This document shows positions 1 to 64,000 of a stretch of 64,000 nucleotides of DNA, in pieces. The DNA is from Novipirellula aureliae (GTDB taxonomy: Bacteria; Planctomycetota; Planctomycetia; Pirellulales; Pirellulaceae). The notes beneath the pieces were generated by a model. It was not told the origin of the DNA. It saw only the letters and a list, made by a program, of their open reading frames with translations, and did no database searches. How positions within the stretch are numbered: the stretch's first letter is position 1; each line of letters begins with the position of its first letter. The DNA lies in the NCBI RefSeq assembly GCF_007860185.1, contig NZ_SJPY01000001.1, forward strand, positions 891,132 through 955,131. Reading direction: 5' to 3'. A program made the position numbers and the translations under genes.

Positions 1-831
1 AAACAGATCAAACTCGTCGGGAACGGTCACATCCAACGATCCTGTGGGATCGTAGTAGCCAACCGGCCAACGGACAAAACCGATCGGTTGCCCCCATCCA
101 TCCAAGATCTCGGGGATTCCGTCCCCATCGGTGTCTCCCGTGTTCGAAGATGGAATCATGTCGATCGCAGGTGTCCCCCCCACGAATGAAGTCGCCATGA
201 TCAAATACAAACATTCGGCGCTTTGGTTTGTATAAAAAAGCGTTTTTTCAGGCTCGGCCGTCGGAAGCGTCGCAGGCAGTCGACTTAGGTAAGCCGTACG
301 CTTTGCTGAATCGATGGAAGAAACCACAACCGGATATCGGCTGTCCTTTGCGGTTCGGGTGCCAATGATGTCACCTTCTTTAATATTGGGCGGAATATCC
401 ACTTCCGCAATCTTCACTAAGTTCGCCGCAGCGCGGGGTTGGATGGGACCGTTGTAAATGTCGCTATAGCGATCGGGCATCTCCATCCGCTGTAAATCTC
501 GCAACATTAAAAGTCGCACGCGAGCTGCCTCTACGGCTAAAACTTCGCGGCTCAGTTGCATATCCGCATCCGTGATCCCTTGGCTCATGTCGACGATTTC
601 CACTGGCAACGGACGGTACTTGAAACTCTCGTACTGTTCCTGGATCACGCTATCGATGGTCGCGATGATGGTTCGGGTGCGAGAGGTTCGGGCACTGTTG
701 GTGACCCCGGTGACGGCCGTCATGACCATCGCACTCATCACGCCGATGATGATTAAAACCACCAAGATCTCGACCAGCGTGAAGCCAGTTACCGATCGTC
801 GGTTTCGTCTAGCGATTGGAGGCCAGATCAT
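1..831 (-). CDS. Type II secretion/type IV pilus pseudopilin, 3' end outside window
   Basis: This is a prepilin-like protein whose C-terminus lies beyond the window edge. Translation from ATG 831 gives a basic leader (about 16 residues, RRNRRSVTG) followed by the class III cleavage motif G|FTLVE and a hydrophobic stretch (ILVVLIIIGVMSAMVM), as in GspG/GspH pseudopilins. A globular domain of at least 240 residues follows, with a DTDGDGIPEILDGWG segment that resembles the calcium-binding end of major pseudopilins. Its start codon overlaps the stop of the upstream pseudopilin gene as ATGA, so the two are probably translationally coupled. It should be cleaved by a prepilin peptidase such as the one at 37475-38668 and assembled in the inner membrane. 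The exact pseudopilin class is not certain. Confidence 0.85.
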   Translation of the reverse strand, partial: MIWPPIARRNRRSVTGFTLVEILVVLIIIGVMSAMVMTAVTGVTNSARTSRTRTIIATIDSVIQEQYESFKYRPLPVEIVDMSQGITDADMQLSREVLAVEAARVRLLMLRDLQRMEMPDRYSDIYNGPIQPRAAANLVKIAEVDIPPNIKEGDIIGTRTAKDSRYPVVVSSIDSAKRTAYLSRLPATLPTAEPEKTLFYTNQSAECLYLIMATSFVGGTPAIDMIPSSNTGDTDGDGIPEILDGWGQPIGFVRWPVGYYDPTGSLDVTVPDEFDLF

Positions 832-1964
832 TGAAGCTCTCCCTCAAGCGTCGCTGCTTCAATAAAGTTGGTCGAATTGTCCAAGTGGCCGTTGACCGCA
901 GTTCTGGCACCATCGTTCGTCCAGTCGCGATCTTGGTAGCCCCTGCCGCCAAGGGAAGGGCTGGGGAAAACCAATCCTTCCGGAGTCGTCGCGGAGACCT
1001 CGGGGCGAACGGGACGTCCAGTTTCGGTAACAAAATGAACGGGATTACCCAAGTCGTCATTAACAATCGCGCCAAAGACTCCATCGAGCCCCGGCGAAAT
1101 AAGCTGGAACGTATTCGGATTGTGGAACGGAATCGCTGCGAACGCTTCGGCCACCGTTGCGTAATTAGCGCCCGTTGGTGGTTTCGCAGCGAGTTCAGTT
1201 TTATAGGGGCGGATGCCTCCGACACTAGCGAGACCAGATAGATAACCGTTGTAATCCCCGCCAATGTCGCCATACGTCCGCGAGTCGAAGTAAACGATCG
1301 GCGATAGCTCATCGCCACCCGCCAAATAGACCGGCAACAGATCCTTGCCACCGTAGAGTTCCGGATTGGTGTATGCGAACGATGTTTCATCGGTGCTAAG
1401 CATTGGATCGGTAGCGCTGGCTCGGCCAGCCGTGACGCGGGTCACGTCAATGTCGAACAGAGCGTTGTCGCGAGTCATGTTGACTTGGTAATTGGCCAAG
1501 TCGGTAAGGTCAGCTGTTGGCGAAGGGATCAGCTCCAACGGCCCGCCGGGCCCGGTGATCGGAAACTGAACGTCATTACTGAAACCTCCCAAGAAGAAAA
1601 CCAACGCTTCCCCTCGATCCATGGCGACCGGCGAAAAAGTCCCTACCGTGGTTGTGTCCAGAGAATCATCTGTCATCAATTGTAGAATAGTAAAATCCTG
1701 GGAGGACATACGCGGAAACAGTTTTCGCATGTGCCGCTCGAGCACCGCTTTGCTGCTGCCGTCCGGTGGGTAGTCGCCGTATTTTTCCTTGTAATGCTCG
1801 ACCGCTTGCGCGATCGAGTTGAGTTCCAGTTTCAATGCTGTCTGCCTAGCGGTCCGGATCGATCGCATGACCGCGGGGACGGTGATGCCTGCCAAGATCC
1901 CGATGATCACGATCACGACGAGGATTTCGACGAGGGTGAAGCCGTGTGGTTTTCTAGTACGCAT
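828..1964 (-). CDS. GspG-like pseudopilin with long C-terminal domain
   Basis: The protein (378 residues from the start chosen here) begins with a short positive leader, MRTRKPHG, then the prepilin cleavage site G|FTLVE and a hydrophobic helix (ILVVIVIIGILAGITVPAV). I chose ATG 1964 because it leaves a leader of normal length (8 residues); ATG 1991 is also in frame. The part after the helix (ALKLELNSIAQAVEHYKEKYGDYPPDG) matches the start of the GspG globular domain, but the protein is more than twice the length of a classical GspG (about 145 residues). It belongs to the minus-strand pilus/secretion operon and overlaps the next pseudopilin by 4 bases. It probably builds or caps the periplasmic pseudopilus. 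Confidence 0.85.
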   Translation of the reverse strand: MRTRKPHGFTLVEILVVIVIIGILAGITVPAVMRSIRTARQTALKLELNSIAQAVEHYKEKYGDYPPDGSSKAVLERHMRKLFPRMSSQDFTILQLMTDDSLDTTTVGTFSPVAMDRGEALVFFLGGFSNDVQFPITGPGGPLELIPSPTADLTDLANYQVNMTRDNALFDIDVTRVTAGRASATDPMLSTDETSFAYTNPELYGGKDLLPVYLAGGDELSPIVYFDSRTYGDIGGDYNGYLSGLASVGGIRPYKTELAAKPPTGANYATVAEAFAAIPFHNPNTFQLISPGLDGVFGAIVNDDLGNPVHFVTETGRPVRPEVSATTPEGLVFPSPSLGGRGYQDRDWTNDGARTAVNGHLDNSTNFIEAATLEGELQ

Positions 1965-2090
1965 GGGATCGGTTCTCAAAGGAATAGTCATTGGGAATTT
2001 GTCAGTTGGTTTTGGGCCACGAATCTCACAAATCGACACGAATGATGAAGTTGTTGTATCGGATGGATTTTGACTCGTGCTTATTCGCGA

Positions 2091-2242
2091 GATTCGTGGC
2101 TGTCTTCTACTACTTGGACTTTTTAGCCACGAATATTCACGGATGGAACACGGATCAAGCTGTACGGTTTCAATCCGTGGAAACCGGTGTCGATCCGTGG
2201 CGAAATAACCTGCATCGGATCGTGTTGATTCGTGGCTGTCTT
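2091..2242. repeat. Direct 16-bp repeats in intergenic spacer
   Basis: The spacer between the GspG-like gene and pilC (about 380 bases) contains GATTCGTGGCTGTCTT twice (2091-2106 and 2227-2242). Between them are several ATCCGTG / CACGGAT words in both orientations. It reads as dispersed noncoding repeat sequence; no gene was seen here. Confidence 0.6.
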
Positions 2243-2271
2243 TTAATCTTTGTTGGTCTGTCCGTTGTGGT

Positions 2272-2298
2272 GCTGGGTCGCCCGCCTGTCGACCCAGC
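2272..2298. repeat. Palindrome with 9-bp stem
   Basis: GCTGGGTCG (2272-2280) is followed after 9 bases by its exact complement CGACCCAGC (2290-2298). The word GACCCAGCCTACGA at 2291-2304 recurs at 58918-58931, also as the right arm of a 9-bp hairpin, so this is a dispersed palindromic family. There is no T-run, so a factor-independent terminator is unlikely. Confidence 0.6.
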
Positions 2299-2342
2299 CT
2301 ACGATTGTTAGCTGCCGAAAGTCTTGGCGACTTCCGCTACGA

Positions 2343-3779
2343 TTAGCTCAAACCGGTGATGAGGTCGACGAGTGGCATGAAGAGACTGATGACGATAAAC
2401 CCGACGGCAAAGCCGAGGAATACGATCATCAATGGCTCCATCATCGCGGTCAAACCGTCCGTCAACGTTCGCACTTCTTCGTCATACGTATCGGCAACCT
2501 TGTACAACATGGTGTCGAGTTCACCGGTCTCTTCGCCGACGTCGACCATGTTGACAACAAGATCGTCGACGACTCGAGCTTTGATTTTTGTTAAGTAAAA
2601 TAACGCTGACAATGCTGCTCCGCCTCCCATCATGTATCCCGACATTCTCATCAACATTTGGACCATCGTTCCATCGTCGATTTTGGTTCCGCGGCCCGTG
2701 ACCGCGACACTGAAGACGAGTATGCCAGGGAACGCGGCAAACAATGCCCAAAAGAACATCGCCATCGGATTGAAGCCTGGCTCGCTGTGCTCGCTCAGCG
2801 GTTTGCTGATCACTTCCCCTTCGCGAATCTGTTCGTTGACTTTCGTGAACAAGCGTTCGAACATCGCATTGCCAGACGTTTCGCGAGTAATGTTGATCGC
2901 TTCCAAAATCGGCACACCGCTACTGACGAGCGTCCCAAGTGTTCGTGTTGTCCGTGCCAAAATGTTCTTTTCAATCAAACTACCAAACACAGGTACCTTG
3001 ATAATGAATTGGTCAAATCCAATCCGGCCCACGTTGAACTTGCGTACCAATTTAACAAAGATCAACAAGCTGACGGGCATCGCAATCAAGAGGAACCAAT
3101 AATTGGCGATGTAACTACTCATCGCAACCAACAACACCGTCGGTGCTGGCAGGTCGAGACCGAACTCATCGAACATCTTTTCAAACGTGGGAACGATAAA
3201 CAGCATAATGAACGTCAAGATCAAACAAGCGACCGTGACCACAACGGCCGGATAGATGAGTGCGCCTTTTACTTTCTTCTTCAGCGATTCTGCTCGCTCT
3301 AAGAACTCGGCCAACCGTTGCAAAATCGTCTCGAGTGCTCCACCCGCTTCACCTGCTTTGATCATGTTGACATACAACCGGCTGAAGACTTTCGGGCATT
3401 TACTCATCGCTTCACTAAGCGTTGCCCCGCCTTCGATCTCTTCACAAACATCTTGTAGTGCAAATTTCAACTTGCCTGGCTTTTGATTGTTCTCCAAAAT
3501 TTTCAACGAGCGCAAAATCGGCAGCCCCGCGTCTTGCAAAATCGACAATTGGCGAGTGAACGCACAGATATGCTTCGTCTTGGCACCGCCGATCGAGAAC
3601 CCACGCTTCTTCTTCGCACCACCTGCTTGCCCGGCAGCGATCTTTTTGACGGAGATCTTCGTAACGAAGTATCCCATCTGGCGAATCGTGGTTTGTGCCT
3701 CATCTTCACTGGCGGCATCGATCTCATCCCGGATCTCTTGTCCGGCCGCGTCCATCGCTTCGAATTGATATGTAGGCAT
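2343..3779 (-). CDS. PilC/GspF inner-membrane platform protein with central insertion
   Basis: This is the polytopic inner-membrane protein that anchors the assembly ATPase in type IV pili and type II secretion. The N-terminus (YQFEAMDAAGQEIRDEID) and the first T2SSF domain (about 75-200; FTRQLSILQDAGLPILRSL, then KKKVKGALIYPAVVV) are typical. The second domain begins near IARTTRTLGTLVSSGVPILEA but is interrupted between about 330 and 410 by an extra segment with two hydrophobic stretches (MAMFFWALFAAFPGILVF and YMMGGGAALSALFYL) before the conserved VVNMVDVGEETGELD. The usual length is about 400 residues; this one has 478, and the insertion explains the difference. It lies between gspE (upstream) and the pseudopilin genes. 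Start ATG 3779. Confidence 0.9.
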   Translation of the reverse strand: MPTYQFEAMDAAGQEIRDEIDAASEDEAQTTIRQMGYFVTKISVKKIAAGQAGGAKKKRGFSIGGAKTKHICAFTRQLSILQDAGLPILRSLKILENNQKPGKLKFALQDVCEEIEGGATLSEAMSKCPKVFSRLYVNMIKAGEAGGALETILQRLAEFLERAESLKKKVKGALIYPAVVVTVACLILTFIMLFIVPTFEKMFDEFGLDLPAPTVLLVAMSSYIANYWFLLIAMPVSLLIFVKLVRKFNVGRIGFDQFIIKVPVFGSLIEKNILARTTRTLGTLVSSGVPILEAINITRETSGNAMFERLFTKVNEQIREGEVISKPLSEHSEPGFNPMAMFFWALFAAFPGILVFSVAVTGRGTKIDDGTMVQMLMRMSGYMMGGGAALSALFYLTKIKARVVDDLVVNMVDVGEETGELDTMLYKVADTYDEEVRTLTDGLTAMMEPLMIVFLGFAVGFIVISLFMPLVDLITGLS

Positions 3780-3903
3780 GGGAGGAAAAGCTCTCAGCTA
3801 GGAAGCGGTCAGCTATCAGCTAGTTTCTGACCGCAGTTAAAAGGGGAAAAATTAAAAGGAGAAATGCAAAAGGGAAGTAATAAAACGCATGCTGCTTCGC
3901 TGA

Positions 3904-5622
3904 CTATTCTTCGACGGTTTCTCGAATGATTTCGTCGAGGGTGGTAATGCCTTCGTGAGCCAAGGCCATTCCGTATTCTCGTAGTGCGATCATGCCGTCT
4001 TTTTCGGCTTCTTCGCGGATGCGTTCGGTCGACTCATTGGCCATAACCATTTCGCGAATTTTGTCGTTCATAATCATCAGTTCAAAGAGTGCGATACGGC
4101 CTTTGTAACCGGTGTTGTTGCATGCTTCGCAGCCGCTGCCTTTGAAGAATGTCCTGTTCTCAATCTGTTTGCGTTCCATGCCGAGGTCAAACAACATCTC
4201 CGAACTGACTCGCGTTTCTTTACGGCACTTCGTGCAAATTCGACGCACCAATCGCTGAGCCAAAATCGCTTCGACCGTCGCACAGATCATGAAGGATTGA
4301 ATGCCCATATCCTTTAATCGCGTCACCGTTGCAGCGGCACTATTGGTATGCAGCGTGCTGAAGACCAAGTGGCCGGTCAGTGCAGCTTGGATCGCGATCT
4401 CGGCCGTTTCCAAGTCGCGAATTTCGCCAACCAAAATCGTGTCAGGATCTTGCCGCAGGATCGCTCGCAAACAGGCCGCAAAGGTGACCCCGACATCGGT
4501 ATCGATCGGAATTTGAATGATCCCGTCAATGTCATACTCGATCGGATCCTCCGTCGTCATCAATTTCTCACCGATGTCGTTCAGTTCCGTCAGTGCGGAA
4601 TACAACGTCGTCGTTTTACCGCTTCCGGTTGGCCCCGTGACCAAGATAATCCCGTTAGGTCGATCGATCGCACTGCGAAAATTAGTGATCGTCGCCTCAT
4701 CCATCCCTACATTTTCAAGTGACAAATTAACAACGCTGCGGTCGAGCACTCGCATCACGACGCTCTCGCCAAAGATCGTCGGCAACACGCTGACCCGCAA
4801 ATCGACGGGGTGACCCCCGACCATCAATTCGATCCGACCGTCTTGGGGCATCCGACGCTCGGCAATATCTAAACTGGCCATCACCTTGATCCGCGTCGTG
4901 ATCGCAAACGCCAAGTGACGCGGCGGCGGGACCATTTCATACAAAACGCCTTCCGCCTTGATCCGAATCCGAAACTCATCTTCGAATGGCTCGAAATGAA
5001 CGTCCGACGCGTGATCCTTGATTGCCAACAGCAAAACCATGTTGAGCAGTTTTCGAACCGGCGCGGAATCCGCTAACGCCTCGGCATCGGTAATGTTGAA
5101 CTTTTCCGTCTCCAATGCCGAAATCATCTTCTTCAGCTCGACATCGTTCGCCAATTCGGCGACCAACTTTTCTACGCTCTCCGTTTCCGAATCATAATAC
5201 TTGATGATCGTTTGCAAAATATCATGCTCGGTCGCAACAACCATCGCGATGTCGTACCCGAGAAACGTCCTGAGCTCATCCTGAATCGTCAGGTTTTGTG
5301 GATCACAAGTCGCCACCGTCAAACGATTCATCGCCTCATCAAACTTGATCGGCACCACACGGTACAACTGGGCCATCGTCTCAGAAATCTTCTCGAGTAT
5401 CTCAGGCGCGATATTCACGTCCTCGAGCGATACCGTTTGCATCCCCATCTGTTCCGCGAGCGCTTGAATCAGCTGCTCGTCGGTTATCAGTTGCATATCC
5501 TCGGCAATTTTTCCGAACAACGCTCCTGGTTGTTGTTCTTGTTCCTCAAGAACGATTTCGAGCTGCTCATCGGATAAAAAACCGAGGTCAACTAAGATCT
5601 GTCCGATGCGTCGTGGAGCCAT
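3904..5622 (-). CDS. GspE/PilB-type assembly ATPase (first copy)
   Basis: A cytoplasmic hexameric ATPase that powers pseudopilus or pilus assembly. The N-terminus carries two MshEN-like motifs ([18 protein letters not shown], then [17 protein letters not shown]), a module known to bind cyclic di-GMP in MshE. The catalytic part has Walker [14 protein letters not shown], the Asp box TTEDPIEY, Walker [14 protein letters not shown], the His box [12 protein letters not shown], and a zinc site formed by CTKC and CEAC. Length (572) is normal for GspE. The gene follows pilT on the minus strand; its leader contains an 18-copy heptamer repeat only 20 bases upstream of the ATG. Whether it serves secretion or pili cannot be told from sequence. 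Confidence 0.93.
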
Positions 5623-5641
5623 TTTAGAAGCTTGGAGTTAT

Positions 5642-5767
5642 GGGAGTTGGGAGTTGGGAGTTGGGAGTTGGGAGTTGGGAGTTGGGAGTTGGGAGTTGGG
5701 AGTTGGGAGTTGGGAGTTGGGAGTTGGGAGTTGGGAGTTGGGAGTTGGGAGTTGGGAGTTGGGAGTT
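5642..5767. repeat. Heptanucleotide minisatellite (GGGAGTT)18, G-quadruplex type
   Basis: Eighteen perfect tandem copies of GGGAGTT on the plus strand, with an imperfect copy to the left. GGG runs spaced by four bases fit the G-quadruplex consensus many times over. The array lies between pilT and the first gspE, i.e. in the gspE leader. As RNA from the minus strand it reads (AACTCCC)n. ORFs through it (GSWELGV and PTPNSQL periodic peptides) are artefacts of the repeat. Confidence 0.95.
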
Positions 5768-5794
5768 GATGACTCATGCAGCTCTTCTCGTTGA

Positions 5795-5859
5795 CTCCCT
5801 CTCTCCCAGCTCCCTCTCTCCCAACTCCCAGCTCCCAACTCCCTCTCTCCCAACTCCCC
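5795..5859. repeat. C-rich tract complementary to the heptamer array
   Basis: On the plus strand this tract is a run of CTCCCAACTCC, CTCCCAGCTCC and CTCTCTCCC units, largely complementary to the GGGAGTT array 30 bases away. A transcript through both in either direction could fold into a long hairpin. It ends 17 bases before the pilT stop codon. Confidence 0.75.
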
Positions 5860-5875
5860 TGCTTTCCCGCTTCTC

Positions 5876-6988
5876 TTACTTTTCATCTTCCGGGATTGGG
5901 ATTTGGCTGTCGCCTTCTCCATGGCGGAATTGAACAATCCGTTTCGCTAAATCGTCTGGCCGTTGTGCCTTCGACAAAGCGTCCTCAACGGTAATTTTTT
6001 CGTCTTTCCAATGCTTAAACAGCGCGTCGTCCATGAGCTGCATCCCGAACTTCGCTCCGGTTTGCATCGCACTGTTGATACGAAAGGTCTTGTTTTCGCG
6101 AATCAGGTTGGCGATACCAGGAGTCACCACCAACACCTCATACGCCGCCGTTCGCCCGCCGCCGATACGGGGAATCAGCGTCTGAGCGACAACGCCAATC
6201 AGCGTACTCGCTAACTGAGTTCGAATTTGATCCTGCAAATTACCAGGGAACGCATCGATGATTCGGTTGACCGTCCCCTGAGCACTGTTGGTGTGTAGCG
6301 TTCCGAATACAACGTGACCCGTTTCCGCCGCAGTGATTGCCGCTTCAATCGTCTCGAGGTCGCGAAGCTCACCCACCAAAATCACATCCGGGTCCTGGCG
6401 AAGTGCCCGGCGAATCGCTTCGGCGAAACTCGGTACGTCCACGCCGACCTCGCGCTGGTTGATCGTGCTCTCAATGTGATCGTGATAAAACTCGATCGGA
6501 TCCTCAATCGTGATAATGTGGTGGTCAACCGTCTCGTTGAGCAAGTTGATCAAACTGGCCAATGTCGTACTCTTCCCAGACCCCGTCGGCCCGGTGACCA
6601 AGAACAGCCCGCGCGGGCGGTGAATCATTTTGACGACAGACTCAGGGAGTCCTAATTGTTCCGGTGTCAATTTGTCATTCGGGATTTGTCGCAGCACCAT
6701 CGAGATGAAACCGCGCTGCTTAAACACCGACACGCGAAAACGGGCTGCATCGCCGAATGCGAACCCGAAGTCAGCCGAGCCCGATTCTTGGAGTTCCCGC
6801 TGACATCGCTCGGGGGTGATACTTTTCATCAGCCCGACCGTATCTTCCCCTTCCAGCGTTTTTGTGTCGAGCTTCCGCATCCGACCATGCAGCCGGAAAA
6901 CAGGTGGTTGGCCGACGACAATGTGGATATCGCTCGCGCCTTGCTTGATCGCTGCATGGAGCAGCTTGTCAATTAACAGGGTAGCCAC
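5876..6988 (-). CDS. pilT: PilT twitching/retraction ATPase
   Basis: A cytoplasmic ATPase that disassembles type IV pili. It has the PilT N-terminal PAS-like region ([21 protein letters not shown]), Walker [15 protein letters not shown], Asp box TIEDPIEF, Walker [11 protein letters not shown], His box [12 protein letters not shown], and [10 protein letters not shown], which matches the AIRNLIRE motif needed for retraction. Length (370) fits the family. I chose GTG 6988 because AGGAG lies 7 bases upstream; TTG 6991 is one codon earlier. It sits between two GspE-like ATPase genes on the same strand, so a true retractable pilus is likely. Confidence 0.92.
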
Positions 6989-7202
6989 CAAGGGACTCCT
7001 GACTTGAGAAGTGAGATTAGATGCCGCTGGCGCGGCCTAAGCCGCGTCGACACCTCCATTATCTATGCCAGCAACGGAAAGTCCAAGAAAAGATGGGAAT
7101 TCCGCAAAAGAAGACTGGGACAAGTCGTTCCTGAAAACAACAAACGTTCAGCAGCTTCGGTGCTTTTCTTAGCCAGCCTAGGGCTTTCGCCATTTGCCCC
7201 TT

Positions 7203-7316
7203 GCTAGAAGCCTGGGCGATGGAAGTCTCAGGCTAGAAGCCTAAGCCACGGAAGTCCCTAGGCTAGAAGCCTAGGCCACAGAAGTCCCAGGCTAGAAGCC
7301 TGGGGGATGGAAGCCT
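7203..7316. repeat. Four palindromic REP-like units (GGCTAGAAGCC core)
   Basis: Four imperfect direct copies, about 31 bases apart, of GCTAGAAGCCTGGG followed by a CCACGGAAGTCC-like spacer. Each core (AGGCTAGAAGCCT) is a short palindrome. This is the same family as the 44.3-45.3 kb array. The gap from 6989 to 7334 otherwise holds nothing recognisable. Confidence 0.8.
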
Positions 7317-7334
7317 GGGGCACGGGTAAAACCA

Positions 7335-9092
7335 CTACAGAGAAGCCAAATCCTTGACGATATGGTTCATCGCCAACTCCTCCTGCTCCGTCTTCTTCGC
7401 CACCCGATAGACCTCTTCGAAGGTGGTGATTCCACGAATCACCTTGAGCATTCCATCGGCGTAAAGTGTTGACATGCCATTGTTTATCGCTTCCGTTCGG
7501 ATGATTTTCGAATCCTTGCCCTTGAACATCATTTCACGTAGTCTGTTGTTCACCAGCATCAGCTCGTAGATACCGATTCGACCGCGGTAGCCCTTGCGAC
7601 CACAGTAGGGGCATCCCTTGCCACGAGCGAACTCGGCTTGGGCGATCATTTCGGGTGGCAACCCCGAGTCCCGGATCACCTCTTTGGGCGGCTGGTAGCG
7701 GACCTTGCAACGAGGGCAAATCGTCCTCACCAACCGCTGGGCCAAGACCGCAATCACACTACTAGCAACCATATATCCAGGTACACCGATGTCCACCATG
7801 CGTGATATAGCACTGGGCGCATCGTTCGTGTGTAGCGTACTGAATACCAGGTGTCCAGTTAATGAAGCCTGGATTCCCATCGATGCTGTCTCGTGATCTC
7901 GCATTTCGCCCACCAGAATAATATTGGGGGCTTGGCGTAGCATGGCGCGAATGATCAGTCCAAAGTCGAGTCCGATCTTGTGTTTCACTTCGACTTGATT
8001 GATCCCAGGCAGGTAGTATTCGACCGGGTCTTCGGCGGTAATGATCTTACGGTCAGGGCGATTGAGAGCATTGAGGGATGCATACAAGGTGGTGGTCTTG
8101 CCCGAGCCGGTGGGTCCGGTGACCAGGATGATTCCATTGGGCCGACGGATCAGCGAGTTGAAGTTGCGGAAGTCACGCTCGGACAATCCCAACTGCCGAA
8201 CCCCCACTTTGATGTTGTCTTTATCGAGCAGTCGCATGACGCACGATTGGCCATGATTGGTCGGGATGATACTGACCCGCAAATCGAGCTGTTTGTCACC
8301 GACGGTGATTTTGATACGACCATCGGTTGGGCGTCGTTTTTCGCTGATGTCGATCTTGGAGAGAATTTTGATGCGAGCGATGACTGCCGAGAGCATTCGC
8401 CGCGGCACGCTTTCTCGTTCAACCAAAACGCCGTCAATTCGATAACGGATGCGAACTCGTTCTTCAAACGGCTCGACATGAATATCGCTAGCCCGAAGCT
8501 GGACCGCTTCTTGGATCATCAGGTTGACCAGTCGGATGACCGGCGCGCTACTATCATCGACGGTCTCGTCCATCGCGTCGGACTCGTCCGACGTTTCGGT
8601 GAAGTCGATCGCCGTGTCGGTGAACTCTTGGAGCATCGAGTCCGCGGACTCCCCTTCCACCTGCCCGTAGTACTGGTTGATGGCCCCTAAAATGGCGGAT
8701 TTGGGTGCCAGTGCGGTTTCAATTTTTCGGTTCAGGATAAACCGCAGCTTTTCGATCGTTTCCAGATCGAAGGGGTCGGCGATTAGAATTCGCAGCGCCC
8801 CATCATCATCGCTGTAGGGCAATATCGTGTTTTCACGAGCGACCGATTCGGGGACCAATTCGATGACGGTTTCAGGAATGCGTTCTTGACGAAGATCGAC
8901 GAAGGGGATTTTATGGAAATCCGCCAGAGCTTTGGCAACCTCTTCGGGCGTGGCGTATTCCATTTGAATCAAGACGTCGCCAACATCCGCTTTGGTTTGT
9001 TTTGCGACCTCCTCGGCTTCGGAGAGCTGGTCGAGGCTGATCGTTCCATTTTTCAGTAGCAAGTCAGTGAAATCTTGCATCGCTTGGCTCAT
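7335..9092 (-). CDS. GspE/PilB-type assembly ATPase (second copy)
   Basis: A second assembly ATPase, paralogous to the one at 3904-5622. The N-terminal region (1-150) is a MshEN/T2SSE_N-type domain (ADVGDVLIQMEYATPEEVA; HKIPFVDLRQERIPE). The catalytic half shows Walker [16 protein letters not shown], Asp box TAEDPVEYYLPGINQ, Walker B ILVGEMRDHETA, His box [12 protein letters not shown], and the CPRC/CPYC zinc site. An acidic linker (about 150-190, rich in D, E and S) separates the halves. Length is 585. It is the first gene of the minus-strand cluster, and the REP-like units lie between it and pilT. Two assembly ATPases plus PilT suggest two machines, or one with alternative motors. Confidence 0.92.
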   Translation of the reverse strand: MSQAMQDFTDLLLKNGTISLDQLSEAEEVAKQTKADVGDVLIQMEYATPEEVAKALADFHKIPFVDLRQERIPETVIELVPESVARENTILPYSDDDGALRILIADPFDLETIEKLRFILNRKIETALAPKSAILGAINQYYGQVEGESADSMLQEFTDTAIDFTETSDESDAMDETVDDSSAPVIRLVNLMIQEAVQLRASDIHVEPFEERVRIRYRIDGVLVERESVPRRMLSAVIARIKILSKIDISEKRRPTDGRIKITVGDKQLDLRVSIIPTNHGQSCVMRLLDKDNIKVGVRQLGLSERDFRNFNSLIRRPNGIILVTGPTGSGKTTTLYASLNALNRPDRKIITAEDPVEYYLPGINQVEVKHKIGLDFGLIIRAMLRQAPNIILVGEMRDHETASMGIQASLTGHLVFSTLHTNDAPSAISRMVDIGVPGYMVASSVIAVLAQRLVRTICPRCKVRYQPPKEVIRDSGLPPEMIAQAEFARGKGCPYCGRKGYRGRIGIYELMLVNNRLREMMFKGKDSKIIRTEAINNGMSTLYADGMLKVIRGITTFEEVYRVAKKTEQEELAMNHIVKDLASL

Positions 9093-9269
9093 GCTAAATA
9101 CCTAGAAAGAACGCATTAGAGGGTGGCGTAAGGATAAGGGGGTTACACGTTTCGATTTCAACGTATTCCTTTAGGATACCATCGACGCGGCAAGATAGCT
9201 ATCTGAAAAGCCCGTTTACGACATCCTCAGACATCCTCGGTGTGGAGACGGGTTTGACTCCAACAAAAG

Positions 9270-10223
9270 TCACCGACCGATCAATGCTTTGGCACCTTGG
9301 CTGGCCAGCACTTCGCTGGCTTGATTGGCGATTTCGATTGCGATTGCCTGCATCTCACCGGAGGCGAGCGGCAGCGAGCGTTGATCGGCGAGTCGAACCG
9401 AGCCATCGGCCGACAGCACGACGGATTCGAGGTGCAATGAATCCCCTTGGAAAGAGGCATAGGCGGCAATCGGGGCGAGGCAGCCGCCATTGAGGTTCGC
9501 CAGCAGCGTTCGTTCGGCGGTCACGGCGGCTCGCGATCGTGGGTCGTTGAGGCATCGTGTCTGCGCAATGGTCGCCTCGGCTTCCGCGAGCACTTCGATC
9601 GCCAATGCTCCCTGACCGGGTGCGGGCAGCATTTCCGAGAGGGGCAGTTCGATTCGCGGCAGAGATTCCATTTCCAAGCGGAGTATCCCGGCGGCGGCCA
9701 GCATGATGGCGTCGTAGTCACCGTTTTCCAGCTTTGCGAGTCGAGTTTGCAAATTGCCACGAATCGGTTCGATGCTCAAATCGCTGCGGTGATGCTTCAT
9801 TTGCGCCGCCCTTCGCCGGCTTCCCGTTCCGATCCGAGCTTTATGAGGCAGCGTATCGAGCGACCAGCGGGCGGGAGAAACGATGCAGTCGTTAACGATC
9901 TCGCGCTGCGGCACGGCCACCAAGTGCAAGCGTGGATCGACTTCGGTTGGCAAATCTTTCATCGAATGGACGGCGATATCCGCTTCATCGTCGAGTAGCG
10001 CTTGCTGGATCCGCTTGGTGAACACACCGACTTGGCGGGTCGAATCGATCGGTCGCATGTCGGTGTCCCCGCGACTGACAAGCGGCACCAACTCGGTTTG
10101 CTGGCCCGCTTGCTCAAGCAGCATTGCGACATGTTTGGCCTGCCACATCGCCAAGGGGCTATGTCGAGTCGCAATCCGTAGCGGACGATCCGCCGACGAT
10201 GAATTCGTTGTATTTGGTGACAA
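9270..10223 (-). CDS. hemC: Porphobilinogen deaminase (hydroxymethylbilane synthase)
   Basis: This enzyme polymerises four porphobilinogens to hydroxymethylbilane in haem synthesis. Recognisable parts are LRIATRHSPLAMWQA at the N-terminus, HSMKDLPTEVDPRL, GTGSRRRAAQMKHHRSDL, IRGNLQTRLAKLENGDYD, and the dipyrromethane-attachment cysteine in NLNGGCLAPIAAYA. I propose TTG 10223 as start (317 residues, normal for HemC), with AAAAGAG about 9 bases upstream. The longer reading frame to 10463 adds about 80 residues with no family resemblance. It is divergent from the kinase gene. Confidence 0.9.
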   Translation of the reverse strand: MSPNTTNSSSADRPLRIATRHSPLAMWQAKHVAMLLEQAGQQTELVPLVSRGDTDMRPIDSTRQVGVFTKRIQQALLDDEADIAVHSMKDLPTEVDPRLHLVAVPQREIVNDCIVSPARWSLDTLPHKARIGTGSRRRAAQMKHHRSDLSIEPIRGNLQTRLAKLENGDYDAIMLAAAGILRLEMESLPRIELPLSEMLPAPGQGALAIEVLAEAEATIAQTRCLNDPRSRAAVTAERTLLANLNGGCLAPIAAYASFQGDSLHLESVVLSADGSVRLADQRSLPLASGEMQAIAIEIANQASEVLASQGAKALIGR

Positions 10224-10571
10224 AATGGGGACTCTTTTGGGAAGCGGCGTCGCAGAAAACACAAAACCAGGATGGGGCCAACGCGGCAGTAGGCATAGCT
10301 TAATGCCGTTTCGGGTAAACCGGCAAGCAGCAATGGTTGGAGTTTCGCCGATTGGGGTAGGGGGTGGGAATGTGCGAAAGTCGGCGAAAGCCTGGACTCC
10401 AACCTTAGTGACAAACAACCGTTTGTACCGATTTTGCCATCGAGTGCTGGGATGGGCTGGCAAATTGTCGTTGCATTTAGGAAGTGAAGAAAATTTGGGA
10501 GTTCATCATCGGCAAGGTAGTCTATAATCGAGCGGTTCTTCTCTTCCCTATTTCATGCTCCATCGATTGCA
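10224..10571. promoter_or_regulatory. Divergent intergenic region with a -10-like TATAAT
   Basis: This 348-base gap separates hemC (minus) from the kinase gene (plus) and must hold both promoters. A perfect TATAAT lies at 10523-10528 in plus orientation, 44 bases before the proposed kinase start. No convincing -35 element was seen at the usual distance (TTGGGA at 10495-10500 is 22 bases away), so the call is weak. Confidence 0.3.
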
Positions 10572-13337
10572 TTGTCCGATTCTTCCTCCTCAACGAATGG
10601 CCCCCTTACCGAACCGCCGACATGTGTTGGTGACTTGGCGAGCGGAACGGCATCGCGACTGAGTCAAAGCGGCGACTTTAGCGCTGACTTTAGCTCCGAT
10701 GGGCATGGGGGCGTCGAAGGCATGACCGAGCTTGAGGAGCGGCATATCCCGTCACGGCTTGGCGGCTATGAGATCAAGCAATTGATCGGCAGCGGTGGGA
10801 TGGGTCAAGTCTATTTGGCGGAGCATTTGCGGATGCAGCGAACCGTGGCGATGAAGACGCTGCCGCTAAAAATGGTGAAGGATGAGCACGCGATCAACCG
10901 GTTTTACGAGGAGGTTCGTGCGGCATCACGCGTTTTGCATCCCAACATCGTCACCGCATTCGATGCTGGTGAAGACAACGGTTTCCATTTTTTGGCGATG
11001 GAATACATCGACGGCATGACGCTGACGCAAATCGTGGCTCGCCGCGGTCCGATGCCGGTCGGCCAAGCAGCCTCGGTGATCCGGCAAGCAGCGATGGGGT
11101 TATTGTTTGCTCATCGAGCTGGGATCGTCCACCGCGACGTCAAGCCGGGCAACTTGATGCGTTCGATCGACGGCACGGTCAAGGTGCTCGATCTCGGCTT
11201 GGCCCGGATCAGCAATATTGACTTGACGCTGCACCCCGACAATCCCTCCGAAGCGGAACCGATCAAACGAGACAAGGGCCGATTGGTAGGGACGTTACCA
11301 TTCATGTCGCCGGAACAATTGGAGGACCCTGATTCTGCTGATCCTCGCAGCGACATTTACTCGCTTGGAGCGACAATGTTTTTCTTGCTGACGGGCCAGC
11401 CGCCGTTTACAGGAGAGTACTTGGACCAAGTCTACGGGCATCGACATGGTGAGATCCCCGACTTGATGCAGTTTTGCGGCGATGTTGATTTCCAGTTTGC
11501 CAATTTGTTTCGCCGCATGATGGCCAAATCACCTGACGAGCGTTATGCATCGCTTGATGAAGTGATCGAAGACCTTGGCGAGTATGCGGACAAGTCGGAC
11601 GAGCCGATTTGGCTAACCGAGTTTGCATCACGGCAATCAGCGGGCGACTCATCAACATTTGCAGGCGGCAGTACCTCGCAGCAGGTCGCGAACGTCTTGT
11701 CGATCGATCTGGGGATGTTTCTCAGTTCGGCTGCGGAAGCATCCCCCTTAGGACGCATCCATCTACTGAACGCAGGCGGAGAGGGTCGTAAACTATTTCG
11801 CATGGCGATTGCCAGCGAGCATGGAGAATTGCTTTACGGCGAAGATGCGATGCAGCTTCGCACGCGTGCGAACAAAAAGTTGGTGCATTGCGTGCCGATG
11901 TATATTGGCAGGCCGACGGTGGATCGAGAAGTCGCAGGTCGCCGATGTCCGCCCGAGGTGCTACTAGCGTTAATGATTCGCAAGATCATCCGAAACGCTT
12001 GGAGCCACAACGGGCCGCCGACTGCCGTCGCTTTGACGATCCCCTCCAGCTACGATCAATTGCATCGCAGAAGCATCTTGCAGGCGGCATCGATGGCGGG
12101 ACTGCATTCGGTTCGATTGGTCGACCGTAGTGTCGCGGCGGTTCAATCGTTGATTTTCGAGCCAAGACTTGAAACACTGCTTGAATCGCCCGGTGATCCG
12201 AACGGGGAGCTATTGCCGCTCGAGCCTGCTGCCGAATCGGAAGCGAACCGCAGTCGCGAGGCAGCGGACAGGACGACCAACACGACGACTGCGAACACCA
12301 ACCAAGTGGACGACCGGTCAAAACTGCGTCACGCCAGCGAAGAAAAGATTCTCTTTATCGGCTTAACGGGGCAAGCAAGTGAGACAGCGTTATTCGTGCG
12401 TGATGTCAATCGAATTCGCCAAGTCGCGACGGCAGGTCACTGGCATACCGGCACGTTACCATGGCAACAAAAATTAGTGGAAGTGACCGCTGAATTGTTT
12501 ATGGCAGCGGCGGGGATTGATCCGCGCCGATCGGATCAAGCTCCCATGCTTCAGGTTGCTTGTGAAAACGCAATGAACGCTTTGTTGATATTGCCGTCCG
12601 CGAAAGTCACCCTATTTTTAGCTGGCATGAAGAGAACGGTCACAATCCGCCGGGCTCAATGGCTGGAAAAATGCACAGGCCTGCTCGAGGGACTTCGCTC
12701 GTCGCTGATGACCGCTTGCCACGATGCCAATGTGTCACGCGCTCAAATCGATACGGTGATCATGCTCGGTCCCTTGCTTCGCATTCGGGAGATCCAGCAT
12801 GATCTGCTTCAAGGGTTTCGAGGTGATGTTTCCATTCAAGCGGTTGACCGCAGCGATGTGGCTCGCGGTGCAGCATCTTGTTTGGCAGGCGAACTTCCCG
12901 GGCGTGGTGGAAATGCGAGTCCGCCGCAAGCGGTTGCCGGTCAAACCATCGGTATCTTGGTCGAGGACGGTAAGCGTCGCCGCAAAGTACTACCGATCTT
13001 GCCTTGTGGAACCCCCTATCCAGCGCGAACCAATCGGCGATTGAACGTCAATCATGAACGAAAGATGATGTCCATTTCACTGGTCGAATCGTCTGGAGTT
13101 TCTCGTGGTGATTGGCAGTCCCTCGGACGCTACGACTTGGAAATCAGCAATGACTCAAGCACTGGCGTCAATCGGTCGCGGACCATCGGGTTCGAGATCA
13201 ACATCAATGGTTTGTTGGTTGTTCGCGCTCAAAAATCGAGGATGCCCGGGAGCGAGAAGTTACAGACGCTTCCCAAGGCGACCTTGTCCGATGAGCAGGT
13301 CGCCGAGTGGACGCGGTGGATCGACCGTTTTGATTGA
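10572..13337 (+). CDS. Ser/Thr protein kinase fused to an Hsp70-like region
   Basis: Residues about 65-340 form a Hanks-type kinase: glycine loop IGSGGMGQV, VAMK lysine (K95), catalytic HRDVKPGN (D189), DLG in place of DFG (D207), and GTLPFMSPEQ before the substrate site. From about 370 the protein resembles the Hsp70 nucleotide-binding domain: VLSIDLGMF (phosphate 1), VALTIPSSYDQLHRRS followed by AGLHSVRLVDRSVAA (compare VPAYF..QR..T..A..AGL.V.R.INEPTAA), a degenerate phosphate 2 (FIGLTGQASETALFV), and VIMLGPLLRIREI. The last 130 residues resemble the Hsp70 substrate-binding beta region (LPILPCGTPYPAR). No transmembrane helix was seen, so it is probably cytoplasmic. Start TTG 10572 is uncertain; the next in-frame ATG is 10722, still before the kinase. 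Confidence 0.88.
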   Translation: MSDSSSSTNGPLTEPPTCVGDLASGTASRLSQSGDFSADFSSDGHGGVEGMTELEERHIPSRLGGYEIKQLIGSGGMGQVYLAEHLRMQRTVAMKTLPLKMVKDEHAINRFYEEVRAASRVLHPNIVTAFDAGEDNGFHFLAMEYIDGMTLTQIVARRGPMPVGQAASVIRQAAMGLLFAHRAGIVHRDVKPGNLMRSIDGTVKVLDLGLARISNIDLTLHPDNPSEAEPIKRDKGRLVGTLPFMSPEQLEDPDSADPRSDIYSLGATMFFLLTGQPPFTGEYLDQVYGHRHGEIPDLMQFCGDVDFQFANLFRRMMAKSPDERYASLDEVIEDLGEYADKSDEPIWLTEFASRQSAGDSSTFAGGSTSQQVANVLSIDLGMFLSSAAEASPLGRIHLLNAGGEGRKLFRMAIASEHGELLYGEDAMQLRTRANKKLVHCVPMYIGRPTVDREVAGRRCPPEVLLALMIRKIIRNAWSHNGPPTAVALTIPSSYDQLHRRSILQAASMAGLHSVRLVDRSVAAVQSLIFEPRLETLLESPGDPNGELLPLEPAAESEANRSREAADRTTNTTTANTNQVDDRSKLRHASEEKILFIGLTGQASETALFVRDVNRIRQVATAGHWHTGTLPWQQKLVEVTAELFMAAAGIDPRRSDQAPMLQVACENAMNALLILPSAKVTLFLAGMKRTVTIRRAQWLEKCTGLLEGLRSSLMTACHDANVSRAQIDTVIMLGPLLRIREIQHDLLQGFRGDVSIQAVDRSDVARGAASCLAGELPGRGGNASPPQAVAGQTIGILVEDGKRRRKVLPILPCGTPYPARTNRRLNVNHERKMMSISLVESSGVSRGDWQSLGRYDLEISNDSSTGVNRSRTIGFEININGLLVVRAQKSRMPGSEKLQTLPKATLSDEQVAEWTRWIDRFD

Positions 13338-13445
13338 CCGTTTTGATTGACCGAGCGTGTGAGTTGCATTTGCGGATCGCATGGATTATCGTCATGGTTG
13401 AGAATGAACTCGTTTCTAGGCGCACGCCGGGGAACACATTGCAAC

Positions 13446-13598
13446 CGAGGCTCCCGCCTCGATTGTGTGGTTAGGTAACACGGCAGGCGGGAGCCTGCCA
13501 CCATCCGGTCCCAGGCAGAAGTCTGGGCACCAAAAGTCGGACAACTCGTTCCCAGGCTCCTGCTTGGCAACGCACTGCAACCGAGGCTCCCGCCTCGG
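13446..13598. repeat. Cluster of four palindromes
   Basis: The gap downstream of the kinase gene contains CGAGGC-TCCC-GCCTCG (13446-13461 and again 13582-13597), GGCAGGC-GGGA-GCCTGCC (13482-13499) and CCCAGGC-AGAA-GTCTGGG (13510-13527). All are stem-loops with a 4-base purine-rich or complementary loop. They are relatives of the dispersed REP-like elements elsewhere in the window. Confidence 0.75.
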
Positions 13599-13628
13599 GA
13601 ACTTTCATTTCAACATGGTAAGTGATCG

Positions 13629-13883
13629 ATGTTTTATTTCATTCTTTGGGTCGTGTTTCTATTGACCGCTGTTTTGGCTGTCCCCGTCGTTTCGTTTTTA
13701 GAAAAACGGGCATTGGCCAAACCACAGGCCGACGATAGCGCAGCGACGACGAACGATGAATGGACGGACGAAGAGAACGGTGCACCCGAAGAAGGGTTTG
13801 GCTCGGACGACCCATTTGGTGGCGATGTCGAGGTTGTCGAACCGCTCAATGAAGAGTTAGCATCGTTCGAAGAAATAAAATAG
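13629..13883 (+). CDS. Small membrane-anchored acidic protein, unknown function
   Basis: An 84-residue protein with one N-terminal transmembrane helix (FILWVVFLLTAVLAVPVVSFL) followed by a basic residue cluster and a strongly acidic tail (DEWTDEENGAPEEGFGSDD). I do not recognise the family. The orientation (short N-terminus, helix, then KR) suggests a signal anchor. It precedes the 159-residue unknown gene by about 95 bases, in which two REP-like palindromes lie. No strong ribosome binding site was seen. Confidence 0.6.
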   Translation: MFYFILWVVFLLTAVLAVPVVSFLEKRALAKPQADDSAATTNDEWTDEENGAPEEGFGSDDPFGGDVEVVEPLNEELASFEEIK

Positions 13884-13902
13884 GATTCGAAGAATTGAAT
13901 GA

Positions 13903-13956
13903 GGGCAGGCTAGAAGCCTACCCCATGGGTTTGTTGGCAAGCTAGAATCTTGCCCC
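13903..13956. repeat. Two REP-like palindromes
   Basis: GGCAGGCTAGAAGCCTACC (from 13904) and GGCAAGCTAGAATCTTGCC (13936-13954) have the GCTAGAA core seen in the other intergenic elements. Confidence 0.65.
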
Positions 13957-13978
13957 ACTTTTAAGGAAATACTACTGC

Positions 13979-14458
13979 ATGTTTGGGAAATGGGTCGAAG
14001 TCGAGTTTGATTGCTTGCCGCTACGTAGTGTGTCACGAATCGATGTGCCGCTTGACGCTTCGCCGACCTTCGAGCAATTTGTGCTGCGAGTGAAAGCAGC
14101 GATGGCAAAGCATGGGGCACATAACACTTACTATTTGCACCGTGGTGTTTGCCGGTTCCATTTGACAAACGATCCGCTGATCGGCATGGTCGAGTTCAGC
14201 TTCGAAGGAACGGTGATGACAGGTCAAAAGGACCTCAAGACCAAGGCACTTGAGTTAAAAGTAGAACTGACACGCGAAACGTGCGATTGGTTAACCGGAC
14301 CTTTTGTGGAACTGCTAGCCGAAACGGCACAGCGAGCCGTGATGGTTGAGTTCGATCGCTATATCGAAGCGGGTGATCTTCAAAAGACCGAGGATCGCAT
14401 CAAAGCAATCGAAGAGCAAAGTGATGCTGAAGGTGGTTTCCTGGGGATGTATCTGTAG
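13979..14458 (+). CDS. Conserved hypothetical protein, 159 aa
   Basis: A soluble-looking protein without signal peptide or membrane segment. It begins MFGKWVEVEFDCLPLRSV and contains a DVPLDASPTFEQF region and HNTYYLHRGVCRFHLTND. The C-terminal third is helical and charged (RYIEAGDLQKTEDRIKAIEEQ), possibly a short coiled coil. I cannot assign a function. Codon use and composition look like those of neighbouring genes, so it is probably real. Confidence 0.65.
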   Translation: MFGKWVEVEFDCLPLRSVSRIDVPLDASPTFEQFVLRVKAAMAKHGAHNTYYLHRGVCRFHLTNDPLIGMVEFSFEGTVMTGQKDLKTKALELKVELTRETCDWLTGPFVELLAETAQRAVMVEFDRYIEAGDLQKTEDRIKAIEEQSDAEGGFLGMYL

Positions 14459-14577
14459 GACGGAGTGCACCTGTCGTTCCTTTCGGGACGTTGTGAACTG
14501 GTTTAATTCGTATCCCTGGACGCACGTCTGGGGCTATCACCTGCCGTCGCTTCGCGACGCCGGAGTTTTCGCGACCG

Positions 14578-15807
14578 ATGGCATCCGAGCACGACCGATT
14601 AAAGGACTTTCTAATCGATGCAGCGATGTTGCTACATCGCTACGGTACGCCGTCGCACCGGCTCGAACGAACGATGACAAAGGTGGGGACAGCGTTAGGT
14701 TGCGATTCCGTCTTTTTATACACTCCGACCGCGTTGGTCATTTCAATCACGATTGATGGCGAAGAAAGCACGGTGGTGCGGCGTGTCGACTCGGGGGAAG
14801 TCCATGTCGATAAGTTGCTGTGCACCGATGATGTGCTCGATCGCCTAGAGCAAAAAGAGATCACGATTGAGGAAGCGAGAAAGCAGCTATCCGAAATTGA
14901 CCGAGCGCCACCGCTTTTTCCTTTTTGGGTTTATGCGTTTGCATGCGCTGCGGGTTGTGGGTCGCTGGCGGTTCTCTTTCGCGGTCGCCCCACCGAGGTA
15001 TTGGCCGCATCGGCGATCGGTTTTGGCATTGTGGTATTCGAAAAATCTCAGTCATGGCTCGGACAAGATCGGAGCCTGTTGTTGCCTGTCTCTGGTTTTG
15101 CGGCGGCAATCGTATCGTTAGCGATTGCCCAGTTTGTGACGCCAATTGACCATCGGTTGGTAACGCTCGCAGGCGTAATCATCTTGATTCCTGGATTGAG
15201 CTTAACCGTTGCGATGACGGAGTTGGCGGTCGGACATCTATCGGCAGGCGTGGCGCGATTGGCGGGCGCAATGGTCTCACTCTTGACGCTATTCTTCGGC
15301 GCGGCAATCGCGTGGCGGCTAGCCGAATCATGGCGGCAACTACCGATCAAACCCGTCGCAGCGGAAATCACCGCAGCGCTGCCGCCATCGTGGGTGGTCC
15401 AGTGGGCTGCGCTGCTGATTGCACCGATCGCCTTTGCAATCATCTTTCAAGCCCGCATCGCCCAGTGGCCGGTCATCATTGCGGTTTCCATCATGGGAAT
15501 CGCAACGAGCCGATTCGTGAATCCGTACTATGGCGTTGAGGTCGCTTCGTTTACGGCCGCGCTCGTGGTTGGCTGCGGTAGTAATCTCTACGCACGACTG
15601 CGGAATCGGCCCGCCCTGATCGCACTGACGCCTGCGTTGATCGTTCTCGTGCCTGGTTCGTTCAGCTACCGGACGCTCAATGCGCTCATGGACCATGATA
15701 CGATCGCAGGGGTAGAACTTGGGTTTAACACGATCTTGATCGCAATGTGTCTTGTTGGTGGGCTGTTGACATCCAATGCGGTCGTCCCACCGAAGCGGAT
15801 CATGTAA
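14578..15807 (+). CDS. ThrE/YjjP-type threonine/serine exporter family protein
   Basis: A 409-residue integral membrane protein of the DUF1212/ThrE superfamily. The N-terminal cytoplasmic domain has the typical FLIDAAMLLHRYGTPSHRLE and VFLYTPTALVISI; then about ten hydrophobic helices follow, including a second ThrE-like half with LVPGSF. Both halves (YjjP-like and YjjB-like) are in one chain, as in actinobacterial ThrE. The likely role is export of threonine, serine or another small metabolite. Its 3' end overlaps the convergent transglutaminase-like gene by 8 bases. ATG 14578 is preceded by GGAG at 13 bases, a weak site. Confidence 0.8.
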   Translation: MASEHDRLKDFLIDAAMLLHRYGTPSHRLERTMTKVGTALGCDSVFLYTPTALVISITIDGEESTVVRRVDSGEVHVDKLLCTDDVLDRLEQKEITIEEARKQLSEIDRAPPLFPFWVYAFACAAGCGSLAVLFRGRPTEVLAASAIGFGIVVFEKSQSWLGQDRSLLLPVSGFAAAIVSLAIAQFVTPIDHRLVTLAGVIILIPGLSLTVAMTELAVGHLSAGVARLAGAMVSLLTLFFGAAIAWRLAESWRQLPIKPVAAEITAALPPSWVVQWAALLIAPIAFAIIFQARIAQWPVIIAVSIMGIATSRFVNPYYGVEVASFTAALVVGCGSNLYARLRNRPALIALTPALIVLVPGSFSYRTLNALMDHDTIAGVELGFNTILIAMCLVGGLLTSNAVVPPKRIM

Positions 15808-16738
15808 GGGCGCCCTGCCCTTCCACGGGCGTGACGTCGACGTTGACTTTTAAGGACGTGTCTCCACCGCCGATAATCACGCCGCGCATGGGACTGACGT
15901 CGCCATAATCACGTCCGATGCAGATCGGAATATGATCCGTGCTACAAAAGCAAGCGTTGGTGGGGTCGCAGTCAATCCAGCCGAGCTTTTGGCCTCCATA
16001 AACACTTAGCCAAGCGTGCGATTCATCGGCACCGACAAGCCGCGTTTGACCTTCAGCAGGTCGCGTCCGCAAATAGCCGCTGACGTAACGGGCTGGCAAG
16101 CCGATCGATCGTAAACAAGCGATTTGAATATGAGCGAAGTCTTGACAAACTCCTGCCCGCAATTGGAAGGCTTCTTCCGTTTCGGTGTGCACGTGAGTCG
16201 CTGCGGTGTCGTAGCGAAAGTCCTGATGAATCCGCCGGGTCAAATCGAGTGCGGCATCGACAATCGGCCGGGAATCAGCGAACGAGACGAGGGCATAGTC
16301 GGCAAACATTTTGCCCGAGACAACACGCGGTGAATCGAAGCGAAATTCGTGGATCATTCGCCCCGAAGCTCCGACGATGTCTCTCGATTCGGATTGGATC
16401 GACTGCCAATCCGGTGAGCTCGATACGTGCAAACATTTCGCTGGCTCGACCGTTACTTCACTGATGACGGTAGCGGTGAGTTCTCGGTGCATCCGCTCAA
16501 TGGCAAACGAGTAGACACGGTTCCCGAAGTAGTCCTCATGCTCGGCCACTCGTTCGGGATGAGGGGTGATCGTGACATTCGAAAAATGACAAGTGATGGA
16601 TGGTCTCGTTCGAGGTTGCATCCGCAATTGATTTTGGCATATCGCTACCGATTCGCTGTACCGGTAAGCGGTGCGATGTTCAATGCGATAACGCACAGAT
16701 TCGTTGGCGGCTTGGTTATCGGCAGAGGGGGTTGGCAT
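15800..16738 (-). CDS. Transglutaminase-like cysteine peptidase family protein
   Basis: A 312-residue protein with a bacterial transglutaminase N-terminal beta domain (YRIEHRTAYRYSESVAICQNQLRM) and a transglutaminase core with the catalytic Cys in LRAGVCQDFAHIQIACLRSIGLPARYVSGY, the His in DESHAWLSVY and the Asp in GWIDCDPTN. I chose ATG 16738 because AGGA lies just upstream; it starts 7 bases after the stop of the ATP-grasp gene, so the two form an operon. In the published comparative work on ATP-grasp amidoligases such genes are predicted to take part in peptide tagging or its reversal; no activity is proven for this type. Confidence 0.87.
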   Translation of the reverse strand: MPTPSADNQAANESVRYRIEHRTAYRYSESVAICQNQLRMQPRTRPSITCHFSNVTITPHPERVAEHEDYFGNRVYSFAIERMHRELTATVISEVTVEPAKCLHVSSSPDWQSIQSESRDIVGASGRMIHEFRFDSPRVVSGKMFADYALVSFADSRPIVDAALDLTRRIHQDFRYDTAATHVHTETEEAFQLRAGVCQDFAHIQIACLRSIGLPARYVSGYLRTRPAEGQTRLVGADESHAWLSVYGGQKLGWIDCDPTNACFCSTDHIPICIGRDYGDVSPMRGVIIGGGDTSLKVNVDVTPVEGQGALT

Positions 16739-16745
16739 GCGATTC

Positions 16746-19298
16746 CTAGCTAAGTTCCGAAGGGCCAACGCCAGTCAAAGCGCGTGTCGTTCCGGTGTGA
16801 ATTAGGTATCGCGCAGCGATTGCATCCGACAAATCCGGTAACCCTTCAATCAGTTTATTGAGTAGTTTTTGCAAGCGAAATCGCGTGCCCGAACCATTCA
16901 CTTCGCTAAGTCGTATTGGATCCGCCATGCGTAGCGTGTGCAGCAGACCGCTAGCCAATTTTTCATCCGCACCAAGTCCAACAAGTTTTGCGTCGGTCGG
17001 TAGCTGAGTGATAAGTTCACCAATTTGCTGCAATTGAAACCGTAGCGACCGCGGGTTGGTTTCATCGGTCACGAGTAGATCAATGGTTGCTTCGGGGCGG
17101 ACCAAATTCAAGTATCGCTGGCGGTAGGTCATCAGGCTATCGAGCGCATCGAGAACGGCTTCGGAGAGCGCGGTTTCTCGCTCAATCGGCTGGACCAACG
17201 TTGCGTCGAGTAGTTCCGCTGTCTGGTCGGCCCGCTCAATCCGGCGACCTAACTGCAGGAACCGCCATCCGTGAGTTCGTGTCGTGCTCTCGTTTGCGAT
17301 ACCGGCAAACGCTAAGAGATCGGTAATCAAACAGTTCAATTGTTCGATCAAGCGTCCCATGTTGTCATCATCGTGCGGTGTCTTGTCTTCGCTATCGCGT
17401 CCAATCCGCTGGATGATTCGATAGGCATCGATCGAAATTCGATCTCGAACCGCACGCGCGTTCGAGACAATCGATTCGATCGTTGACTGCAAACCACGCG
17501 GTTGGTTCTTGTCAATCACGGACTCGGGTAACATGCTTTCGATCTTTGGAAGGCTACCCACCATTCCGTCGACCACATAGCCTGGTTCGATTTGGCCGAC
17601 TGCTGCCAATGCCGCCAAGAGGCGAGGGATTTCGGGTAGATCGCGAAGTTCATTTTCACCTGAGATGCGGACGACGGTCGCGCGGAGCAACCGCGTGATC
17701 GACTCGGCACGCTCCGCATATCGGCCAAGCCAAAACAAGTGCTCTGCCACACGGCTGGGCAACTCATCACCACTTCGCTTAAGCCGGACCGTTGCATCGG
17801 ACGGTTTCAGCAGCGTAATTTCCAAGTCAACCGATTGTTGGCTTGAGACCCAACAATCCATCGTCAGGTTGCCGCTAGTGGTCGACCGCTCTAGCTCATC
17901 TTCGAGTGGGCTGAGGCGGGCGAGTGCTCCCGGCAAGACCTCGACGCCGCTGTGTGTTTGCAGCTGGAAGCACCTCAGGGCAACGTGCCATGGAATCAGT
18001 TTGTCGCCGGACCAAACCGGAGTCGTGCTATGGTCAAGTTTTTGTTGAGCGACGTACTCGTGAGGTTTTTCTTTGACTTCAGCGATTAGCCTTGCCTTGG
18101 CTTCGTCAGACATTGCCGACGGGATTTGGGGGGGTGTACCACTGACCGCAAAGGCGGGTCGGATAACCAGCGTCTCAAGATTGCTCAAGACAAAGTCACA
18201 TTCGGTTTTCCCGCCACACCAATAGGTCGCCACGTTGGGGAGCGAAAGCGATTGCCCAAACAGAAACCGACTGGCGGCGGGCAAAAACGGCAAGAGCGCT
18301 GGAGTTTGGGCCATCACACTTCCGATCGAATTGACAACCGCAACGTTGTCCTCGCGAATCGCGTGGAGCAAACCCGTCGGGCCCTCGTCCGAAGTGGGAT
18401 CGAGTTCGAGTGGATCGCACTTGCGATCGGAAACATGCCGCCACAATACCTCGATCGGCAATAGGCCACCGAGCGTTTTCAAATTCAATTCACCGCCGCG
18501 AACCGCCAAGTCTCGCCCTTCGACCAGCGTGAAGCCTAGATATCGCGCCAAATAGGCGTCTTCAAAATCGCGGTAATTGTCACCGCCGGGTGTTAACAAA
18601 GCGACGCGAGGATTATCACGCATTCGAGGTGCCAACGAACGCATATGAGAGCGAAGAGAATCGAAAAAACCGGCCAATCGGCGAGTGTTGCATTGGCGAA
18701 TCAATTGCGGAAACACGCGGCTTGTCAAGATTCGGTTTTCAAGCAAATACCCGAGTCCGCTCGGCGCTCGGGTGCGATCGCCTGTAACCCACCAAGTACC
18801 ATCGTTGGCTCTAACAATATCGGTCGCAGTAACATGCAATCGCTTTCCACTTGCCGTAGGCAAGTTATGATAAGCTCGTTGAAAAAACGGGTTCGCCCAA
18901 AGCACCTCGGGCGGAATGATCTTTTCTTTAATCAACTGCTGGTTACCGAGCAGATCGTCGAGGACGGCTTCGAGCAATACGGTTCGCTGGGCCAAGCCTG
19001 CTTCGAGACGAGCCCATGAACCGGGGTCGATTACCAAGGGGATTGACGACAATCGCCAAGGACGAATCGAGCGACCTTCATCGCTATCCACGTTGAAGGT
19101 GGTTCCATTTTCGTGAACCAGTTGCTCGATCGTTTCCGCACGTTCTTGGATCCCTTGTGGACTAAGCGATTGAAAGTAATCGGCGATGCTTTGCCAGTGC
19201 GGACGGATCTGCCCATCGGGGCTTTTGCATTCGTCATAACGCGTGGGCGAAGCAGCGTAGCCACTTAGAGAGCAAGATGGGGTAGCAGTAGTTGACAA
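16746..19298 (-). CDS. Circularly permuted ATP-grasp (DUF404/DUF407) fused to alpha-E domain (DUF403)
   Basis: An 850-residue fusion. The N-terminal 480 residues match the circularly permuted ATP-grasp family: RPWRLSSIPLVIDPGSWA, VLWANPFFQRAYH, VALLTPGGDNYRDFEDAYLARYLG, LVEGRDLAVRGGELNLKTL. From about 515 an alpha-E region begins with the signature SRVAEHLFWLGRYAERAES and continues as helices to the end. In many bacteria the two are separate adjacent genes; here they are one chain. The ATP-grasp is predicted to make a peptide-like amide bond. It is directly followed by the transglutaminase-like gene. Confidence 0.88.
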   Translation of the reverse strand: MSTTATPSCSLSGYAASPTRYDECKSPDGQIRPHWQSIADYFQSLSPQGIQERAETIEQLVHENGTTFNVDSDEGRSIRPWRLSSIPLVIDPGSWARLEAGLAQRTVLLEAVLDDLLGNQQLIKEKIIPPEVLWANPFFQRAYHNLPTASGKRLHVTATDIVRANDGTWWVTGDRTRAPSGLGYLLENRILTSRVFPQLIRQCNTRRLAGFFDSLRSHMRSLAPRMRDNPRVALLTPGGDNYRDFEDAYLARYLGFTLVEGRDLAVRGGELNLKTLGGLLPIEVLWRHVSDRKCDPLELDPTSDEGPTGLLHAIREDNVAVVNSIGSVMAQTPALLPFLPAASRFLFGQSLSLPNVATYWCGGKTECDFVLSNLETLVIRPAFAVSGTPPQIPSAMSDEAKARLIAEVKEKPHEYVAQQKLDHSTTPVWSGDKLIPWHVALRCFQLQTHSGVEVLPGALARLSPLEDELERSTTSGNLTMDCWVSSQQSVDLEITLLKPSDATVRLKRSGDELPSRVAEHLFWLGRYAERAESITRLLRATVVRISGENELRDLPEIPRLLAALAAVGQIEPGYVVDGMVGSLPKIESMLPESVIDKNQPRGLQSTIESIVSNARAVRDRISIDAYRIIQRIGRDSEDKTPHDDDNMGRLIEQLNCLITDLLAFAGIANESTTRTHGWRFLQLGRRIERADQTAELLDATLVQPIERETALSEAVLDALDSLMTYRQRYLNLVRPEATIDLLVTDETNPRSLRFQLQQIGELITQLPTDAKLVGLGADEKLASGLLHTLRMADPIRLSEVNGSGTRFRLQKLLNKLIEGLPDLSDAIAARYLIHTGTTRALTGVGPSELS

Positions 19299-19394
19299 CG
19301 TCTGGCGGACCTATGCATACGAAGATTGGCTGGATCGGAAATTGTGACGAGCCGAGAGGCTTTTGAACAGAGCAAGGCGATACGGACCAGACCG

Positions 19395-20234
19395 TCAAGC
19401 GATCCGCAGGGAGCCTGCTTCGGCGACAATTCGCCGCACTAGCGTTTTCAATTTTGGTGCCGCACCGTTGGCGGTTGCAATGATCTCGTCGACATTCGCT
19501 GGTTTGAGGGCGTCGGGCAAGCACATGTCGGTGATGACGCTTAACCCCACCACCTTCAAACCACAATGCACCGCGACAATCGTTTCGGGCACCGTACTCA
19601 TCCCGACCACATCCGCACCGATCAATCGCAAAAAACGGTACTCGGCTCGAGTTTCGAGGTTTGGTCCCGTGACGGCAACAAAAACACCTTTGTGAGTCAT
19701 GATATTTTCCTGACGGCCGATTTCGATCGCACGGTCAATCCAACCCGGATCGTAGGGTGCGCACATGTCCGGAAAACGCGGGCCCAGTCGGTCATCATTG
19801 ATGCCAACGAGAGGGTTATCGCCGAGCAGATTGATTTGATCTTCGATGACCATGATGTCACCGCCTGAGAAGTATGGGTTCAATCCACCACAGGCGTTGC
19901 TAACGACCATCAATTCCGCACCGAGTGCCTTGAAGACACGCACAGGAAGCGTGATTTGTTTTAGCGAATAGCCTTCGTATTGATGAAAACGGCCTTCCAT
20001 GGCCAAAACTGGAACGCCAGCTAAATGCCCGCAAACCAATCTTCCTTTATGACTTGTTGCCGTTGAAGTCGGGAAGTGTGGGATATCGCCGTACTCAATG
20101 ATCGCTTCGACCTCGATCTCATCGGCAAGGCCCCCCAACCCAGTGCCCAAGATGATACCGACTTTCGGTGTTATTGCAAACGAATTCTTAATCTTTTTTG
20201 AAGCGTCTTCGATTTTGTCAAACAAGTCCAACAT
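19395..20234 (-). CDS. Purine nucleoside phosphorylase
   Basis: A 279-residue enzyme of the PNP/MTAP (trimeric) class that cleaves purine nucleosides with phosphate. Signatures are GIILGTGLGGLADEIE, the phosphate and base site TSHKGRLVCG, MEGRFHQYEGYS, VVSNACGGLNPYFSGGD, FVAVTGPNLETRAEYR and GADVVGMSTVPETIVA. It is normal length for PNP class I. GGAAAG lies about 5 bases before ATG 20234. It works in purine salvage; the flanking genes give no further hint. Confidence 0.93.
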   Translation of the reverse strand: MLDLFDKIEDASKKIKNSFAITPKVGIILGTGLGGLADEIEVEAIIEYGDIPHFPTSTATSHKGRLVCGHLAGVPVLAMEGRFHQYEGYSLKQITLPVRVFKALGAELMVVSNACGGLNPYFSGGDIMVIEDQINLLGDNPLVGINDDRLGPRFPDMCAPYDPGWIDRAIEIGRQENIMTHKGVFVAVTGPNLETRAEYRFLRLIGADVVGMSTVPETIVAVHCGLKVVGLSVITDMCLPDALKPANVDEIIATANGAAPKLKTLVRRIVAEAGSLRIA

Positions 20235-20428
20235 GCTATCTTTCCATCAAGAAGGTTCATCTAGCGAAGCGGCATTTCGCATTCGCAAAGAGCGATAGTA
20301 TCATAACGCGACGACGCATTGGTCCGCGACCATCCACAATCGGTTATGATAAGATTTCAATGAATTTGTTGTGAGTTACTTGTCATTGTTCGAGCTTTAC
20401 TTTTCTCTACTCCTTACTCTTTTGCATC

Positions 20429-22891
20429 ATGTCCGCTCCGTCACCTGAGATTTTTGAAAAGCTTTCTTCGTTCTACCTGGGGCGTCATTTTGACTTGGAC
20501 TCGGGCGAGGTTCAGGATGATCTGTTGATGTACGACTCAAAAGATCTGTGCACGCATGCGATGTGCGTCGGGATGACTGGCAGCGGCAAAACCGGGCTGT
20601 GTATTTCGCTGCTCGAAGAAGCCGCCATCGATGGCATCCCTGCGATCTGTGTCGATCCCAAAGGGGATTTAGCAAACCTGCTACTGACCTTTCCGGAGCT
20701 ACGACCAAGTGATTTTGAAGAGTGGCTGCATGACGATGCTGCCCGCCAAAAAGGGCTCACAAAAAGCGAGTTGGCGGAGAGAACGGCCGAGAGGTGGCGA
20801 TCGGGATTGGCGAGTTGGGGACAAACGCCAGACCGAATTGAGCGATTAAAGGATTCCGTTGACGTGGCGATTTATACGCCTGGTAGCAACATCGGATTGC
20901 CGATGACGGTTCTCAAGAGTTTCGATGCACCGCCTCCTGAATCACGTGATGACAGTGAACTCATTGGCGACCGTGTGACCGGTGCGGTTTCAGGACTTTT
21001 GACGTTGATGGGCATGGATGCCGATCCCATGATTTCGCCCGAACATATTTTAATTTCCTCGATTTTGACGCACCGCTGGCGTGAGGGCAAAGACGTCAGC
21101 CTTGCACAGTTGATTCGCTTCATCCAATCGCCGCCAATCGAGCGGATTGGTGTGATGGACTTGAATTCCTTTATGCCGATCGCCGAGCGAGGGAAATTGG
21201 CAATGCGGCTCAACAACCTGCTCGCTTCACCCGCCTTTGCATCATGGTTGGAGGGCGAATCGTTGTCGATCCCAAAACTATTGCATACACCGGAGGGCAA
21301 GCCGCGCTTGACGATCCTTTCCATTGCTCATTTGAATGACAGCGAACGGATGTTCTTTGTTACGATTCTGCTAAACGAATTGGTAGCGTGGATGCGGATG
21401 CAAATGGGCACGAGTTCACTCAGGGCAATGTTCTATATGGATGAAGTGGCCGGGTACTTTCCACCCGTCAGCAACCCACCCTCCAAACCCCCGATGCTGA
21501 CACTGCTCAAACAGGCTCGTGCGTTTGGACTCGGCGTGACATTGGCAACACAAAACCCAGTCGACCTCGACTACAAGGGGTTATCGAATATTGGAACGTG
21601 GTTCCTGGGCCGCTTGCAAACCGAACGAGATAAAGCTCGTGTCTTGGAAGGACTCGAAGGAGCCGCTGGTCAAGCAGGCCAACGGTTTGATCGTCAAAAG
21701 ATGGAGCAGATATTGGCTGGACTCGGTAGCCGCGTCTTCTTGATGAACAACGTTCACGATGATCAACCGAGCATCTTTCAAACTCGTTGGGCAATGTCGT
21801 TCTTGGCGGGTCCACTCGCACGAACCCAAATATCCAAGTTGATGCAGGATCGAAAACGGATGATGGAAGCGTCGCAGCAAGCGATTGCACCAGAGGAAGT
21901 GATTGACAAAACAGAAACACAACCTGTGGCCGCTGAAGAGCGACCAATCGTACCGGCTGGGATCGAAGAACGATTTGTCGCATTGAACCTAACGCCCGCC
22001 GAGGGGGCTCGATTGGTCTATCGCCCAGCCCTTTATGGCGAAGCGTCGATGCACTTTATCCGCAAGACCGCCGATTTGGATGATTGGGAAGACATCCGCT
22101 TATTCGTTCCGTGTGCGCGAGGGTTGCCGGACGATGTCTGGGAATCAAGCCGTCCTTTGCGGCTTTCGACCGAACAGCTCGATTCACCCGAAGCGGGATT
22201 CACCTTCGCCAGCTTACCGACGGAATTGATCAGCAAATCAAGGTATCGATCCTTTAAGTCACAACTCAAGGATTACCTGTACCGACATCATTATCGATCG
22301 TTGTACAAGTGCAATTTGGTGAAAGGTTACGCACCGTCGGATGAAAAGAGCAAAGCGATTGCCTATTTCCGACATCGCATTCACGAAGCCAAAGACGAAG
22401 CCGAACGAAAGCTGCGAGACAAATACGAGGATAAAATGCGATCGCTCGATCGAAAGATCAAGGCAGCTGAGCAGCGTGTCGAGGTCGAGCAGCAGCAGTA
22501 CGAGACGGCGAAATGGTCGACCATTTCAAGTGTTGGTGCGTCAATACTCGGTGCGTTCATGGGCCGGAAATTGGCAAGCCGTACCAATGTCTCAAAAGTA
22601 TCGACCGCCGCGCGCGGTGCGAGTCGCGCCGCACAACAGCGCAGTGATATCGGCCGCGCTGAAGAAACGCTCAGGCAACTGGCTGTCGAAATGACCGAGT
22701 TGGATGTCGAGCTTCAGGAAGAATTGGCGATCCTTGGTGAGCAATTTGATGAGCAAAACCTTGAACTCGAAGAGACCAAAATCGCTCCTCGAAAAAGCGA
22801 CCTGAACGTTTCCGATCCACTCATTCTTTGGACTCCATGGCAAATCGATCCAGCCGGGATCGCATCGAAGCTGTTCGCTGAAGAAGCTTAG
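20429..22891 (+). CDS. HerA/FtsK-type P-loop ATPase with C-terminal coiled coil
   Basis: An 820-residue protein. Walker A is MCVGMTGSGKTGLCISLL near residue 45-60, followed by AICVDPKGDLANLLL, which is typical of HerA-like DUF87/DUF853 ATPases; Walker B is AMFYMDEVAGYFPP, and a sensor-like LGVTLATQNPVDLDYKGL follows. The C-terminal 250 residues include a long charged coiled coil (HEAKDEAERKLRDKYED and KAAEQRVEVEQQQYE), a small hydrophobic patch (SSVGASILGAFMGRKL) and a second acidic helix. HerA proteins translocate DNA; this branch is often annotated only as ATP-binding protein, and its substrate is unknown. No partner NurA nuclease is adjacent. Confidence 0.8.
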   Translation: MSAPSPEIFEKLSSFYLGRHFDLDSGEVQDDLLMYDSKDLCTHAMCVGMTGSGKTGLCISLLEEAAIDGIPAICVDPKGDLANLLLTFPELRPSDFEEWLHDDAARQKGLTKSELAERTAERWRSGLASWGQTPDRIERLKDSVDVAIYTPGSNIGLPMTVLKSFDAPPPESRDDSELIGDRVTGAVSGLLTLMGMDADPMISPEHILISSILTHRWREGKDVSLAQLIRFIQSPPIERIGVMDLNSFMPIAERGKLAMRLNNLLASPAFASWLEGESLSIPKLLHTPEGKPRLTILSIAHLNDSERMFFVTILLNELVAWMRMQMGTSSLRAMFYMDEVAGYFPPVSNPPSKPPMLTLLKQARAFGLGVTLATQNPVDLDYKGLSNIGTWFLGRLQTERDKARVLEGLEGAAGQAGQRFDRQKMEQILAGLGSRVFLMNNVHDDQPSIFQTRWAMSFLAGPLARTQISKLMQDRKRMMEASQQAIAPEEVIDKTETQPVAAEERPIVPAGIEERFVALNLTPAEGARLVYRPALYGEASMHFIRKTADLDDWEDIRLFVPCARGLPDDVWESSRPLRLSTEQLDSPEAGFTFASLPTELISKSRYRSFKSQLKDYLYRHHYRSLYKCNLVKGYAPSDEKSKAIAYFRHRIHEAKDEAERKLRDKYEDKMRSLDRKIKAAEQRVEVEQQQYETAKWSTISSVGASILGAFMGRKLASRTNVSKVSTAARGASRAAQQRSDIGRAEETLRQLAVEMTELDVELQEELAILGEQFDEQNLELEETKIAPRKSDLNVSDPLILWTPWQIDPAGIASKLFAEEA

Positions 22892-22903
22892 GGCGTCAAA
22901 ACC

Positions 22904-23212
22904 TCAGGCGGCAAGCAATTGAGACTGTAGCGATTTGGATGTCTTTGCAGTCAATTTCACGCTTTCGCGGCGAATGCCGTCGCTACCGTAATAGATGATA
23001 AGACTTTTCGTGAAGTCACAGATCGCCGTTAGTTTGACACTTCGTGGGCCATGCAAGCAAAAATACAAACCGCAAAGTTTGCCGCCCCGGACGACTTCTC
23101 GATGAGTCATCGGGAATTCTTTTGGCTCAAGATGTCCTAGTTCACACAATTTGTGTTCAATTTTTCCACAAAGGGTGTCCAAATCGAGCCGAACGGGCGT
23201 GGCACAGATCAT
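22904..23212 (-). CDS. Conserved hypothetical protein, about 102 aa
   Basis: A small protein (MICATPVRLDLDTLCGKIE...) with several Cys residues and a central basic and hydrophobic core (GLYFCLHGPRSVKLTAI), ending in a basic tail. I do not recognise a family. It is convergent with the HerA-like gene, with 12 bases between the stops. The reading frame can be extended upstream to ATG 23254 through a run of ten G (23230-23239); I chose ATG 23212, after the run. Confidence 0.5.
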   Translation of the reverse strand: MICATPVRLDLDTLCGKIEHKLCELGHLEPKEFPMTHREVVRGGKLCGLYFCLHGPRSVKLTAICDFTKSLIIYYGSDGIRRESVKLTAKTSKSLQSQLLAA

Positions 23213-23417
23213 TAACGTATCACTAAAGAGGGGGGGGGGCACCCAGCACTGCACATGTCCGCTAAAGGTGGGCGTTTTCCTATCGCGACAGCAAGACTAT
23301 CGGCGCGGATCCGCCCGAAGATGAGTTTTCGAAAAAGACTAAAGTGGCGGCAGCAAAGATTGCGTCAAAGTGTTTTGATTATGCCGATTTCGGTCGAAAA
23401 CAACGCTACCCAAAGGA

Positions 23418-24083
23418 TTAATGATGCGGCAAGAATCCGCCGCCGTCTACTTGAGTGATACGACCGAAAATGTCAGCCAAAATTGCCTGTTCTAGCGAAG
23501 CGTCACGACCAAGCGGGATCCAGCCCAACGTTTGGGGGCCTTCGTCAATTCGGTCTCGTTCGCGTATCAAAGTTCCATCATGTCGCCGAGACAGCGTCGT
23601 TTCAGTCGCATATTGTGTTCGGTCGGTGTCCTCCAAGTCTTTTTGAACGACAACCTCGATCACATAAGCGGTTCCTTGCGGACGAACCGTTACAATGGCT
23701 TTGCGGCGAACCGACTGCAAACTTGCCTGTAATCGTTCAAATCCTGGCGTGCTATCCTTGTTCCACGGCTGCGCCAGCGAACTACCGACCTTGTAGACCG
23801 TCTCCAAACGCCCGTCGGAAACCAACCCACCTGAGTTCAATACGGGCTGCTCGCGAGCGATGCGGAAATAATCGTCCACCGAATCGACCACTTGGGACCA
23901 CACGAAGTCATCCGCCGCGGGCGGTAATTCGAGCGGATTCGGGACGAACGTTTCGGGCGGGTTGTTGGTTAAGCGATAGGCAAGTTGTCCACACCCCGAT
24001 ACGACAGCGATGACGAGTGCCAAACAAAACGCTGGCAGCCGAAAATCGAGAATCGATAGATGACGGAAAACGATCACACGCAA
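23418..24083 (-). CDS. Putative lipoprotein, unknown function
   Basis: A 221-residue protein with a signal peptide ending in a lipobox (VIAVVSGCGQ), so it is probably a membrane-anchored periplasmic lipoprotein. The mature part contains PNPLELPPAADDFVW and a C-terminal DASLEQAILADIFGRI. Planctomycetes have many such lipoproteins of unknown role. It lies about 140 bases downstream of the SurA-like gene on the same strand. Confidence 0.7.
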   Translation of the reverse strand: MRVIVFRHLSILDFRLPAFCLALVIAVVSGCGQLAYRLTNNPPETFVPNPLELPPAADDFVWSQVVDSVDDYFRIAREQPVLNSGGLVSDGRLETVYKVGSSLAQPWNKDSTPGFERLQASLQSVRRKAIVTVRPQGTAYVIEVVVQKDLEDTDRTQYATETTLSRRHDGTLIRERDRIDEGPQTLGWIPLGRDASLEQAILADIFGRITQVDGGGFLPHH

Positions 24084-24220
24084 TCTGTGTTTGTCAAAGG
24101 GATGGTTGGAAATGGACCTTGAGCGAGACTCTCATGGCGAAGAATCTTTAACAAAATCCACGACCGGCAACGCCCGTCGAGAGTCTTGTCGAGAGTCTTG
24201 ATGAGCGCTGCTGGCAAGTA

Positions 24221-25420
24221 TTAGCGTACGGTTTCCGGAGCGGATTCGAAATGGCGAGACACGATGCTCTTGGGAAGCGGTTTTGCATCGGGGAAGTCAT
24301 CTGGGAACAATGTCCAAATCGGAATTCGCTTGCTCATCTCTTTCAGAACTGATTTTTGTGACTCCACAATCTTCGCTTCGCGAATCTTCGCTCGTATTTC
24401 ATCTTGGACTTCACTTAGCGGCGTGAACCCGCTACCGCGACGATCGAGCACACGAATGATGTGCATCCCCGTATCGTCAACGATAATTTCACTCATCGCG
24501 TTGAGTGGAAGCGAGAAGATTTGTTGATCGAGAATCTCGGAGGCCAGTGCACCTTGTGTCGTCCAGTCGTGCAACCCGCCTTTGCTAGCAAACGGCTCTT
24601 GGCTTTTGGCTTTTGCAACCGCCTGCATGTTACCTCCAAAGTAGGCTTCGCGGCCCATTTCCGAGATAGCCGCCGTCGCCTCATTCCGATCGGGGATCTG
24701 GCTAAACAGAACCGAAAGTTGTTCCCACTTCGCGGCCGCTGGCTGAGCGAACTCGTCGTGATTTTCTTGGTAGTATTGAGTGATTTCAGCGATTGATACG
24801 TTAGGGTCTTGAACGACCTTGCTCTTGATGTAGAGATGCCCGAGCATCGCGTCGGCAAACTCTCTTTGCCGGGCCGATAGCGAGCTGCCTTTCTCTCGTA
24901 GCAGGGCATCAAGCTCGCCGAGGTCTTGGACTTTGTATTGTTTTTGAAGCTGCGGCAATTCGGATTCGTAAAACATTTGCCGAGCCCGAGCAGCCAACAT
25001 GGCGTCCGCTTCGTTTCGTTTGTCAGCGTTTTGGGTCGCGACTTGGTCGAGCAAAAAACACTCACGCATCATTTTGGTTTGAATCGCTTGGCGTAGCATA
25101 TTGCGAGTAAGGCTGACGCGTGCAAATCGCAATTGGTCATCGGGAATCTCTTGATCTGTCTTTTCCAAAACCTCATTGATTCGGGCTTCAACCTTGGGCG
25201 AAATTTCATTCAGAAAAATTTTGGATTGGCCGACAACGGCTAAAATGGCAGCGGGGTCTTTGGGCAACTGGATTGCGAGTGCAGCTTGCACGTCCGTGGA
25301 CGTCGGAGCTTGAGAGAAACCTTCGCTGGCCAGCAATCCCAGCATCAGAGATGCCGCCAGCATGCCAAACGGACGCCCAACACGGGCGTGTTTAGAGGGA
25401 CGGTTAGGAGGCGAGTGCAT
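24221..25420 (-). CDS. SurA-like periplasmic peptidyl-prolyl isomerase
   Basis: A 399-residue exported protein. ATG 25420 (MHSPPNRPSKH...) leaves a signal peptide with hydrophobic core FGMLAASLMLGLLAS. The N-terminal half is SurA_N-like helical chaperone sequence (AVVGQSKIFLNEISPKVE). The C-terminal part is a parvulin/PPIC domain: SKGGLHDWTTQGALASEIL, IFSLPLNAMSEIIVDD and TGMHIIRVLDRR. It helps fold outer-membrane or secreted proteins. The mobile element at 25535 inserted about 115 bases upstream of its start, so it may have separated the gene from its promoter. Confidence 0.85.
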   Translation of the reverse strand: MHSPPNRPSKHARVGRPFGMLAASLMLGLLASEGFSQAPTSTDVQAALAIQLPKDPAAILAVVGQSKIFLNEISPKVEARINEVLEKTDQEIPDDQLRFARVSLTRNMLRQAIQTKMMRECFLLDQVATQNADKRNEADAMLAARARQMFYESELPQLQKQYKVQDLGELDALLREKGSSLSARQREFADAMLGHLYIKSKVVQDPNVSIAEITQYYQENHDEFAQPAAAKWEQLSVLFSQIPDRNEATAAISEMGREAYFGGNMQAVAKAKSQEPFASKGGLHDWTTQGALASEILDQQIFSLPLNAMSEIIVDDTGMHIIRVLDRRGSGFTPLSEVQDEIRAKIREAKIVESQKSVLKEMSKRIPIWTLFPDDFPDAKPLPKSIVSRHFESAPETVR

Positions 25421-25534
25421 TCCTTGCTCTTCACTTTTTCGAGTGGGGTCGCATTGACAAATCGACAAACGAATTCGCTTGTAACTGCGCCGTCAAAGCG
25501 GTGGCAAGATCAATCTCGGCAAACCCCGCTGTCC

Positions 25535-27220
25535 GAGTGCACCTGACACTTTGTAATTGGTATGGTATTTGATTCGGGATTTGATCAGAATCTCGGTTTT
25601 CCCTTGAAAACCGGTAAACCAGGAGGGTTAGGATGGCCATTTCACCCAAGAATCGTGCTTGAGCACTGGAACTCGCCAAAGAATTAAATGAAATCAACGG
25701 AGGCCGCTACCACGACGATGGTACGCCCAAGACGTTCGACGAGCTGGAGATTGAAACCAATGCCTTAACCGATCTGCTCAGCTCGATGGCATTGAACGAG
25801 TCCGCCAAGGATCTGCCGGCAGCAGAGAAGCCTGTTCGCTGTCCGAAGTGCAAAGCCGTGCCCAAGCCGCACGACCCTGACGACGACGAACCGATGATCA
25901 TTCAATCCGCTCGCGGCGAAGTCGAGTGGATCAATGAAGGCTATTTTTGCCGGCGATGTCGCCGGTCTTTTTTTCCCTCGGCTGGCTGAATTGGCCCTCC
26001 GCGTTGAAGCCACCGTCAGCCCTAAAGTCGAACGTAAGATGGTTTACGCGGGAGCCAATAAGGCGAGTTATCAAGTCGCCAGTGACGACTTGAGAGAACT
26101 GGCCGAACTAGATATCAAAACCGAACGGATACGACTGGCCACGCTGCGAAACGGCAAGGCTCGGCGTGAACTCGAGAAGATCTTGTAGGACGCCTTCCTC
26201 GAAAAATCCATTCCCGATCAGAACAACTCTGGGCCTGCTGATAAAGAAGCACCGGAGCTGGCTGTGCTGATGAGCGACGGCGGTCGGTTCCAGCGATTTG
26301 ATCGCGGTGGCGCGAAACCTGAGTCGGGTAGCTTTTGGAAAGAAAGTCGAATGGCGATCGTGCTGTCGATGAAAACCAAGTCTCACCAAGAAGATCCCGA
26401 CGCGGAGTTGCCTGACTTCTTACAAGACGTTTGCATCGCAAAAAAGCTTGCCGAAATGGGTAAAGTCGCTGGCGAAAACCTTAAAGGTCAGCGTGGTGAC
26501 GTCTCTCAGGAGTCTCCTTGGCAACGGCCAGAACTACTTAGCAAAGACGTTGTTGCCAGCGGTAAAACCTGGCAGGAGTTTGGGCCAATGGTAGCCAGTT
26601 CAGCTTGGTATGCTGGATTCTTCAAGACGCAGCACAAGGTCTTTGTCTCGGATGGTTCTTTGGCAATCGAAGAGATGCAGCAGCAGTGGTTCGGCAACTT
26701 CACCACCGTGTTGGACATCATGCATGCGTTGTCGTATAGCTTGGCAGCGGCCCGAGCAATTTACGGTGAACAGCCACAATCGTGGGAATGCTACCGTCGT
26801 TTCGCCACATTGATCTGGCAGGGAAAGGTTGATGAAGTAATCGCAGAATTGGATCAGTACCAGGAGGAACTCGGCAGTTCTCCGGCCGACGTGAGCGATA
26901 CGGACGCTCGAGAGATCGTTCGTCGATCGCGAGTTTACTATCGCAACCATCGTGGCCGGATGGACTACCCGGAATATCGCCGGCGCGGCTATCCGCTGAC
27001 GAGCTCGATCATGGAATCAACGGTCAAGCAGGTCAATCGTCGAGTCAAAGGCAGCGAAAAATTCTGGTCGACCGAAGGTGGAGACGCTGTCTTGTGCCTA
27101 CGTGCTGCATACATTAGTGACAGCAAGCCAATGGAAGACCATTGGAAGCAAACCCAACAAAACGCCATCGGCATCCGTGCCTACTGCGCCGCGTAGATCT
27201 ACAAAGTGTCAGGTGCACTC
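25535..27220 (+). mobile_element. Insertion sequence with perfect terminal inverted repeats (ISKra4-like, inactive)
   Basis: The element spans 1686 bases. Its ends are exact 21-base inverted repeats: the left end (25535-25555) begins GAGTGCACCTGACAC, and the right end (27200-27220) is its precise complement, ending GTGTCAGGTGCACTC. Inside is one transposase reading frame, now broken. No clear target duplication is visible in the flanks. It lies between the SurA-like gene and a glycosyltransferase-like gene. Confidence 0.85.
25633..27196 (+). pseudogene. ISKra4-family transposase pseudogene
   Basis: The original frame starts at ATG 25633 (AGGAGG upstream) and is interrupted by TGA at 25660-25662, a frameshift in the T7 run at 25968-25974, and TAG at 26186-26188. 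Joined, the product is about 520 residues: an N-terminal zinc ribbon (CPKCKAVPK... and CRRCRRSFFP), a middle part with LAVLMSDGGRFQ (first catalytic Asp likely), FKTQHKVFVSDGSLAIEEM, and a C-terminus with SSIMESTVKQVNRRVKGSEKFW, typical of ISKra4 transposases. The last intact stretch (26264-27196) could look like a 310-residue gene but lacks the N-terminus. Confidence 0.85.
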
Positions 27221-27274
27221 TTTAGGCGGCGAAGGCCGCAATGTCGCTCTTCTCTCCGAGCGGAAAGCTTTCTG

Positions 27275-27976
27275 TTACCCCAGCCGCTGGCGTCTGCGAG
27301 GCCAACCCAGCAAACGCGAATAGAAGATCTGCGCGAGCAAACGCACGGGACCGCGGTAAGACGATAGATAGACTACCCCGCCACGACGCCCCGATAAAAT
27401 TCCTGCCAAGGCCGAAAAACCGCCGATCGTTAACAGGCAATACTTTGAGTTCGTCAGGAAAGCAAAGTCCTCGTCTGGATCCATGTCGATCCGTTTCTCC
27501 AGCTCCATTGGACGCCCCAACTTATCACTTATCTGCATCAGCACCCCTTCCAGTGTGCTGATATACTCCAAACTTTGATCCTGTCGGCCATCGCTGCCGA
27601 CAATGTGATTCCCATACAGCAAGACGATGCGATCGATTTCGACGTGCCGCCGCAAAATACGTTCGGTGATTGCGGCTATTTTAGCAGCCGTCGGTAGTTT
27701 CTTCTGAGTGATCCGGTCACCCAGTCTCAAATGAATCGACAACGTCCGCTCCGTCGGTGTCGTACTGCTCCGCGCACTCTGCCATTGATCGACCAATCTC
27801 GACAATAACGCGTACTTCCGTCGACGCTTGGTGGTAACCAAATAAGCCGTTCCGATCGAATCCTCGTAGTGCTGCTGGTAACCCGCCGTTTCCGAATCCG
27901 AGAATCGATGACGTTTGATGACAAAATCGCCCAAACGATACTGTGGACGACGTGGTGATAATTCAGAACTACCCAT
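27275..27976 (-). CDS. Possible fucosyltransferase-like glycosyltransferase
   Basis: A 233-residue protein. TLSIHLRLGDRI resembles the HxRxGD nucleotide-sugar motif of alpha-1,2- and O-fucosyltransferases, and DEDFAFLTNSKYCLLTIGGFSALAGIL resembles the C-terminal acceptor/donor motif of the same fold. The N-terminus (YRLGDFVIKRHRFSDSE) has no obvious signal peptide. At 233 residues it is shorter than most GT11 enzymes (about 290) and could be a truncated member. It ends 55 bases from the IS right end, so truncation by the element is possible but the present stop is outside it. Assignment is tentative. Confidence 0.45.
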   Translation of the reverse strand: MGSSELSPRRPQYRLGDFVIKRHRFSDSETAGYQQHYEDSIGTAYLVTTKRRRKYALLSRLVDQWQSARSSTTPTERTLSIHLRLGDRITQKKLPTAAKIAAITERILRRHVEIDRIVLLYGNHIVGSDGRQDQSLEYISTLEGVLMQISDKLGRPMELEKRIDMDPDEDFAFLTNSKYCLLTIGGFSALAGILSGRRGGVVYLSSYRGPVRLLAQIFYSRLLGWPRRRQRLG

Positions 27977-28283
27977 GGCGAATACTCTGTTCCGATAATC
28001 GTTAAAGATGATTCTTTCTATTTTCTAAATAGGCGAGTGAAGATTTCGCCCGCATGGGGAATTTACGAAATCATTGTCTCTCCAGTCAAGTAAAGTTTTG
28101 CCCCCTCGTCCCTCTTCCCTCGGGTGCATGACCGGGTTTGTGGGGAAGATTGGCCTGGGCTCAAATTAACATGGGATTTACAATAGGAGACGTGCAGCCC
28201 GGAAGGCTGGGAGTTTTAGAGAACACATTTTAGGTAAATTGCCATGGAATCGGCCTCCAACAGTCCCTCGGCGGACGAAATTG
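27977..28283. other. Intergenic stretch, no gene seen
   Basis: About 300 bases, locally richer in A and T than its surroundings. A small stem (GGCGA...TCGCC around 28033-28052) and a CAGCC...GGCTG pair near 28195-28209 are the only structures seen. It may include the lost 3' part of the RAYT-like gene, but I cannot align it. Confidence 0.4.
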
Positions 28284-28757
28284 CTAGCCTCGTTGCGCTC
28301 GCATCGCAACGCGTTGGCACAACAGCCGCATCCACCAACTGAAACTGCTCAGCCGCTCGCGGATTTCTTGGCATTTGATTGGACAACCAGCGATCGATTT
28401 GAGTTCTGGCTCGCTTGGCGGCAAAGGCGACCCGTCGGATTTGCGGCGGTGTGGACAGAGCATCAACCAGCGCCGAGCCACCTCCCTATCGCTCCAGGTC
28501 GCCACCAGATCGGGCCGCGATCTTAGGATCAAGTGGAGGTGGTTGTCTAGTATTGAAAAAGCTAGCAAATCTAAAGAAAAAAATTCCGCAAACTGTTGCA
28601 GATACTTTTCGATCCAGATTTTCCGGTGGTCGAAGTTTTTGCCGGACACTTGGTCATTTCCCATCAGGAAACAGCGTCGGCAGGTCCGATTGTACAGATG
28701 GGCGATAACGACCTCATGCGGATCAAACACTTCGCTACGTGCCAACCGAACCATCAC
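28284..28757 (-). pseudogene. REP-associated (RAYT/IS200-like) transposase, 3'-truncated
   Basis: The 157-residue frame has the Y1 transposase HUH motif in SILDNHLHLILRSRPD, followed by WSDREVARRWLMLCP and SSFSWWMRLLCQRVAMRAQ. In related planctomycete proteins this is followed by GRFWEGRFK and a C-terminal half that carries the catalytic tyrosine region; here the frame stops at MRAQRG and no continuation was found. It is therefore likely inactive. RAYT proteins are known to bind and mobilise REP palindromes, of which the window is full. Confidence 0.75.
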
Positions 28758-28845
28758 ACACCTCCCGAGAGAAAAGCATCAGCAGAATCACCAGGAATCG
28801 TATACCTCGGTTAGGGAAAAGGCAAATCCACCAAAATCATGCTCT

Positions 28846-28929
28846 GTCCCTTGGTGGTATGTCCCTTGGTGGTATGTCCCTTGGTGGTATCCCTTGGTGG
28901 TATCCCTTGGTGGTATCCCTTGGTGGTAT
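28846..28929. repeat. Minisatellite, 3 x 15 bp + 3 x 13 bp
   Basis: Three copies of GTCCCTTGGTGGTAT (28846-28890) are followed by three of CCCTTGGTGGTAT (28891-28929). The shift from 15 to 13 is loss of the GT linker. The peptides WWYPLVV and GIPPRDT in frames across it are repeat artefacts. Confidence 0.92.
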
Positions 28930-29131
28930 CCTTGCGGAACTATCCGTCCATCCCAAAACAGCAAGGCGCATTTTGCGAAAGATGGCCGAACGCGGTTTGG
29001 TCCGCGTTGAATCGCGCCGGGGCCGGTCCCCATTGGTGACAATTGTTTCACCCGAGCCGGCCGAAGCAATGGGACCTATTGCCACCACTGACGAAGCCAC
29101 GGAAGGAAATACGCCATGCCGATGCCAATAA
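28930..29131 (+). pseudogene. 5'-truncated winged-helix DNA-binding protein remnant
   Basis: Reading in the frame that ends at TGA/TAA 29131, the sequence after the minisatellite encodes ILAELSVHPKTARRILRKM followed by AERGLVRVESRRGRSPLVTI, a clear helix-turn-helix plus wing. The 5' part is replaced by the repeat. It precedes the recombinase pseudogene on the same strand and is probably what remains of an element's excisionase or control gene. Confidence 0.6.
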
Positions 29132-29378
29132 CGTCGATGGCAGTTATCAACACAAACAGAAGTCCGCACGCGGCAATCACATAAAGACATCCCCCTTCAC
29201 GCTGGGCAAGTTGCTTCGGAGGTTTTCTGCTCATTGATCGGATCGCAGTATTAGTTGGAACGCTGGGGGACATTTGTTAGTATACCATTGCAACGGCGAG
29301 GTTGATCCCCGAAAACCGGCTTCACCACCGGCCCGCCGTTGCTCTATCTCTCCTTTGGTGACGTTGAAAGGTGATTCA

Positions 29379-30714
29379 ATGGCAAGTCTACGCTTAGAAG
29401 ATGACCGCGGCCGCAAAGGCTACCGTTTACAGTTTCGGGACGCGGAAAAGCGAAACCGAACAATATGGCTCGGGGACGTTCCCGAATGGAAGGCGCAGGA
29501 AGTTAAGGAACACGTCGAACACTTGCTAGATCAAGTGAAGAAAAAACGTCCGCCGGAAATGGCAACGGCCGATTGGCTTGGTGGTATCAATGACGACTTG
29601 CGGAATAAGTTGGCAAGATGCGGTTTGTGCGAATCGGTCGCAAAACGTGTTGCCAAAGTTTTGACGCTGGAAAAGTGGATCGACGAATACATTGGCGAGC
29701 GGCAAGACGTAAAGGCATCGACGAAAGAGAGTTTCACGAAAGCGAAAGCAAACTTGCTTACGTTTTTCGGTCGCAAGAAACTTTTGCGGGACATTACACC
29801 GGCGGAGGGCAAGCGGTGGCGAGTCTGGCTAAAGACGAAAGGCAACCGTCGGGATAAGAATAGAAAGTGGATGGCCGAAGATACCGTGAGACGTCGAACG
29901 GCAACCGCGAAACAGTTTTTCTTGGAAGCGGTGGAACGCGGCTACATGCCGGCGGACCCCTTTGCAAAGTTGCCTAGTTCGATTCAAGGAAATGCGAAAC
30001 GGCAACACTTCGTCCCGGCCGCCGTCATTGAAAGTTGCATGGAGCATTGCCCTGACCATGAATGGAAAACGATTCTTGCATTGGCTCGCTACGGCGGTTT
30101 GCGTTGCCCAAGTGAGTTGGTGGCGTTGCGGTGGTTGGACGTGGACTTGCCCGCCGGACGGATGACACTTAACGCAAGCAAGACGGAACACCATGCGGCT
30201 GGCGGTGTTCGCGTTTGCCCGATCTTTCCCGAGTTGCGGCCGTACTTGGAAGCGGCATGAGATGCGGCCCCCGATGACGGTAGCGCGGAATTCGTCATCA
30301 CCCGCTATCGGCAATCGACCCAGAATCTACGATCCACCTTTCTGTTGATCCTGAAACGGGCGGGCGTGACCCCGTGGCCGAAGTTGTTTCAAAAACTTGC
30401 GGGCGAGCCGTGAAACGGAATTGCTGGCTCGCTATCCGGCCAAGGATGTGGTTTCGTGGATCGGCAATTCCGTTCCCGTGGCGATGAAGTCCTACGCGAT
30501 GGCAACGGACGAAGCGTTCCAAGCGGCATCGGATCCTAGCGGGCAAACCGTGGCCCCCTCGCCACTGGCGAGCGATCCCGAGCCGGAAACAGACGATTTG
30601 GGATGCAACCGCGGTTGCACTGGCGGTTGCATTTCGGGTCTATCTGGTACTATTGAGGGTCCGGACGATACGGCCGGAAATGAAAAAACACCGCAAAAAG
30701 CGGTGTTTTTTTAG
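29379..30714 (+). pseudogene. Tyrosine recombinase (integrase) pseudogene next to tRNA-Val
   Basis: ATG 29379 follows AAAGGTG. The N-terminal SAM-like domain includes LTLEKWIDEYIGERQDVK and ITPAEGKRWRVWL; the catalytic domain has the first Arg in ARYGGLRCPSELVALRW. TGA at 30258-30260 interrupts the frame after LRPYLEA, and one extra A in the A5 run at 30391-30395 shifts it; beyond that the frame resumes as NLRASRETELLARYP (H/N-x-x-R box) and GNSVPVAMKSYAM, with the probable catalytic Tyr. Restored, the protein would be about 440 residues. The last codons run into the tRNA terminator hairpin. Confidence 0.85.
30683..30712. terminator. Bidirectional factor-independent terminator
   Basis: A 12-bp perfect stem, AAAAAACACCGC (30683-30694) and GCGGTGTTTTTT (30700-30711), with a 5-base A loop. 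The A-run on one side and T-run on the other make it functional in both directions. It lies just downstream of tRNA-Val (minus) and overlaps the end of the recombinase frame (plus). Confidence 0.88.
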
Positions 30715-30744
30715 TTCAGGATAGCAAGGGGAATCACTATCTAA

Positions 30745-30818
30745 TGGGCAATACAGAACTCGAATCTGTGACCTCCACGATGTCAACGTGGCGCTCTAAC
30801 CAACTGAGCTAATTGCCC
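30745..30818 (-). tRNA. tRNA-Val (GAC anticodon)
   Basis: On the minus strand the 74-base sequence folds into a cloverleaf: acceptor GGGCAAT/ATTGCCC (7 bp), D arm AGCTCAGTTGGTTAGAGC, anticodon stem CCACG/CGTGG with loop TTGACAT (anticodon GAC), and T loop in GATTCGAGTTC. The discriminator is A; CCA is not encoded. A tyrosine recombinase pseudogene sits directly 3', which is a usual integration position. Confidence 0.95.
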
Positions 30819-31247
30819 GATTTTGTTTTCTGACACCATTTTCTCGCAGTGGTGACTCTGCTTTGGTTTGATTGACTTCGGACCGTTTCGGCACTGTTCT
30901 TGAGTGCGAGCGTCCTACAAACTGGTTGCGTAGTTTGGGCGGAATCAACCGACTCGTCAAGTACGTTTTAGGCTACCTTTTTGGTGGGAAAGGCATTTTC
31001 GTGTTGTTGAAGACGGATTTCTCGATCGAAAACGGCATTTTGTGTCGCTGTTCGCCGTTAAAATCCTGATTTCTGGCTTTTTCCTGTTGACGGTTACTTG
31101 GGGCAAGATAGATACTTTCGATACATGTTCTGTTGTAGACTATCACATTACTCCTTTTGATCGATCTCATTTGCGACACGCAAATGAATTGGTCAACCCT
31201 TTACCCGTTGTGCCAGATTCGCCCTCTGGCCGGAGACGATTTTATTA
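30819..31247. promoter_or_regulatory. Intergenic region upstream of infC
   Basis: A 429-base gap that must contain the tRNA-Val promoter (minus) and the infC promoter/leader (plus). A -35-like TTGACG is at 31087-31092 with a poor -10 (TAGATA, 16 bases on). The words GGCATTTTCGTGTTG and GGCATTTTGTGTCG form an imperfect direct repeat near 30990-31045. No gene was seen. Confidence 0.25.
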
Positions 31248-31778
31248 GTGGCATTGGCACGTAAAAGCAACCAGCAAGAAACTCGAGATAGCGTACGAAT
31301 TAATGGCCAAATCCGGATCAGTCCGATTCGGGTGGTAAGTGAAGAGGGAGAGCAGTTGGGAATCATTCCCACCGAAGCCGCTCTCGATCGTGCCCGTGAT
31401 GCGGGCCTCGACCTTGTCGAGGTCGCTCCAAATGAACGACCTCCGGTTTGCCGGATCATGGATTACGGCAAATTCAAGTACGAAAAAAACAAGAAGACAC
31501 AAAGTAGTCACGCGAAGACGAAGACGAAGGAAATTCGCCTCCGTCCCAAGACGGGTGACGAGGATGTTCGCACCAAAATCCGACAAGCGGAAAAGTTCTT
31601 AGAGCATAAGGATAAAGTCCAAGTCAGCGTTCTGTTCCGAGGCCGAGAAATGGCTCACATCGAAGAAGGACGCAAGGTGATGGAGATGGTCGTCGAGATG
31701 CTCAGTGAGGTTGGTAAGGTCGAAACGCAGCCGCAGCAACACGGTCGCCGAATGATTTGCATGATCGCTCCTAAGTAG
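31248..31778 (+). CDS. infC: Translation initiation factor IF-3
   Basis: A 176-residue factor that binds the 30S subunit and controls start codon choice. Family signatures are [55 protein letters not shown] and [12 protein letters not shown]. The start chosen is GTG 31248 with GGAG 12 bases upstream; TTG 31254 is also in frame. No ATG fits, so a non-ATG start is certain, in keeping with the rare start codons of infC in other bacteria, which allow self-regulation. The usual downstream partners rpmI and rplT are absent. Confidence 0.93.
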
Positions 31779-31802
31779 TCATTGTCATTGTCATTGTCAT
31801 TG
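31779..31802. repeat. Four tandem TCATTG hexamers
   Basis: (TCATTG)4 starts at the base after the infC stop codon. It is a simple repeat of unknown meaning. Confidence 0.85.
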
Positions 31803-31868
31803 GATTCGATGCTTGAGGCCGTTAGCCGGTTCGTTGGGTAAGACTTGCTCCCAGATGAGGCTTTTTCG

Positions 31869-32690
31869 ATGTCGGTCATTTCGGTAGATCAGCTTTGTCA
31901 GTTACTTGCGGAGATCGCTCCGTTGCAATTGGCAGAAACTTGGGACAACGTTGGTTTGTTGGTAGGGGATCGATCGGCAGAGGTCAATCGTGTGATGACT
32001 TGCTTGACCGTCACGCCCGCGGTCGTCGAGGAGGCCGTCTCCGAGAAGGTTGATTTGTTGGTCTCGCATCATCCACTGCCGTTCAAGCCCACCAACCGTA
32101 TCACGACGGATACAACCGCTGGTTCGATGCTGATCGATCTGATCCAAGCGGGGACGGCTATCTACAGTGCTCATACAGCTTTCGATACCGCTGCAAATGG
32201 TATCAACCAAATGTGGGCAGATCGTTTAGAGCTTCGCGATGTGAAGCCGCTTGTGGAACCGGAGAGCTCGTCTGGCCACGAGGATGATTTAGACAGGATT
32301 CTTCGTCCGGGACGGGTGGGGGAATTGCCTCAGCCGACAACCACAGGTGCATTCGTGTTACGAGTTGGGTGTTTGGTTGGTTCCGAAAACCTCCGTTATA
32401 TCGGCGATGCAGAGCGATTGATTCGCTGCGTTGCGATTGCTTGTGGCAGTGGTGGTAGCTTCTTATCCGCAGCGAAGCGTCGCGGGTGTGACGCGATGAT
32501 TACCGGCGAAGCAACCTTTCATGCTTGTCTCGAAGCCGAGTCGGTCGGTATTGAATTGGTGCTCGTAGGGCATTACCAGAGCGAAAGGTTTGCAATGGAA
32601 CGGTTGGCAGAGCAGCTTGCCGTCGAGTTGCCTGAATTGACGATTTGGGCCAGTCAGCGTGAATCCGACCCCCTCCGATTTCTTGAGTGA
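31869..32690 (+). CDS. Nif3-like dinuclear metal centre protein (YbgI/DUF34 family)
   Basis: A 273-residue protein of the Nif3/YqfO family. It shows LAETWDNVGLLVGD at the N-terminus, metal ligands in LLVSHHPLPFK, and IYSAHTAFDTAANGINQ, and near the C-terminus a second ligand set (MITGEATFHACLEAE and VLVGHYQSERFAMERL). These proteins form toroidal hexamers with two metals per subunit; the physiological reaction is debated (GTP cyclohydrolase I type 2 annotation is common). ATG 31869 is preceded by GAGG; the frame's earlier TTG is less likely. Confidence 0.9.
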   Translation: MSVISVDQLCQLLAEIAPLQLAETWDNVGLLVGDRSAEVNRVMTCLTVTPAVVEEAVSEKVDLLVSHHPLPFKPTNRITTDTTAGSMLIDLIQAGTAIYSAHTAFDTAANGINQMWADRLELRDVKPLVEPESSSGHEDDLDRILRPGRVGELPQPTTTGAFVLRVGCLVGSENLRYIGDAERLIRCVAIACGSGGSFLSAAKRRGCDAMITGEATFHACLEAESVGIELVLVGHYQSERFAMERLAEQLAVELPELTIWASQRESDPLRFLE

Positions 32691-32729
32691 GACGCACCGT
32701 TTTAGTTCGCTCGCTAAATCGTGTTCTGG

Positions 32730-33248
32730 TTACGCGCCGACGGTCGCAAGGATCTGCTCGATGTCACTGAGGGGCGCTGCCAAGATGTTGCTGATCTGCT
32801 CGGCGGTAAGCCCTTGGTCGGTCAAGGCAATCGTCCGTTTTTGCAGGTCAGCTTGTCTGTCTTTCGAAACAGGCATCGCTGCCATTGATTGTGTTGACTC
32901 GGTGGTTACGGTGATGCCGAGCGTATCGATTCGGTCATCCATTTGGCGCAGCAGCGATTGAACGATTGCGATGCGAGTATCTAATTCGGCGGTCAATTCA
33001 CGCTGGGTATCGTACATGGCGACTTGCCATCGTTGGATTTCGGGCGGTGCATTGCACAACGGAACGGCGGGCTCTTTGTGTTCTCGAATCGTTTTGAGTG
33101 CGGCTTTCGCAGCACGAGTGTCTTGGTTCACTCGTTTTCTCATGCGGAGCGTCCGCCGTGCCAGAACCCAACCTAGCAGGACAAAACCAGCGAGCATCAG
33201 CAGTTGTGCCGATTGTGTTTCGGCAAAGGCAAGTTTGAGTGCGGGCAT
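32730..33248 (-). CDS. Membrane-anchored coiled-coil protein, unknown function
   Basis: A 172-residue protein with an N-terminal transmembrane segment (QLLMLAGFVLLGWVL) and a basic stop (ARRTLRMRKR), then a helical, probably coiled-coil body (IQRWQVAMYDTQRELTAELDTRI). The C-terminus, LTDQGLTAEQISNILAAP, looks like a small HTH-like or UBA-like turn. I do not recognise the family. It is convergent with the Nif3-like gene. Confidence 0.6.
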   Translation of the reverse strand: MPALKLAFAETQSAQLLMLAGFVLLGWVLARRTLRMRKRVNQDTRAAKAALKTIREHKEPAVPLCNAPPEIQRWQVAMYDTQRELTAELDTRIAIVQSLLRQMDDRIDTLGITVTTESTQSMAAMPVSKDRQADLQKRTIALTDQGLTAEQISNILAAPLSDIEQILATVGA

Positions 33249-33488
33249 CTTGGTAGACTCAAGGTTTAGCTACGGATAAAATGGAGGCGGATCGCAACAA
33301 TCAACGGGTCGCGGGGGATCCTTTCATTTGTCATCGGTCGAAAAGGGTTGCGATCCCCCCTGCATCCAAATTGCATTGGTTTAACCCGACGTTAAGACTT
33401 TGTACGATTCATCCGAATCTATCGATGGAATGGATTTCAGTCAGTCAAGTCGATCAAATGGAAACGTTATTGTTTTTGACGCCCTAGC

Positions 33489-34277
33489 ATGAAACAGCTG
33501 TTTACGAATCATTCGCGTTGTCCGAGCAAATCCGTTGTTCGGATTTGGCATGCGACCAGTTCATCAACCGAACCGGGGTTGGTTGAGGCTTTTTGTGATG
33601 CGCAGCTAAGCGGTGAAGAGCGGCAGCGTGCTGGTCATTTTCGCGTAGCAACGAGCCGAAACCAACACATCATCGGTCGTGGGATGGTGCGGCACTTGCT
33701 TGGACATTTCGCTTGTTCTCCACCGATCGAACCTCGCTCGATCGAGCTTTCCGTTTTGCAGCATGGCAAGCCGTTCGTCAAACACCCTTCCACGTTGACT
33801 CACTCGTTTAATGTTTCGCATACCGATGGATTGGTTTTGTGTGGAATCGGATCGCAGGATCATCATTTACTTGGCGTCGATGTGGAGCGACTTGAACGGC
33901 GGACCGACACGGAGTTGGCGGATCGTTATTTTTCGCCGCCTGAGGTAGAATACGTTCGATCGTTCGCAGATGGCGAATCGCGTCGTCATGCATTTTTAAG
34001 AGTTTGGACCTTGAAGGAAGCGTTCATCAAAGCGATTGGTACGGGGCTTCACACACCGCTGGCCGATTTCGCGTTTGATGACATCGACTCGTCCTCACCA
34101 AAGATCCGAATACTCAATGAAGAATTGGACTGTGGTTCCAATTGGCAGTTTTTCACCTTTCGTCCCCGTGAACCCTTTGTCGCCGCCGTCGCCGTGTCGA
34201 TCGCTGATGCAGATACCGAGGTGTCGCTCGAGCTACAGAATTTTGACTCGCTGGTCGGTAGCGGATCTTTAGATTGA
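33489..34277 (+). CDS. 4'-phosphopantetheinyl transferase (Sfp type)
   Basis: A 262-residue enzyme that transfers phosphopantetheine from CoA to a carrier-protein serine. The magnesium and CoA motifs are clear: LLGVDVERLER, then RYFSPPEVEYV and RVWTLKEAFIKAIGTGL (WxxKEAxxK). The N-terminal half has SRNQHIIGRGMVRHLLG, also typical of Sfp proteins. Length is normal for the type. No carrier protein or synthase gene is adjacent, so the target lies elsewhere in the genome. Confidence 0.9.
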   Translation: MKQLFTNHSRCPSKSVVRIWHATSSSTEPGLVEAFCDAQLSGEERQRAGHFRVATSRNQHIIGRGMVRHLLGHFACSPPIEPRSIELSVLQHGKPFVKHPSTLTHSFNVSHTDGLVLCGIGSQDHHLLGVDVERLERRTDTELADRYFSPPEVEYVRSFADGESRRHAFLRVWTLKEAFIKAIGTGLHTPLADFAFDDIDSSSPKIRILNEELDCGSNWQFFTFRPREPFVAAVAVSIADADTEVSLELQNFDSLVGSGSLD

Positions 34278-34381
34278 CCGTTGCTTGGGCTTCTAGGCTG
34301 CGGGGGGGATTGTGGTCTCAGGCTGGGAACCTAGGCTAGGTAGATGATGGCGAAGTCGTTTCGTTAAAGGATCAATGAATA

Positions 34382-35569
34382 GTGGCAGCTTCATGGTGGA
34401 ATTGGGGAAGATCAACGGATGACGCAATGGATACGAGCGCTCGTTCGTATGAGCAGGCGGTCGAAAAGCTAAAGAGTGAACAACCGGTGCCGGCGATTTG
34501 GCTGTTTGGTAAAACGGGCAGTGGCAAGAGTTCAATCGTCCGTTTCTTGACGGGTGCTGAAGAAGCGACAGTTGGTGAAGGTTATCGACCGGAAACGAAG
34601 ACTTCACGGTGTTTCGACTTCCCCGATTCGAAAGAGCCGCTGCTGCGATTTGTCGACACGCGTGGTTTGGCTGAAGCGTCGTATGACCCCAGCGAAGACA
34701 TCGAGCGTTTTTCGGGCTCCACGCAGTTGGTGATTGTCACGGTCCGAATCGCCGACCATTCGCTCGACCAAGTGATCGAACCCCTGCGACAGGTTCGCGC
34801 TTCTGCACCACAGCGTCCAGTGCTACTCGTGCTGACTTGTTTGCATGAAGTGATGGGGACCGTGGATCTATCGGATGGGCCGGATCCCTTTGAAGAGAGA
34901 AGTGGGGTGGCTACTTCCATTCCTGATACACTGCGGGTTTTGATTGACAGGAAAAAGAAGCAATTCGATCGACTCTTCGATTCGATCTTGGCGATCGACC
35001 TGACGCCGATGGAAGATGGCTTCGCCGACCCTGAGTTCGGTGGCAAACGGCTGAAGGCAGCGATTCTCGAAAAGATGCCGCACGCTTATCGGCAAGCGTT
35101 ATTGGCAATCGAAGATACTGGTGCAAACGGCCAGGGCGATCCGATGTCACAGCGACAAAAGCGATCACGGTTGCAGGTATTGGGCTCCAGTGCAATGGCT
35201 GGCACTGCCGGTGCTGTTCCCATGCCGTGGGTTGATATTCCCGCCGTCGTTGCCATCCAAGCTCATTTGGCAATCAAGATTGCCCGCATCTATGAACAGG
35301 AGATCACACCAGCACGTTGGGCCGTTCTTAGCGGGGCAGCCGGTTCTCGCATTGCGATACGAATGGCCCTCAGAGAAACGCTCAAGTTCATTCCGTTCGT
35401 GGGCATGGCCGCCAGTGCTGCCAGTTCGTTTGCCTTTACCTATGCGCTAGGCATGTCATGGGATTGGTACTTTGCGGACCTTCGCAAGGGGAACGTGCCT
35501 GACCCCGAACAACTAAAAGTGATTTTTGCGGAACAACTCAAGCGAGGCCACCGATTATGGAACGCCTAA
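34382..35569 (+). CDS. P-loop GTPase with C-terminal DUF697-like membrane region
   Basis: A 395-residue protein. The GTPase domain shows G1 LFGKTGSGKSSIVRFLTG, G3 RFVDTRGLAEAS and an unusual G4 (VLLVLTCLHEV) instead of NKxD. The C-terminal third is hydrophobic (VPMPWVDIPAVVAIQAHLAIK, KFIPFVGMAASAASSF), as in DUF697 proteins. The start is GTG 34382, with AAAGGA about 10 bases upstream. Its 3' end overlaps the next GTPase gene by 13 bases, so both are co-translated and probably act together at the membrane. Confidence 0.8.
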   Translation: MAASWWNWGRSTDDAMDTSARSYEQAVEKLKSEQPVPAIWLFGKTGSGKSSIVRFLTGAEEATVGEGYRPETKTSRCFDFPDSKEPLLRFVDTRGLAEASYDPSEDIERFSGSTQLVIVTVRIADHSLDQVIEPLRQVRASAPQRPVLLVLTCLHEVMGTVDLSDGPDPFEERSGVATSIPDTLRVLIDRKKKQFDRLFDSILAIDLTPMEDGFADPEFGGKRLKAAILEKMPHAYRQALLAIEDTGANGQGDPMSQRQKRSRLQVLGSSAMAGTAGAVPMPWVDIPAVVAIQAHLAIKIARIYEQEITPARWAVLSGAAGSRIAIRMALRETLKFIPFVGMAASAASSFAFTYALGMSWDWYFADLRKGNVPDPEQLKVIFAEQLKRGHRLWNA

Positions 35570-37116
35570 AGAGTTCGCTGGTTGATGTTCGTCTGCGGAT
35601 GGTTGTTCTGTTTCTGCTATGGACATTGCCGGTTCTCTGCTACATCGTGATTGGGTTGATTGCGATTTATCAAACCGGGTGGATGAAATGGGTCTTGATC
35701 AGTTTGCCGATCGCGTGGACGAGTGCTTGGATCATCCGTCGAATGTGGCCGGCGGCGAAGTTGAGCCAGACGGGGCATACCGTTCCGCTAACCGCACCTG
35801 ATTTTTGGACGCCCATCGACGCATCCGCCATTGAACTGGTCGAACAATTTCGCAGCGAAGTCGACGATGTCAACTCGAAGACGATCACCGACGGTTGGCG
35901 ATTTATCGAAGATGCAAAGGTTTTGGCTCAACGGTTAGCGAACCATTATCACGCTGACACGGGCGGCAATCTGGTACATCAATTGACGCTCGTTGAGATG
36001 TTGGCAGTCATCCATTTGGCAACCGAAGATCTTGAAACATGGGTGCTCAGCAATGTACCGGGCGGGAACATCGCCACGATGGGGCAGTTAAAACAAGTGC
36101 CGGGCGTGGTCAATAAGATCGAGCTTGCGCAGAAGATTATCTATTTTGGTTCAGCGGTTTTGAATCCAGCCAAGTTGGCGGCGTATCCTCTATGGCGAAA
36201 ATCGGGGCAAGTGGTTGTCGAGTTGCAAGACGAGTTGGTACGCCGGTTCTATCAGCGTTATCTGCGGCAAGTCGGATACTATTTGATTGAGATGTATAGT
36301 GGACGCTTGAAGGCTGGATCGCAGCAGTATCGGCAACGTTTCGCAGAGATGGCAACAGCAGTGCATGCCGCAAGAGGGGATGCGCGGCCTTTGGAGTTGT
36401 TGCAAGATCTTGAAACCACGATTGCTGTGATGGGGCAGGTCAAAGCGGGAAAATCAAGTTTAATCAATGCTTTGACTGGCGACGCGACTGCTAAAACGAG
36501 TGTGCTGCCGGAAACGCAAAACGTTGCTCGATACCAGTTCCGATTACCCGATTCCGATAACAATCTAATCCTGCTTGACACACCCGGTTATAGCGAAGCG
36601 GATGTGACGAGAAAACAGCGGTCGGAGATTCGGACGGCTGTCGAAAAAGCTGACATCGTGTTGTTGGTGATGGCAGCAAATTCGCCAGCTCGCGATGCGG
36701 ACGTGAAGATGCTCAAGACACTCAGCGACTACTACCAAACGAAGCGGCAGCTTCGCCCGCCAACCATTATCGGTGTGCTGACGCATATCGATTTACTACG
36801 TCCCGTCCGAGAATGGCAACCGCCCTATGATTGGCGAAACCCGCATGAACTAAAGGAAGAGTCGATGGCTGCTGCGGTGGCTTATTGCCAGGAGTTGTTC
36901 GGCAGCACCGTGAGTGATTATGCGTGCGTTTACACCGGAGATGTTCATCCGTTGGAAAACCAGGTGGTCGATGAAGTCGTCGGAACGCTATTGGCTCATT
37001 TGCAGCAAGGGAAATCCGCGGCCGTTTTGAAAGCGTTTTACAAACAACTTAGTGAAAAACGTGTTTCGGAATTGACCAAGCAAGTGATCGGTTTGCTGAA
37101 ATCGGCCTTGTCGTGA
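35557..37116 (+). CDS. Membrane GTPase with N-terminal double transmembrane hairpin
   Basis: A 519-residue protein whose start overlaps the end of the preceding GTPase gene. Two N-terminal transmembrane helices (VVLFLLWTLPVLCYIVIGL and WVLISLPIAWTSAWII) anchor it; a helical middle region follows (about 90-280); the GTPase domain is C-terminal: G1 VMGQVKAGKSSLINALTG, G3 LLDTPGYSEAD, G4 GVLTHIDLL (THID in place of NKxD). The layout resembles dynamin-like or Era-like membrane GTPases with DUF697 partners. Role unknown. Confidence 0.8.
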   Translation: MERLKSSLVDVRLRMVVLFLLWTLPVLCYIVIGLIAIYQTGWMKWVLISLPIAWTSAWIIRRMWPAAKLSQTGHTVPLTAPDFWTPIDASAIELVEQFRSEVDDVNSKTITDGWRFIEDAKVLAQRLANHYHADTGGNLVHQLTLVEMLAVIHLATEDLETWVLSNVPGGNIATMGQLKQVPGVVNKIELAQKIIYFGSAVLNPAKLAAYPLWRKSGQVVVELQDELVRRFYQRYLRQVGYYLIEMYSGRLKAGSQQYRQRFAEMATAVHAARGDARPLELLQDLETTIAVMGQVKAGKSSLINALTGDATAKTSVLPETQNVARYQFRLPDSDNNLILLDTPGYSEADVTRKQRSEIRTAVEKADIVLLVMAANSPARDADVKMLKTLSDYYQTKRQLRPPTIIGVLTHIDLLRPVREWQPPYDWRNPHELKEESMAAAVAYCQELFGSTVSDYACVYTGDVHPLENQVVDEVVGTLLAHLQQGKSAAVLKAFYKQLSEKRVSELTKQVIGLLKSALS

Positions 37117-37474
37117 AGTCCCGAAAGGACGTCAAACGACGAATCATTTGCCATGATCGTTGAGGGATTCAGGTCTTGTAGGGGGTGACGCTTCCTCCAT
37201 AAGCATTTTGTAACTTATTGCCGTCGCCGACGAAGGTCAACGATGAATCAGGGGTTGCATCGGCCGCGAATGGATTTCGAATGCCGAACAGGGAGCCGTG
37301 GAGGGGGTGGATATTGAGTTGGTGAGTCCTTCACGCCAAGTGAATTGACCGTTACAACATTGAGTAGGATTAGCATGTAGCCAATCCTGTTTGAAGCGAC
37401 AGGCTGGGAGCCTATTTCACTTGCAGATCACGAGTCTCGGAGAGACTCGCATACTCCATCCACAAGAAGAGTCC
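37117..37474. other. Intergenic stretch with palindromes
   Basis: About 360 bases with no gene. It contains the palindrome AGGCTGGGAGCCT (37401-37413) and the 19-base element at 37431-37449. Confidence 0.5.
37431..37449. repeat. Palindrome CGAGTCTC-GGA-GAGACTCG
   Basis: A perfect 8-bp stem with a GGA loop. An identical 19-base copy lies at 53099-53117, at the edge of the second hairpin array, so it is a dispersed element 26 bases upstream of the prepilin peptidase start. Confidence 0.85.
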
Positions 37475-38668
37475 GTGGCACGAAGACGAAGACCGATTCG
37501 CTATGCGTCGATCTTGCTGATCGCGATTTTTTGTTGCAGCGTTCTCTACGTGTTTGGCATGGCGTTGCTGCAATCATCCCAGTCGAACTTATTGTCATTC
37601 TCTGATTTGATCATCCCTCGCTTGATCGACGTGGTTATCTTTTTGTGGTTGTTTTGGATCGGTTCTTCGTTTGGCAGTTTTCTGAATGTGGTTGCATGGC
37701 GGATGCCGCGAGGCGAATCGATCAACGGTCGCTCTCATTGCCCTCGTTGTCAGCATCAACTTGCCGCTCGAGACAATTTCCCCGTCTTCGGGTGGCTCGC
37801 ACTTCGAGGGCGTTGTCGAACTTGTCGATTGCCGATTTCGGCACGCTATCCGATCGTTGAATCAGCGGTGGGCATGTCGATCGCGTTCGTCGGTTTTGCA
37901 GAGATCAATCAAATTGCCTTGCCCCATCGCCCCCACTTGGGTCACGTTGGACCTCTCGGATCACCGGTGGTCGATGCCGCAACCTTGTTCATTCTTGCCT
38001 ACCATATCTTTGCCATCGCATTTGTTTGGGCGATGGGATTGATTCGGTTTGATCAACGACATCTGCCACGTGAATTGTCGATATTTGGTTTTGGGGTTTT
38101 GATCACCACCATGCTAGGTTTTCCGATCGTTGGAATCGTGCCGTGGCAAATGGATGGAGGGCATCTGCAAGACGCAAAATCGATCTTTGGTGGTTCCTAC
38201 TTGGATGCCTGGATGCGAGTTCTGACAGCATTGGTAGCAGCAGCGTTCTATGCCCGTTGTTTAGCGCCTGGTCTTTGCCGTGATGCGGATCCGAAGTTTG
38301 ATCCACTCGGAAAATCGACGCGTCGCTTGATCGATTTGATTTTGGTTTGCGCCGCGGCGTCGATCGTGGTTGGTTGGCAAATGCTGCCAACGGTCTTGAT
38401 TCTGGCGTCACTTATCTCGCTGCCGCTACAGAAACGTTTCCCCGACAGCGATGCGTTTGGAACCTTTTCGTTGGCGATGCCGGTTTCGTTGTCACTACAT
38501 ATCATGCTTTGGCGGTTGCTGCATCAGACTTGGTTTTGGCCCAGTGACGGCAGTCAACCGATAGTACTGCTAATTGCCGCTGGCGTCGTGCTGCTAATCC
38601 CCAATTGGCTTTATGAAAAGCCGAAGTTGGAGTCTCCACCGACGGATTCATCGTCTGATGAGGCTTGA
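37475..38668 (+). CDS. Prepilin peptidase (A24 family)
   Basis: An integral membrane aspartyl protease (397 residues) that cleaves and methylates prepilins. The N-terminal part has GSFLNVVAWRMPRGESI and a four-cysteine zinc site (CPRCQ...CRTC) followed by ISARYPIVESAVG. The two catalytic aspartates are probably D in GLIRFDQRHLP and D in RRLIDLILVCAAASIVVGWQ; the second lacks the usual GxGD context. The chosen GTG 37475 has AAGAAGAG upstream. It is far from the pseudopilin cluster at 1-9 kb, which it presumably serves. The next gene overlaps it by 11 bases. Confidence 0.85.
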   Translation: MARRRRPIRYASILLIAIFCCSVLYVFGMALLQSSQSNLLSFSDLIIPRLIDVVIFLWLFWIGSSFGSFLNVVAWRMPRGESINGRSHCPRCQHQLAARDNFPVFGWLALRGRCRTCRLPISARYPIVESAVGMSIAFVGFAEINQIALPHRPHLGHVGPLGSPVVDAATLFILAYHIFAIAFVWAMGLIRFDQRHLPRELSIFGFGVLITTMLGFPIVGIVPWQMDGGHLQDAKSIFGGSYLDAWMRVLTALVAAAFYARCLAPGLCRDADPKFDPLGKSTRRLIDLILVCAAASIVVGWQMLPTVLILASLISLPLQKRFPDSDAFGTFSLAMPVSLSLHIMLWRLLHQTWFWPSDGSQPIVLLIAAGVVLLIPNWLYEKPKLESPPTDSSSDEA

Positions 38669-40463
38669 TCGTTCATTTTACCGAGCGACGATTTTGTCCT
38701 CGATGGCAGTATGGGCAACCTACCTTGTCTCTGTTTTTTATAGGAGACCGATCTCCACTTCGGTTTACATCCATGTGTGGGTATTGCTTCAAGGGTTGAT
38801 GCTGATTCTTCCAGGATGGTTGTTCGCCGGATTCCTTGCCAAACGTTATCCGCGATTCGGGTGGACGGTTGGCTGCGGATGGATCGTGGGTATTCCGATG
38901 TTGGTGCTCTGTGATGCGATTGTCTACTCGTGGATGTCCGACCATCTTCTATCGGCCAGAATGTATCGAGTTACGACGGATTTACGGGGTAGTTTGATCG
39001 CCCACGCCCCGCTCCGTTCGGTGGTCGCGACGCTACAGAAATTGATCGTGTTTTTCTTGTTGGCTGCAATGGGGTATTGGGTGTCCGGATGGATCGCGAG
39101 ATCGAGCTACCTTTGCCATTTGCGATTGTCTCGTTTGCGAAGGAGCCTTGTGGTTGCGAGTGTTACAATGTTTTTCGCCGCGATGTTTCTAACGACTGCC
39201 TTCTATTGGCGACCAATATCGAAACACATGCGTTCGTCACCTAGCCTGCATCCATTTTGTGCTGCTGGATTGTTTCGGGATTCGCGAAACGCTGTATCGA
39301 AAGATGCAGCGATTGATTTGCCAGCAAGAATGGGAACGCTTTTTCGTCAAGATCAGGAGCATCGTTTGAAGTGGGCTGGCTTAGATTTTGACCAAGTGTT
39401 GCAGCGTAGTGACCGGCCGACCGATGTGTTGATCGTCGTGATTGAGTCACTGCGGCGTGAGTGTCTTGACGAGTTGGTGATGCCCAATCTGCATGAGCTT
39501 TCCTCCGTCGGAGTCCTGTGCAAGAACCATTTTTCGGGCGGCAATGCATCGAGCCACGGCATGTTCAGTTTGGTGAGCGGGTTGGAGGCAATTTGGTTTG
39601 AGCGTCCGGTTCGATTTCGCCCACTGATGAATCGCTTGTTTCGTCAATCGGGTTATCGACTCGGACTCTTTTCCAATCAGGATGATTGGCGATTGTTTTA
39701 TATGGACGCGTTTTTGAATTCGGAACAGTATGACAGGTATGAATGCGAACCGAAGGATTGGGTCGATGGCGATCGTCGTACCGTTGCTCGTGCGATGAAG
39801 TTTCTTGATGGGGATCGGGCGACGGATGCGAAGACACCCCGGCTTGCCGTGGTCTATCTCTATTCGACGCATGCTGACTATCGTAGCGATGTTGTCGATC
39901 GAATCTTTCAGCCAGCTGCGGATGATGATTTCCCGATTCCCTATTCGATCGATGATCGCAAGGCGGTTTGGAATCGCTACTGCAATAGTGCTCACACCGT
40001 CGACCGTCTGATCAAACCGTTGCTACGCCGCGACCGAATCATTATCGTCACTGGCGATCATGGCGAATCGTTTTTGGAAGATGGAACGTGTGGACATGGA
40101 ACGCGACTGAGTGAGTTTCAGAACATGACACCCGCGGTTCTCTACGCGCCAGGTATTCGTCCACTTACCATCACCCATCCGACGATGCACGCTGATTTGT
40201 TACCGACTTTGGTTGATTTGGCTGATTTGCCGATGGTTGGCGAAAGCCCATTCGACGGGGTGAATCTTATGGATGAGGCACAGCGACACGATCGAGTCTT
40301 TGTGACGCGTGATTATATGACCAACGAGGTTTGTTTGATTGGGCCGTGGACGATAAACCCAAGCGAACCCTTTGGCTATCGCTGCGAAGTAGATAGGGGG
40401 TCAGGCACGATCGAGTTGACCGAGCCGATCCTACCAAATGGAGATCGGGCGGTTGGCCGTTAG
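38658..40463 (+). CDS. Sulfatase-fold membrane enzyme (LtaS/EptA-like)
   Basis: About 601 residues. The N-terminal 200 residues hold four to five transmembrane helices (WATYLVSVFY, GLMLILPGWLFAGFLA, LIVFFLLAAMGYWVSG, VASVTMFFAAMFLTTAFY); then a sulfatase-type alkaline phosphatase domain: VLIVVIESLRRE (metal Glu), a Ser in GGNASSHGMFSLVSG at the nucleophile position (normally Thr), and IIIVTGDHGESF... with GHGTRL. It probably transfers a phospho-group to lipid or glycan. ATG 38658 lies inside the 3' end of the prepilin peptidase gene, so the two are coupled. Confidence 0.8.
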   Translation: MRLDRSFYRATILSSMAVWATYLVSVFYRRPISTSVYIHVWVLLQGLMLILPGWLFAGFLAKRYPRFGWTVGCGWIVGIPMLVLCDAIVYSWMSDHLLSARMYRVTTDLRGSLIAHAPLRSVVATLQKLIVFFLLAAMGYWVSGWIARSSYLCHLRLSRLRRSLVVASVTMFFAAMFLTTAFYWRPISKHMRSSPSLHPFCAAGLFRDSRNAVSKDAAIDLPARMGTLFRQDQEHRLKWAGLDFDQVLQRSDRPTDVLIVVIESLRRECLDELVMPNLHELSSVGVLCKNHFSGGNASSHGMFSLVSGLEAIWFERPVRFRPLMNRLFRQSGYRLGLFSNQDDWRLFYMDAFLNSEQYDRYECEPKDWVDGDRRTVARAMKFLDGDRATDAKTPRLAVVYLYSTHADYRSDVVDRIFQPAADDDFPIPYSIDDRKAVWNRYCNSAHTVDRLIKPLLRRDRIIIVTGDHGESFLEDGTCGHGTRLSEFQNMTPAVLYAPGIRPLTITHPTMHADLLPTLVDLADLPMVGESPFDGVNLMDEAQRHDRVFVTRDYMTNEVCLIGPWTINPSEPFGYRCEVDRGSGTIELTEPILPNGDRAVGR

Positions 40464-40504
40464 CGTAGGCTACGACTTCTCGAAGAGAGCATCCGCCCAT
40501 ACGA

Positions 40505-41032
40505 TCAAGTGGGGTGTCGCGGCCTTAGTTGGCAAAAGAAAGCTTTCTTTTGGTCTGGCAGTGAGTAGTCGAAACCGCAGGTTTGAAAGAAGAGTTCTGA
40601 CGAGCTAATAGCCATCACCTCCATGACTCCTAAATCGCGGGCCCGGCCGACACAAGACTCGACCAATGCCTTGCCAACGCCCACATTTCGGTAATCGTGA
40701 TGAACGGCAAGACTTAGGAGTTCAGCTAATTTTGCGCTATAGATTTCAATCGCAGCAAACCCGATGCACTGTTCTCGGTCTTCGACGGTTCGCACAGCCA
40801 TGAAGCCATGGCGGGTCAACTCGATCACTTCGGCTTCTGTTCGGGAAAGTAATTGCCGCTGGACAACGTACGGTCTTAACAACGCGTGGATGGCCGCAGC
40901 ATCGCTTGGCAACGCTTGGCGAATGGTCACCCCCGTTGGGAAGCTGCCCTCGATGAATGGTTCGTTTGCCGGTTGAGTTTGGCTGGACTGGGACGGTTGG
41001 GGGGCTGGATCAGGCGGAATGGAGTCGTCCAT
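40505..41032 (-). CDS. GNAT N-acetyltransferase (ArgA-like C-terminal domain)
   Basis: A 175-residue acetyltransferase. After a proline-rich N-terminus comes IRQALPSDAAAIHALLRPYV, LSRTEAEVIELT, and the acetyl-CoA loop LSLAVHHDYRNVGVGKALVES, then FFQTCGFDY. The region resembles the acetyltransferase half of N-acetylglutamate synthase. ATG 41032 was chosen because upstream extension has no homology and overlaps AroDE. It follows aroDE at 29 bases and is likely in its transcript. Confidence 0.82.
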   Translation of the reverse strand: MDDSIPPDPAPQPSQSSQTQPANEPFIEGSFPTGVTIRQALPSDAAAIHALLRPYVVQRQLLSRTEAEVIELTRHGFMAVRTVEDREQCIGFAAIEIYSAKLAELLSLAVHHDYRNVGVGKALVESCVGRARDLGVMEVMAISSSELFFQTCGFDYSLPDQKKAFFCQLRPRHPT

Positions 41033-41061
41033 GGTTAGCAAGGTTTCTTCAATGGGGGGTG

Positions 41062-42552
41062 CTAGTTCAGACGCACGGGACTGGTGGCATTTTTGATCGT
41101 TTTGCGTAGTGTCGCCATGGGCGCGTCCTGACCGGTAAACAATTTGTGTTGGTAGGCTGCTTGGCGAACAAACATATCGACACCCGTGATAATCCGACAA
41201 CCATGCTTGCGTGCATATTTGATTAAGAGGGTGCTTTCGGGGTTAAAGACGCAATCAAAAACCACCAAGAACTGCGTCATCGCACTGGCATCATACGGTG
41301 ACCGGTCGAGGTCGGGGTGCATTCCAATTGGTGTTGCATTGATCAAAAGATTGATCTTGGGTTCATGGCGTTGATCCCATTCGATTGCACGGCATCCTAT
41401 CTCGGAGGCGAGTACTCGGGTGTTATCCATCGTCCGCGAGGCGACGGTAACGTCGGCGCCTCGATGTCGAAGTCCCCAGGCAATCGCACGAGCGACATCG
41501 CCAGCACCGAGGATCAAGACATTGACGCCTTGCATTGGTTTCTCGACATCCTTCTTTAGCTTCAGTTTTTCCGAGATGCAGTCCATCGCAGCACGATAAT
41601 CGGTGTTGTAGCCCAAATTGTCTTTGCCTTGGTACACCATCGTATTGATCGAACCGATGCCACTGGCACTCGATTCGGCTTGCGTGCAATACTCTAAACC
41701 GGCCTGCGAATGAGGGGCTGCGACACTGACGCCACTGATTTTCAGATCTCTGACACTTTGCATGAATTTATGCAAATCGTTACTGGGGACTCGAAATGGC
41801 AAAAAGCGGGCGTTCAAGTCTTGTTCATAAAACGCGGTGTTATGGACTAGGGGAGCATAATTGTCGGCGACGGGATCGCCGACAATTCCAAAAAGCTCTG
41901 TCTCCGAGTTGATTTGTTTGTAGCGATACAGCTCCGTCATTTCTTTCCAGTTCAATTGGCCGGGAGCCAATTTTTTGTCAGCGCTATACGTTGCATAGGT
42001 AAATGGCGAACCGACTCGTTCACCAAGGATCCGAGTAATCATCCCGATTTCGCCCATGCAAATCCCAATCGTGGGTTGCTTTGCATTTTTGACCAACTCC
42101 AACATGCGAACGTTATCGGAAAAGGTCGTCGCCATCGAAGCAATTTTAACAATATCGGCATCCTCCTCAGCCATCGCAGCGGCGAGCGATTCAAGATCGT
42201 CGGGTGTCTGTGTGAACTCGTGGTAACTAATGACCCGTTTGGTCTTACCGTATCGAGGGATTTGCGATGCCACGTCGGCTTCGATATCGACATACTCAAC
42301 GCCTGCCGCGATGGCGGAGCGGAGCAGCATCATGCGTTCTTTTTCGCTCTTCATCCAACGTCCGCCATCTTCGCGGCGGCGGCAGGTGACGACGACCGGT
42401 CCCGGCCGATCGTCAATCAATCGCTTCAAATTGACTGCGCGTCCGATAAAATCGAGCCGTAGCTCGACCAACTCAGCACCTTGTTCGACAAGATACTTGT
42501 GTTCGGCGATCATTCGTTTGTGGCGAGCACGCCCAAGACTGACACAAATCAT
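41062..42552 (-). CDS. aroDE: Fused 3-dehydroquinate dehydratase / shikimate dehydrogenase-like protein
   Basis: Residues 1-215 are type I dehydroquinate dehydratase: ELRLDFIGRA, VVVTCRRREDGGRW, His in ISYHEFTQTP (H111) and the Schiff-base Lys in DADIVKIAS (K136). Residues about 220-496 are AroE-like with NADP site VLILGAGDVARAIAWGL, GSINTMVY and GYNTD. However, the substrate motif usually GxPIxHSxSPxxHN reads GDPVADNYAPLVHN, so both serines are replaced (N231, A233), and the catalytic Lys of the VxxPHK motif is Ser (VAAPHSQ, S282). The AroD half looks active; the AroE half may not be a normal shikimate dehydrogenase. Confidence 0.88.
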   Translation of the reverse strand: MICVSLGRARHKRMIAEHKYLVEQGAELVELRLDFIGRAVNLKRLIDDRPGPVVVTCRRREDGGRWMKSEKERMMLLRSAIAAGVEYVDIEADVASQIPRYGKTKRVISYHEFTQTPDDLESLAAAMAEEDADIVKIASMATTFSDNVRMLELVKNAKQPTIGICMGEIGMITRILGERVGSPFTYATYSADKKLAPGQLNWKEMTELYRYKQINSETELFGIVGDPVADNYAPLVHNTAFYEQDLNARFLPFRVPSNDLHKFMQSVRDLKISGVSVAAPHSQAGLEYCTQAESSASGIGSINTMVYQGKDNLGYNTDYRAAMDCISEKLKLKKDVEKPMQGVNVLILGAGDVARAIAWGLRHRGADVTVASRTMDNTRVLASEIGCRAIEWDQRHEPKINLLINATPIGMHPDLDRSPYDASAMTQFLVVFDCVFNPESTLLIKYARKHGCRIITGVDMFVRQAAYQHKLFTGQDAPMATLRKTIKNATSPVRLN

Positions 42553-43170
42553 GAAAAAAATCGAAAAAGATCAAGGAGAGAAGGTAAGGAAATTGCCATG
42601 GAAACGGGACGTCTACCCAATCGAAACGTTATCACCCCATAATAATCGAACAAAAACGATATGATTGCTCTAAAATGAAATGTTGGCTACTGGTCAATTT
42701 GTGGTGGTATTCGCCTCGCAAACCCAAACGCCCCCTATTTATATTTGAAATGGCTTCAAATAACAGGCCGAGAGCTGGGGAATCGATCGATGCTGAACCG
42801 AAGAGGTTCGACGCCCAGGGATTTTGCCAGCCCATGACCTGCATGGAAACCCGAGCGACATCCGTTTTAGGCTGATTGAACGACTGAGAACTGCTAGAAT
42901 CTAATGATCCTCTGCCAATCGAAAACTTCCCTTCAAAGTGATTTCACAAGTATGGCTGACAGAAATTCACACTTCTCGCTAAACGCCACCGCAAAGGGCT
43001 CGTTTGGGGGGCCCCGCCTGCGAACGCACGGCGGCAGAGACTGCCGCGTCGAAAAAGTTCCTCTCGGCAGCCGGAAGCTGGCAATTGATTGGGTTCCCGG
43101 GCAGGCTCGAAGAGCCACTGGGATAAGCATACCGGATCGGTTTGCACTGGAAACGGCGCAGCGTTCCCCG
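42553..43170. other. Intergenic/leader stretch with repeat-like words
   Basis: About 600 bases upstream of the PQQ-propeller protein. A frame from 42904 is continuous with that gene but passes through GGCGGCAG-AGA-CTGCCGC-type palindrome (around 43031-43050), typical of noncoding repeats here, so I treat it as leader. A 66-residue frame at 42675-42875 shows no features. Confidence 0.4.
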
Positions 43171-44250
43171 ATGTTCTTGACCCTCGTTGGCGTCGTTTTC
43201 TTATCGATGTGGCTTATATCGACGCATGCAGCGGCAGAAAACGAGATTGTTAGGAGCGTTCCAGAAAACCTATCGGTTCAGTGGGAATTCCAAGCCGACG
43301 AGGCAATCGAAGCGGCGCCGGTCGTCGCCGAAAAACTCATTTTCGTGGCCGACGTGATGGGGAAACTCTATGCGGTCGATCGCTCAAACGGCAAGTTGGT
43401 GTGGAACCACGATTTTGATACAGGCTTTATCGCCGCTCCAGCGGTGCAGGAAAACAGGCTCGTTATTGGCGATGTGGAGGGAAATGTCTACGCCATCGAA
43501 GCCGATTCAGGAACCATTGTTTGGCAAAAGCAGACCGATGGCGAAATCAATGGCTCGGCTGCCTTCTATAAATCGACCGTTCTGGTCACCAGCCAGGATG
43601 GCAGCTTGTACAGTTTTGAGAGCGACGATGGCACATTGAAGTGGACGTACCAAACCGATGACCAAATTCGTTGTAGTCCTACCATTGCGGGTACGCGAAC
43701 TTTCCTCGGCGGTTGTGACGGGCGATTGCACGTGGTCGACTTGGAAACGGGGAAAGGCATCGGTGAACCGATGCCATTGGGCGGTCCGACCGGTTCGACC
43801 GTCGCCGTCGCGGGCAACCTTGCCGTTTTGCCGATCATGGATGGGGCAGTGTTGTCGTTCGATTGGAAAACCGCGAAACAAATATGGCGTTATGTTGACG
43901 AGGAACGATCGCAGGAGTACCGCAGTAGTGCGGCAATTCAAGCGAACACCGTGGTCGTTAGCAGCCAAAAGAAACAGGTTGATGCATTGTCACTAAAAAC
44001 GGGTGAGCGATTGTGGCGATACTCTTTACAGCGACGCGCAGACGCTTCGCCTGTGATTGCAGGCGACGATGTTTGGATTGCGGCGACCGATGGTCGTTTG
44101 ATCCGCTTGTCACTCCAAGAGGGGAAAGAAATTTGGAAATTTGAAATTCGCGGATCGTTTGTTGCAGCACCTGTGATTGAAAAGACTCCGTCGGGCAGCG
44201 TACAGTTGTACGTTGCTGACGATAACGGCATCCTTCGATGCTTTGAATAA
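43171..44250 (+). CDS. PQQ-like beta-propeller protein (BamB-type repeats), exported
   Basis: A 359-residue protein with signal peptide (MFLTLVGVVFLSMWLISTHAAAE), then seven or so PQQ-type blades: KLYAVDRSNGKLVW, NVYAIEADSGTIVW, SLYSFESDDGTLKW, RLHVVDLETGKGI, AVLSFDWKTAKQIW, QVDALSLKTGERLW, RLIRLSLQEGKEIW. It is either a BamB-like assembly factor or a generic planctomycete propeller; no PQQ ligand or dehydrogenase residues are seen. Upstream start ATG 42952 or 42904 would remove the signal peptide from the N-terminus, so 43171 is preferred. Confidence 0.8.
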   Translation: MFLTLVGVVFLSMWLISTHAAAENEIVRSVPENLSVQWEFQADEAIEAAPVVAEKLIFVADVMGKLYAVDRSNGKLVWNHDFDTGFIAAPAVQENRLVIGDVEGNVYAIEADSGTIVWQKQTDGEINGSAAFYKSTVLVTSQDGSLYSFESDDGTLKWTYQTDDQIRCSPTIAGTRTFLGGCDGRLHVVDLETGKGIGEPMPLGGPTGSTVAVAGNLAVLPIMDGAVLSFDWKTAKQIWRYVDEERSQEYRSSAAIQANTVVVSSQKKQVDALSLKTGERLWRYSLQRRADASPVIAGDDVWIAATDGRLIRLSLQEGKEIWKFEIRGSFVAAPVIEKTPSGSVQLYVADDNGILRCFE

Positions 44251-44278
44251 TAATGTAAGGCGGAATCGCCGCGTGACC

Positions 44279-45325
44279 GTGGCCCAGGCTTCTAGCCTGG
44301 GTCCACAACGAAACCCCAGGCTGGAAGCCTAGGCCACGTTTGATACCGTAGCCCAGGCTTCTAGCCTGGGACCACAACAAAACCCCAGGCTGGAAGCCTG
44401 GGCCACGTTTGATACCGTAGCCCAGGCTTCTAGCCTGGGTCCACAACGAAACCCCAGGCTGGAAGCCTGGGCCACGTTTGATACCGTAGCCCGGGCTTCT
44501 AGCCTGGGACCACAATAAAACCCCAGGCTGGAAGCCTGGGCCACGTTTGATACCGTAGCCTGGGCTTCTAGCCTGGGACCACAACAAAACCCCAGGCTGG
44601 AAGCCTGGGCCACGTTTGATACCGTAGCCCAGGCTTCTAGCCTGGGACCACAACAAAACCCCAGGCTGGAAGCCTGGGCCACGTTTGATACCGTAGCCTA
44701 GGCTTCTAGCCTGGGACCACAACGAAACCCCAGGCTGGAAGCCTAGGCCACGTTTGATACCGTGGCCTGGGCTTCTAGCCTGGGACCACAACAAAACCCC
44801 AGGCTGGAAGCCTGGGCCACGTTTGATACCGTAGCCTAGGCTTCTAGCCTGGGGCCACAACGAAACCCCAGGCTGGAAGCCTAGGCCACGTTTGATACCG
44901 TAGCCTAGGCTTCTAGCCTGGGACCACAATAAAACCCCAGGCTGGAAGCCTGGGCCACGTTTGATACCGTAGCCCAGGCTTCTAGCCTGGGACCACAACG
45001 AAACCCCAGGCTGGAAGCCTGGGCCACGTTTGATACCGTAGCCCAGGCTTCTAGCCTGGGGCCACAACGAAACCCCAGGCTGGAAGCCTGGGCCACGTTT
45101 GATACCGTAGCCCAGGCTTCTAGCCTGGGTCCACAACGAAACCCCAGGCTGGAAGCCTGGGCCACGTTTGATACCGTAGCCTAGGCTTCTAGCCTGGGAC
45201 CACAACAAAACCCCAGGCTGGAAGCCTGGGTCCACAACAAAACCCCAGGCTGGAAGCCTGGGCCACGTTTGATACCGTAGCCTGGGGCCACAATAAAACT
45301 CCAGGCTGGAAGCCTGGGCCACGTC
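44279..45325. repeat. Array of 69-bp double-hairpin repeats, about 14-15 units
   Basis: Each unit reads: CCCAGGCTTCTAGCCTGGG, a GACCACAACAAAA-type spacer, CCCAGGCTGGAAGCCTGGG, then CCACGTTTGATACCGTAG. Both 19-base blocks are perfect hairpins (8-bp stem, 3-base loop). GTTTGATACC recurs every 69 bases exactly from 44338 to 45166 (13 times) and once more near 45267, where part of a unit is duplicated. Units differ by single bases (CCTAGG/CCTGGG, T/A in linker). The array fills the gap between the propeller gene and the radical SAM gene. Because 69 is a multiple of 3, long open frames through it are artefacts. Confidence 0.97.
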
Positions 45326-45383
45326 CACGATTTAATCGATGAACGGTTGAGATAACCGTTTTACCTCCCGCAAAGAGAAACAA

Positions 45384-46700
45384 ATGTCATCAACCGCAAG
45401 CGATAAGAAAACCAACGTTGGTAGTTATTTCATCTCCAACTATCCACCCTACAGCCAGTGGACACCTGGGGAATTGCCTGCGGTTCGCCAAGCTCTCGAC
45501 AGTCCGCCGACCGAAGCGACTCCGCTCGGTTTGTACTTGCACATTCCATTCTGCCGAAAGCGATGCAAGTTTTGTTACTTCAAAGTTTTCACGGATGTCA
45601 AATCGGCGGAAGTTCAACGTTACGTCGATGCACTCTGCAGCGAGATATCGCTGGTAAGTCAATTGGAAGTGATGGGAGATCGTCCGTTTCGCTTCGTCTA
45701 TTTCGGAGGCGGCACACCGAGTTTCCTCGCTCCAAAGCAACTCGTCAAACTTGCCGATCGGCTAAGGGAGCACATCACTTGGGATGGTGCCGAAGAAGTG
45801 ACGTTTGAATGCGAACCTGGTACGCTCAGCGAGACGAAGGTAAAAACGCTTCGCGAGGATCTGGGCGTCACGCGGCTCAGCTTAGGGATTGAAAACTTTT
45901 CGGATAAACTGCTCGAAGAAAACGGACGCGCTCACTTGAGCAAGCAGGTTTTTAATGCGTGGGATTGGATTAGCGAAGCGAACTTTCCGAACGTCAACAT
46001 TGACTTGATTGCTGGGATGGTCGGTGAAACATGGGACAATTGGAAAGACAACATCCGACGCACCCTTGAGCTTTCCCCCGAAAGTGTCACGATCTATCAG
46101 ATGGAATTGCCTTTTAACACGGTCTACAGCAAAGATATTTTGGGCAATCAAACGGAAAGTCCTGTCGCCGATTGGCAAACGAAACGCGATTGGGTCGATG
46201 ATGCGTTTAGTGAATTTGTGAAAGCGGGGTACAGCGTTAGCAGTGCCTACACGGTCGTAAAAGATCCTAACAAGGTAAACTTTTCCTATCGTGACAATTT
46301 GTGGCAAGGAGCGGATTTGCTGGCGACCGGTATCGCTAGTTTTGGTCATGCCAGCGGCGTGCACTACCAAAATTTACCGGAGCTAGAACCTTACTTGTCA
46401 ACGATCGAATCGGGCGAATTGCCTCTCGGACGTGGTTTCGTTCCGACGGAACATCAGCGTTTAGTCCGGGAGATGATACTACTTTTGAAACGAGGCTTTC
46501 TGGATGTCAGCTATTTCCAAGATAAGTTCCAAGTCGATATTGTTGACCGCTGGCGAGCGGTGTGGGACCAATACGTTCAGGAAGGCTTGGTGACGATTGA
46601 TGGTGGGACGATTCGATTAACGCGACAAGGATTGCTGCAAGCCGATGGGCTACTACCCGCGTTCTTCGAACCCGAGCATCAAGGGGTCCGCTATACGTAG
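45384..46700 (+). CDS. HemW/HemN-like radical SAM protein
   Basis: A 438-residue enzyme. The cluster motif is HIPFCRKRCKFCYF (CxxxCxxC), followed by FRFVYFGGGTPSFL, VTFECEPGTLSE, VTRLSLGIENFSDKLLEENG and VNIDLIAGMVGETWDNW. A C-terminal HemN-type domain contains LWQGADLLATGIASFGHASG. The family includes coproporphyrinogen dehydrogenase and the haem chaperone HemW; Y in place of D in FCYF after the last Cys sets this group apart, so the exact role is open. The 69-bp array ends about 60 bases upstream. Confidence 0.88.
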   Translation: MSSTASDKKTNVGSYFISNYPPYSQWTPGELPAVRQALDSPPTEATPLGLYLHIPFCRKRCKFCYFKVFTDVKSAEVQRYVDALCSEISLVSQLEVMGDRPFRFVYFGGGTPSFLAPKQLVKLADRLREHITWDGAEEVTFECEPGTLSETKVKTLREDLGVTRLSLGIENFSDKLLEENGRAHLSKQVFNAWDWISEANFPNVNIDLIAGMVGETWDNWKDNIRRTLELSPESVTIYQMELPFNTVYSKDILGNQTESPVADWQTKRDWVDDAFSEFVKAGYSVSSAYTVVKDPNKVNFSYRDNLWQGADLLATGIASFGHASGVHYQNLPELEPYLSTIESGELPLGRGFVPTEHQRLVREMILLLKRGFLDVSYFQDKFQVDIVDRWRAVWDQYVQEGLVTIDGGTIRLTRQGLLQADGLLPAFFEPEHQGVRYT

Positions 46701-46741
46701 TTTGCCACTGGTCATTTGCATTGGCCATTTGTGCGGATTCT

Positions 46742-47299
46742 CTACACTCCGGCAACTTCGGCCGCTTTGTAGACGACTTCGGCACGACGGAAGCCGAGCC
46801 GCTCATAGAGCCGGACTGCAGCGGTGTTGTCGGTTGTCACCTCGAGATGCATCTTTAGCAGGCCCACGGAACGAAAACCTTTGGCCGCGTGCATCAGCAA
46901 AATCGAGCCCAATCCTTTGCCACGATGTTCCGGGACGACACCAACGTTTTGGATCGCTCCCCAACCTTCGAATTGAATTCCTTGGATGGTGCCGATCGCT
47001 TCGGGACGTGCTCCGGGAACGGGGCGGTAACGGATCAACCAAGTGGCTTCGGGGACGAAGCCGATGCGGTCCGATATTTCACGCATCAACCGCAAGCACC
47101 CATCACGCTGAGCCAGGCAAGGGAACACGTTCGCATCGAGTTCTTCACGAAAACTGCGGTACTTGGCCGCTGCATGTTCACGAAGCAAATCCTCGCGGAA
47201 GGGGACCAATTCGTATCCAGCCGGGCAGAGGGAGTGGTCGACGATTAGCTTCGCCAGATCGAGCTCCATTCGAAATCGCTTAAAATAGGTTAACCCCAT
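46742..47299 (-). CDS. GNAT N-acetyltransferase
   Basis: A 185-residue protein beginning MGLTYFKRFRMELDL, a conserved N-terminus of a planctomycete GNAT group. The acetyl-CoA motif is IQNVGVVPEHRGKGLGSILL, and LEVTTDNTAAVRLYERLGF is the usual C-terminal GNAT motif. The substrate is unknown. Start ATG 47299 keeps the conserved N-terminus. Confidence 0.85.
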   Translation of the reverse strand: MGLTYFKRFRMELDLAKLIVDHSLCPAGYELVPFREDLLREHAAAKYRSFREELDANVFPCLAQRDGCLRLMREISDRIGFVPEATWLIRYRPVPGARPEAIGTIQGIQFEGWGAIQNVGVVPEHRGKGLGSILLMHAAKGFRSVGLLKMHLEVTTDNTAAVRLYERLGFRRAEVVYKAAEVAGV

Positions 47300-47518
47300 C
47301 AATCTTGACTCATCGTAATAATCAAACGTCTGTCTCAGCTAAGAATAGGGGACGAGGCTGTCTACCCATAGTTTAGCACCCCGCAAACCAACGGGCGTCC
47401 GCTTATCGATTTTTTTGGGGATTGGATCTGTTTTCAAGCGGGGCGAGACTCGCTATTTTGCCTACAGAGACTTTGACGATACAACTTGACTCGCTCCCGA
47501 AACCAACCGACTAGTCGG

Positions 47519-48481
47519 ATGCAGCATCCATCAAATCAAACCTATACGTCCCTTGCCGGTCGCATCATGGTCGTGACGGGCCCAACGGCGTCGGGTAAGA
47601 GTTCGATTGCGATGTGCTTGGCGGAACAGATCAACGGCGAAATCTTGTCGCTCGATTCGATCGCAGTCTATCGTGGGATGGACATTGGCACGGCAAAAGC
47701 GACCATCGAGGACCAGCAGCGTGTCCCGCACCATTTGATTGATTTGGTCTCCCCCAGCAAGACGTTTAGTGTTGCTTGTTATCTGAAACAGGCTCACGCG
47801 GTAGTCGAGCAACTCGAAGCACGCGGCAAAATACCCATCTTTGTTGGCGGTACGCCAATGTTTTTAAAGGCGATCCTTAGGGGGTTTGATCCAGGTCCGC
47901 CTGCGGACGAGGCGTTTCGCCGATTGGTCGAACAAGATGTCGATCGTTACGGCACCGAAGCGTTGCACAAGCGGCTACAGCAAGTCGACCCATTAGCTGC
48001 CCATCGCATCGATCCTGCAGATGCACGGCGAATGATCCGCGCCCTTGAAGTGGCTCACCAAACGGGTCAGCCCCTTAGCCATCGACAAGTCCAATTCGAC
48101 GAACCGATCGATGCAGCTCGAGGCCGTGTGTTTTGGATTGCTTGGGATCGCAAGCAATTGCATCAGAGAATTAACGAACGAGTCGAACGGATGTTTCAAG
48201 ACGGTTTAGTCGATGAAGTCAAAGCACTGCTGCAGCTTGAGCCACCCCTTTCTAAAACAGCCGCACAGGCGGTCGGTTATCGCGAATTGATCGCATGTTT
48301 GGAAACGGGTGGCGAGATCAACGAAGCGAAAGAGCAAATCGCTATCCACACCCGGCAGTTAGCGAAACGACAAGAATCATGGCTACGCTCGTTTAGTGAA
48401 ATTGACAGAATCGAGGTCAATGAATCGATAAGTTCGAACGAGATCGCTAATATCATCCACACGCGTTTTTTGTCAAGCTAG
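47519..48481 (+). CDS. miaA: tRNA dimethylallyltransferase
   Basis: A 320-residue enzyme that adds a dimethylallyl group to A37 of tRNAs reading UNN codons. Motifs: MVVTGPTASGKSSIAM (P loop), LSLDSIAVYRGMDIGTAK, HHLIDLVSPSKTFSVACY, PIFVGGTPMFLKAILRG, DARRMIRALEV, and AAQAVGYRELI. ATG 47519 gives normal length; the TTG 11 codons upstream is less likely. It stands alone between two unrelated genes. Confidence 0.95.
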   Translation: MQHPSNQTYTSLAGRIMVVTGPTASGKSSIAMCLAEQINGEILSLDSIAVYRGMDIGTAKATIEDQQRVPHHLIDLVSPSKTFSVACYLKQAHAVVEQLEARGKIPIFVGGTPMFLKAILRGFDPGPPADEAFRRLVEQDVDRYGTEALHKRLQQVDPLAAHRIDPADARRMIRALEVAHQTGQPLSHRQVQFDEPIDAARGRVFWIAWDRKQLHQRINERVERMFQDGLVDEVKALLQLEPPLSKTAAQAVGYRELIACLETGGEINEAKEQIAIHTRQLAKRQESWLRSFSEIDRIEVNESISSNEIANIIHTRFLSS

Positions 48482-48784
48482 CCCTCTCCCCGAAGACGCT
48501 TCGCGGGTTCGCCCCGACGCATTTGGGGAAGGGGGAAGAATCGTGGCGATCGGTGCTGAGTGTCGTCATTGGTTCGCTGCACCGCATTCCGAGTGCATTG
48601 TCACGGCTTGATTTTCGGCTTGGCAAAAGAGTGGCTGGGGCATCTTGCCCCCAGTAAGCTGCAGCGGGAAGCCACCGTCACGAAAGATTCTTGCCCTCAT
48701 TCTTCGTTGTGCCAAAGCACTCGGCCGTTTGTGTGACCTATGGTTTTGCATTGTCTATCATTCTCGACCTGCAAAGCCCACTCC
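48482..48784. other. Intergenic stretch downstream of miaA
   Basis: Directly after the miaA stop, CCCTCTCCCC is followed about 30 bases later by GGGGAAGGGGG, an imperfect long hairpin that may terminate miaA. GGGGCA-TCT-TGCCCC (around 48638-48652) is a second palindrome. No gene seen. Confidence 0.45.
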
Positions 48785-50884
48785 ATGACCAACGTAAATC
48801 CCTCACAGACCGCACGATCCGGCCAATCGGGACTGCCGATGCTGTGGTTCGCTGCCACGACGCTGCTCGGCGCGTTTTTGGTGTTTCAAGTTCAGCCGGT
48901 CATTAGTAAATGCGTTTTGCCGTGGTTCGGTGGCACGCCAGCGGTTTGGACGACTTGCATGCTGTTTTTTCAACTTTTGCTTTTCGCAGGTTACTTCTAT
49001 GCGCATGTATTGAAGACATATTTCAGACCCGCCATCCAAGGTTCGATCCACCTCGTCTTGCTTGGATCCGCCGCCTTGGCATTGCCGATCGAGCCGTCCG
49101 AAGTATGGAAGCCGACGGGTAGCGAATCGCCGACGACCTTCCTGTTGTGGATGCTGCTTTGCCATGTTGGATTACCCTACTTCGTACTTTCGAGTACTGG
49201 TCCATTGATTCAAGCTTGGCTCAGCTACCAAGATTCGAGTGACCGCGTCTATCGGCTCTATGCTCTGTCCAACGCTGGGTCGCTCATCGCGCTGCTGAGC
49301 TACCCATTTGTGGTTGAGCCATTTTTATCGGTTTCGAATCAGTCGGTCGTTTGGTCGTTACTGTTTTGTGGTTTCGTGCTCGTTCAAGGTGCTGTCGCCA
49401 TCGGTCTATTGCGAAAGCCAGGCCGCTGTACTCGAGACTCCGATGGAGGGCATTGTGAAGAATCAAAATCGGTAGAAATCATCTGGTCGGTTCGCTTGCT
49501 CTGGTTGGTGCTTCCTGCACTTGCATCGACCCTGCTCTTGGTCGTTACGAATCATGTTTGCCAGGACGTTGCCGTGATCCCATTTTTGTGGGTGTTGCCG
49601 TTAAGTTTGTATCTATTGAGTTTCATCATCTGTTTCGATTCGCCGGCTTGGTACAAACCAAAATGGATTGCCGGTCTGACGATGGTTGCGATCGTTGTTA
49701 TTGCCGTCAAAGGTGCGTTCCCCGAATCGTTCCCGTTGCTTGTGGAAGCGACATGCTACATGATTCTGCTACTAGGATTCTGTTTGCTTTGCCATGGTGA
49801 AGTCGCTCGGCTCAAACCACCCGCAAAGTATTTGACACAGTATTACGCATTACTTTCGGCAGGCGGAGCGATCGGCGGCATGGTCGTCGCGATCGTCTGC
49901 CCGCTCGTATTCAATAGTTTTGCAGAATTGCCGCTTTCGCTATCAATCGCGTCCGGGGTTGCGTTTTTTATCTTTTTTGCATGTCAGCGATGGAACGTCG
50001 CGGAGTACGATTGGGACGCCGCATGGAACGCGAAATACTTTGGGATCGCGTTGATGGTCGCACCGATTGCGATCGCTAAATTCGCGGAACAAGACCAAAC
50101 GATCGCGTCGGATCGAAACTTCTTTGGTGTATTACGCGTGCTGGAGACTCCCCAAGGCATTCAGCTTGTTCACGGAAGTACCGTCCATGGGATGCAGCTT
50201 CCGGGTGACGTTGCATGTGAGCCAACGACGTACTATGGCCGAAAAAGTGGTGTGGGGCGAGTCCTCACAGCCATACAGCAAGACTCGAGCGGCAAGAAAA
50301 TCGGTGTCGTGGGACTCGGCTGTGGAGTGCTAGCTGCATACGGACGCGAGCAAGATGAGTTTGATATGTTGGAAATCAATCCTGCAGTGCTACAGATTGC
50401 CTCGGAGCACTTTCGATTTATGGAGATGTGTCCTTCGACGATTCGGCATCACCTTGGCGACGGCCGATTGCTACTGGAAAAACTGGATAAAACCAAGTTT
50501 GACCTCCTCGTTCTTGATGCATTCAGCAGTGATGCGATTCCCGCTCATCTATTGACGACCGAGGCTTTCACGTTGTACCGAAGCAGGCTCGCGGAAAACG
50601 GCGTATTGGCCGTTCATGTATCGAACAAGCATCTCGACTTAGCGCCTTTGGTCCATCGGTTGGCCAATGAATCGGGGCTTGAAAGTCGAATGATTCGTGC
50701 CAAGGGGGATGACTCCATTGGAACCACTTCCTCGACATGGATGATTCTAGCCGCACCCGATATAGCATTCTGGCAAGATGAAGCAATCGTCAGCGGTCAA
50801 ACGGCCACATCGGAGCAGCTACAGCATGCTCCCTTGTGGACCGATCAACATCACAACCTCGTCAGTGTCCTGCGTCTATGGTAG
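48785..50884 (+). CDS. Multi-pass membrane protein fused to spermidine synthase-like domain
   Basis: A 699-residue protein. The first 430 residues are about ten to twelve hydrophobic helices (GAFLVFQVQPVISKCVLPWF, LLLFAGYFYAHVLK, LLLVVTNHVCQDVAVIPFLW). The C-terminal 220 residues form an SAM-dependent aminopropyl/methyltransferase fold: IGVVGLGCGVLAAYG, DMLEINPAVLQIASEHF, HHLGDGRLLLEKL, FDLLVLDAFSSDAIPAHLLT. The group is annotated as fused MFS/spermidine synthase; its substrate is unknown. ATG 48785 is 15 codons into the longer frame. Confidence 0.85.
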   Translation: MTNVNPSQTARSGQSGLPMLWFAATTLLGAFLVFQVQPVISKCVLPWFGGTPAVWTTCMLFFQLLLFAGYFYAHVLKTYFRPAIQGSIHLVLLGSAALALPIEPSEVWKPTGSESPTTFLLWMLLCHVGLPYFVLSSTGPLIQAWLSYQDSSDRVYRLYALSNAGSLIALLSYPFVVEPFLSVSNQSVVWSLLFCGFVLVQGAVAIGLLRKPGRCTRDSDGGHCEESKSVEIIWSVRLLWLVLPALASTLLLVVTNHVCQDVAVIPFLWVLPLSLYLLSFIICFDSPAWYKPKWIAGLTMVAIVVIAVKGAFPESFPLLVEATCYMILLLGFCLLCHGEVARLKPPAKYLTQYYALLSAGGAIGGMVVAIVCPLVFNSFAELPLSLSIASGVAFFIFFACQRWNVAEYDWDAAWNAKYFGIALMVAPIAIAKFAEQDQTIASDRNFFGVLRVLETPQGIQLVHGSTVHGMQLPGDVACEPTTYYGRKSGVGRVLTAIQQDSSGKKIGVVGLGCGVLAAYGREQDEFDMLEINPAVLQIASEHFRFMEMCPSTIRHHLGDGRLLLEKLDKTKFDLLVLDAFSSDAIPAHLLTTEAFTLYRSRLAENGVLAVHVSNKHLDLAPLVHRLANESGLESRMIRAKGDDSIGTTSSTWMILAAPDIAFWQDEAIVSGQTATSEQLQHAPLWTDQHHNLVSVLRLW

Positions 50885-50890
50885 CAGGCA

Positions 50891-52354
50891 CTACATCGAC
50901 GGCATCGTGAATCCATTTGGCAAGGCAAATGGCTCAGCCGTCGAGGTGTCCGTGGCGGGTGCTGCCGAAGTCGGGAGCGTCGTTGTCGGCGCGGTGTAGG
51001 TCGGCGGAGCAGGCAGGGCCGGTGTTGCCGGTGTTGCCGGTGCTGGATTTGCTGCTGCTTTTTGAGCCCAAGTGCCATGCCCCCAGTCAGGCGTTCCCGC
51101 TACGACCGCCGCTGGTCCAGCGGGTGCTGTCACATCGTTGGGCGTCGTCGGAGGGTTTTGCGTTGATGTTGGATTGGGCTTCGTGATCGACGCCATTGCG
51201 GGCGCCCACGCCGTCGTGCCAGGACGATAGCCTGCCGTCGCTGCTGGGACTTGGTTTGCGGTCGGATTGGTCATGGGGTAACCAACCGCTTGGCCTGCGA
51301 CCCCTGTTGCTCCTGGAGCGGGCTGTGTCGCTTGCACCTGGGCAACGGCCTGTGGATTTTGCATCGGTGCTTGTGCTGCGGGTGTTGCTTGGGCAATGTT
51401 GGCAATGCCACTACCGTTTCCACTGGCATCGATTTGAGCGATCATCTCTCTTGAGCGATCGACAGCACGGCGGACAGCAGCATCGGTGCTGGCTTGCGCT
51501 TCATACTTCATCGCTTCCGCTAAATGCCCACGCGAGTCAGCCATTTGGCCTTTGCTATAGTGCAAGTATGCCATGTTGAAATGGGCGACCGCAGGCTTGT
51601 TATTATCTTGCAATACTTTGAATGCACCCTGTTTGTCACCCGCTTCGAATCGGATGCTTGCTAGATTGTTTGCATACCGAGAGGTGCCAGGCGACAACTC
51701 CAATGCTTGGGTTAGCATTTGAGCCGCTTGAGCATGATCGCCTGTCTTGCTTAATGTTAAACCAAGATCATTGTAAAGTGCAGCGTCTTTGGGAGATTCC
51801 TGAATCGCTCGCTGAAAATACGTGACGGCTTCAGGATGATTTCCTTGACGGAAATTCAATCTCGCAATGCTGGTCAGCGTTGGAACATCTTTTGGATCTC
51901 TCTCTAAAGCCTTGTTATAGCTTTCCATTGCCTTTGTGAAGTTTCCAGTCGATTCCCAAAGTTGTCCGTTTGCGACAAACACATCAGGGCCAACATCGGC
52001 AGGTTTGTCGGTCAATTTTAGCGGGTCGGTATCGGAGATTTCGTTGATCTCATCCGTTTTGTCGCGGCGGAAGACGCCAGCGAAGGCATCGCTCGTCTTA
52101 CCGAAAGCCGTTTTCGCAGAGGCGCCCATTGCTTCGATCGATTTGCCAGCATTGCTGGTGGTCGATGCGATCGATTCGGTTACCGAAGGACTCGCCGGTC
52201 CAGTTGCTGGATCCGTAGCAACGGGCGAGCGAGAAAACGGGTTCATCGATGCCATCGAAATACCCTTGTTTGAACAGCCCGATGACAAGGTCATCGTACT
52301 GCCAACAATGGTAGATAGGAGCAGATTGCGGCGTAATTTTGTGAAACGTGTCAC
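50891..52354 (-). CDS. TPR lipoprotein with Pro/Ala-rich C-terminus
   Basis: From GTG 52354 (GGGAG 8 bases upstream) the protein starts MTRFTKLRRNLLLSTI and has a lipobox LSSGCSNKG, so it is likely an exported lipoprotein (487 residues). Residues about 120-300 hold four or five tetratricopeptide repeats (NGQLWESTGNFTKAMESYNKA, LTSIARLNFRQGNHPEAVTYF, LYNDLGLTLSKTGDHAQAAQML). The last 170 residues are low-complexity (PATPATPALPAPPTYT), suited to wall or protein contacts. Convergent with the preceding gene (6-base gap). Confidence 0.85.
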   Translation of the reverse strand: MTRFTKLRRNLLLSTIVGSTMTLSSGCSNKGISMASMNPFSRSPVATDPATGPASPSVTESIASTTSNAGKSIEAMGASAKTAFGKTSDAFAGVFRRDKTDEINEISDTDPLKLTDKPADVGPDVFVANGQLWESTGNFTKAMESYNKALERDPKDVPTLTSIARLNFRQGNHPEAVTYFQRAIQESPKDAALYNDLGLTLSKTGDHAQAAQMLTQALELSPGTSRYANNLASIRFEAGDKQGAFKVLQDNNKPAVAHFNMAYLHYSKGQMADSRGHLAEAMKYEAQASTDAAVRRAVDRSREMIAQIDASGNGSGIANIAQATPAAQAPMQNPQAVAQVQATQPAPGATGVAGQAVGYPMTNPTANQVPAATAGYRPGTTAWAPAMASITKPNPTSTQNPPTTPNDVTAPAGPAAVVAGTPDWGHGTWAQKAAANPAPATPATPALPAPPTYTAPTTTLPTSAAPATDTSTAEPFALPNGFTMPSM

Positions 52355-52561
52355 GAGATGGTCTCCCGAAAGTGCGACAGTCTGCCCCCGTTGACGTTCT
52401 TCTGGATGGGGGCAGGCATCGAAGCGTGCGGATATGCGGAATGATTGTATGTTTCCAATAGTAGGGATCGACCGTGTGGTGCGGTCTTCTCCATGTGCAT
52501 TTAAGCATTTTGCGAATAAGTACAAAAAAAGGTGGACTTCTTAAACAGAAGTCCACCTAGC

Positions 52562-53090
52562 AGCACCATCTCACCGAGACGTCGTTTCCACCGTAGCAGC
52601 GTCTCTCCGAGACGTTGTTTGTACCGTAGCAGCGTCTCTCCGAGACGCCGTTTCCACCGTAGCAGCGTCTCTCCGAGACGTTGTTTTCACAGCAGCAGCG
52701 TCTCACCGAGACGCCGTTTCCACCGTAGCAGCGTCTCTCCGAGACGTTGTTTTCATAGCAGCACCGTCTCTCACCGAGACGTTGTTTTCACCGTAGCAGC
52801 GTCTCACCGAGACGCCGTTTCCACCGTAGCAGCGTCTCTCCGAGACGTTGTTTGTACCGTAGCAGCGTCTCACCGAGACGCCGTTTCTACCGTAGCAGCG
52901 TCTCTCCGAGACGTTGTTTTCATAGCAGCACCGTCTCTCACCGAGACGCCGTTTCCACCGTAGCAGCGTCTCTCCGAGACGTTGTTTGTACCGTAGCACC
53001 GTCTCTCTCCGAGACGCCGTTTCCACCGTAGCAGCGTCTCTCCGAGACGTTGTTTTCATAGCAGCACCGTCTCTCACCGAGACGCCGTTT
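52562..53090. repeat. Second hairpin array, 16 units of about 33 bp in alternating pairs
   Basis: Units centre on CGTCTC(T/A)CCGAGACG, a hairpin with a 6-bp stem, spaced by CCGTTTCCACCGTAGCAG or TTGTTTTCATAGCAG-type linkers. There are 16 GAGACG cores; the linkers mostly alternate CCG/TTG after the core, giving a dimeric period of about 66 bases. It fills the gap between the TPR lipoprotein gene and the secreted unknown gene. Frames through it on both strands are artefacts. Confidence 0.95.
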
Positions 53091-53098
53091 GAGTGGAA

Positions 53099-53117
53099 CG
53101 AGTCTCGGAGAGACTCG
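53099..53117. repeat. Palindrome CGAGTCTC-GGA-GAGACTCG
   Basis: An exact copy of the 19-base element at 37431-37449, lying just outside the second array, whose own core is a related but inverted GTCTC/GAGAC word. Confidence 0.85.
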
Positions 53118-53127
53118 GCTACGGGAT

Positions 53128-53706
53128 CTATTGTTGGGCGGCCGCTTGGTCGCCACCTGCGGTTCGCTCAGGCAACATCGGTTTGGGCAATACTTCCATC
53201 CACTTGCGAGTGATCTGGTTAGCCCAGTTGCCTGAAACCGTTGGTTGCTGCTTCTCGGTCACGATGACTTGAGGCGGTGCCCCGACGATGTAGCAACTGG
53301 CCAAGGTGTGGTGAACCGAGGCCACACGAGCGTTGGTTTCCTCCTCGGTTCGGCCACGAAGTACATAAATCACACGTCGTTCGACGGGGGCTTGCGTGGC
53401 TACCCATTTGACATGGTTGGTTCCCGAAGGACTTAATTGGCCGTCACTGGCACGGAACAATTCATTGCCGACGGTATTGTGAGTTCGCCAACCATTGTGT
53501 TTCATGACCTCGAAGGGGGCGGTCACTTGAAGCGCGTCTACCTCGTTAAACGGATCGGGCCAAGCATTATTGCGTTGATAATCGACATGGGATTGATGAT
53601 AAAACTCATGCCATTCCGCTGAAGCACTCATGGCGGTCACCGTCAATAGCAACGCAGCGATGCCTAATGGGTTTCGGCGAGTGATTCTCGTAAAAATCGT
53701 CTTCAT
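53128..53706 (-). CDS. Secreted protein of unknown function
   Basis: A 192-residue protein. ATG 53706 begins MKTIFTRITRRNPLGIAALLLT with a signal peptide that is probably cut at SASA|EW. The mature part contains WHEFYHQSHVDYQRNNAWPDPF, GWRTHNTVGNELFR and VIYVLRGRTEEETNARV, and ends in an alanine- and glutamine-rich tail. I do not recognise the family. Downstream of it lies the second hairpin array. Confidence 0.65.
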   Translation of the reverse strand: MKTIFTRITRRNPLGIAALLLTVTAMSASAEWHEFYHQSHVDYQRNNAWPDPFNEVDALQVTAPFEVMKHNGWRTHNTVGNELFRASDGQLSPSGTNHVKWVATQAPVERRVIYVLRGRTEEETNARVASVHHTLASCYIVGAPPQVIVTEKQQPTVSGNWANQITRKWMEVLPKPMLPERTAGGDQAAAQQ

Positions 53707-53808
53707 AATGAGGCAGTTCCTTCCGCCGAGTGCGATTGACAAAGTCCGTATAGGCAGTCAATCGGTCGCACGACCATGCTGACTTGCTCAAACGTTACGA
53801 GGCACCTC

Positions 53809-54051
53809 TCAGCCGTCAAAATCGAAAAAGTCGGTCTGGTTGACAATTAGCGTCTCGCCGCCAATATCGACGACGTCGCCAATCGTTATCTGCTTTCGGC
53901 GGCGTGTTTCTACCTCTCCGTTAAGGCAGACCTCCCCCGCTTGGATTCGAACTTTTGCTTCGCCCCCGGTAAACACCATGCCTCGGCACTTTAGAAAATC
54001 ATCCAAGCGGAGGATCGGAGCAGGCTCGTTATCGATCGGATCAGCAGACAT
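53809..54051 (-). CDS. Small S4-domain RNA-binding protein (YbcJ-like)
   Basis: An 80-residue protein that consists of one S4 domain: ILRLDDFLKCRGMVFTGGEAK, VRIQAGEVCLNGEVETRRRKQ and GDVVDIGGETLIV. YbcJ/YaaA-type S4 proteins bind RNA, probably in ribosome assembly. It begins 2 bases after the stop of the EEP-family gene, so the two are in one operon. Confidence 0.88.
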   Translation of the reverse strand: MSADPIDNEPAPILRLDDFLKCRGMVFTGGEAKVRIQAGEVCLNGEVETRRRKQITIGDVVDIGGETLIVNQTDFFDFDG

Positions 54052-54053
54052 AA

Positions 54054-55124
54054 CTATTTGACTTCGAAAGTGGCGATGACAGGATAATGATCGCTTATGT
54101 CGCGTTCAGAAGATGGTATTTCCCAATAGCCTTCCCAATGCTTCTCGGGATCATCGGGCGAGGCTTGGATATTGAGTTCGGGGTGGATACGAATGGATTT
54201 GAAAACCAAATCGGGTATCCGTGGAGTATCTTCGATCAACGAGCGACTGACCATGATACGATCAAATTGTTTTCCCGTAATCATATGAGTTTGCCCCGAT
54301 TTTCTGTCCAAGAAGCGGTGCAAATCAACGAGATCATCGTCCTTGGTCTTCGTTTCCAAACCGGTAGCAACCCCCATGTCGCTGTTGGGCTTCATTCGGT
54401 CGCCCGTTTCTTCCGTGTTGAGATCACCGAGCAAGATAACCGCTTGGCCACTTCGAATCGTTCCGCCAATCCACTGTTGAAGTAAACGTGCTTGGCGAAT
54501 TCTTAGCGGCATCGCTTCGGCACGTGCCCGCAAATGGACGTTCAACAAGGTGACACGTTCTACCTTATCGTTACCAAGCGGGAATTCAAAGACTGCCATA
54601 ATATGCTTTGATACGTCAAAATAAGCATCGTCTTTTTGAGTTGCCAGCGATCGGTTGAACAGCGTTTGCAAGATCAAATCTGCTGGTTTTCGATACAAGA
54701 GGCCGACATCTTGCTCGGTGAAATGGTCACCACCTTCGAGGCAGAGTTCTTCGTATTGCGAAGAAAAATCACGGTCAAGTGCTCGCGTCAAATACCACAG
54801 CACGCGGCGATTTTCAATCTCTTGCACCGCAACGATCGTCGGCTTCGCTTTGGCAATACTCTTTGCAACGGCATCACGCTTCCAAGCCCAAAGGGTTCGG
54901 TCGGGCGCCGCTTTTTCCTTAGCCAATTCGCTGTAATTGTCACCCGATAAATCGTCAAAAAACCATTCCAAGTTCCATGTCATCACGGATAATTCTTCTG
55001 GCTCGGCCGCCGATATGCCAACCGACAAGATGCTGCTCAGCGGCGCAAAGATCAAGAGGCAACCGAAGCATCGAAAGCTCTGTTTCAGGTTGTGCAAAAG
55101 GATCCTCCAATGATTAAACAGCAA
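54054..55124 (-). CDS. Exported endonuclease/exonuclease/phosphatase-family protein
   Basis: A 356-residue EEP-fold hydrolase with an N-terminal signal peptide (LLIFAPLSSILSVGISAAE). Active-site parts are SVMTWNLEWF (metal Asn), VAVQEIENRRVL (metal Glu), LLNVHLRARAEAMPLR, ILLGDLNTEETGD (Asp/Asn) and the final ERDISDHYPVIATF with the catalytic Asp-His. It is probably periplasmic and acts on nucleic acid or another phosphodiester; the true substrate is unknown. The S4 gene follows directly. Confidence 0.85.
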   Translation of the reverse strand: MLFNHWRILLHNLKQSFRCFGCLLIFAPLSSILSVGISAAEPEELSVMTWNLEWFFDDLSGDNYSELAKEKAAPDRTLWAWKRDAVAKSIAKAKPTIVAVQEIENRRVLWYLTRALDRDFSSQYEELCLEGGDHFTEQDVGLLYRKPADLILQTLFNRSLATQKDDAYFDVSKHIMAVFEFPLGNDKVERVTLLNVHLRARAEAMPLRIRQARLLQQWIGGTIRSGQAVILLGDLNTEETGDRMKPNSDMGVATGLETKTKDDDLVDLHRFLDRKSGQTHMITGKQFDRIMVSRSLIEDTPRIPDLVFKSIRIHPELNIQASPDDPEKHWEGYWEIPSSERDISDHYPVIATFEVK

Positions 55125-55148
55125 ACACGCGGCGCTCGGTACACCAGC

Positions 55149-57062
55149 TCATTGTACTGCGATCGTCAGCCATCCTTTTCGTGCATCGATCAAAGTTGGC
55201 CGGAATTGGCGATTTCGAATCGCCTCGAATTCGACAGTCGGCGGCATGGTAAACGTGCGGTCGAGGAGCGACATTGGAAAGACATCGTTGAACTTCTCTT
55301 GAATGTTCCGCTTCAAACCAGCTTGAGAAATGCTCAAACGCCGTTGTCCGGGAAAATCAACGTTGATCGCCTCGTCGCGAATCAAGATCGCGCGACCGTC
55401 GTCGGTTCGGGTCGGCTGGTACATTGCCGTGATCTCCATGGGAACATTCAGGTCACGCGAACCTGTACTGAAACGCGTTCCCCGGATACCCAAACGAACC
55501 TTGCCGTCACGCGCTTCAAAAACAATCGGTTGCACTCGAGCGAAATCGATCTCGAACGTAGGTTCCTTTTTATCGTCACTGGCAAGCTCGTTTTGGGCTG
55601 TTTGGGGTTTGATCTTCGTCTGCTCAGTGAAACCTTCATCGCGGCGTGCTAATAGTTCATCGATTTCACTCTCCTTTACGGTGCGACCGGCTAGTAGCGG
55701 TCCGAACACGTTATCCACCAGTGATTCTTCGATTTGGACCGCCATTTCAAAGGAGCCGAGGATACGGGGTTGGGCGACGGCACTCGCGATTTGATTCTGC
55801 TTGCGGACGGTTGCCTCGATAAAAAGATAGTCTGCTGTCGATCCCCACGTTCGAAGGGGCTCTTCGAGAGACACTCGCTTCAAGATTGGCATGATTTTCG
55901 TGGTAAGATCAGGCCGTTTGATTCCGGATGCTTCGCCCGTTTGCTTTGCAAATTCATTGGTGACCTGGGTTTGGAATTTTGCCAACGCGATTCGATCGGC
56001 TTTGGGTTTCTGCTGGGCGGCCTTCTTTTTCGCGATCCGCCGCACGATGCCAAGTCGGTGCTCGATTGCATCGATTTGCGTATTCAAGGCAACGTTCGTG
56101 AAAATCGGATCAAAGGTTACCCCTTGCTCGTTGATATTCAAAACACGCGACGCAGCGATTTGCCCAGTGCCAGAGGTGCGAAGCCGAACCGGGCCGTTGT
56201 AGCCCAAATTGTTGGTCGTGACATGGCCCGACAATGCGACTTGGATTCGAGCCATTCCGGTCGCTGGAAGCAGCGTCGCGGTGACGCATCCGTTGGTATG
56301 GGCATTTCCGACAATGCGTGTTCCCAAAATACAATCTTGTACCGGTCGCGAGTTATTCACTTCACGGTTAATCGCTCGAGTGACGATTGGCTCCCCAGCA
56401 AAAACAGCAAGATTGGGGCGACCAAAGATTTCACGAAACAAGCTGACCACCTCGGTCACTTGGTTCGATTCGTCGATTAAACCGATAATCGCCGAGATTG
56501 CGGAAGCATCCTCGGATGAGGGGATTCGATCGAGTTCTTTGATGCGAGCTGATAAATCAGTCAATTGTTTGCGAAGCTGCTCTACTGATTTGTCGCCGTC
56601 GCGAAACCGGATTGCCGAAATCAGCTGCTCAACCGAATCACGCAAATCTCGTAGGACGTCGACTTCGAGTCCTGGTAGGTTGCCGATCAGTCGAAAACGC
56701 AGATCAAAAGCTGACTGTGCCAATTTCCCTGCCGATTCACCCTCTTTGATTGCTTCGGCGATCGGATCGAGGTTCAAATAGTCGAGCCAAGCTTGCCCGT
56801 TTGCCGCCGAAGGTTGCGACAGCATCTCGGCTCGAACCGATTCAATCCGCTGCATGACTCGCTGCTTCGCCACCGTCAAATCAGGAAATCGTTCGGGTAC
56901 GACCGACTTTTGCGAATGCTCAATTTGAGTAACGATCCGAGAGCGGTCGTCGTCCGTTATTTGGGCTATCGACACGTTACAACATGACCAAGCAAGAACT
57001 ACAAACGCCAGCAAAACGGAGCGTCGGACGGTCAGAATGGAAGATTTACACAGCCTAATCAC
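55149..57062 (-). CDS. Large exported protein of unknown function
   Basis: A 637-residue protein with a signal peptide (SVLLAFVVLAWSCCNVSIAQ). Residues 30-220 are largely alpha-helical and charged, partly coiled coil (EQLRKQLTDLSARIKELDRI); the rest is mostly beta with repeated basic stretches (RRIAKKKAAQQKPKAD) and an acidic motif (EEPTFEIDF). A family name is not recognised; the pattern is common to planctomycete conserved exported proteins. Stop lies about 25 bases upstream of the EEP start. Confidence 0.7.
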   Translation of the reverse strand: MIRLCKSSILTVRRSVLLAFVVLAWSCCNVSIAQITDDDRSRIVTQIEHSQKSVVPERFPDLTVAKQRVMQRIESVRAEMLSQPSAANGQAWLDYLNLDPIAEAIKEGESAGKLAQSAFDLRFRLIGNLPGLEVDVLRDLRDSVEQLISAIRFRDGDKSVEQLRKQLTDLSARIKELDRIPSSEDASAISAIIGLIDESNQVTEVVSLFREIFGRPNLAVFAGEPIVTRAINREVNNSRPVQDCILGTRIVGNAHTNGCVTATLLPATGMARIQVALSGHVTTNNLGYNGPVRLRTSGTGQIAASRVLNINEQGVTFDPIFTNVALNTQIDAIEHRLGIVRRIAKKKAAQQKPKADRIALAKFQTQVTNEFAKQTGEASGIKRPDLTTKIMPILKRVSLEEPLRTWGSTADYLFIEATVRKQNQIASAVAQPRILGSFEMAVQIEESLVDNVFGPLLAGRTVKESEIDELLARRDEGFTEQTKIKPQTAQNELASDDKKEPTFEIDFARVQPIVFEARDGKVRLGIRGTRFSTGSRDLNVPMEITAMYQPTRTDDGRAILIRDEAINVDFPGQRRLSISQAGLKRNIQEKFNDVFPMSLLDRTFTMPPTVEFEAIRNRQFRPTLIDARKGWLTIAVQ

Positions 57063-57283
57063 AGCAAACCCTGGTTGGTAAGATTTAACAGTTGAGGGGG
57101 TCAGGTAGCTTTAGTGGCTTATTGTAGATGCTGAAGGCTCCGCCGTTGAGAGGGCTAGTCGACAAACCAAGAAATAGGCCAAAATGAGACACTTCTTAGT
57201 GAACGCTGCCGCCGATTGCTGCCAAGCATCCGAATCAGACTGCTCGATTTGCTGCTTGGTAGCCGGGAGACTGCGAAAACCCC

Positions 57284-57309
57284 GTCCGCGAGGCTGGAGC
57301 CTTGCGGAC
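57284..57309. repeat. Interrupted palindrome GTCCGC...GCGGAC
   Basis: GTCCGC-G-AGGC-TGGA-GCCT-T-GCGGAC forms a stem with one G/T mismatch and a TGGA loop, in the gap before the epimerase gene. It has the GGCTGGAGCC core of the REP-like family. Confidence 0.7.
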
Positions 57310-57361
57310 GAGCTCCATCAACCTAGCCTACCCTCAACCTCTTGCCGAACATACTCAAAGC

Positions 57362-58378
57362 ATGAAAAAGACTTTGTTCCTAACCGGTGCGACCGGATTT
57401 ATCGGGTCGCATTTGGTTCTCGAAGCCGTCAAGCAAGGATATCGGTGCCGTTGTCTGCTTCGGGAAACCTCCAATGCGGATCGGTTACCGGCCGAATTGC
57501 TCGAATCGGGGCAAATCGAATTGATTCGAGCAGATCTATTTACTCCGTCGACCTATGCCAAAGCACTTGAAGAGGTCGACGCTGTCATCCATTTGGCAGG
57601 AGAGATTCACGCGGTAGACGAGAAACGACTGTTTCGGGTGAACGTTGACGCCTGTGGCATATTGGCGGATGCGTGCCTAGCTGCCTCACCGCCGCCGCGA
57701 TTGATTTGCATTTCATCGCTGGCAGCGGCTGGACCTGCTGAATCGAATCAGTCGAAGCGTATCGAGACCGATCCGCCGCGGCCTGTTTCACTCTATGGAA
57801 AAAGCAAGCTCGAAGGGGAGCGTGAACTGATGCGTCGTGCCGATCGTCTGCCGATTACCGTGCTGCGGCCTGGGATTGTGTACGGCACAGGGGATCGAGG
57901 ATTGGGCGAATTGATTCGATCGATCTATCGCACTCGGCTACACATCACGATTGGATTTCGTACTCCGCCGCTATCGTTTGTCCACGTCGAAGACTTTGTG
58001 AAAGTCATTATGGCGTCGATCGAAAAAGGGGCGACACTTGATGGTCACTCAGCGAACGGAATTTATTTCGTTTGCGATGATCGCGAATTTCCAACGTATC
58101 GCCAGCTCGGCAAACAGATCGCAGCGGCGGTTGGCGTTCGAATCCTCGTTTGGCCGATTTGGCGTTGGGTTGGAAAGCTATCGGCATCCGTGATCGAGCA
58201 AGTGAACCAGAAACGAGGCAAGAGCAGTTTGATTAGCCGCGACAAAGTTCGCGAAGCGGTCGTCAAATCATGGGCCTGTTCGAGCCAGAAGGCTCGCGAC
58301 GATCTCGGCTTTGCACCCGACAGGACGTTCGAGCAAAATATCGCGCGTGACATGCCTTGGTACATCGACAACCTTTGA
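57362..58378 (+). CDS. NAD-dependent epimerase/dehydratase (extended SDR)
   Basis: A 338-residue sugar-nucleotide-type SDR. The NAD motif is FLTGATGFIGSHLVLEA (GxxGxxG), HLAGEIHAVDEKRL follows, and the catalytic SYS/Tyr-Lys pair is in VSLYGKSKLEGERELM (YxxxK), after CISSLAAAGPA. ATG 57362 gives normal length. It may act in surface-sugar or steroid-like chemistry; no linked glycan genes are present. Confidence 0.87.
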   Translation: MKKTLFLTGATGFIGSHLVLEAVKQGYRCRCLLRETSNADRLPAELLESGQIELIRADLFTPSTYAKALEEVDAVIHLAGEIHAVDEKRLFRVNVDACGILADACLAASPPPRLICISSLAAAGPAESNQSKRIETDPPRPVSLYGKSKLEGERELMRRADRLPITVLRPGIVYGTGDRGLGELIRSIYRTRLHITIGFRTPPLSFVHVEDFVKVIMASIEKGATLDGHSANGIYFVCDDREFPTYRQLGKQIAAAVGVRILVWPIWRWVGKLSASVIEQVNQKRGKSSLISRDKVREAVVKSWACSSQKARDDLGFAPDRTFEQNIARDMPWYIDNL

Positions 58379-58506
58379 GTGTACCCTTTCATATTTTCGA
58401 TGGGTCTGCTGGTGCTTGTCACCTCGAATGGATCAACATCGTTCCATAGTATGTTCAACCGAGATAGATCAATTTTGAGGCCCAACCTCGAAATCAGAAC
58501 GGTTTA

Positions 58507-58728
58507 ATGAAAAGATTCTTCGGTGGAGCCAATGAAATGACATTTCTTTCCTTTGCGTTTTTATCGCTTGTGATGGTCGCTATGTCTGGTATCACCAGCG
58601 CTGCCGGATCGAGTCCGCAAATCTATGAAGTTCGCTCCTACGTGCTCGAAAAAGTACCTCGGTACCATGGCGCCGTTAGCCATATCGACAAATTTATCTT
58701 GACTCCGAAGCCTTACTCACCAATGTGA
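58507..58728 (+). pseudogene. Truncated NIPSNAP-like protein remnant
   Basis: A 73-residue frame with a signal peptide (FLSFAFLSLVMVAMSGITSA) followed by QIYEVRSYVLEKVPRYHG, which resembles the start of NIPSNAP family proteins (QxYELRxY). It then breaks off into unrelated residues and stops. The 200 bases after it have no recognisable frame. It is probably a decayed gene. Confidence 0.4.
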
Positions 58729-58894
58729 TTCATTTGTCAGATTGGGGGCGACAACCGATGGCGTCTTGGCAATGGGCAGGCTGGGCAATACGACACTGGC
58801 GTCTATTTCGGAAAAATCGTAGCCTGGTCTGGCAGCGGGAGGCCCGGCATCGATCGCTTGGCAATTGGCTCAAGCGTCATCTTGATTTCTTACC

Positions 58895-58931
58895 GGGTCA
58901 AGTCGCTATCGCAACTTGACCCAGCCTACGA
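58895..58931. repeat. Palindrome with 9-bp stem and shared 14-base word
   Basis: GGGTCAAGT (58895-58903) and ACTTGACCC (58914-58922) pair perfectly around a 10-base loop. GACCCAGCCTACGA (58918-58931) is identical to 2291-2304. It lies immediately after the TRAP dctM stop and may also act as its terminator. Confidence 0.65.
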
Positions 58932-58933
58932 AG

Positions 58934-60304
58934 CTAGCCTGCGGCATCCGTTGATTCGAGTTCGCTTTTCGAGGTCGATCTCATAAAGGTGCTTGCTTCC
59001 ACGTCGGCCTGTTTGAGCTGTTTGGTCTGTACGGGTAACCACAGCGAAACGACGGGCACGTAAGTAATGACCATCAGCGCCGCAATCATGGCAGCAAAGA
59101 ATGGCAACATGGTCTTGGTGACTTTGGCAATGCTGGTTTTTCCAACACCACAGCCGATGAACAAGCAAGTTCCGACCGGTGGCGTACAGAGGCCAATGCA
59201 CAGGTTAGCAATCATCATGATGCCGAAGTGGACTTGGTGCATTCCCAATGAATCGGCCACAGGCCAAAAGATAGGAGTAAAGATCAGCACCGCTGGAGTC
59301 ATGTCCATAAAGGTGCCAACGCACAACAACAGTACGTTGATGGTCAGGAGAATGACGATCGGATTGTCCGAAAGCCCCAGCAGTGCGTCGCTGACGGTCT
59401 GTGGGATGTTGGCCATCGTCATGATCCAACTCATACCGGAACTGGCACCGATTAAGAGCATCACCACGGCGGTTGTGATTCCGGTTTGTAGAAGCAAATC
59501 CGGAATCTCTTTGAGCTTAATTTCGCGATAGAACACCACTGACAATAGGAATGCATAGACAACCGCAATCGCTGCTGCCTCGGTGGCGGTGAAAATCCCG
59601 ATTAGAATACCACCGATCACAACCAGAATCAGAAACAGACTTAAAAACGCACGTTTGAAGCTTAGTAGAATCTGTTTAAACGAGGACCTCGGTTCGCGGG
59701 GATAGTTATTCTTGATTGCAAAGGCGCCACACACCAGCATGATGAACAGGCCGGTCAACAGACCTGGTATGACGCCTGCCATGAACATGGCCGCAATCGA
59801 GACCGAACCGGCGGCCACGGAGTAGACAATCATGATGTTGCTCGGCGGGATGAGCAGCCCGGTGGTCGCAGCGGTGGTCGTCACAGCGACATTGAATTCT
59901 CGGTTGTAACCTTTGCGGTTCATCTCGGGAATCATGAACCCGCCAACGGACGATACCGCAGCCGCTGCGGAGCCGGAGATCGATCCGAACAACATGCAGG
60001 TGAGCGTATTGACGTACGCCAAACCGCCTGGCAAAAAACCGACCAAGGTGGCAGCAAAGTCAATCAGCCGACTCGCCATCCCCCCCTTGCCCATCAGGTG
60101 TCCCGAAAGGATGAAAAACGGTATCGCTAGCAGAGCAAAACTGTTGACTCCGTTCGCCATGTTGGCAGCGACAACGATCGAGGGATCAGGCCCTTCGGCC
60201 ATAACCGTGACGAACGTAGCCAGTGCTATCGCTACCGCAATCGGTACGTCCAAGACCAATAGCAGCACAAAAACAGCAACGAGAATCAATGCAACCGTAC
60301 CCAT
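58934..60304 (-). CDS. dctM: TRAP transporter large permease
   Basis: A 456-residue membrane protein (about 12 helices) of the DctM family that, with DctQ, imports organic acids using a sodium gradient. It starts MGTVALILVAVFVLLLVLDVP and shows GGMASRLIDFAATLVGFLPGG, GFMIPEMNRKGYNREFNVAV, TTAATTGLLIPPSNIMIVYSV and GLCTPPVGTCLFIGC. It is the last gene of the uronate operon, separated from DctQ by one base. Confidence 0.93.
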   Translation of the reverse strand: MGTVALILVAVFVLLLVLDVPIAVAIALATFVTVMAEGPDPSIVVAANMANGVNSFALLAIPFFILSGHLMGKGGMASRLIDFAATLVGFLPGGLAYVNTLTCMLFGSISGSAAAAVSSVGGFMIPEMNRKGYNREFNVAVTTTAATTGLLIPPSNIMIVYSVAAGSVSIAAMFMAGVIPGLLTGLFIMLVCGAFAIKNNYPREPRSSFKQILLSFKRAFLSLFLILVVIGGILIGIFTATEAAAIAVVYAFLLSVVFYREIKLKEIPDLLLQTGITTAVVMLLIGASSGMSWIMTMANIPQTVSDALLGLSDNPIVILLTINVLLLCVGTFMDMTPAVLIFTPIFWPVADSLGMHQVHFGIMMIANLCIGLCTPPVGTCLFIGCGVGKTSIAKVTKTMLPFFAAMIAALMVITYVPVVSLWLPVQTKQLKQADVEASTFMRSTSKSELESTDAAG

Positions 60305-60305
60305 C

Positions 60306-60836
60306 TTAGTCTAGCTCCCCGGCGGAGTCCGCCTCATGCATTTCGTCCGCTGGCGTGGCCAGTGATTCGATTAGGTTTTCAATCGTGAATAGCACCATGA
60401 AGAATCCGGCGATGGGAAGTGCTAGATAGACATGCCCCATCTTCCACCCCAATGCGGGCGTCGTCTGTTCCATCGCCAAGGCATCGAAGACGACACGAGT
60501 TCCGCCGTAGAGAAATATGGCAACCGCAAAGAAGATCACGATCAGGTGCACGACGATGGCGATTAGTTTTCTTGCGTCCGGATGCAGCTTGCCGACGAAA
60601 TAGTCGACGCCCAGGTGTCCCTTGGTTCCGAAGGCGACCGCACCGCCGAGCAGTGTCACCCAAACCAACAGAAACCGCGCTAGTTCTTCGGTCCACTTGG
60701 CCTGCTCACCCATCACATAGCGAGTGAACACTCCCCAAACGACATCAATGACAAGTAGAGCCACCGCGATGATGAGAATCGCATTCAATGCGGAAGTCAT
60801 CCATTTCATAAATCGAATCAACCCCGTTCGCATCAT
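60306..60836 (-). CDS. dctQ: TRAP transporter small permease
   Basis: A 176-residue membrane protein with four transmembrane segments (ILIIAVALLVIDVVWGVF, FLLVWVTLLGGAVAF, AIVVHLIVIFFAVAIFL, ALPIAGFFMVLFTIENLI) and the typical QAKWTEELARFLLVW and GTKGHLGVDYFV. Its start codon overlaps the DctP stop as ATGA, so it is translationally coupled to the binding protein. Confidence 0.9.
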   Translation of the reverse strand: MMRTGLIRFMKWMTSALNAILIIAVALLVIDVVWGVFTRYVMGEQAKWTEELARFLLVWVTLLGGAVAFGTKGHLGVDYFVGKLHPDARKLIAIVVHLIVIFFAVAIFLYGGTRVVFDALAMEQTTPALGWKMGHVYLALPIAGFFMVLFTIENLIESLATPADEMHEADSAGELD

Positions 60837-61849
60837 TCAACCTCGGAAATTCGTTTGACCAATTCGCTGACTCGCGAGTCTTCAATATTCTCGAGCATGG
60901 AAGCTACCTTAGAGGCGAAGGCGGCGGTGTCAACATCATAAAACGTCACGCCCTCTGCCTTGGCTTGTTCCAATGACTCCGTCGTGGTTTCCTGCCACAA
61001 TTTCCGCTGGAAATCCGAAGACTCGTCGGCCGCTTGCTGCACCCACTGCTGCACTTGCGGGTCGAGCTTATCCCAAGCCCGAGAACTCATTAGCAGCAAA
61101 TCGGGGACACGGGTGTGACCGTTGAATGAGAAGTGCTTGCATACCTCGTAGTGCTTGTTGGAGGTGAAACTAGGCAGATTATTCTCGGCGCCATCGACAG
61201 TGCCCTGAGCAAGGGCCGAATAGAGTTCGCCCCACGGGATCGGTGTCGGTGCACCGCCCATCGCCTTGACCATTTCGATCGCCGTGGCACTACTCATGAC
61301 TCGAATCTTCAAACCCTTTAAGTCGTCAGGCGTGTGAATCGGCGTGTCTTTGGTGTAGAAGTTGCGGGAGCCAGCATCATAGTAGCACAGTCCATGCAAG
61401 AACTTCTTCTCGCCCTCGCTGAGCATTTCCCGGCCAATCTCACCATTGAGCACCGCCCAGTAGTGTTCGCTATCTCGAAATAGATAGGGGAGCCCAAAGG
61501 CCGACATCGATGGAATAAAGTTCTCCATCGCTGCGGCGGATGTCTTGGTCATCGTAAGCGAACCATTTTGAAGTTGCTCAATACACTGGGTTTCGGAACC
61601 GAGCACGGAGCTTGGGTAGATATTCATGGTGACGGTTCCACCCGAGAGTTCTTCTAAACGTCGCTTCATGAACTCCATCGATTTGTGAACAGGATGCCCG
61701 GTATCGAGACCGTGTCCGAGCTTCAAAACCATTTGATGAGAGCCACTCGCACTCGCTTTCTGGGCACGTAGAAACAGAGAAAACCCCACGGTTGCCAGCA
61801 AAGTTCCGATCGCGATCCAGCCGACCAGAAAGGATGTTAATTTACCCAA
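60833..61849 (-). CDS. dctP: TRAP transporter substrate-binding protein (DctP)
   Basis: A 338-residue periplasmic binding protein with an N-terminal hydrophobic anchor or signal (LVGWIAIGTLLATVGFSLFL). Family parts are LKLGHGLDTGHPVHKSMEF, LEELSGGTVTMNIYPSSVLG, IEQLQNGSLTMTKT, KGLKIRVMSSATAIEMVKAM, PTPIPWGELYSALAQGTVDG and AENNLPSF. The Arg in KGLKIRV is the usual carboxylate ligand, which fits a sugar acid. Placed after kduI, it likely binds uronates or unsaturated oligouronides. Confidence 0.92.
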   Translation of the reverse strand: MGKLTSFLVGWIAIGTLLATVGFSLFLRAQKASASGSHQMVLKLGHGLDTGHPVHKSMEFMKRRLEELSGGTVTMNIYPSSVLGSETQCIEQLQNGSLTMTKTSAAAMENFIPSMSAFGLPYLFRDSEHYWAVLNGEIGREMLSEGEKKFLHGLCYYDAGSRNFYTKDTPIHTPDDLKGLKIRVMSSATAIEMVKAMGGAPTPIPWGELYSALAQGTVDGAENNLPSFTSNKHYEVCKHFSFNGHTRVPDLLLMSSRAWDKLDPQVQQWVQQAADESSDFQRKLWQETTTESLEQAKAEGVTFYDVDTAAFASKVASMLENIEDSRVSELVKRISEVE

Positions 61850-61917
61850 TGTTACAGCTCCTGTTTTGAGGTTTTACCAATTCACTACCGCTTCGAAACT
61901 CATTACGAGTTCATGGA

Positions 61918-62745
61918 TCACTTGAGATCCTTGATAGCGATGTGATCCATGTCGTCAAAACGCTGGTTTTCACCACCCATTCCCCAGCAGAACGTGTAGG
62001 CTTTGGTGCCGCAGCCCGAGTGGATCGACCACATCGGCGAGATAACCGCCTGCTCATTCGACATGACAATGTGCCGGGTTTCATCACCTGGGCCCATCAT
62101 GTGGAACACCCTCGAATCATCATCGAGTCCAAAGTACAAGTAGACCTCCGTGCGACGCTCGTGCGTATGGCACGGCATCGTGTTCCAAACACAGCCCGGT
62201 TCGAGCACCGTAAAGCCCATGACCAACTGGCAACTCTTGATTCCATTCTCGTGAATGTACTGATAAATCGTGCGTTTATTGGCATCTTCGACCGATCCTA
62301 GCTTCAATGCATTGGCGTCAGCCTTCTTCGCCTGCTTCGTCGGATAATCGGCATGCGCGGGATACGAAATCAGATAGAATCTCGCTGGACTATCTTTATC
62401 CACGCTTTGGAAAGCCACCTCTTTTGCGCCGCGGCCAATATAAAGGCCGTCAAGATTCTCCATCGAATAATCGGTGCCATCGACGGTTACGGTTCCATTG
62501 CCGCCGATGTTGAGCACGCCAATTTCGCGACGCTGGCAGAAGTAGTCCGCTGCTAGTTCTTTGCCTGCCTCAAGTGCCAAACAGGACTGCGTTGGAACAG
62601 CGGCGCCAACAATCGCCCGTTCCACTTCACAATAGAGCAGATTGAGTTTGCCTGTTTCGAACAAATCTACCATGAATTCGTTGCGCAATTCATCCGTGGT
62701 CATGCGTTGGTACTGCGATTTCCCAACGGCGTATCGTATGTCCAT
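61918..62745 (-). CDS. kduI: 5-dehydro-4-deoxy-D-glucuronate isomerase
   Basis: A 275-residue zinc enzyme that converts 5-keto-4-deoxyuronate to 2,5-diketo-3-deoxygluconate in pectin and related uronate catabolism. Signatures are MDIRYAVGKSQYQRMTTDELR, GGNGTVTVDGTDYSME, the metal site CHTHERRTEVYLYF and MWSIHSGCGTKAYTF. ATG 62745 (AAAGGA upstream) gives normal length; the upstream extension to 62901 runs into a tandem repeat. It lies between the GH105-DUF4861 gene and the TRAP genes. Confidence 0.95.
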   Translation of the reverse strand: MDIRYAVGKSQYQRMTTDELRNEFMVDLFETGKLNLLYCEVERAIVGAAVPTQSCLALEAGKELAADYFCQRREIGVLNIGGNGTVTVDGTDYSMENLDGLYIGRGAKEVAFQSVDKDSPARFYLISYPAHADYPTKQAKKADANALKLGSVEDANKRTIYQYIHENGIKSCQLVMGFTVLEPGCVWNTMPCHTHERRTEVYLYFGLDDDSRVFHMMGPGDETRHIVMSNEQAVISPMWSIHSGCGTKAYTFCWGMGGENQRFDDMDHIAIKDLK

Positions 62746-62846
62746 GTTTCGTTCCTTTAGTGGTGCGTTATTGAACTGATATATGTTTTTGTCATCTCCC
62801 CCCGCTTTGCCGGAGAGAGCAAGATCCCAAAAGGGCCTATGGATTG

Positions 62847-62888
62847 TTGAGCGTTGAACTATTGAGCGTTGAACTATTGAGCGTTGAG
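62847..62888. repeat. 15-bp tandem repeat (TTGAGCGTTGAACTA), about 2.8 copies
   Basis: Two full copies and most of a third. The stop codon of the GH105-DUF4861 gene (TAG, 62874-62876) is inside the repeat, so its last residues (LNAQ) are encoded by it. Confidence 0.9.
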
Positions 62889-64000
62889 ATACATTTCCCA
62901 ATCGGCCTCGCTCTTAATGACGCCCGCTTTTTTCCAGCCATAGCCGGCGCGGTAACGCACCATTCCGTTCTCATCCGATTTGGTAAGCAAGAGAATGTGG
63001 CCCGCGTCTGTGTCCGTTGCGTCTTTCGCTTCGACCACGCGAATTTCGTCAATACGCTCTGGGGCCATCATCGCTGCGGTCCCCAACTCGCTGGCATCTA
63101 GGTTTTCCCAGCATGCAATCCAGCCCTGTTCTTTATTGGAGATTGGCTTCGCTTTGCCATCATGAGTCGTCACGCCGATGCAGATCGGCAATCCGGCCGC
63201 GATTTCTCCATCCTTCGTAAAAACGGCACTGACATCAAAGAGTCGTGATCCCAGTTCGATGGTGATCGTTTTTTCTTCGCCATAGACCACGCCGTCAATT
63301 TCCCGCTCATAGCTTAACTTGAAGATCGACCTTGCGGGCGTGGATTCAATCACTTCGTATTTGGTGTAGGTTTCCAGTGGTTCGCGTTTGCCGTTGAGCC
63401 AAAGTCCCGTTCCGCCAGTCCCCGCGGAGGAACCGACGTGATAATTGTCGAGTCCTTCGCCGTGATCTTGGTGGTACGACTTCCCATTGCTGGCTTCTGC
63501 GTACCACTTGTCGATGATCGGATAGGTCACGCGTTTGAGCCAGCAGTCGATACCACTATTTTCCGCTCCGCTACGTAGTGCGGGACCATACGCGCGAAAG
63601 GCAATGAGATCGTTTTCCCAGGCGAAGTCGTCTTGGCGTTCGGGAACGAATCGACAAAATGTCCGAGTCTCATTTGTTTTACTTGATTGGTCAGGAGTCG
63701 CGGTAGGCCGTCCGGCACTGAGCCGCGGCTTTGCCGGGTTAACGGTTCCACCGAGCATCTTGTAGACTTCGGTGCCAGCGGCGAGAAACGCACCGATACC
63801 GTAGACCTCGGTCTTGTCTGGATAGGAATCGCCTGGTGCAGCGCCTACCGGTTGTACATACCCCAACAGACCTTCCTCGGTAACACATTGCGTCAGCGCC
63901 TGCCACCCTTTCAGCACTGCCGGCTCGTACGTCGCACGATCGAGGATTCCATTGTTAATGCCCCATGCCAAGCCAAAAGTAAAGAACGAGGTTCCGCTGG
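62874..64000 (-). CDS. GH105 unsaturated glycoside hydrolase fused to DUF4861, 5' end outside window
   Basis: At least 375 residues; the N-terminus lies beyond the window. The first visible part ([56 protein letters not shown]) is the C-terminal end of a GH105 (unsaturated rhamnogalacturonyl hydrolase) barrel. From about residue 100 a DUF4861 domain follows: [38 protein letters not shown] and [23 protein letters not shown]. It removes unsaturated uronate from oligosaccharides; KduI next to it takes the product. Confidence 0.85.

Follow-up and report, generated by a model that had tools for sequence, protein, structure and literature searches.

The window analyzed here, a 64,000-nucleotide stretch of Novipirellula aureliae DNA, encodes a protein in which a PknB-type Ser/Thr kinase bears a C-terminal pseudo-Hsp70, composed of a DnaK-fold nucleotide-binding domain (NBD) and a beta substrate-binding domain (SBD-beta), which probably no longer binds or hydrolyzes ATP in the Hsp70 way. 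The fusion is real and its layout is already known; in the literature searched, the conserved pseudo-ATPase variant is the new part. We consider it rather probable that an active kinase is controlled or targeted by this nucleotide-independent, lid-less pseudo-Hsp70.

The distinguished parts of the fusion gene, together with its neighbor hemC, are listed in Table 1. The TTG start at position 10572 is supported by the orthologs, which begin with LS[D/E]SSSS at the matching position, and the true start of hemC lies probably near position 10190. A pattern search detected the motif SSSS...P(I/L/T)xxxPT in the N-terminal tail of 20 of the 67 fused proteins assembled in and around the Pirellulaceae. 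A Ser-run followed by a P(I/T)xDEPTR-like motif is common to the otherwise variable tails of many orthologs (L274, L253, L284 and others), and may possibly represent a phosphosite or docking motif. The Hsp70 region covers residues from about 373 to 912 and comprises the nucleotide-binding and beta substrate-binding domains without the alpha lid.

Table 1. Features of the kinase-pseudo-Hsp70 locus (positions in the window).
Feature	Position	Strand	Remarks
hemC (hydroxymethylbilane synthase)	9270..10463	-	conserved head-to-head neighbor of the fusion gene
Kinase-pseudo-Hsp70 fusion gene	10572..13337	+	921 aa; TTG start; stop codon within range
Variable acidic, Ser-rich N-terminal tail, residues 1-60	10572..10751	+	9-36% identity to orthologs
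PknB-like Ser/Thr kinase domain, residues 61-345	10752..11606	+	catalytic residues complete; Pfam and PknB matches
Short kinase-Hsp70 linker, residues 346-372	11607..11687	+	
Pseudo nucleotide-binding domain, part 1, residues 373-530	11688..12161	+	Hsp70 alignment; model
Degenerate phosphate-1 loop IDLGMF (DnaK IDLGTT)	11703..11720	+	Met at the T11 position
PMYIG at the DnaK K70 position (KRxxG)	11895..11909	+	K70 gone
VDRSVAA at the INEPTAA position	12120..12140	+	R519 for E171
Low-complexity variable insert, residues 531-588	12162..12335	+	variable length; 0-25% ortholog identity; pLDDT <50
Pseudo nucleotide-binding domain, part 2, residues 589-775	12336..12896	+	within best Pfam HSP70 stretch; model
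GLTGQASE replacing phosphate-2 loop DLGGGTFD	12360..12383	+	D194 gone; D201 replaced by Glu
GPLLRIR replacing adenosine loop GGSTRVP	12768..12788	+	Hsp70 alignment
SBD-beta-like domain and short C-terminal helix, residues 791-921; no alpha lid	12942..13334	+	strand pattern of the model

The kinase half bears all elements of the Hanks-type motif, as the sequence-only reading had claimed. The Pfam Pkinase profile matches residues 66-326 (E = 1.4e-43), and residues 61-345 match PknB of M. tuberculosis among PDB sequences (E = 8e-49). The beta3 Lys, the alphaC Glu, HRDxKxxN, DxG and PE (the APE-type Glu) are invariant in all 67 fused proteins, and the Gly loop is kept in 65-66 of them. The NCBIfam model PknB_PASTA_kin gives 263 bits (cut-off 450).

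Homology of the C-terminal half to Hsp70 was found with the Pfam HSP70 profile (E = 9.1e-24; 84 bits, cut-off 20.6), which matches in two stretches, the best being residues 589-912, and whose alignment stops at position 509 of 599. Compared with PDB sequences, residues 370-921 match BiP and DnaK (E = 3e-20). The order of Hsp70 landmarks that had been proposed after about residue 370 is borne out, with the landmarks in register with DnaK: SIDLGMF corresponds to phosphate loop 1, TIPSSY...R...AGL to the TVPAYF region, GLTGQASET to phosphate loop 2 and GPLLRI to the GGSTR adenosine loop, and LPCGTPYPAR lies inside SBD-beta. A structure model of the Hsp70 half (pLDDT 76, pTM 0.78), with its residues 167-223, which cover the variable insert, disordered, was built from an alignment of the window protein, one ortholog, one Hsp70 of an archaeal MAG and DnaK proteins of viral contigs. 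The model superposes on DnaK 7krt (Z 39.5 over 476 residues, 2.5 A) and also on BiP, Ssb and Sse1; because DnaK rows were present in the input alignment, the fold is partly imposed, and the superposition shows compatibility more than discovery. The sequence statistics are evidence for Hsp70 homology that is independent of the model. A full-length model, obtained from two alignment rows, had a pLDDT of 31. An unrelated ATPase in place of Hsp70 was rejected by the Pfam HSP70 match, the PDB matches to BiP and DnaK, and the model superposition.

In Hsp70 proteins, ATP-coupled client binding is driven by the residues that contact ATP and by a hydrophobic linker between the domains. Two kinds of fusion were distinguished by the state of this machinery: (i) ten of the 67 keep the canonical ATPase site (K70, E171, D194 and T199), with the motifs DLGTT, KR, NEPT and DLGGGT and small departures in two of the ten, and (ii) 57, including the window protein, form a pseudo clade whose ATP site is replaced. 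The T11 position is Met in 53 of the 57 pseudo-clade proteins vs. Thr in all 29 canonical sequences compared, the equivalents of K70, E171 and D194 are each lost in 56 of 57 (E171 giving way to Arg or Lys in 56), and D201 is replaced by Glu in 47. When the intermediate G004 is set aside, none of the 56 remaining proteins retains the adenine contact K270, most have another residue in place of S274, and the hydrophobic interdomain linker (VLLL) is gapped, shortened or polar, with gaps or Pro/Ala/Gln at its positions. An inner clade (n = 46) has several invariant or nearly invariant residues, among others M382, R515, R519, W624, E774, P776 and W848; R519 is present in 46 of 46, at a position occupied by Glu in 30 of 30 canonical sequences. 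In the window protein the equivalents of K70, E171, D194, T199, K270 and S274 are all replaced, and thus the degeneracy first noticed in the phosphate-2 loop (GLTGQASET) is confirmed and proves wider. With these ATP-site residues and the linker replaced, established Hsp70 biochemistry makes ATP hydrolysis in the Hsp70 manner by the pseudo-Hsp70 very unlikely and ATP binding improbable; ATP binding in some other way may be compatible with the loss of the classical residues. The degenerate nucleotide site therefore supports, as probable, the suggestion of a regulatory module in the Hsp70 half rather than a chaperone driven by ATP.

The search of 60 related genomes revealed further long ORFs, and 19 of the 20 regions fetched carry a kinase + HSP70 ORF. 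Within the host family, 84 of 241 species-level genomes, distributed over 14 of 68 genera, match the window Hsp70 half at E <= 1e-19; one of these 14 genera (that of genome G021) has the canonical kind. Among 199 genomes sampled from the phylum, the window genome is joined by only two that match at E 1e-16, their ORFs being 711 and 665 residues long. A single kinase-HSP70 fusion was identified in another planctomycete family (L314:2387-4906, + strand); its Hsp70 match is strong (E = 7e-94), and a solo Hsp70 lies downstream of it on that contig. A contig scan gave two loci only, the ortholog of Planctomycetes bacterium CA13, a relative of the same genus, and one Hsp70 of an archaeal MAG. An assembly chimera was rejected, as the same fused ORF is present in dozens of species-level genomes.

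In a quick tree of the Hsp70 half, the 57 pseudo-clade members are monophyletic (SH-aLRT 98; 100 for the 56 without G004, at which long branches meet). The canonical fusions are interspersed with solo Hsp70s, which may reflect several gains or losses of the fusion. The kinase tree places 44 of the pseudo-clade kinases (without G004) in one clade (93), near nine canonical-fusion kinases. A 1139-residue fusion of genome G021 (L046:6892-10308, - strand) has some 270 residues between its domains, and its kinase does not cluster with those of the other canonical fusions, which suggests a separate fusion event. Two adjacent, divergent Hsp70-like proteins are encoded in one genome (L064 and L065; G000:C1:476031 and 478371), and L065 contains a DUF3731 "DNA-K related" domain. 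Both halves of the fusion are under strong purifying selection, and for most close pairs dN/dS is about 0.005-0.1 in the kinase as well as in the NBD and the SBD; the pair L043/L288, from related genomes, is more relaxed (NBD 0.19, SBD 0.29).

The gene hemC was identified (tblastn) in 36 fetched fusion loci of several genera besides the window, and it is divergent from the fusion gene, in head-to-head arrangement, in all 25 loci examined for orientation; the fetched flanks of several other pseudo-clade genera lack it. No other conserved neighbor was found among the fetched fusion loci, and further widely recurring neighbor "families" were rejected as shadow ORFs of the fusion gene or of hemC. 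The conserved adjacency shows vertical inheritance; a functional link of the fusion to tetrapyrrole synthesis is no more than possible. Elsewhere in the window, a transglutaminase-like protein is encoded beside a protein of 850 residues (16746-19298; the pair at 15800-19298, - strand), next to a gene for a ThrE-type exporter (14578-15807).

From the conserved pseudo-ATPase we infer a role in regulation of the kinase: the pseudo-Hsp70 would determine the place or time of kinase action as a regulatory or docking domain independent of nucleotide, and may do so by binding a partner protein or a peptide, or by dimerizing. Conjecturally, the old metal site may be occupied by R519 (in place of E171) together with two conserved acids, D379 and E604, which would fix the conformation of the cleft. 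We tentatively propose that the pseudo-chaperone might serve as a kinase receptor, in which, throughout the clade, the ATP cycle would have been exchanged for nucleotide-independent sensing, a specific protein or peptide being bound in the cleft or the beta domain and switching the kinase.

Among the alternatives, the one that survives best is that SBD-beta still binds unfolded or extended peptides and recruits misfolded clients to the kinase, the recruitment suggested in the sequence-only reading, here without ATP control. The strands and Gly of SBD-beta are kept, the equivalents of I401, I438, V440 and L484 are hydrophobic and the domain is under purifying selection, but the interdomain linker is lost, the lid is missing, F426 is replaced by Leu/Ile in 54 of 56 proteins, V436 by Met or others, and M404 is gapped in 46 of 56, and we regard client recruitment as doubtful. 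It is unlikely that the Hsp70 half binds nucleotide without hydrolyzing it, like Ssz1 or Hsp110, e.g., as a DnaK partner or exchange factor bringing the kinase to the chaperone system: although Sse1/Hsp110 appears in the Foldseek and VIA lists and an Ssz1 complex in the Foldseek list (ranked behind DnaK and BiP), and the equivalents of G341, R345 and E267 are mostly kept, K270, S274, G342 and the phosphate loops are replaced. That the protein is a genuine ATP-driven Hsp70 chaperone with a kinase attached is scarcely credible: ten relatives elsewhere in the family combine the same layout with a canonical ATPase site, but the window protein lacks the lid and has lost, like nearly the whole clade, all four classical catalytic residues. 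Decay of the Hsp70 half into a relic without function would agree with the degenerate nucleotide site, but it is highly improbable given dN/dS <0.1 in most pairs, the invariant residues newly acquired by the clade and the long persistence in at least 13 genera.

Pseudoenzymes are familiar among kinases, whereas a strongly conserved pseudo-Hsp70 with consistent replacements is much less so. Since the same architecture is found in relatives whose ATP site is intact and in relatives whose site is replaced, the contribution of an Hsp70 module to a kinase can be compared, in a natural setting, with and without ATP. The pseudo-Hsp70 would also be a testable input domain for the Planctomycetota, which are rich in kinases of unknown input.

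Genome G380, which we take to be that of R. baltica SH1, contains a single ORF in which HSP70 is fused to a kinase, and this ORF is an ortholog of the window gene. A 2005 survey of prokaryotic Ser/Thr kinases lists "Kinase + HSP70" in Pirellula sp. (gi|32474490) and remarks on the chaperone homology of this kinase (PMC1262709). This protein has the same order as the fusion, with an N-terminal kinase and a C-terminal HSP70, and is by inference almost certainly the Rhodopirellula baltica ortholog of the window gene. The claim of a new signaling layout was consequently rejected, in view of the survey entry and of the wide distribution of the fusion, common in the Pirellulaceae. The passages of the survey on "Kinase + HSP70" make no mention of ATP-site loss, of the clade or of its distribution (PMC1262709). 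A 2024 paper on planctomycete kinases leaves Hsp70 unmentioned, and the literature searched for a pseudo-ATPase Hsp70-kinase contained nothing relevant and no description of the ATP-site loss.

The fusion may be compared with several known systems. Its kinase domain is like that of PknB and PASTA-type kinases, but it has a C-terminal Hsp70 where those have PASTA repeats. The Hsp70 half has the NBD and SBD-beta in common, in fold and sequence, with DnaK and with the lid-less solo Hsp70s of planctomycetes, which likewise end early; in contrast to these, it has a replaced ATP site and linker and an attached kinase. Ssz1 and Hsp110, both structural matches to the Hsp70-half model (Foldseek, VIA), are non-canonical Hsp70s that have the Hsp70 fold without a normal ATPase cycle; both bind ATP, whereas the pseudo-Hsp70 has lost the adenine and phosphate contacts. 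In the Kae1-Bud32 fusion an actin/Hsp70-superfamily fold and a protein-kinase fold are likewise combined in one chain, but the families are different, their order is opposite and the role is in tRNA modification.
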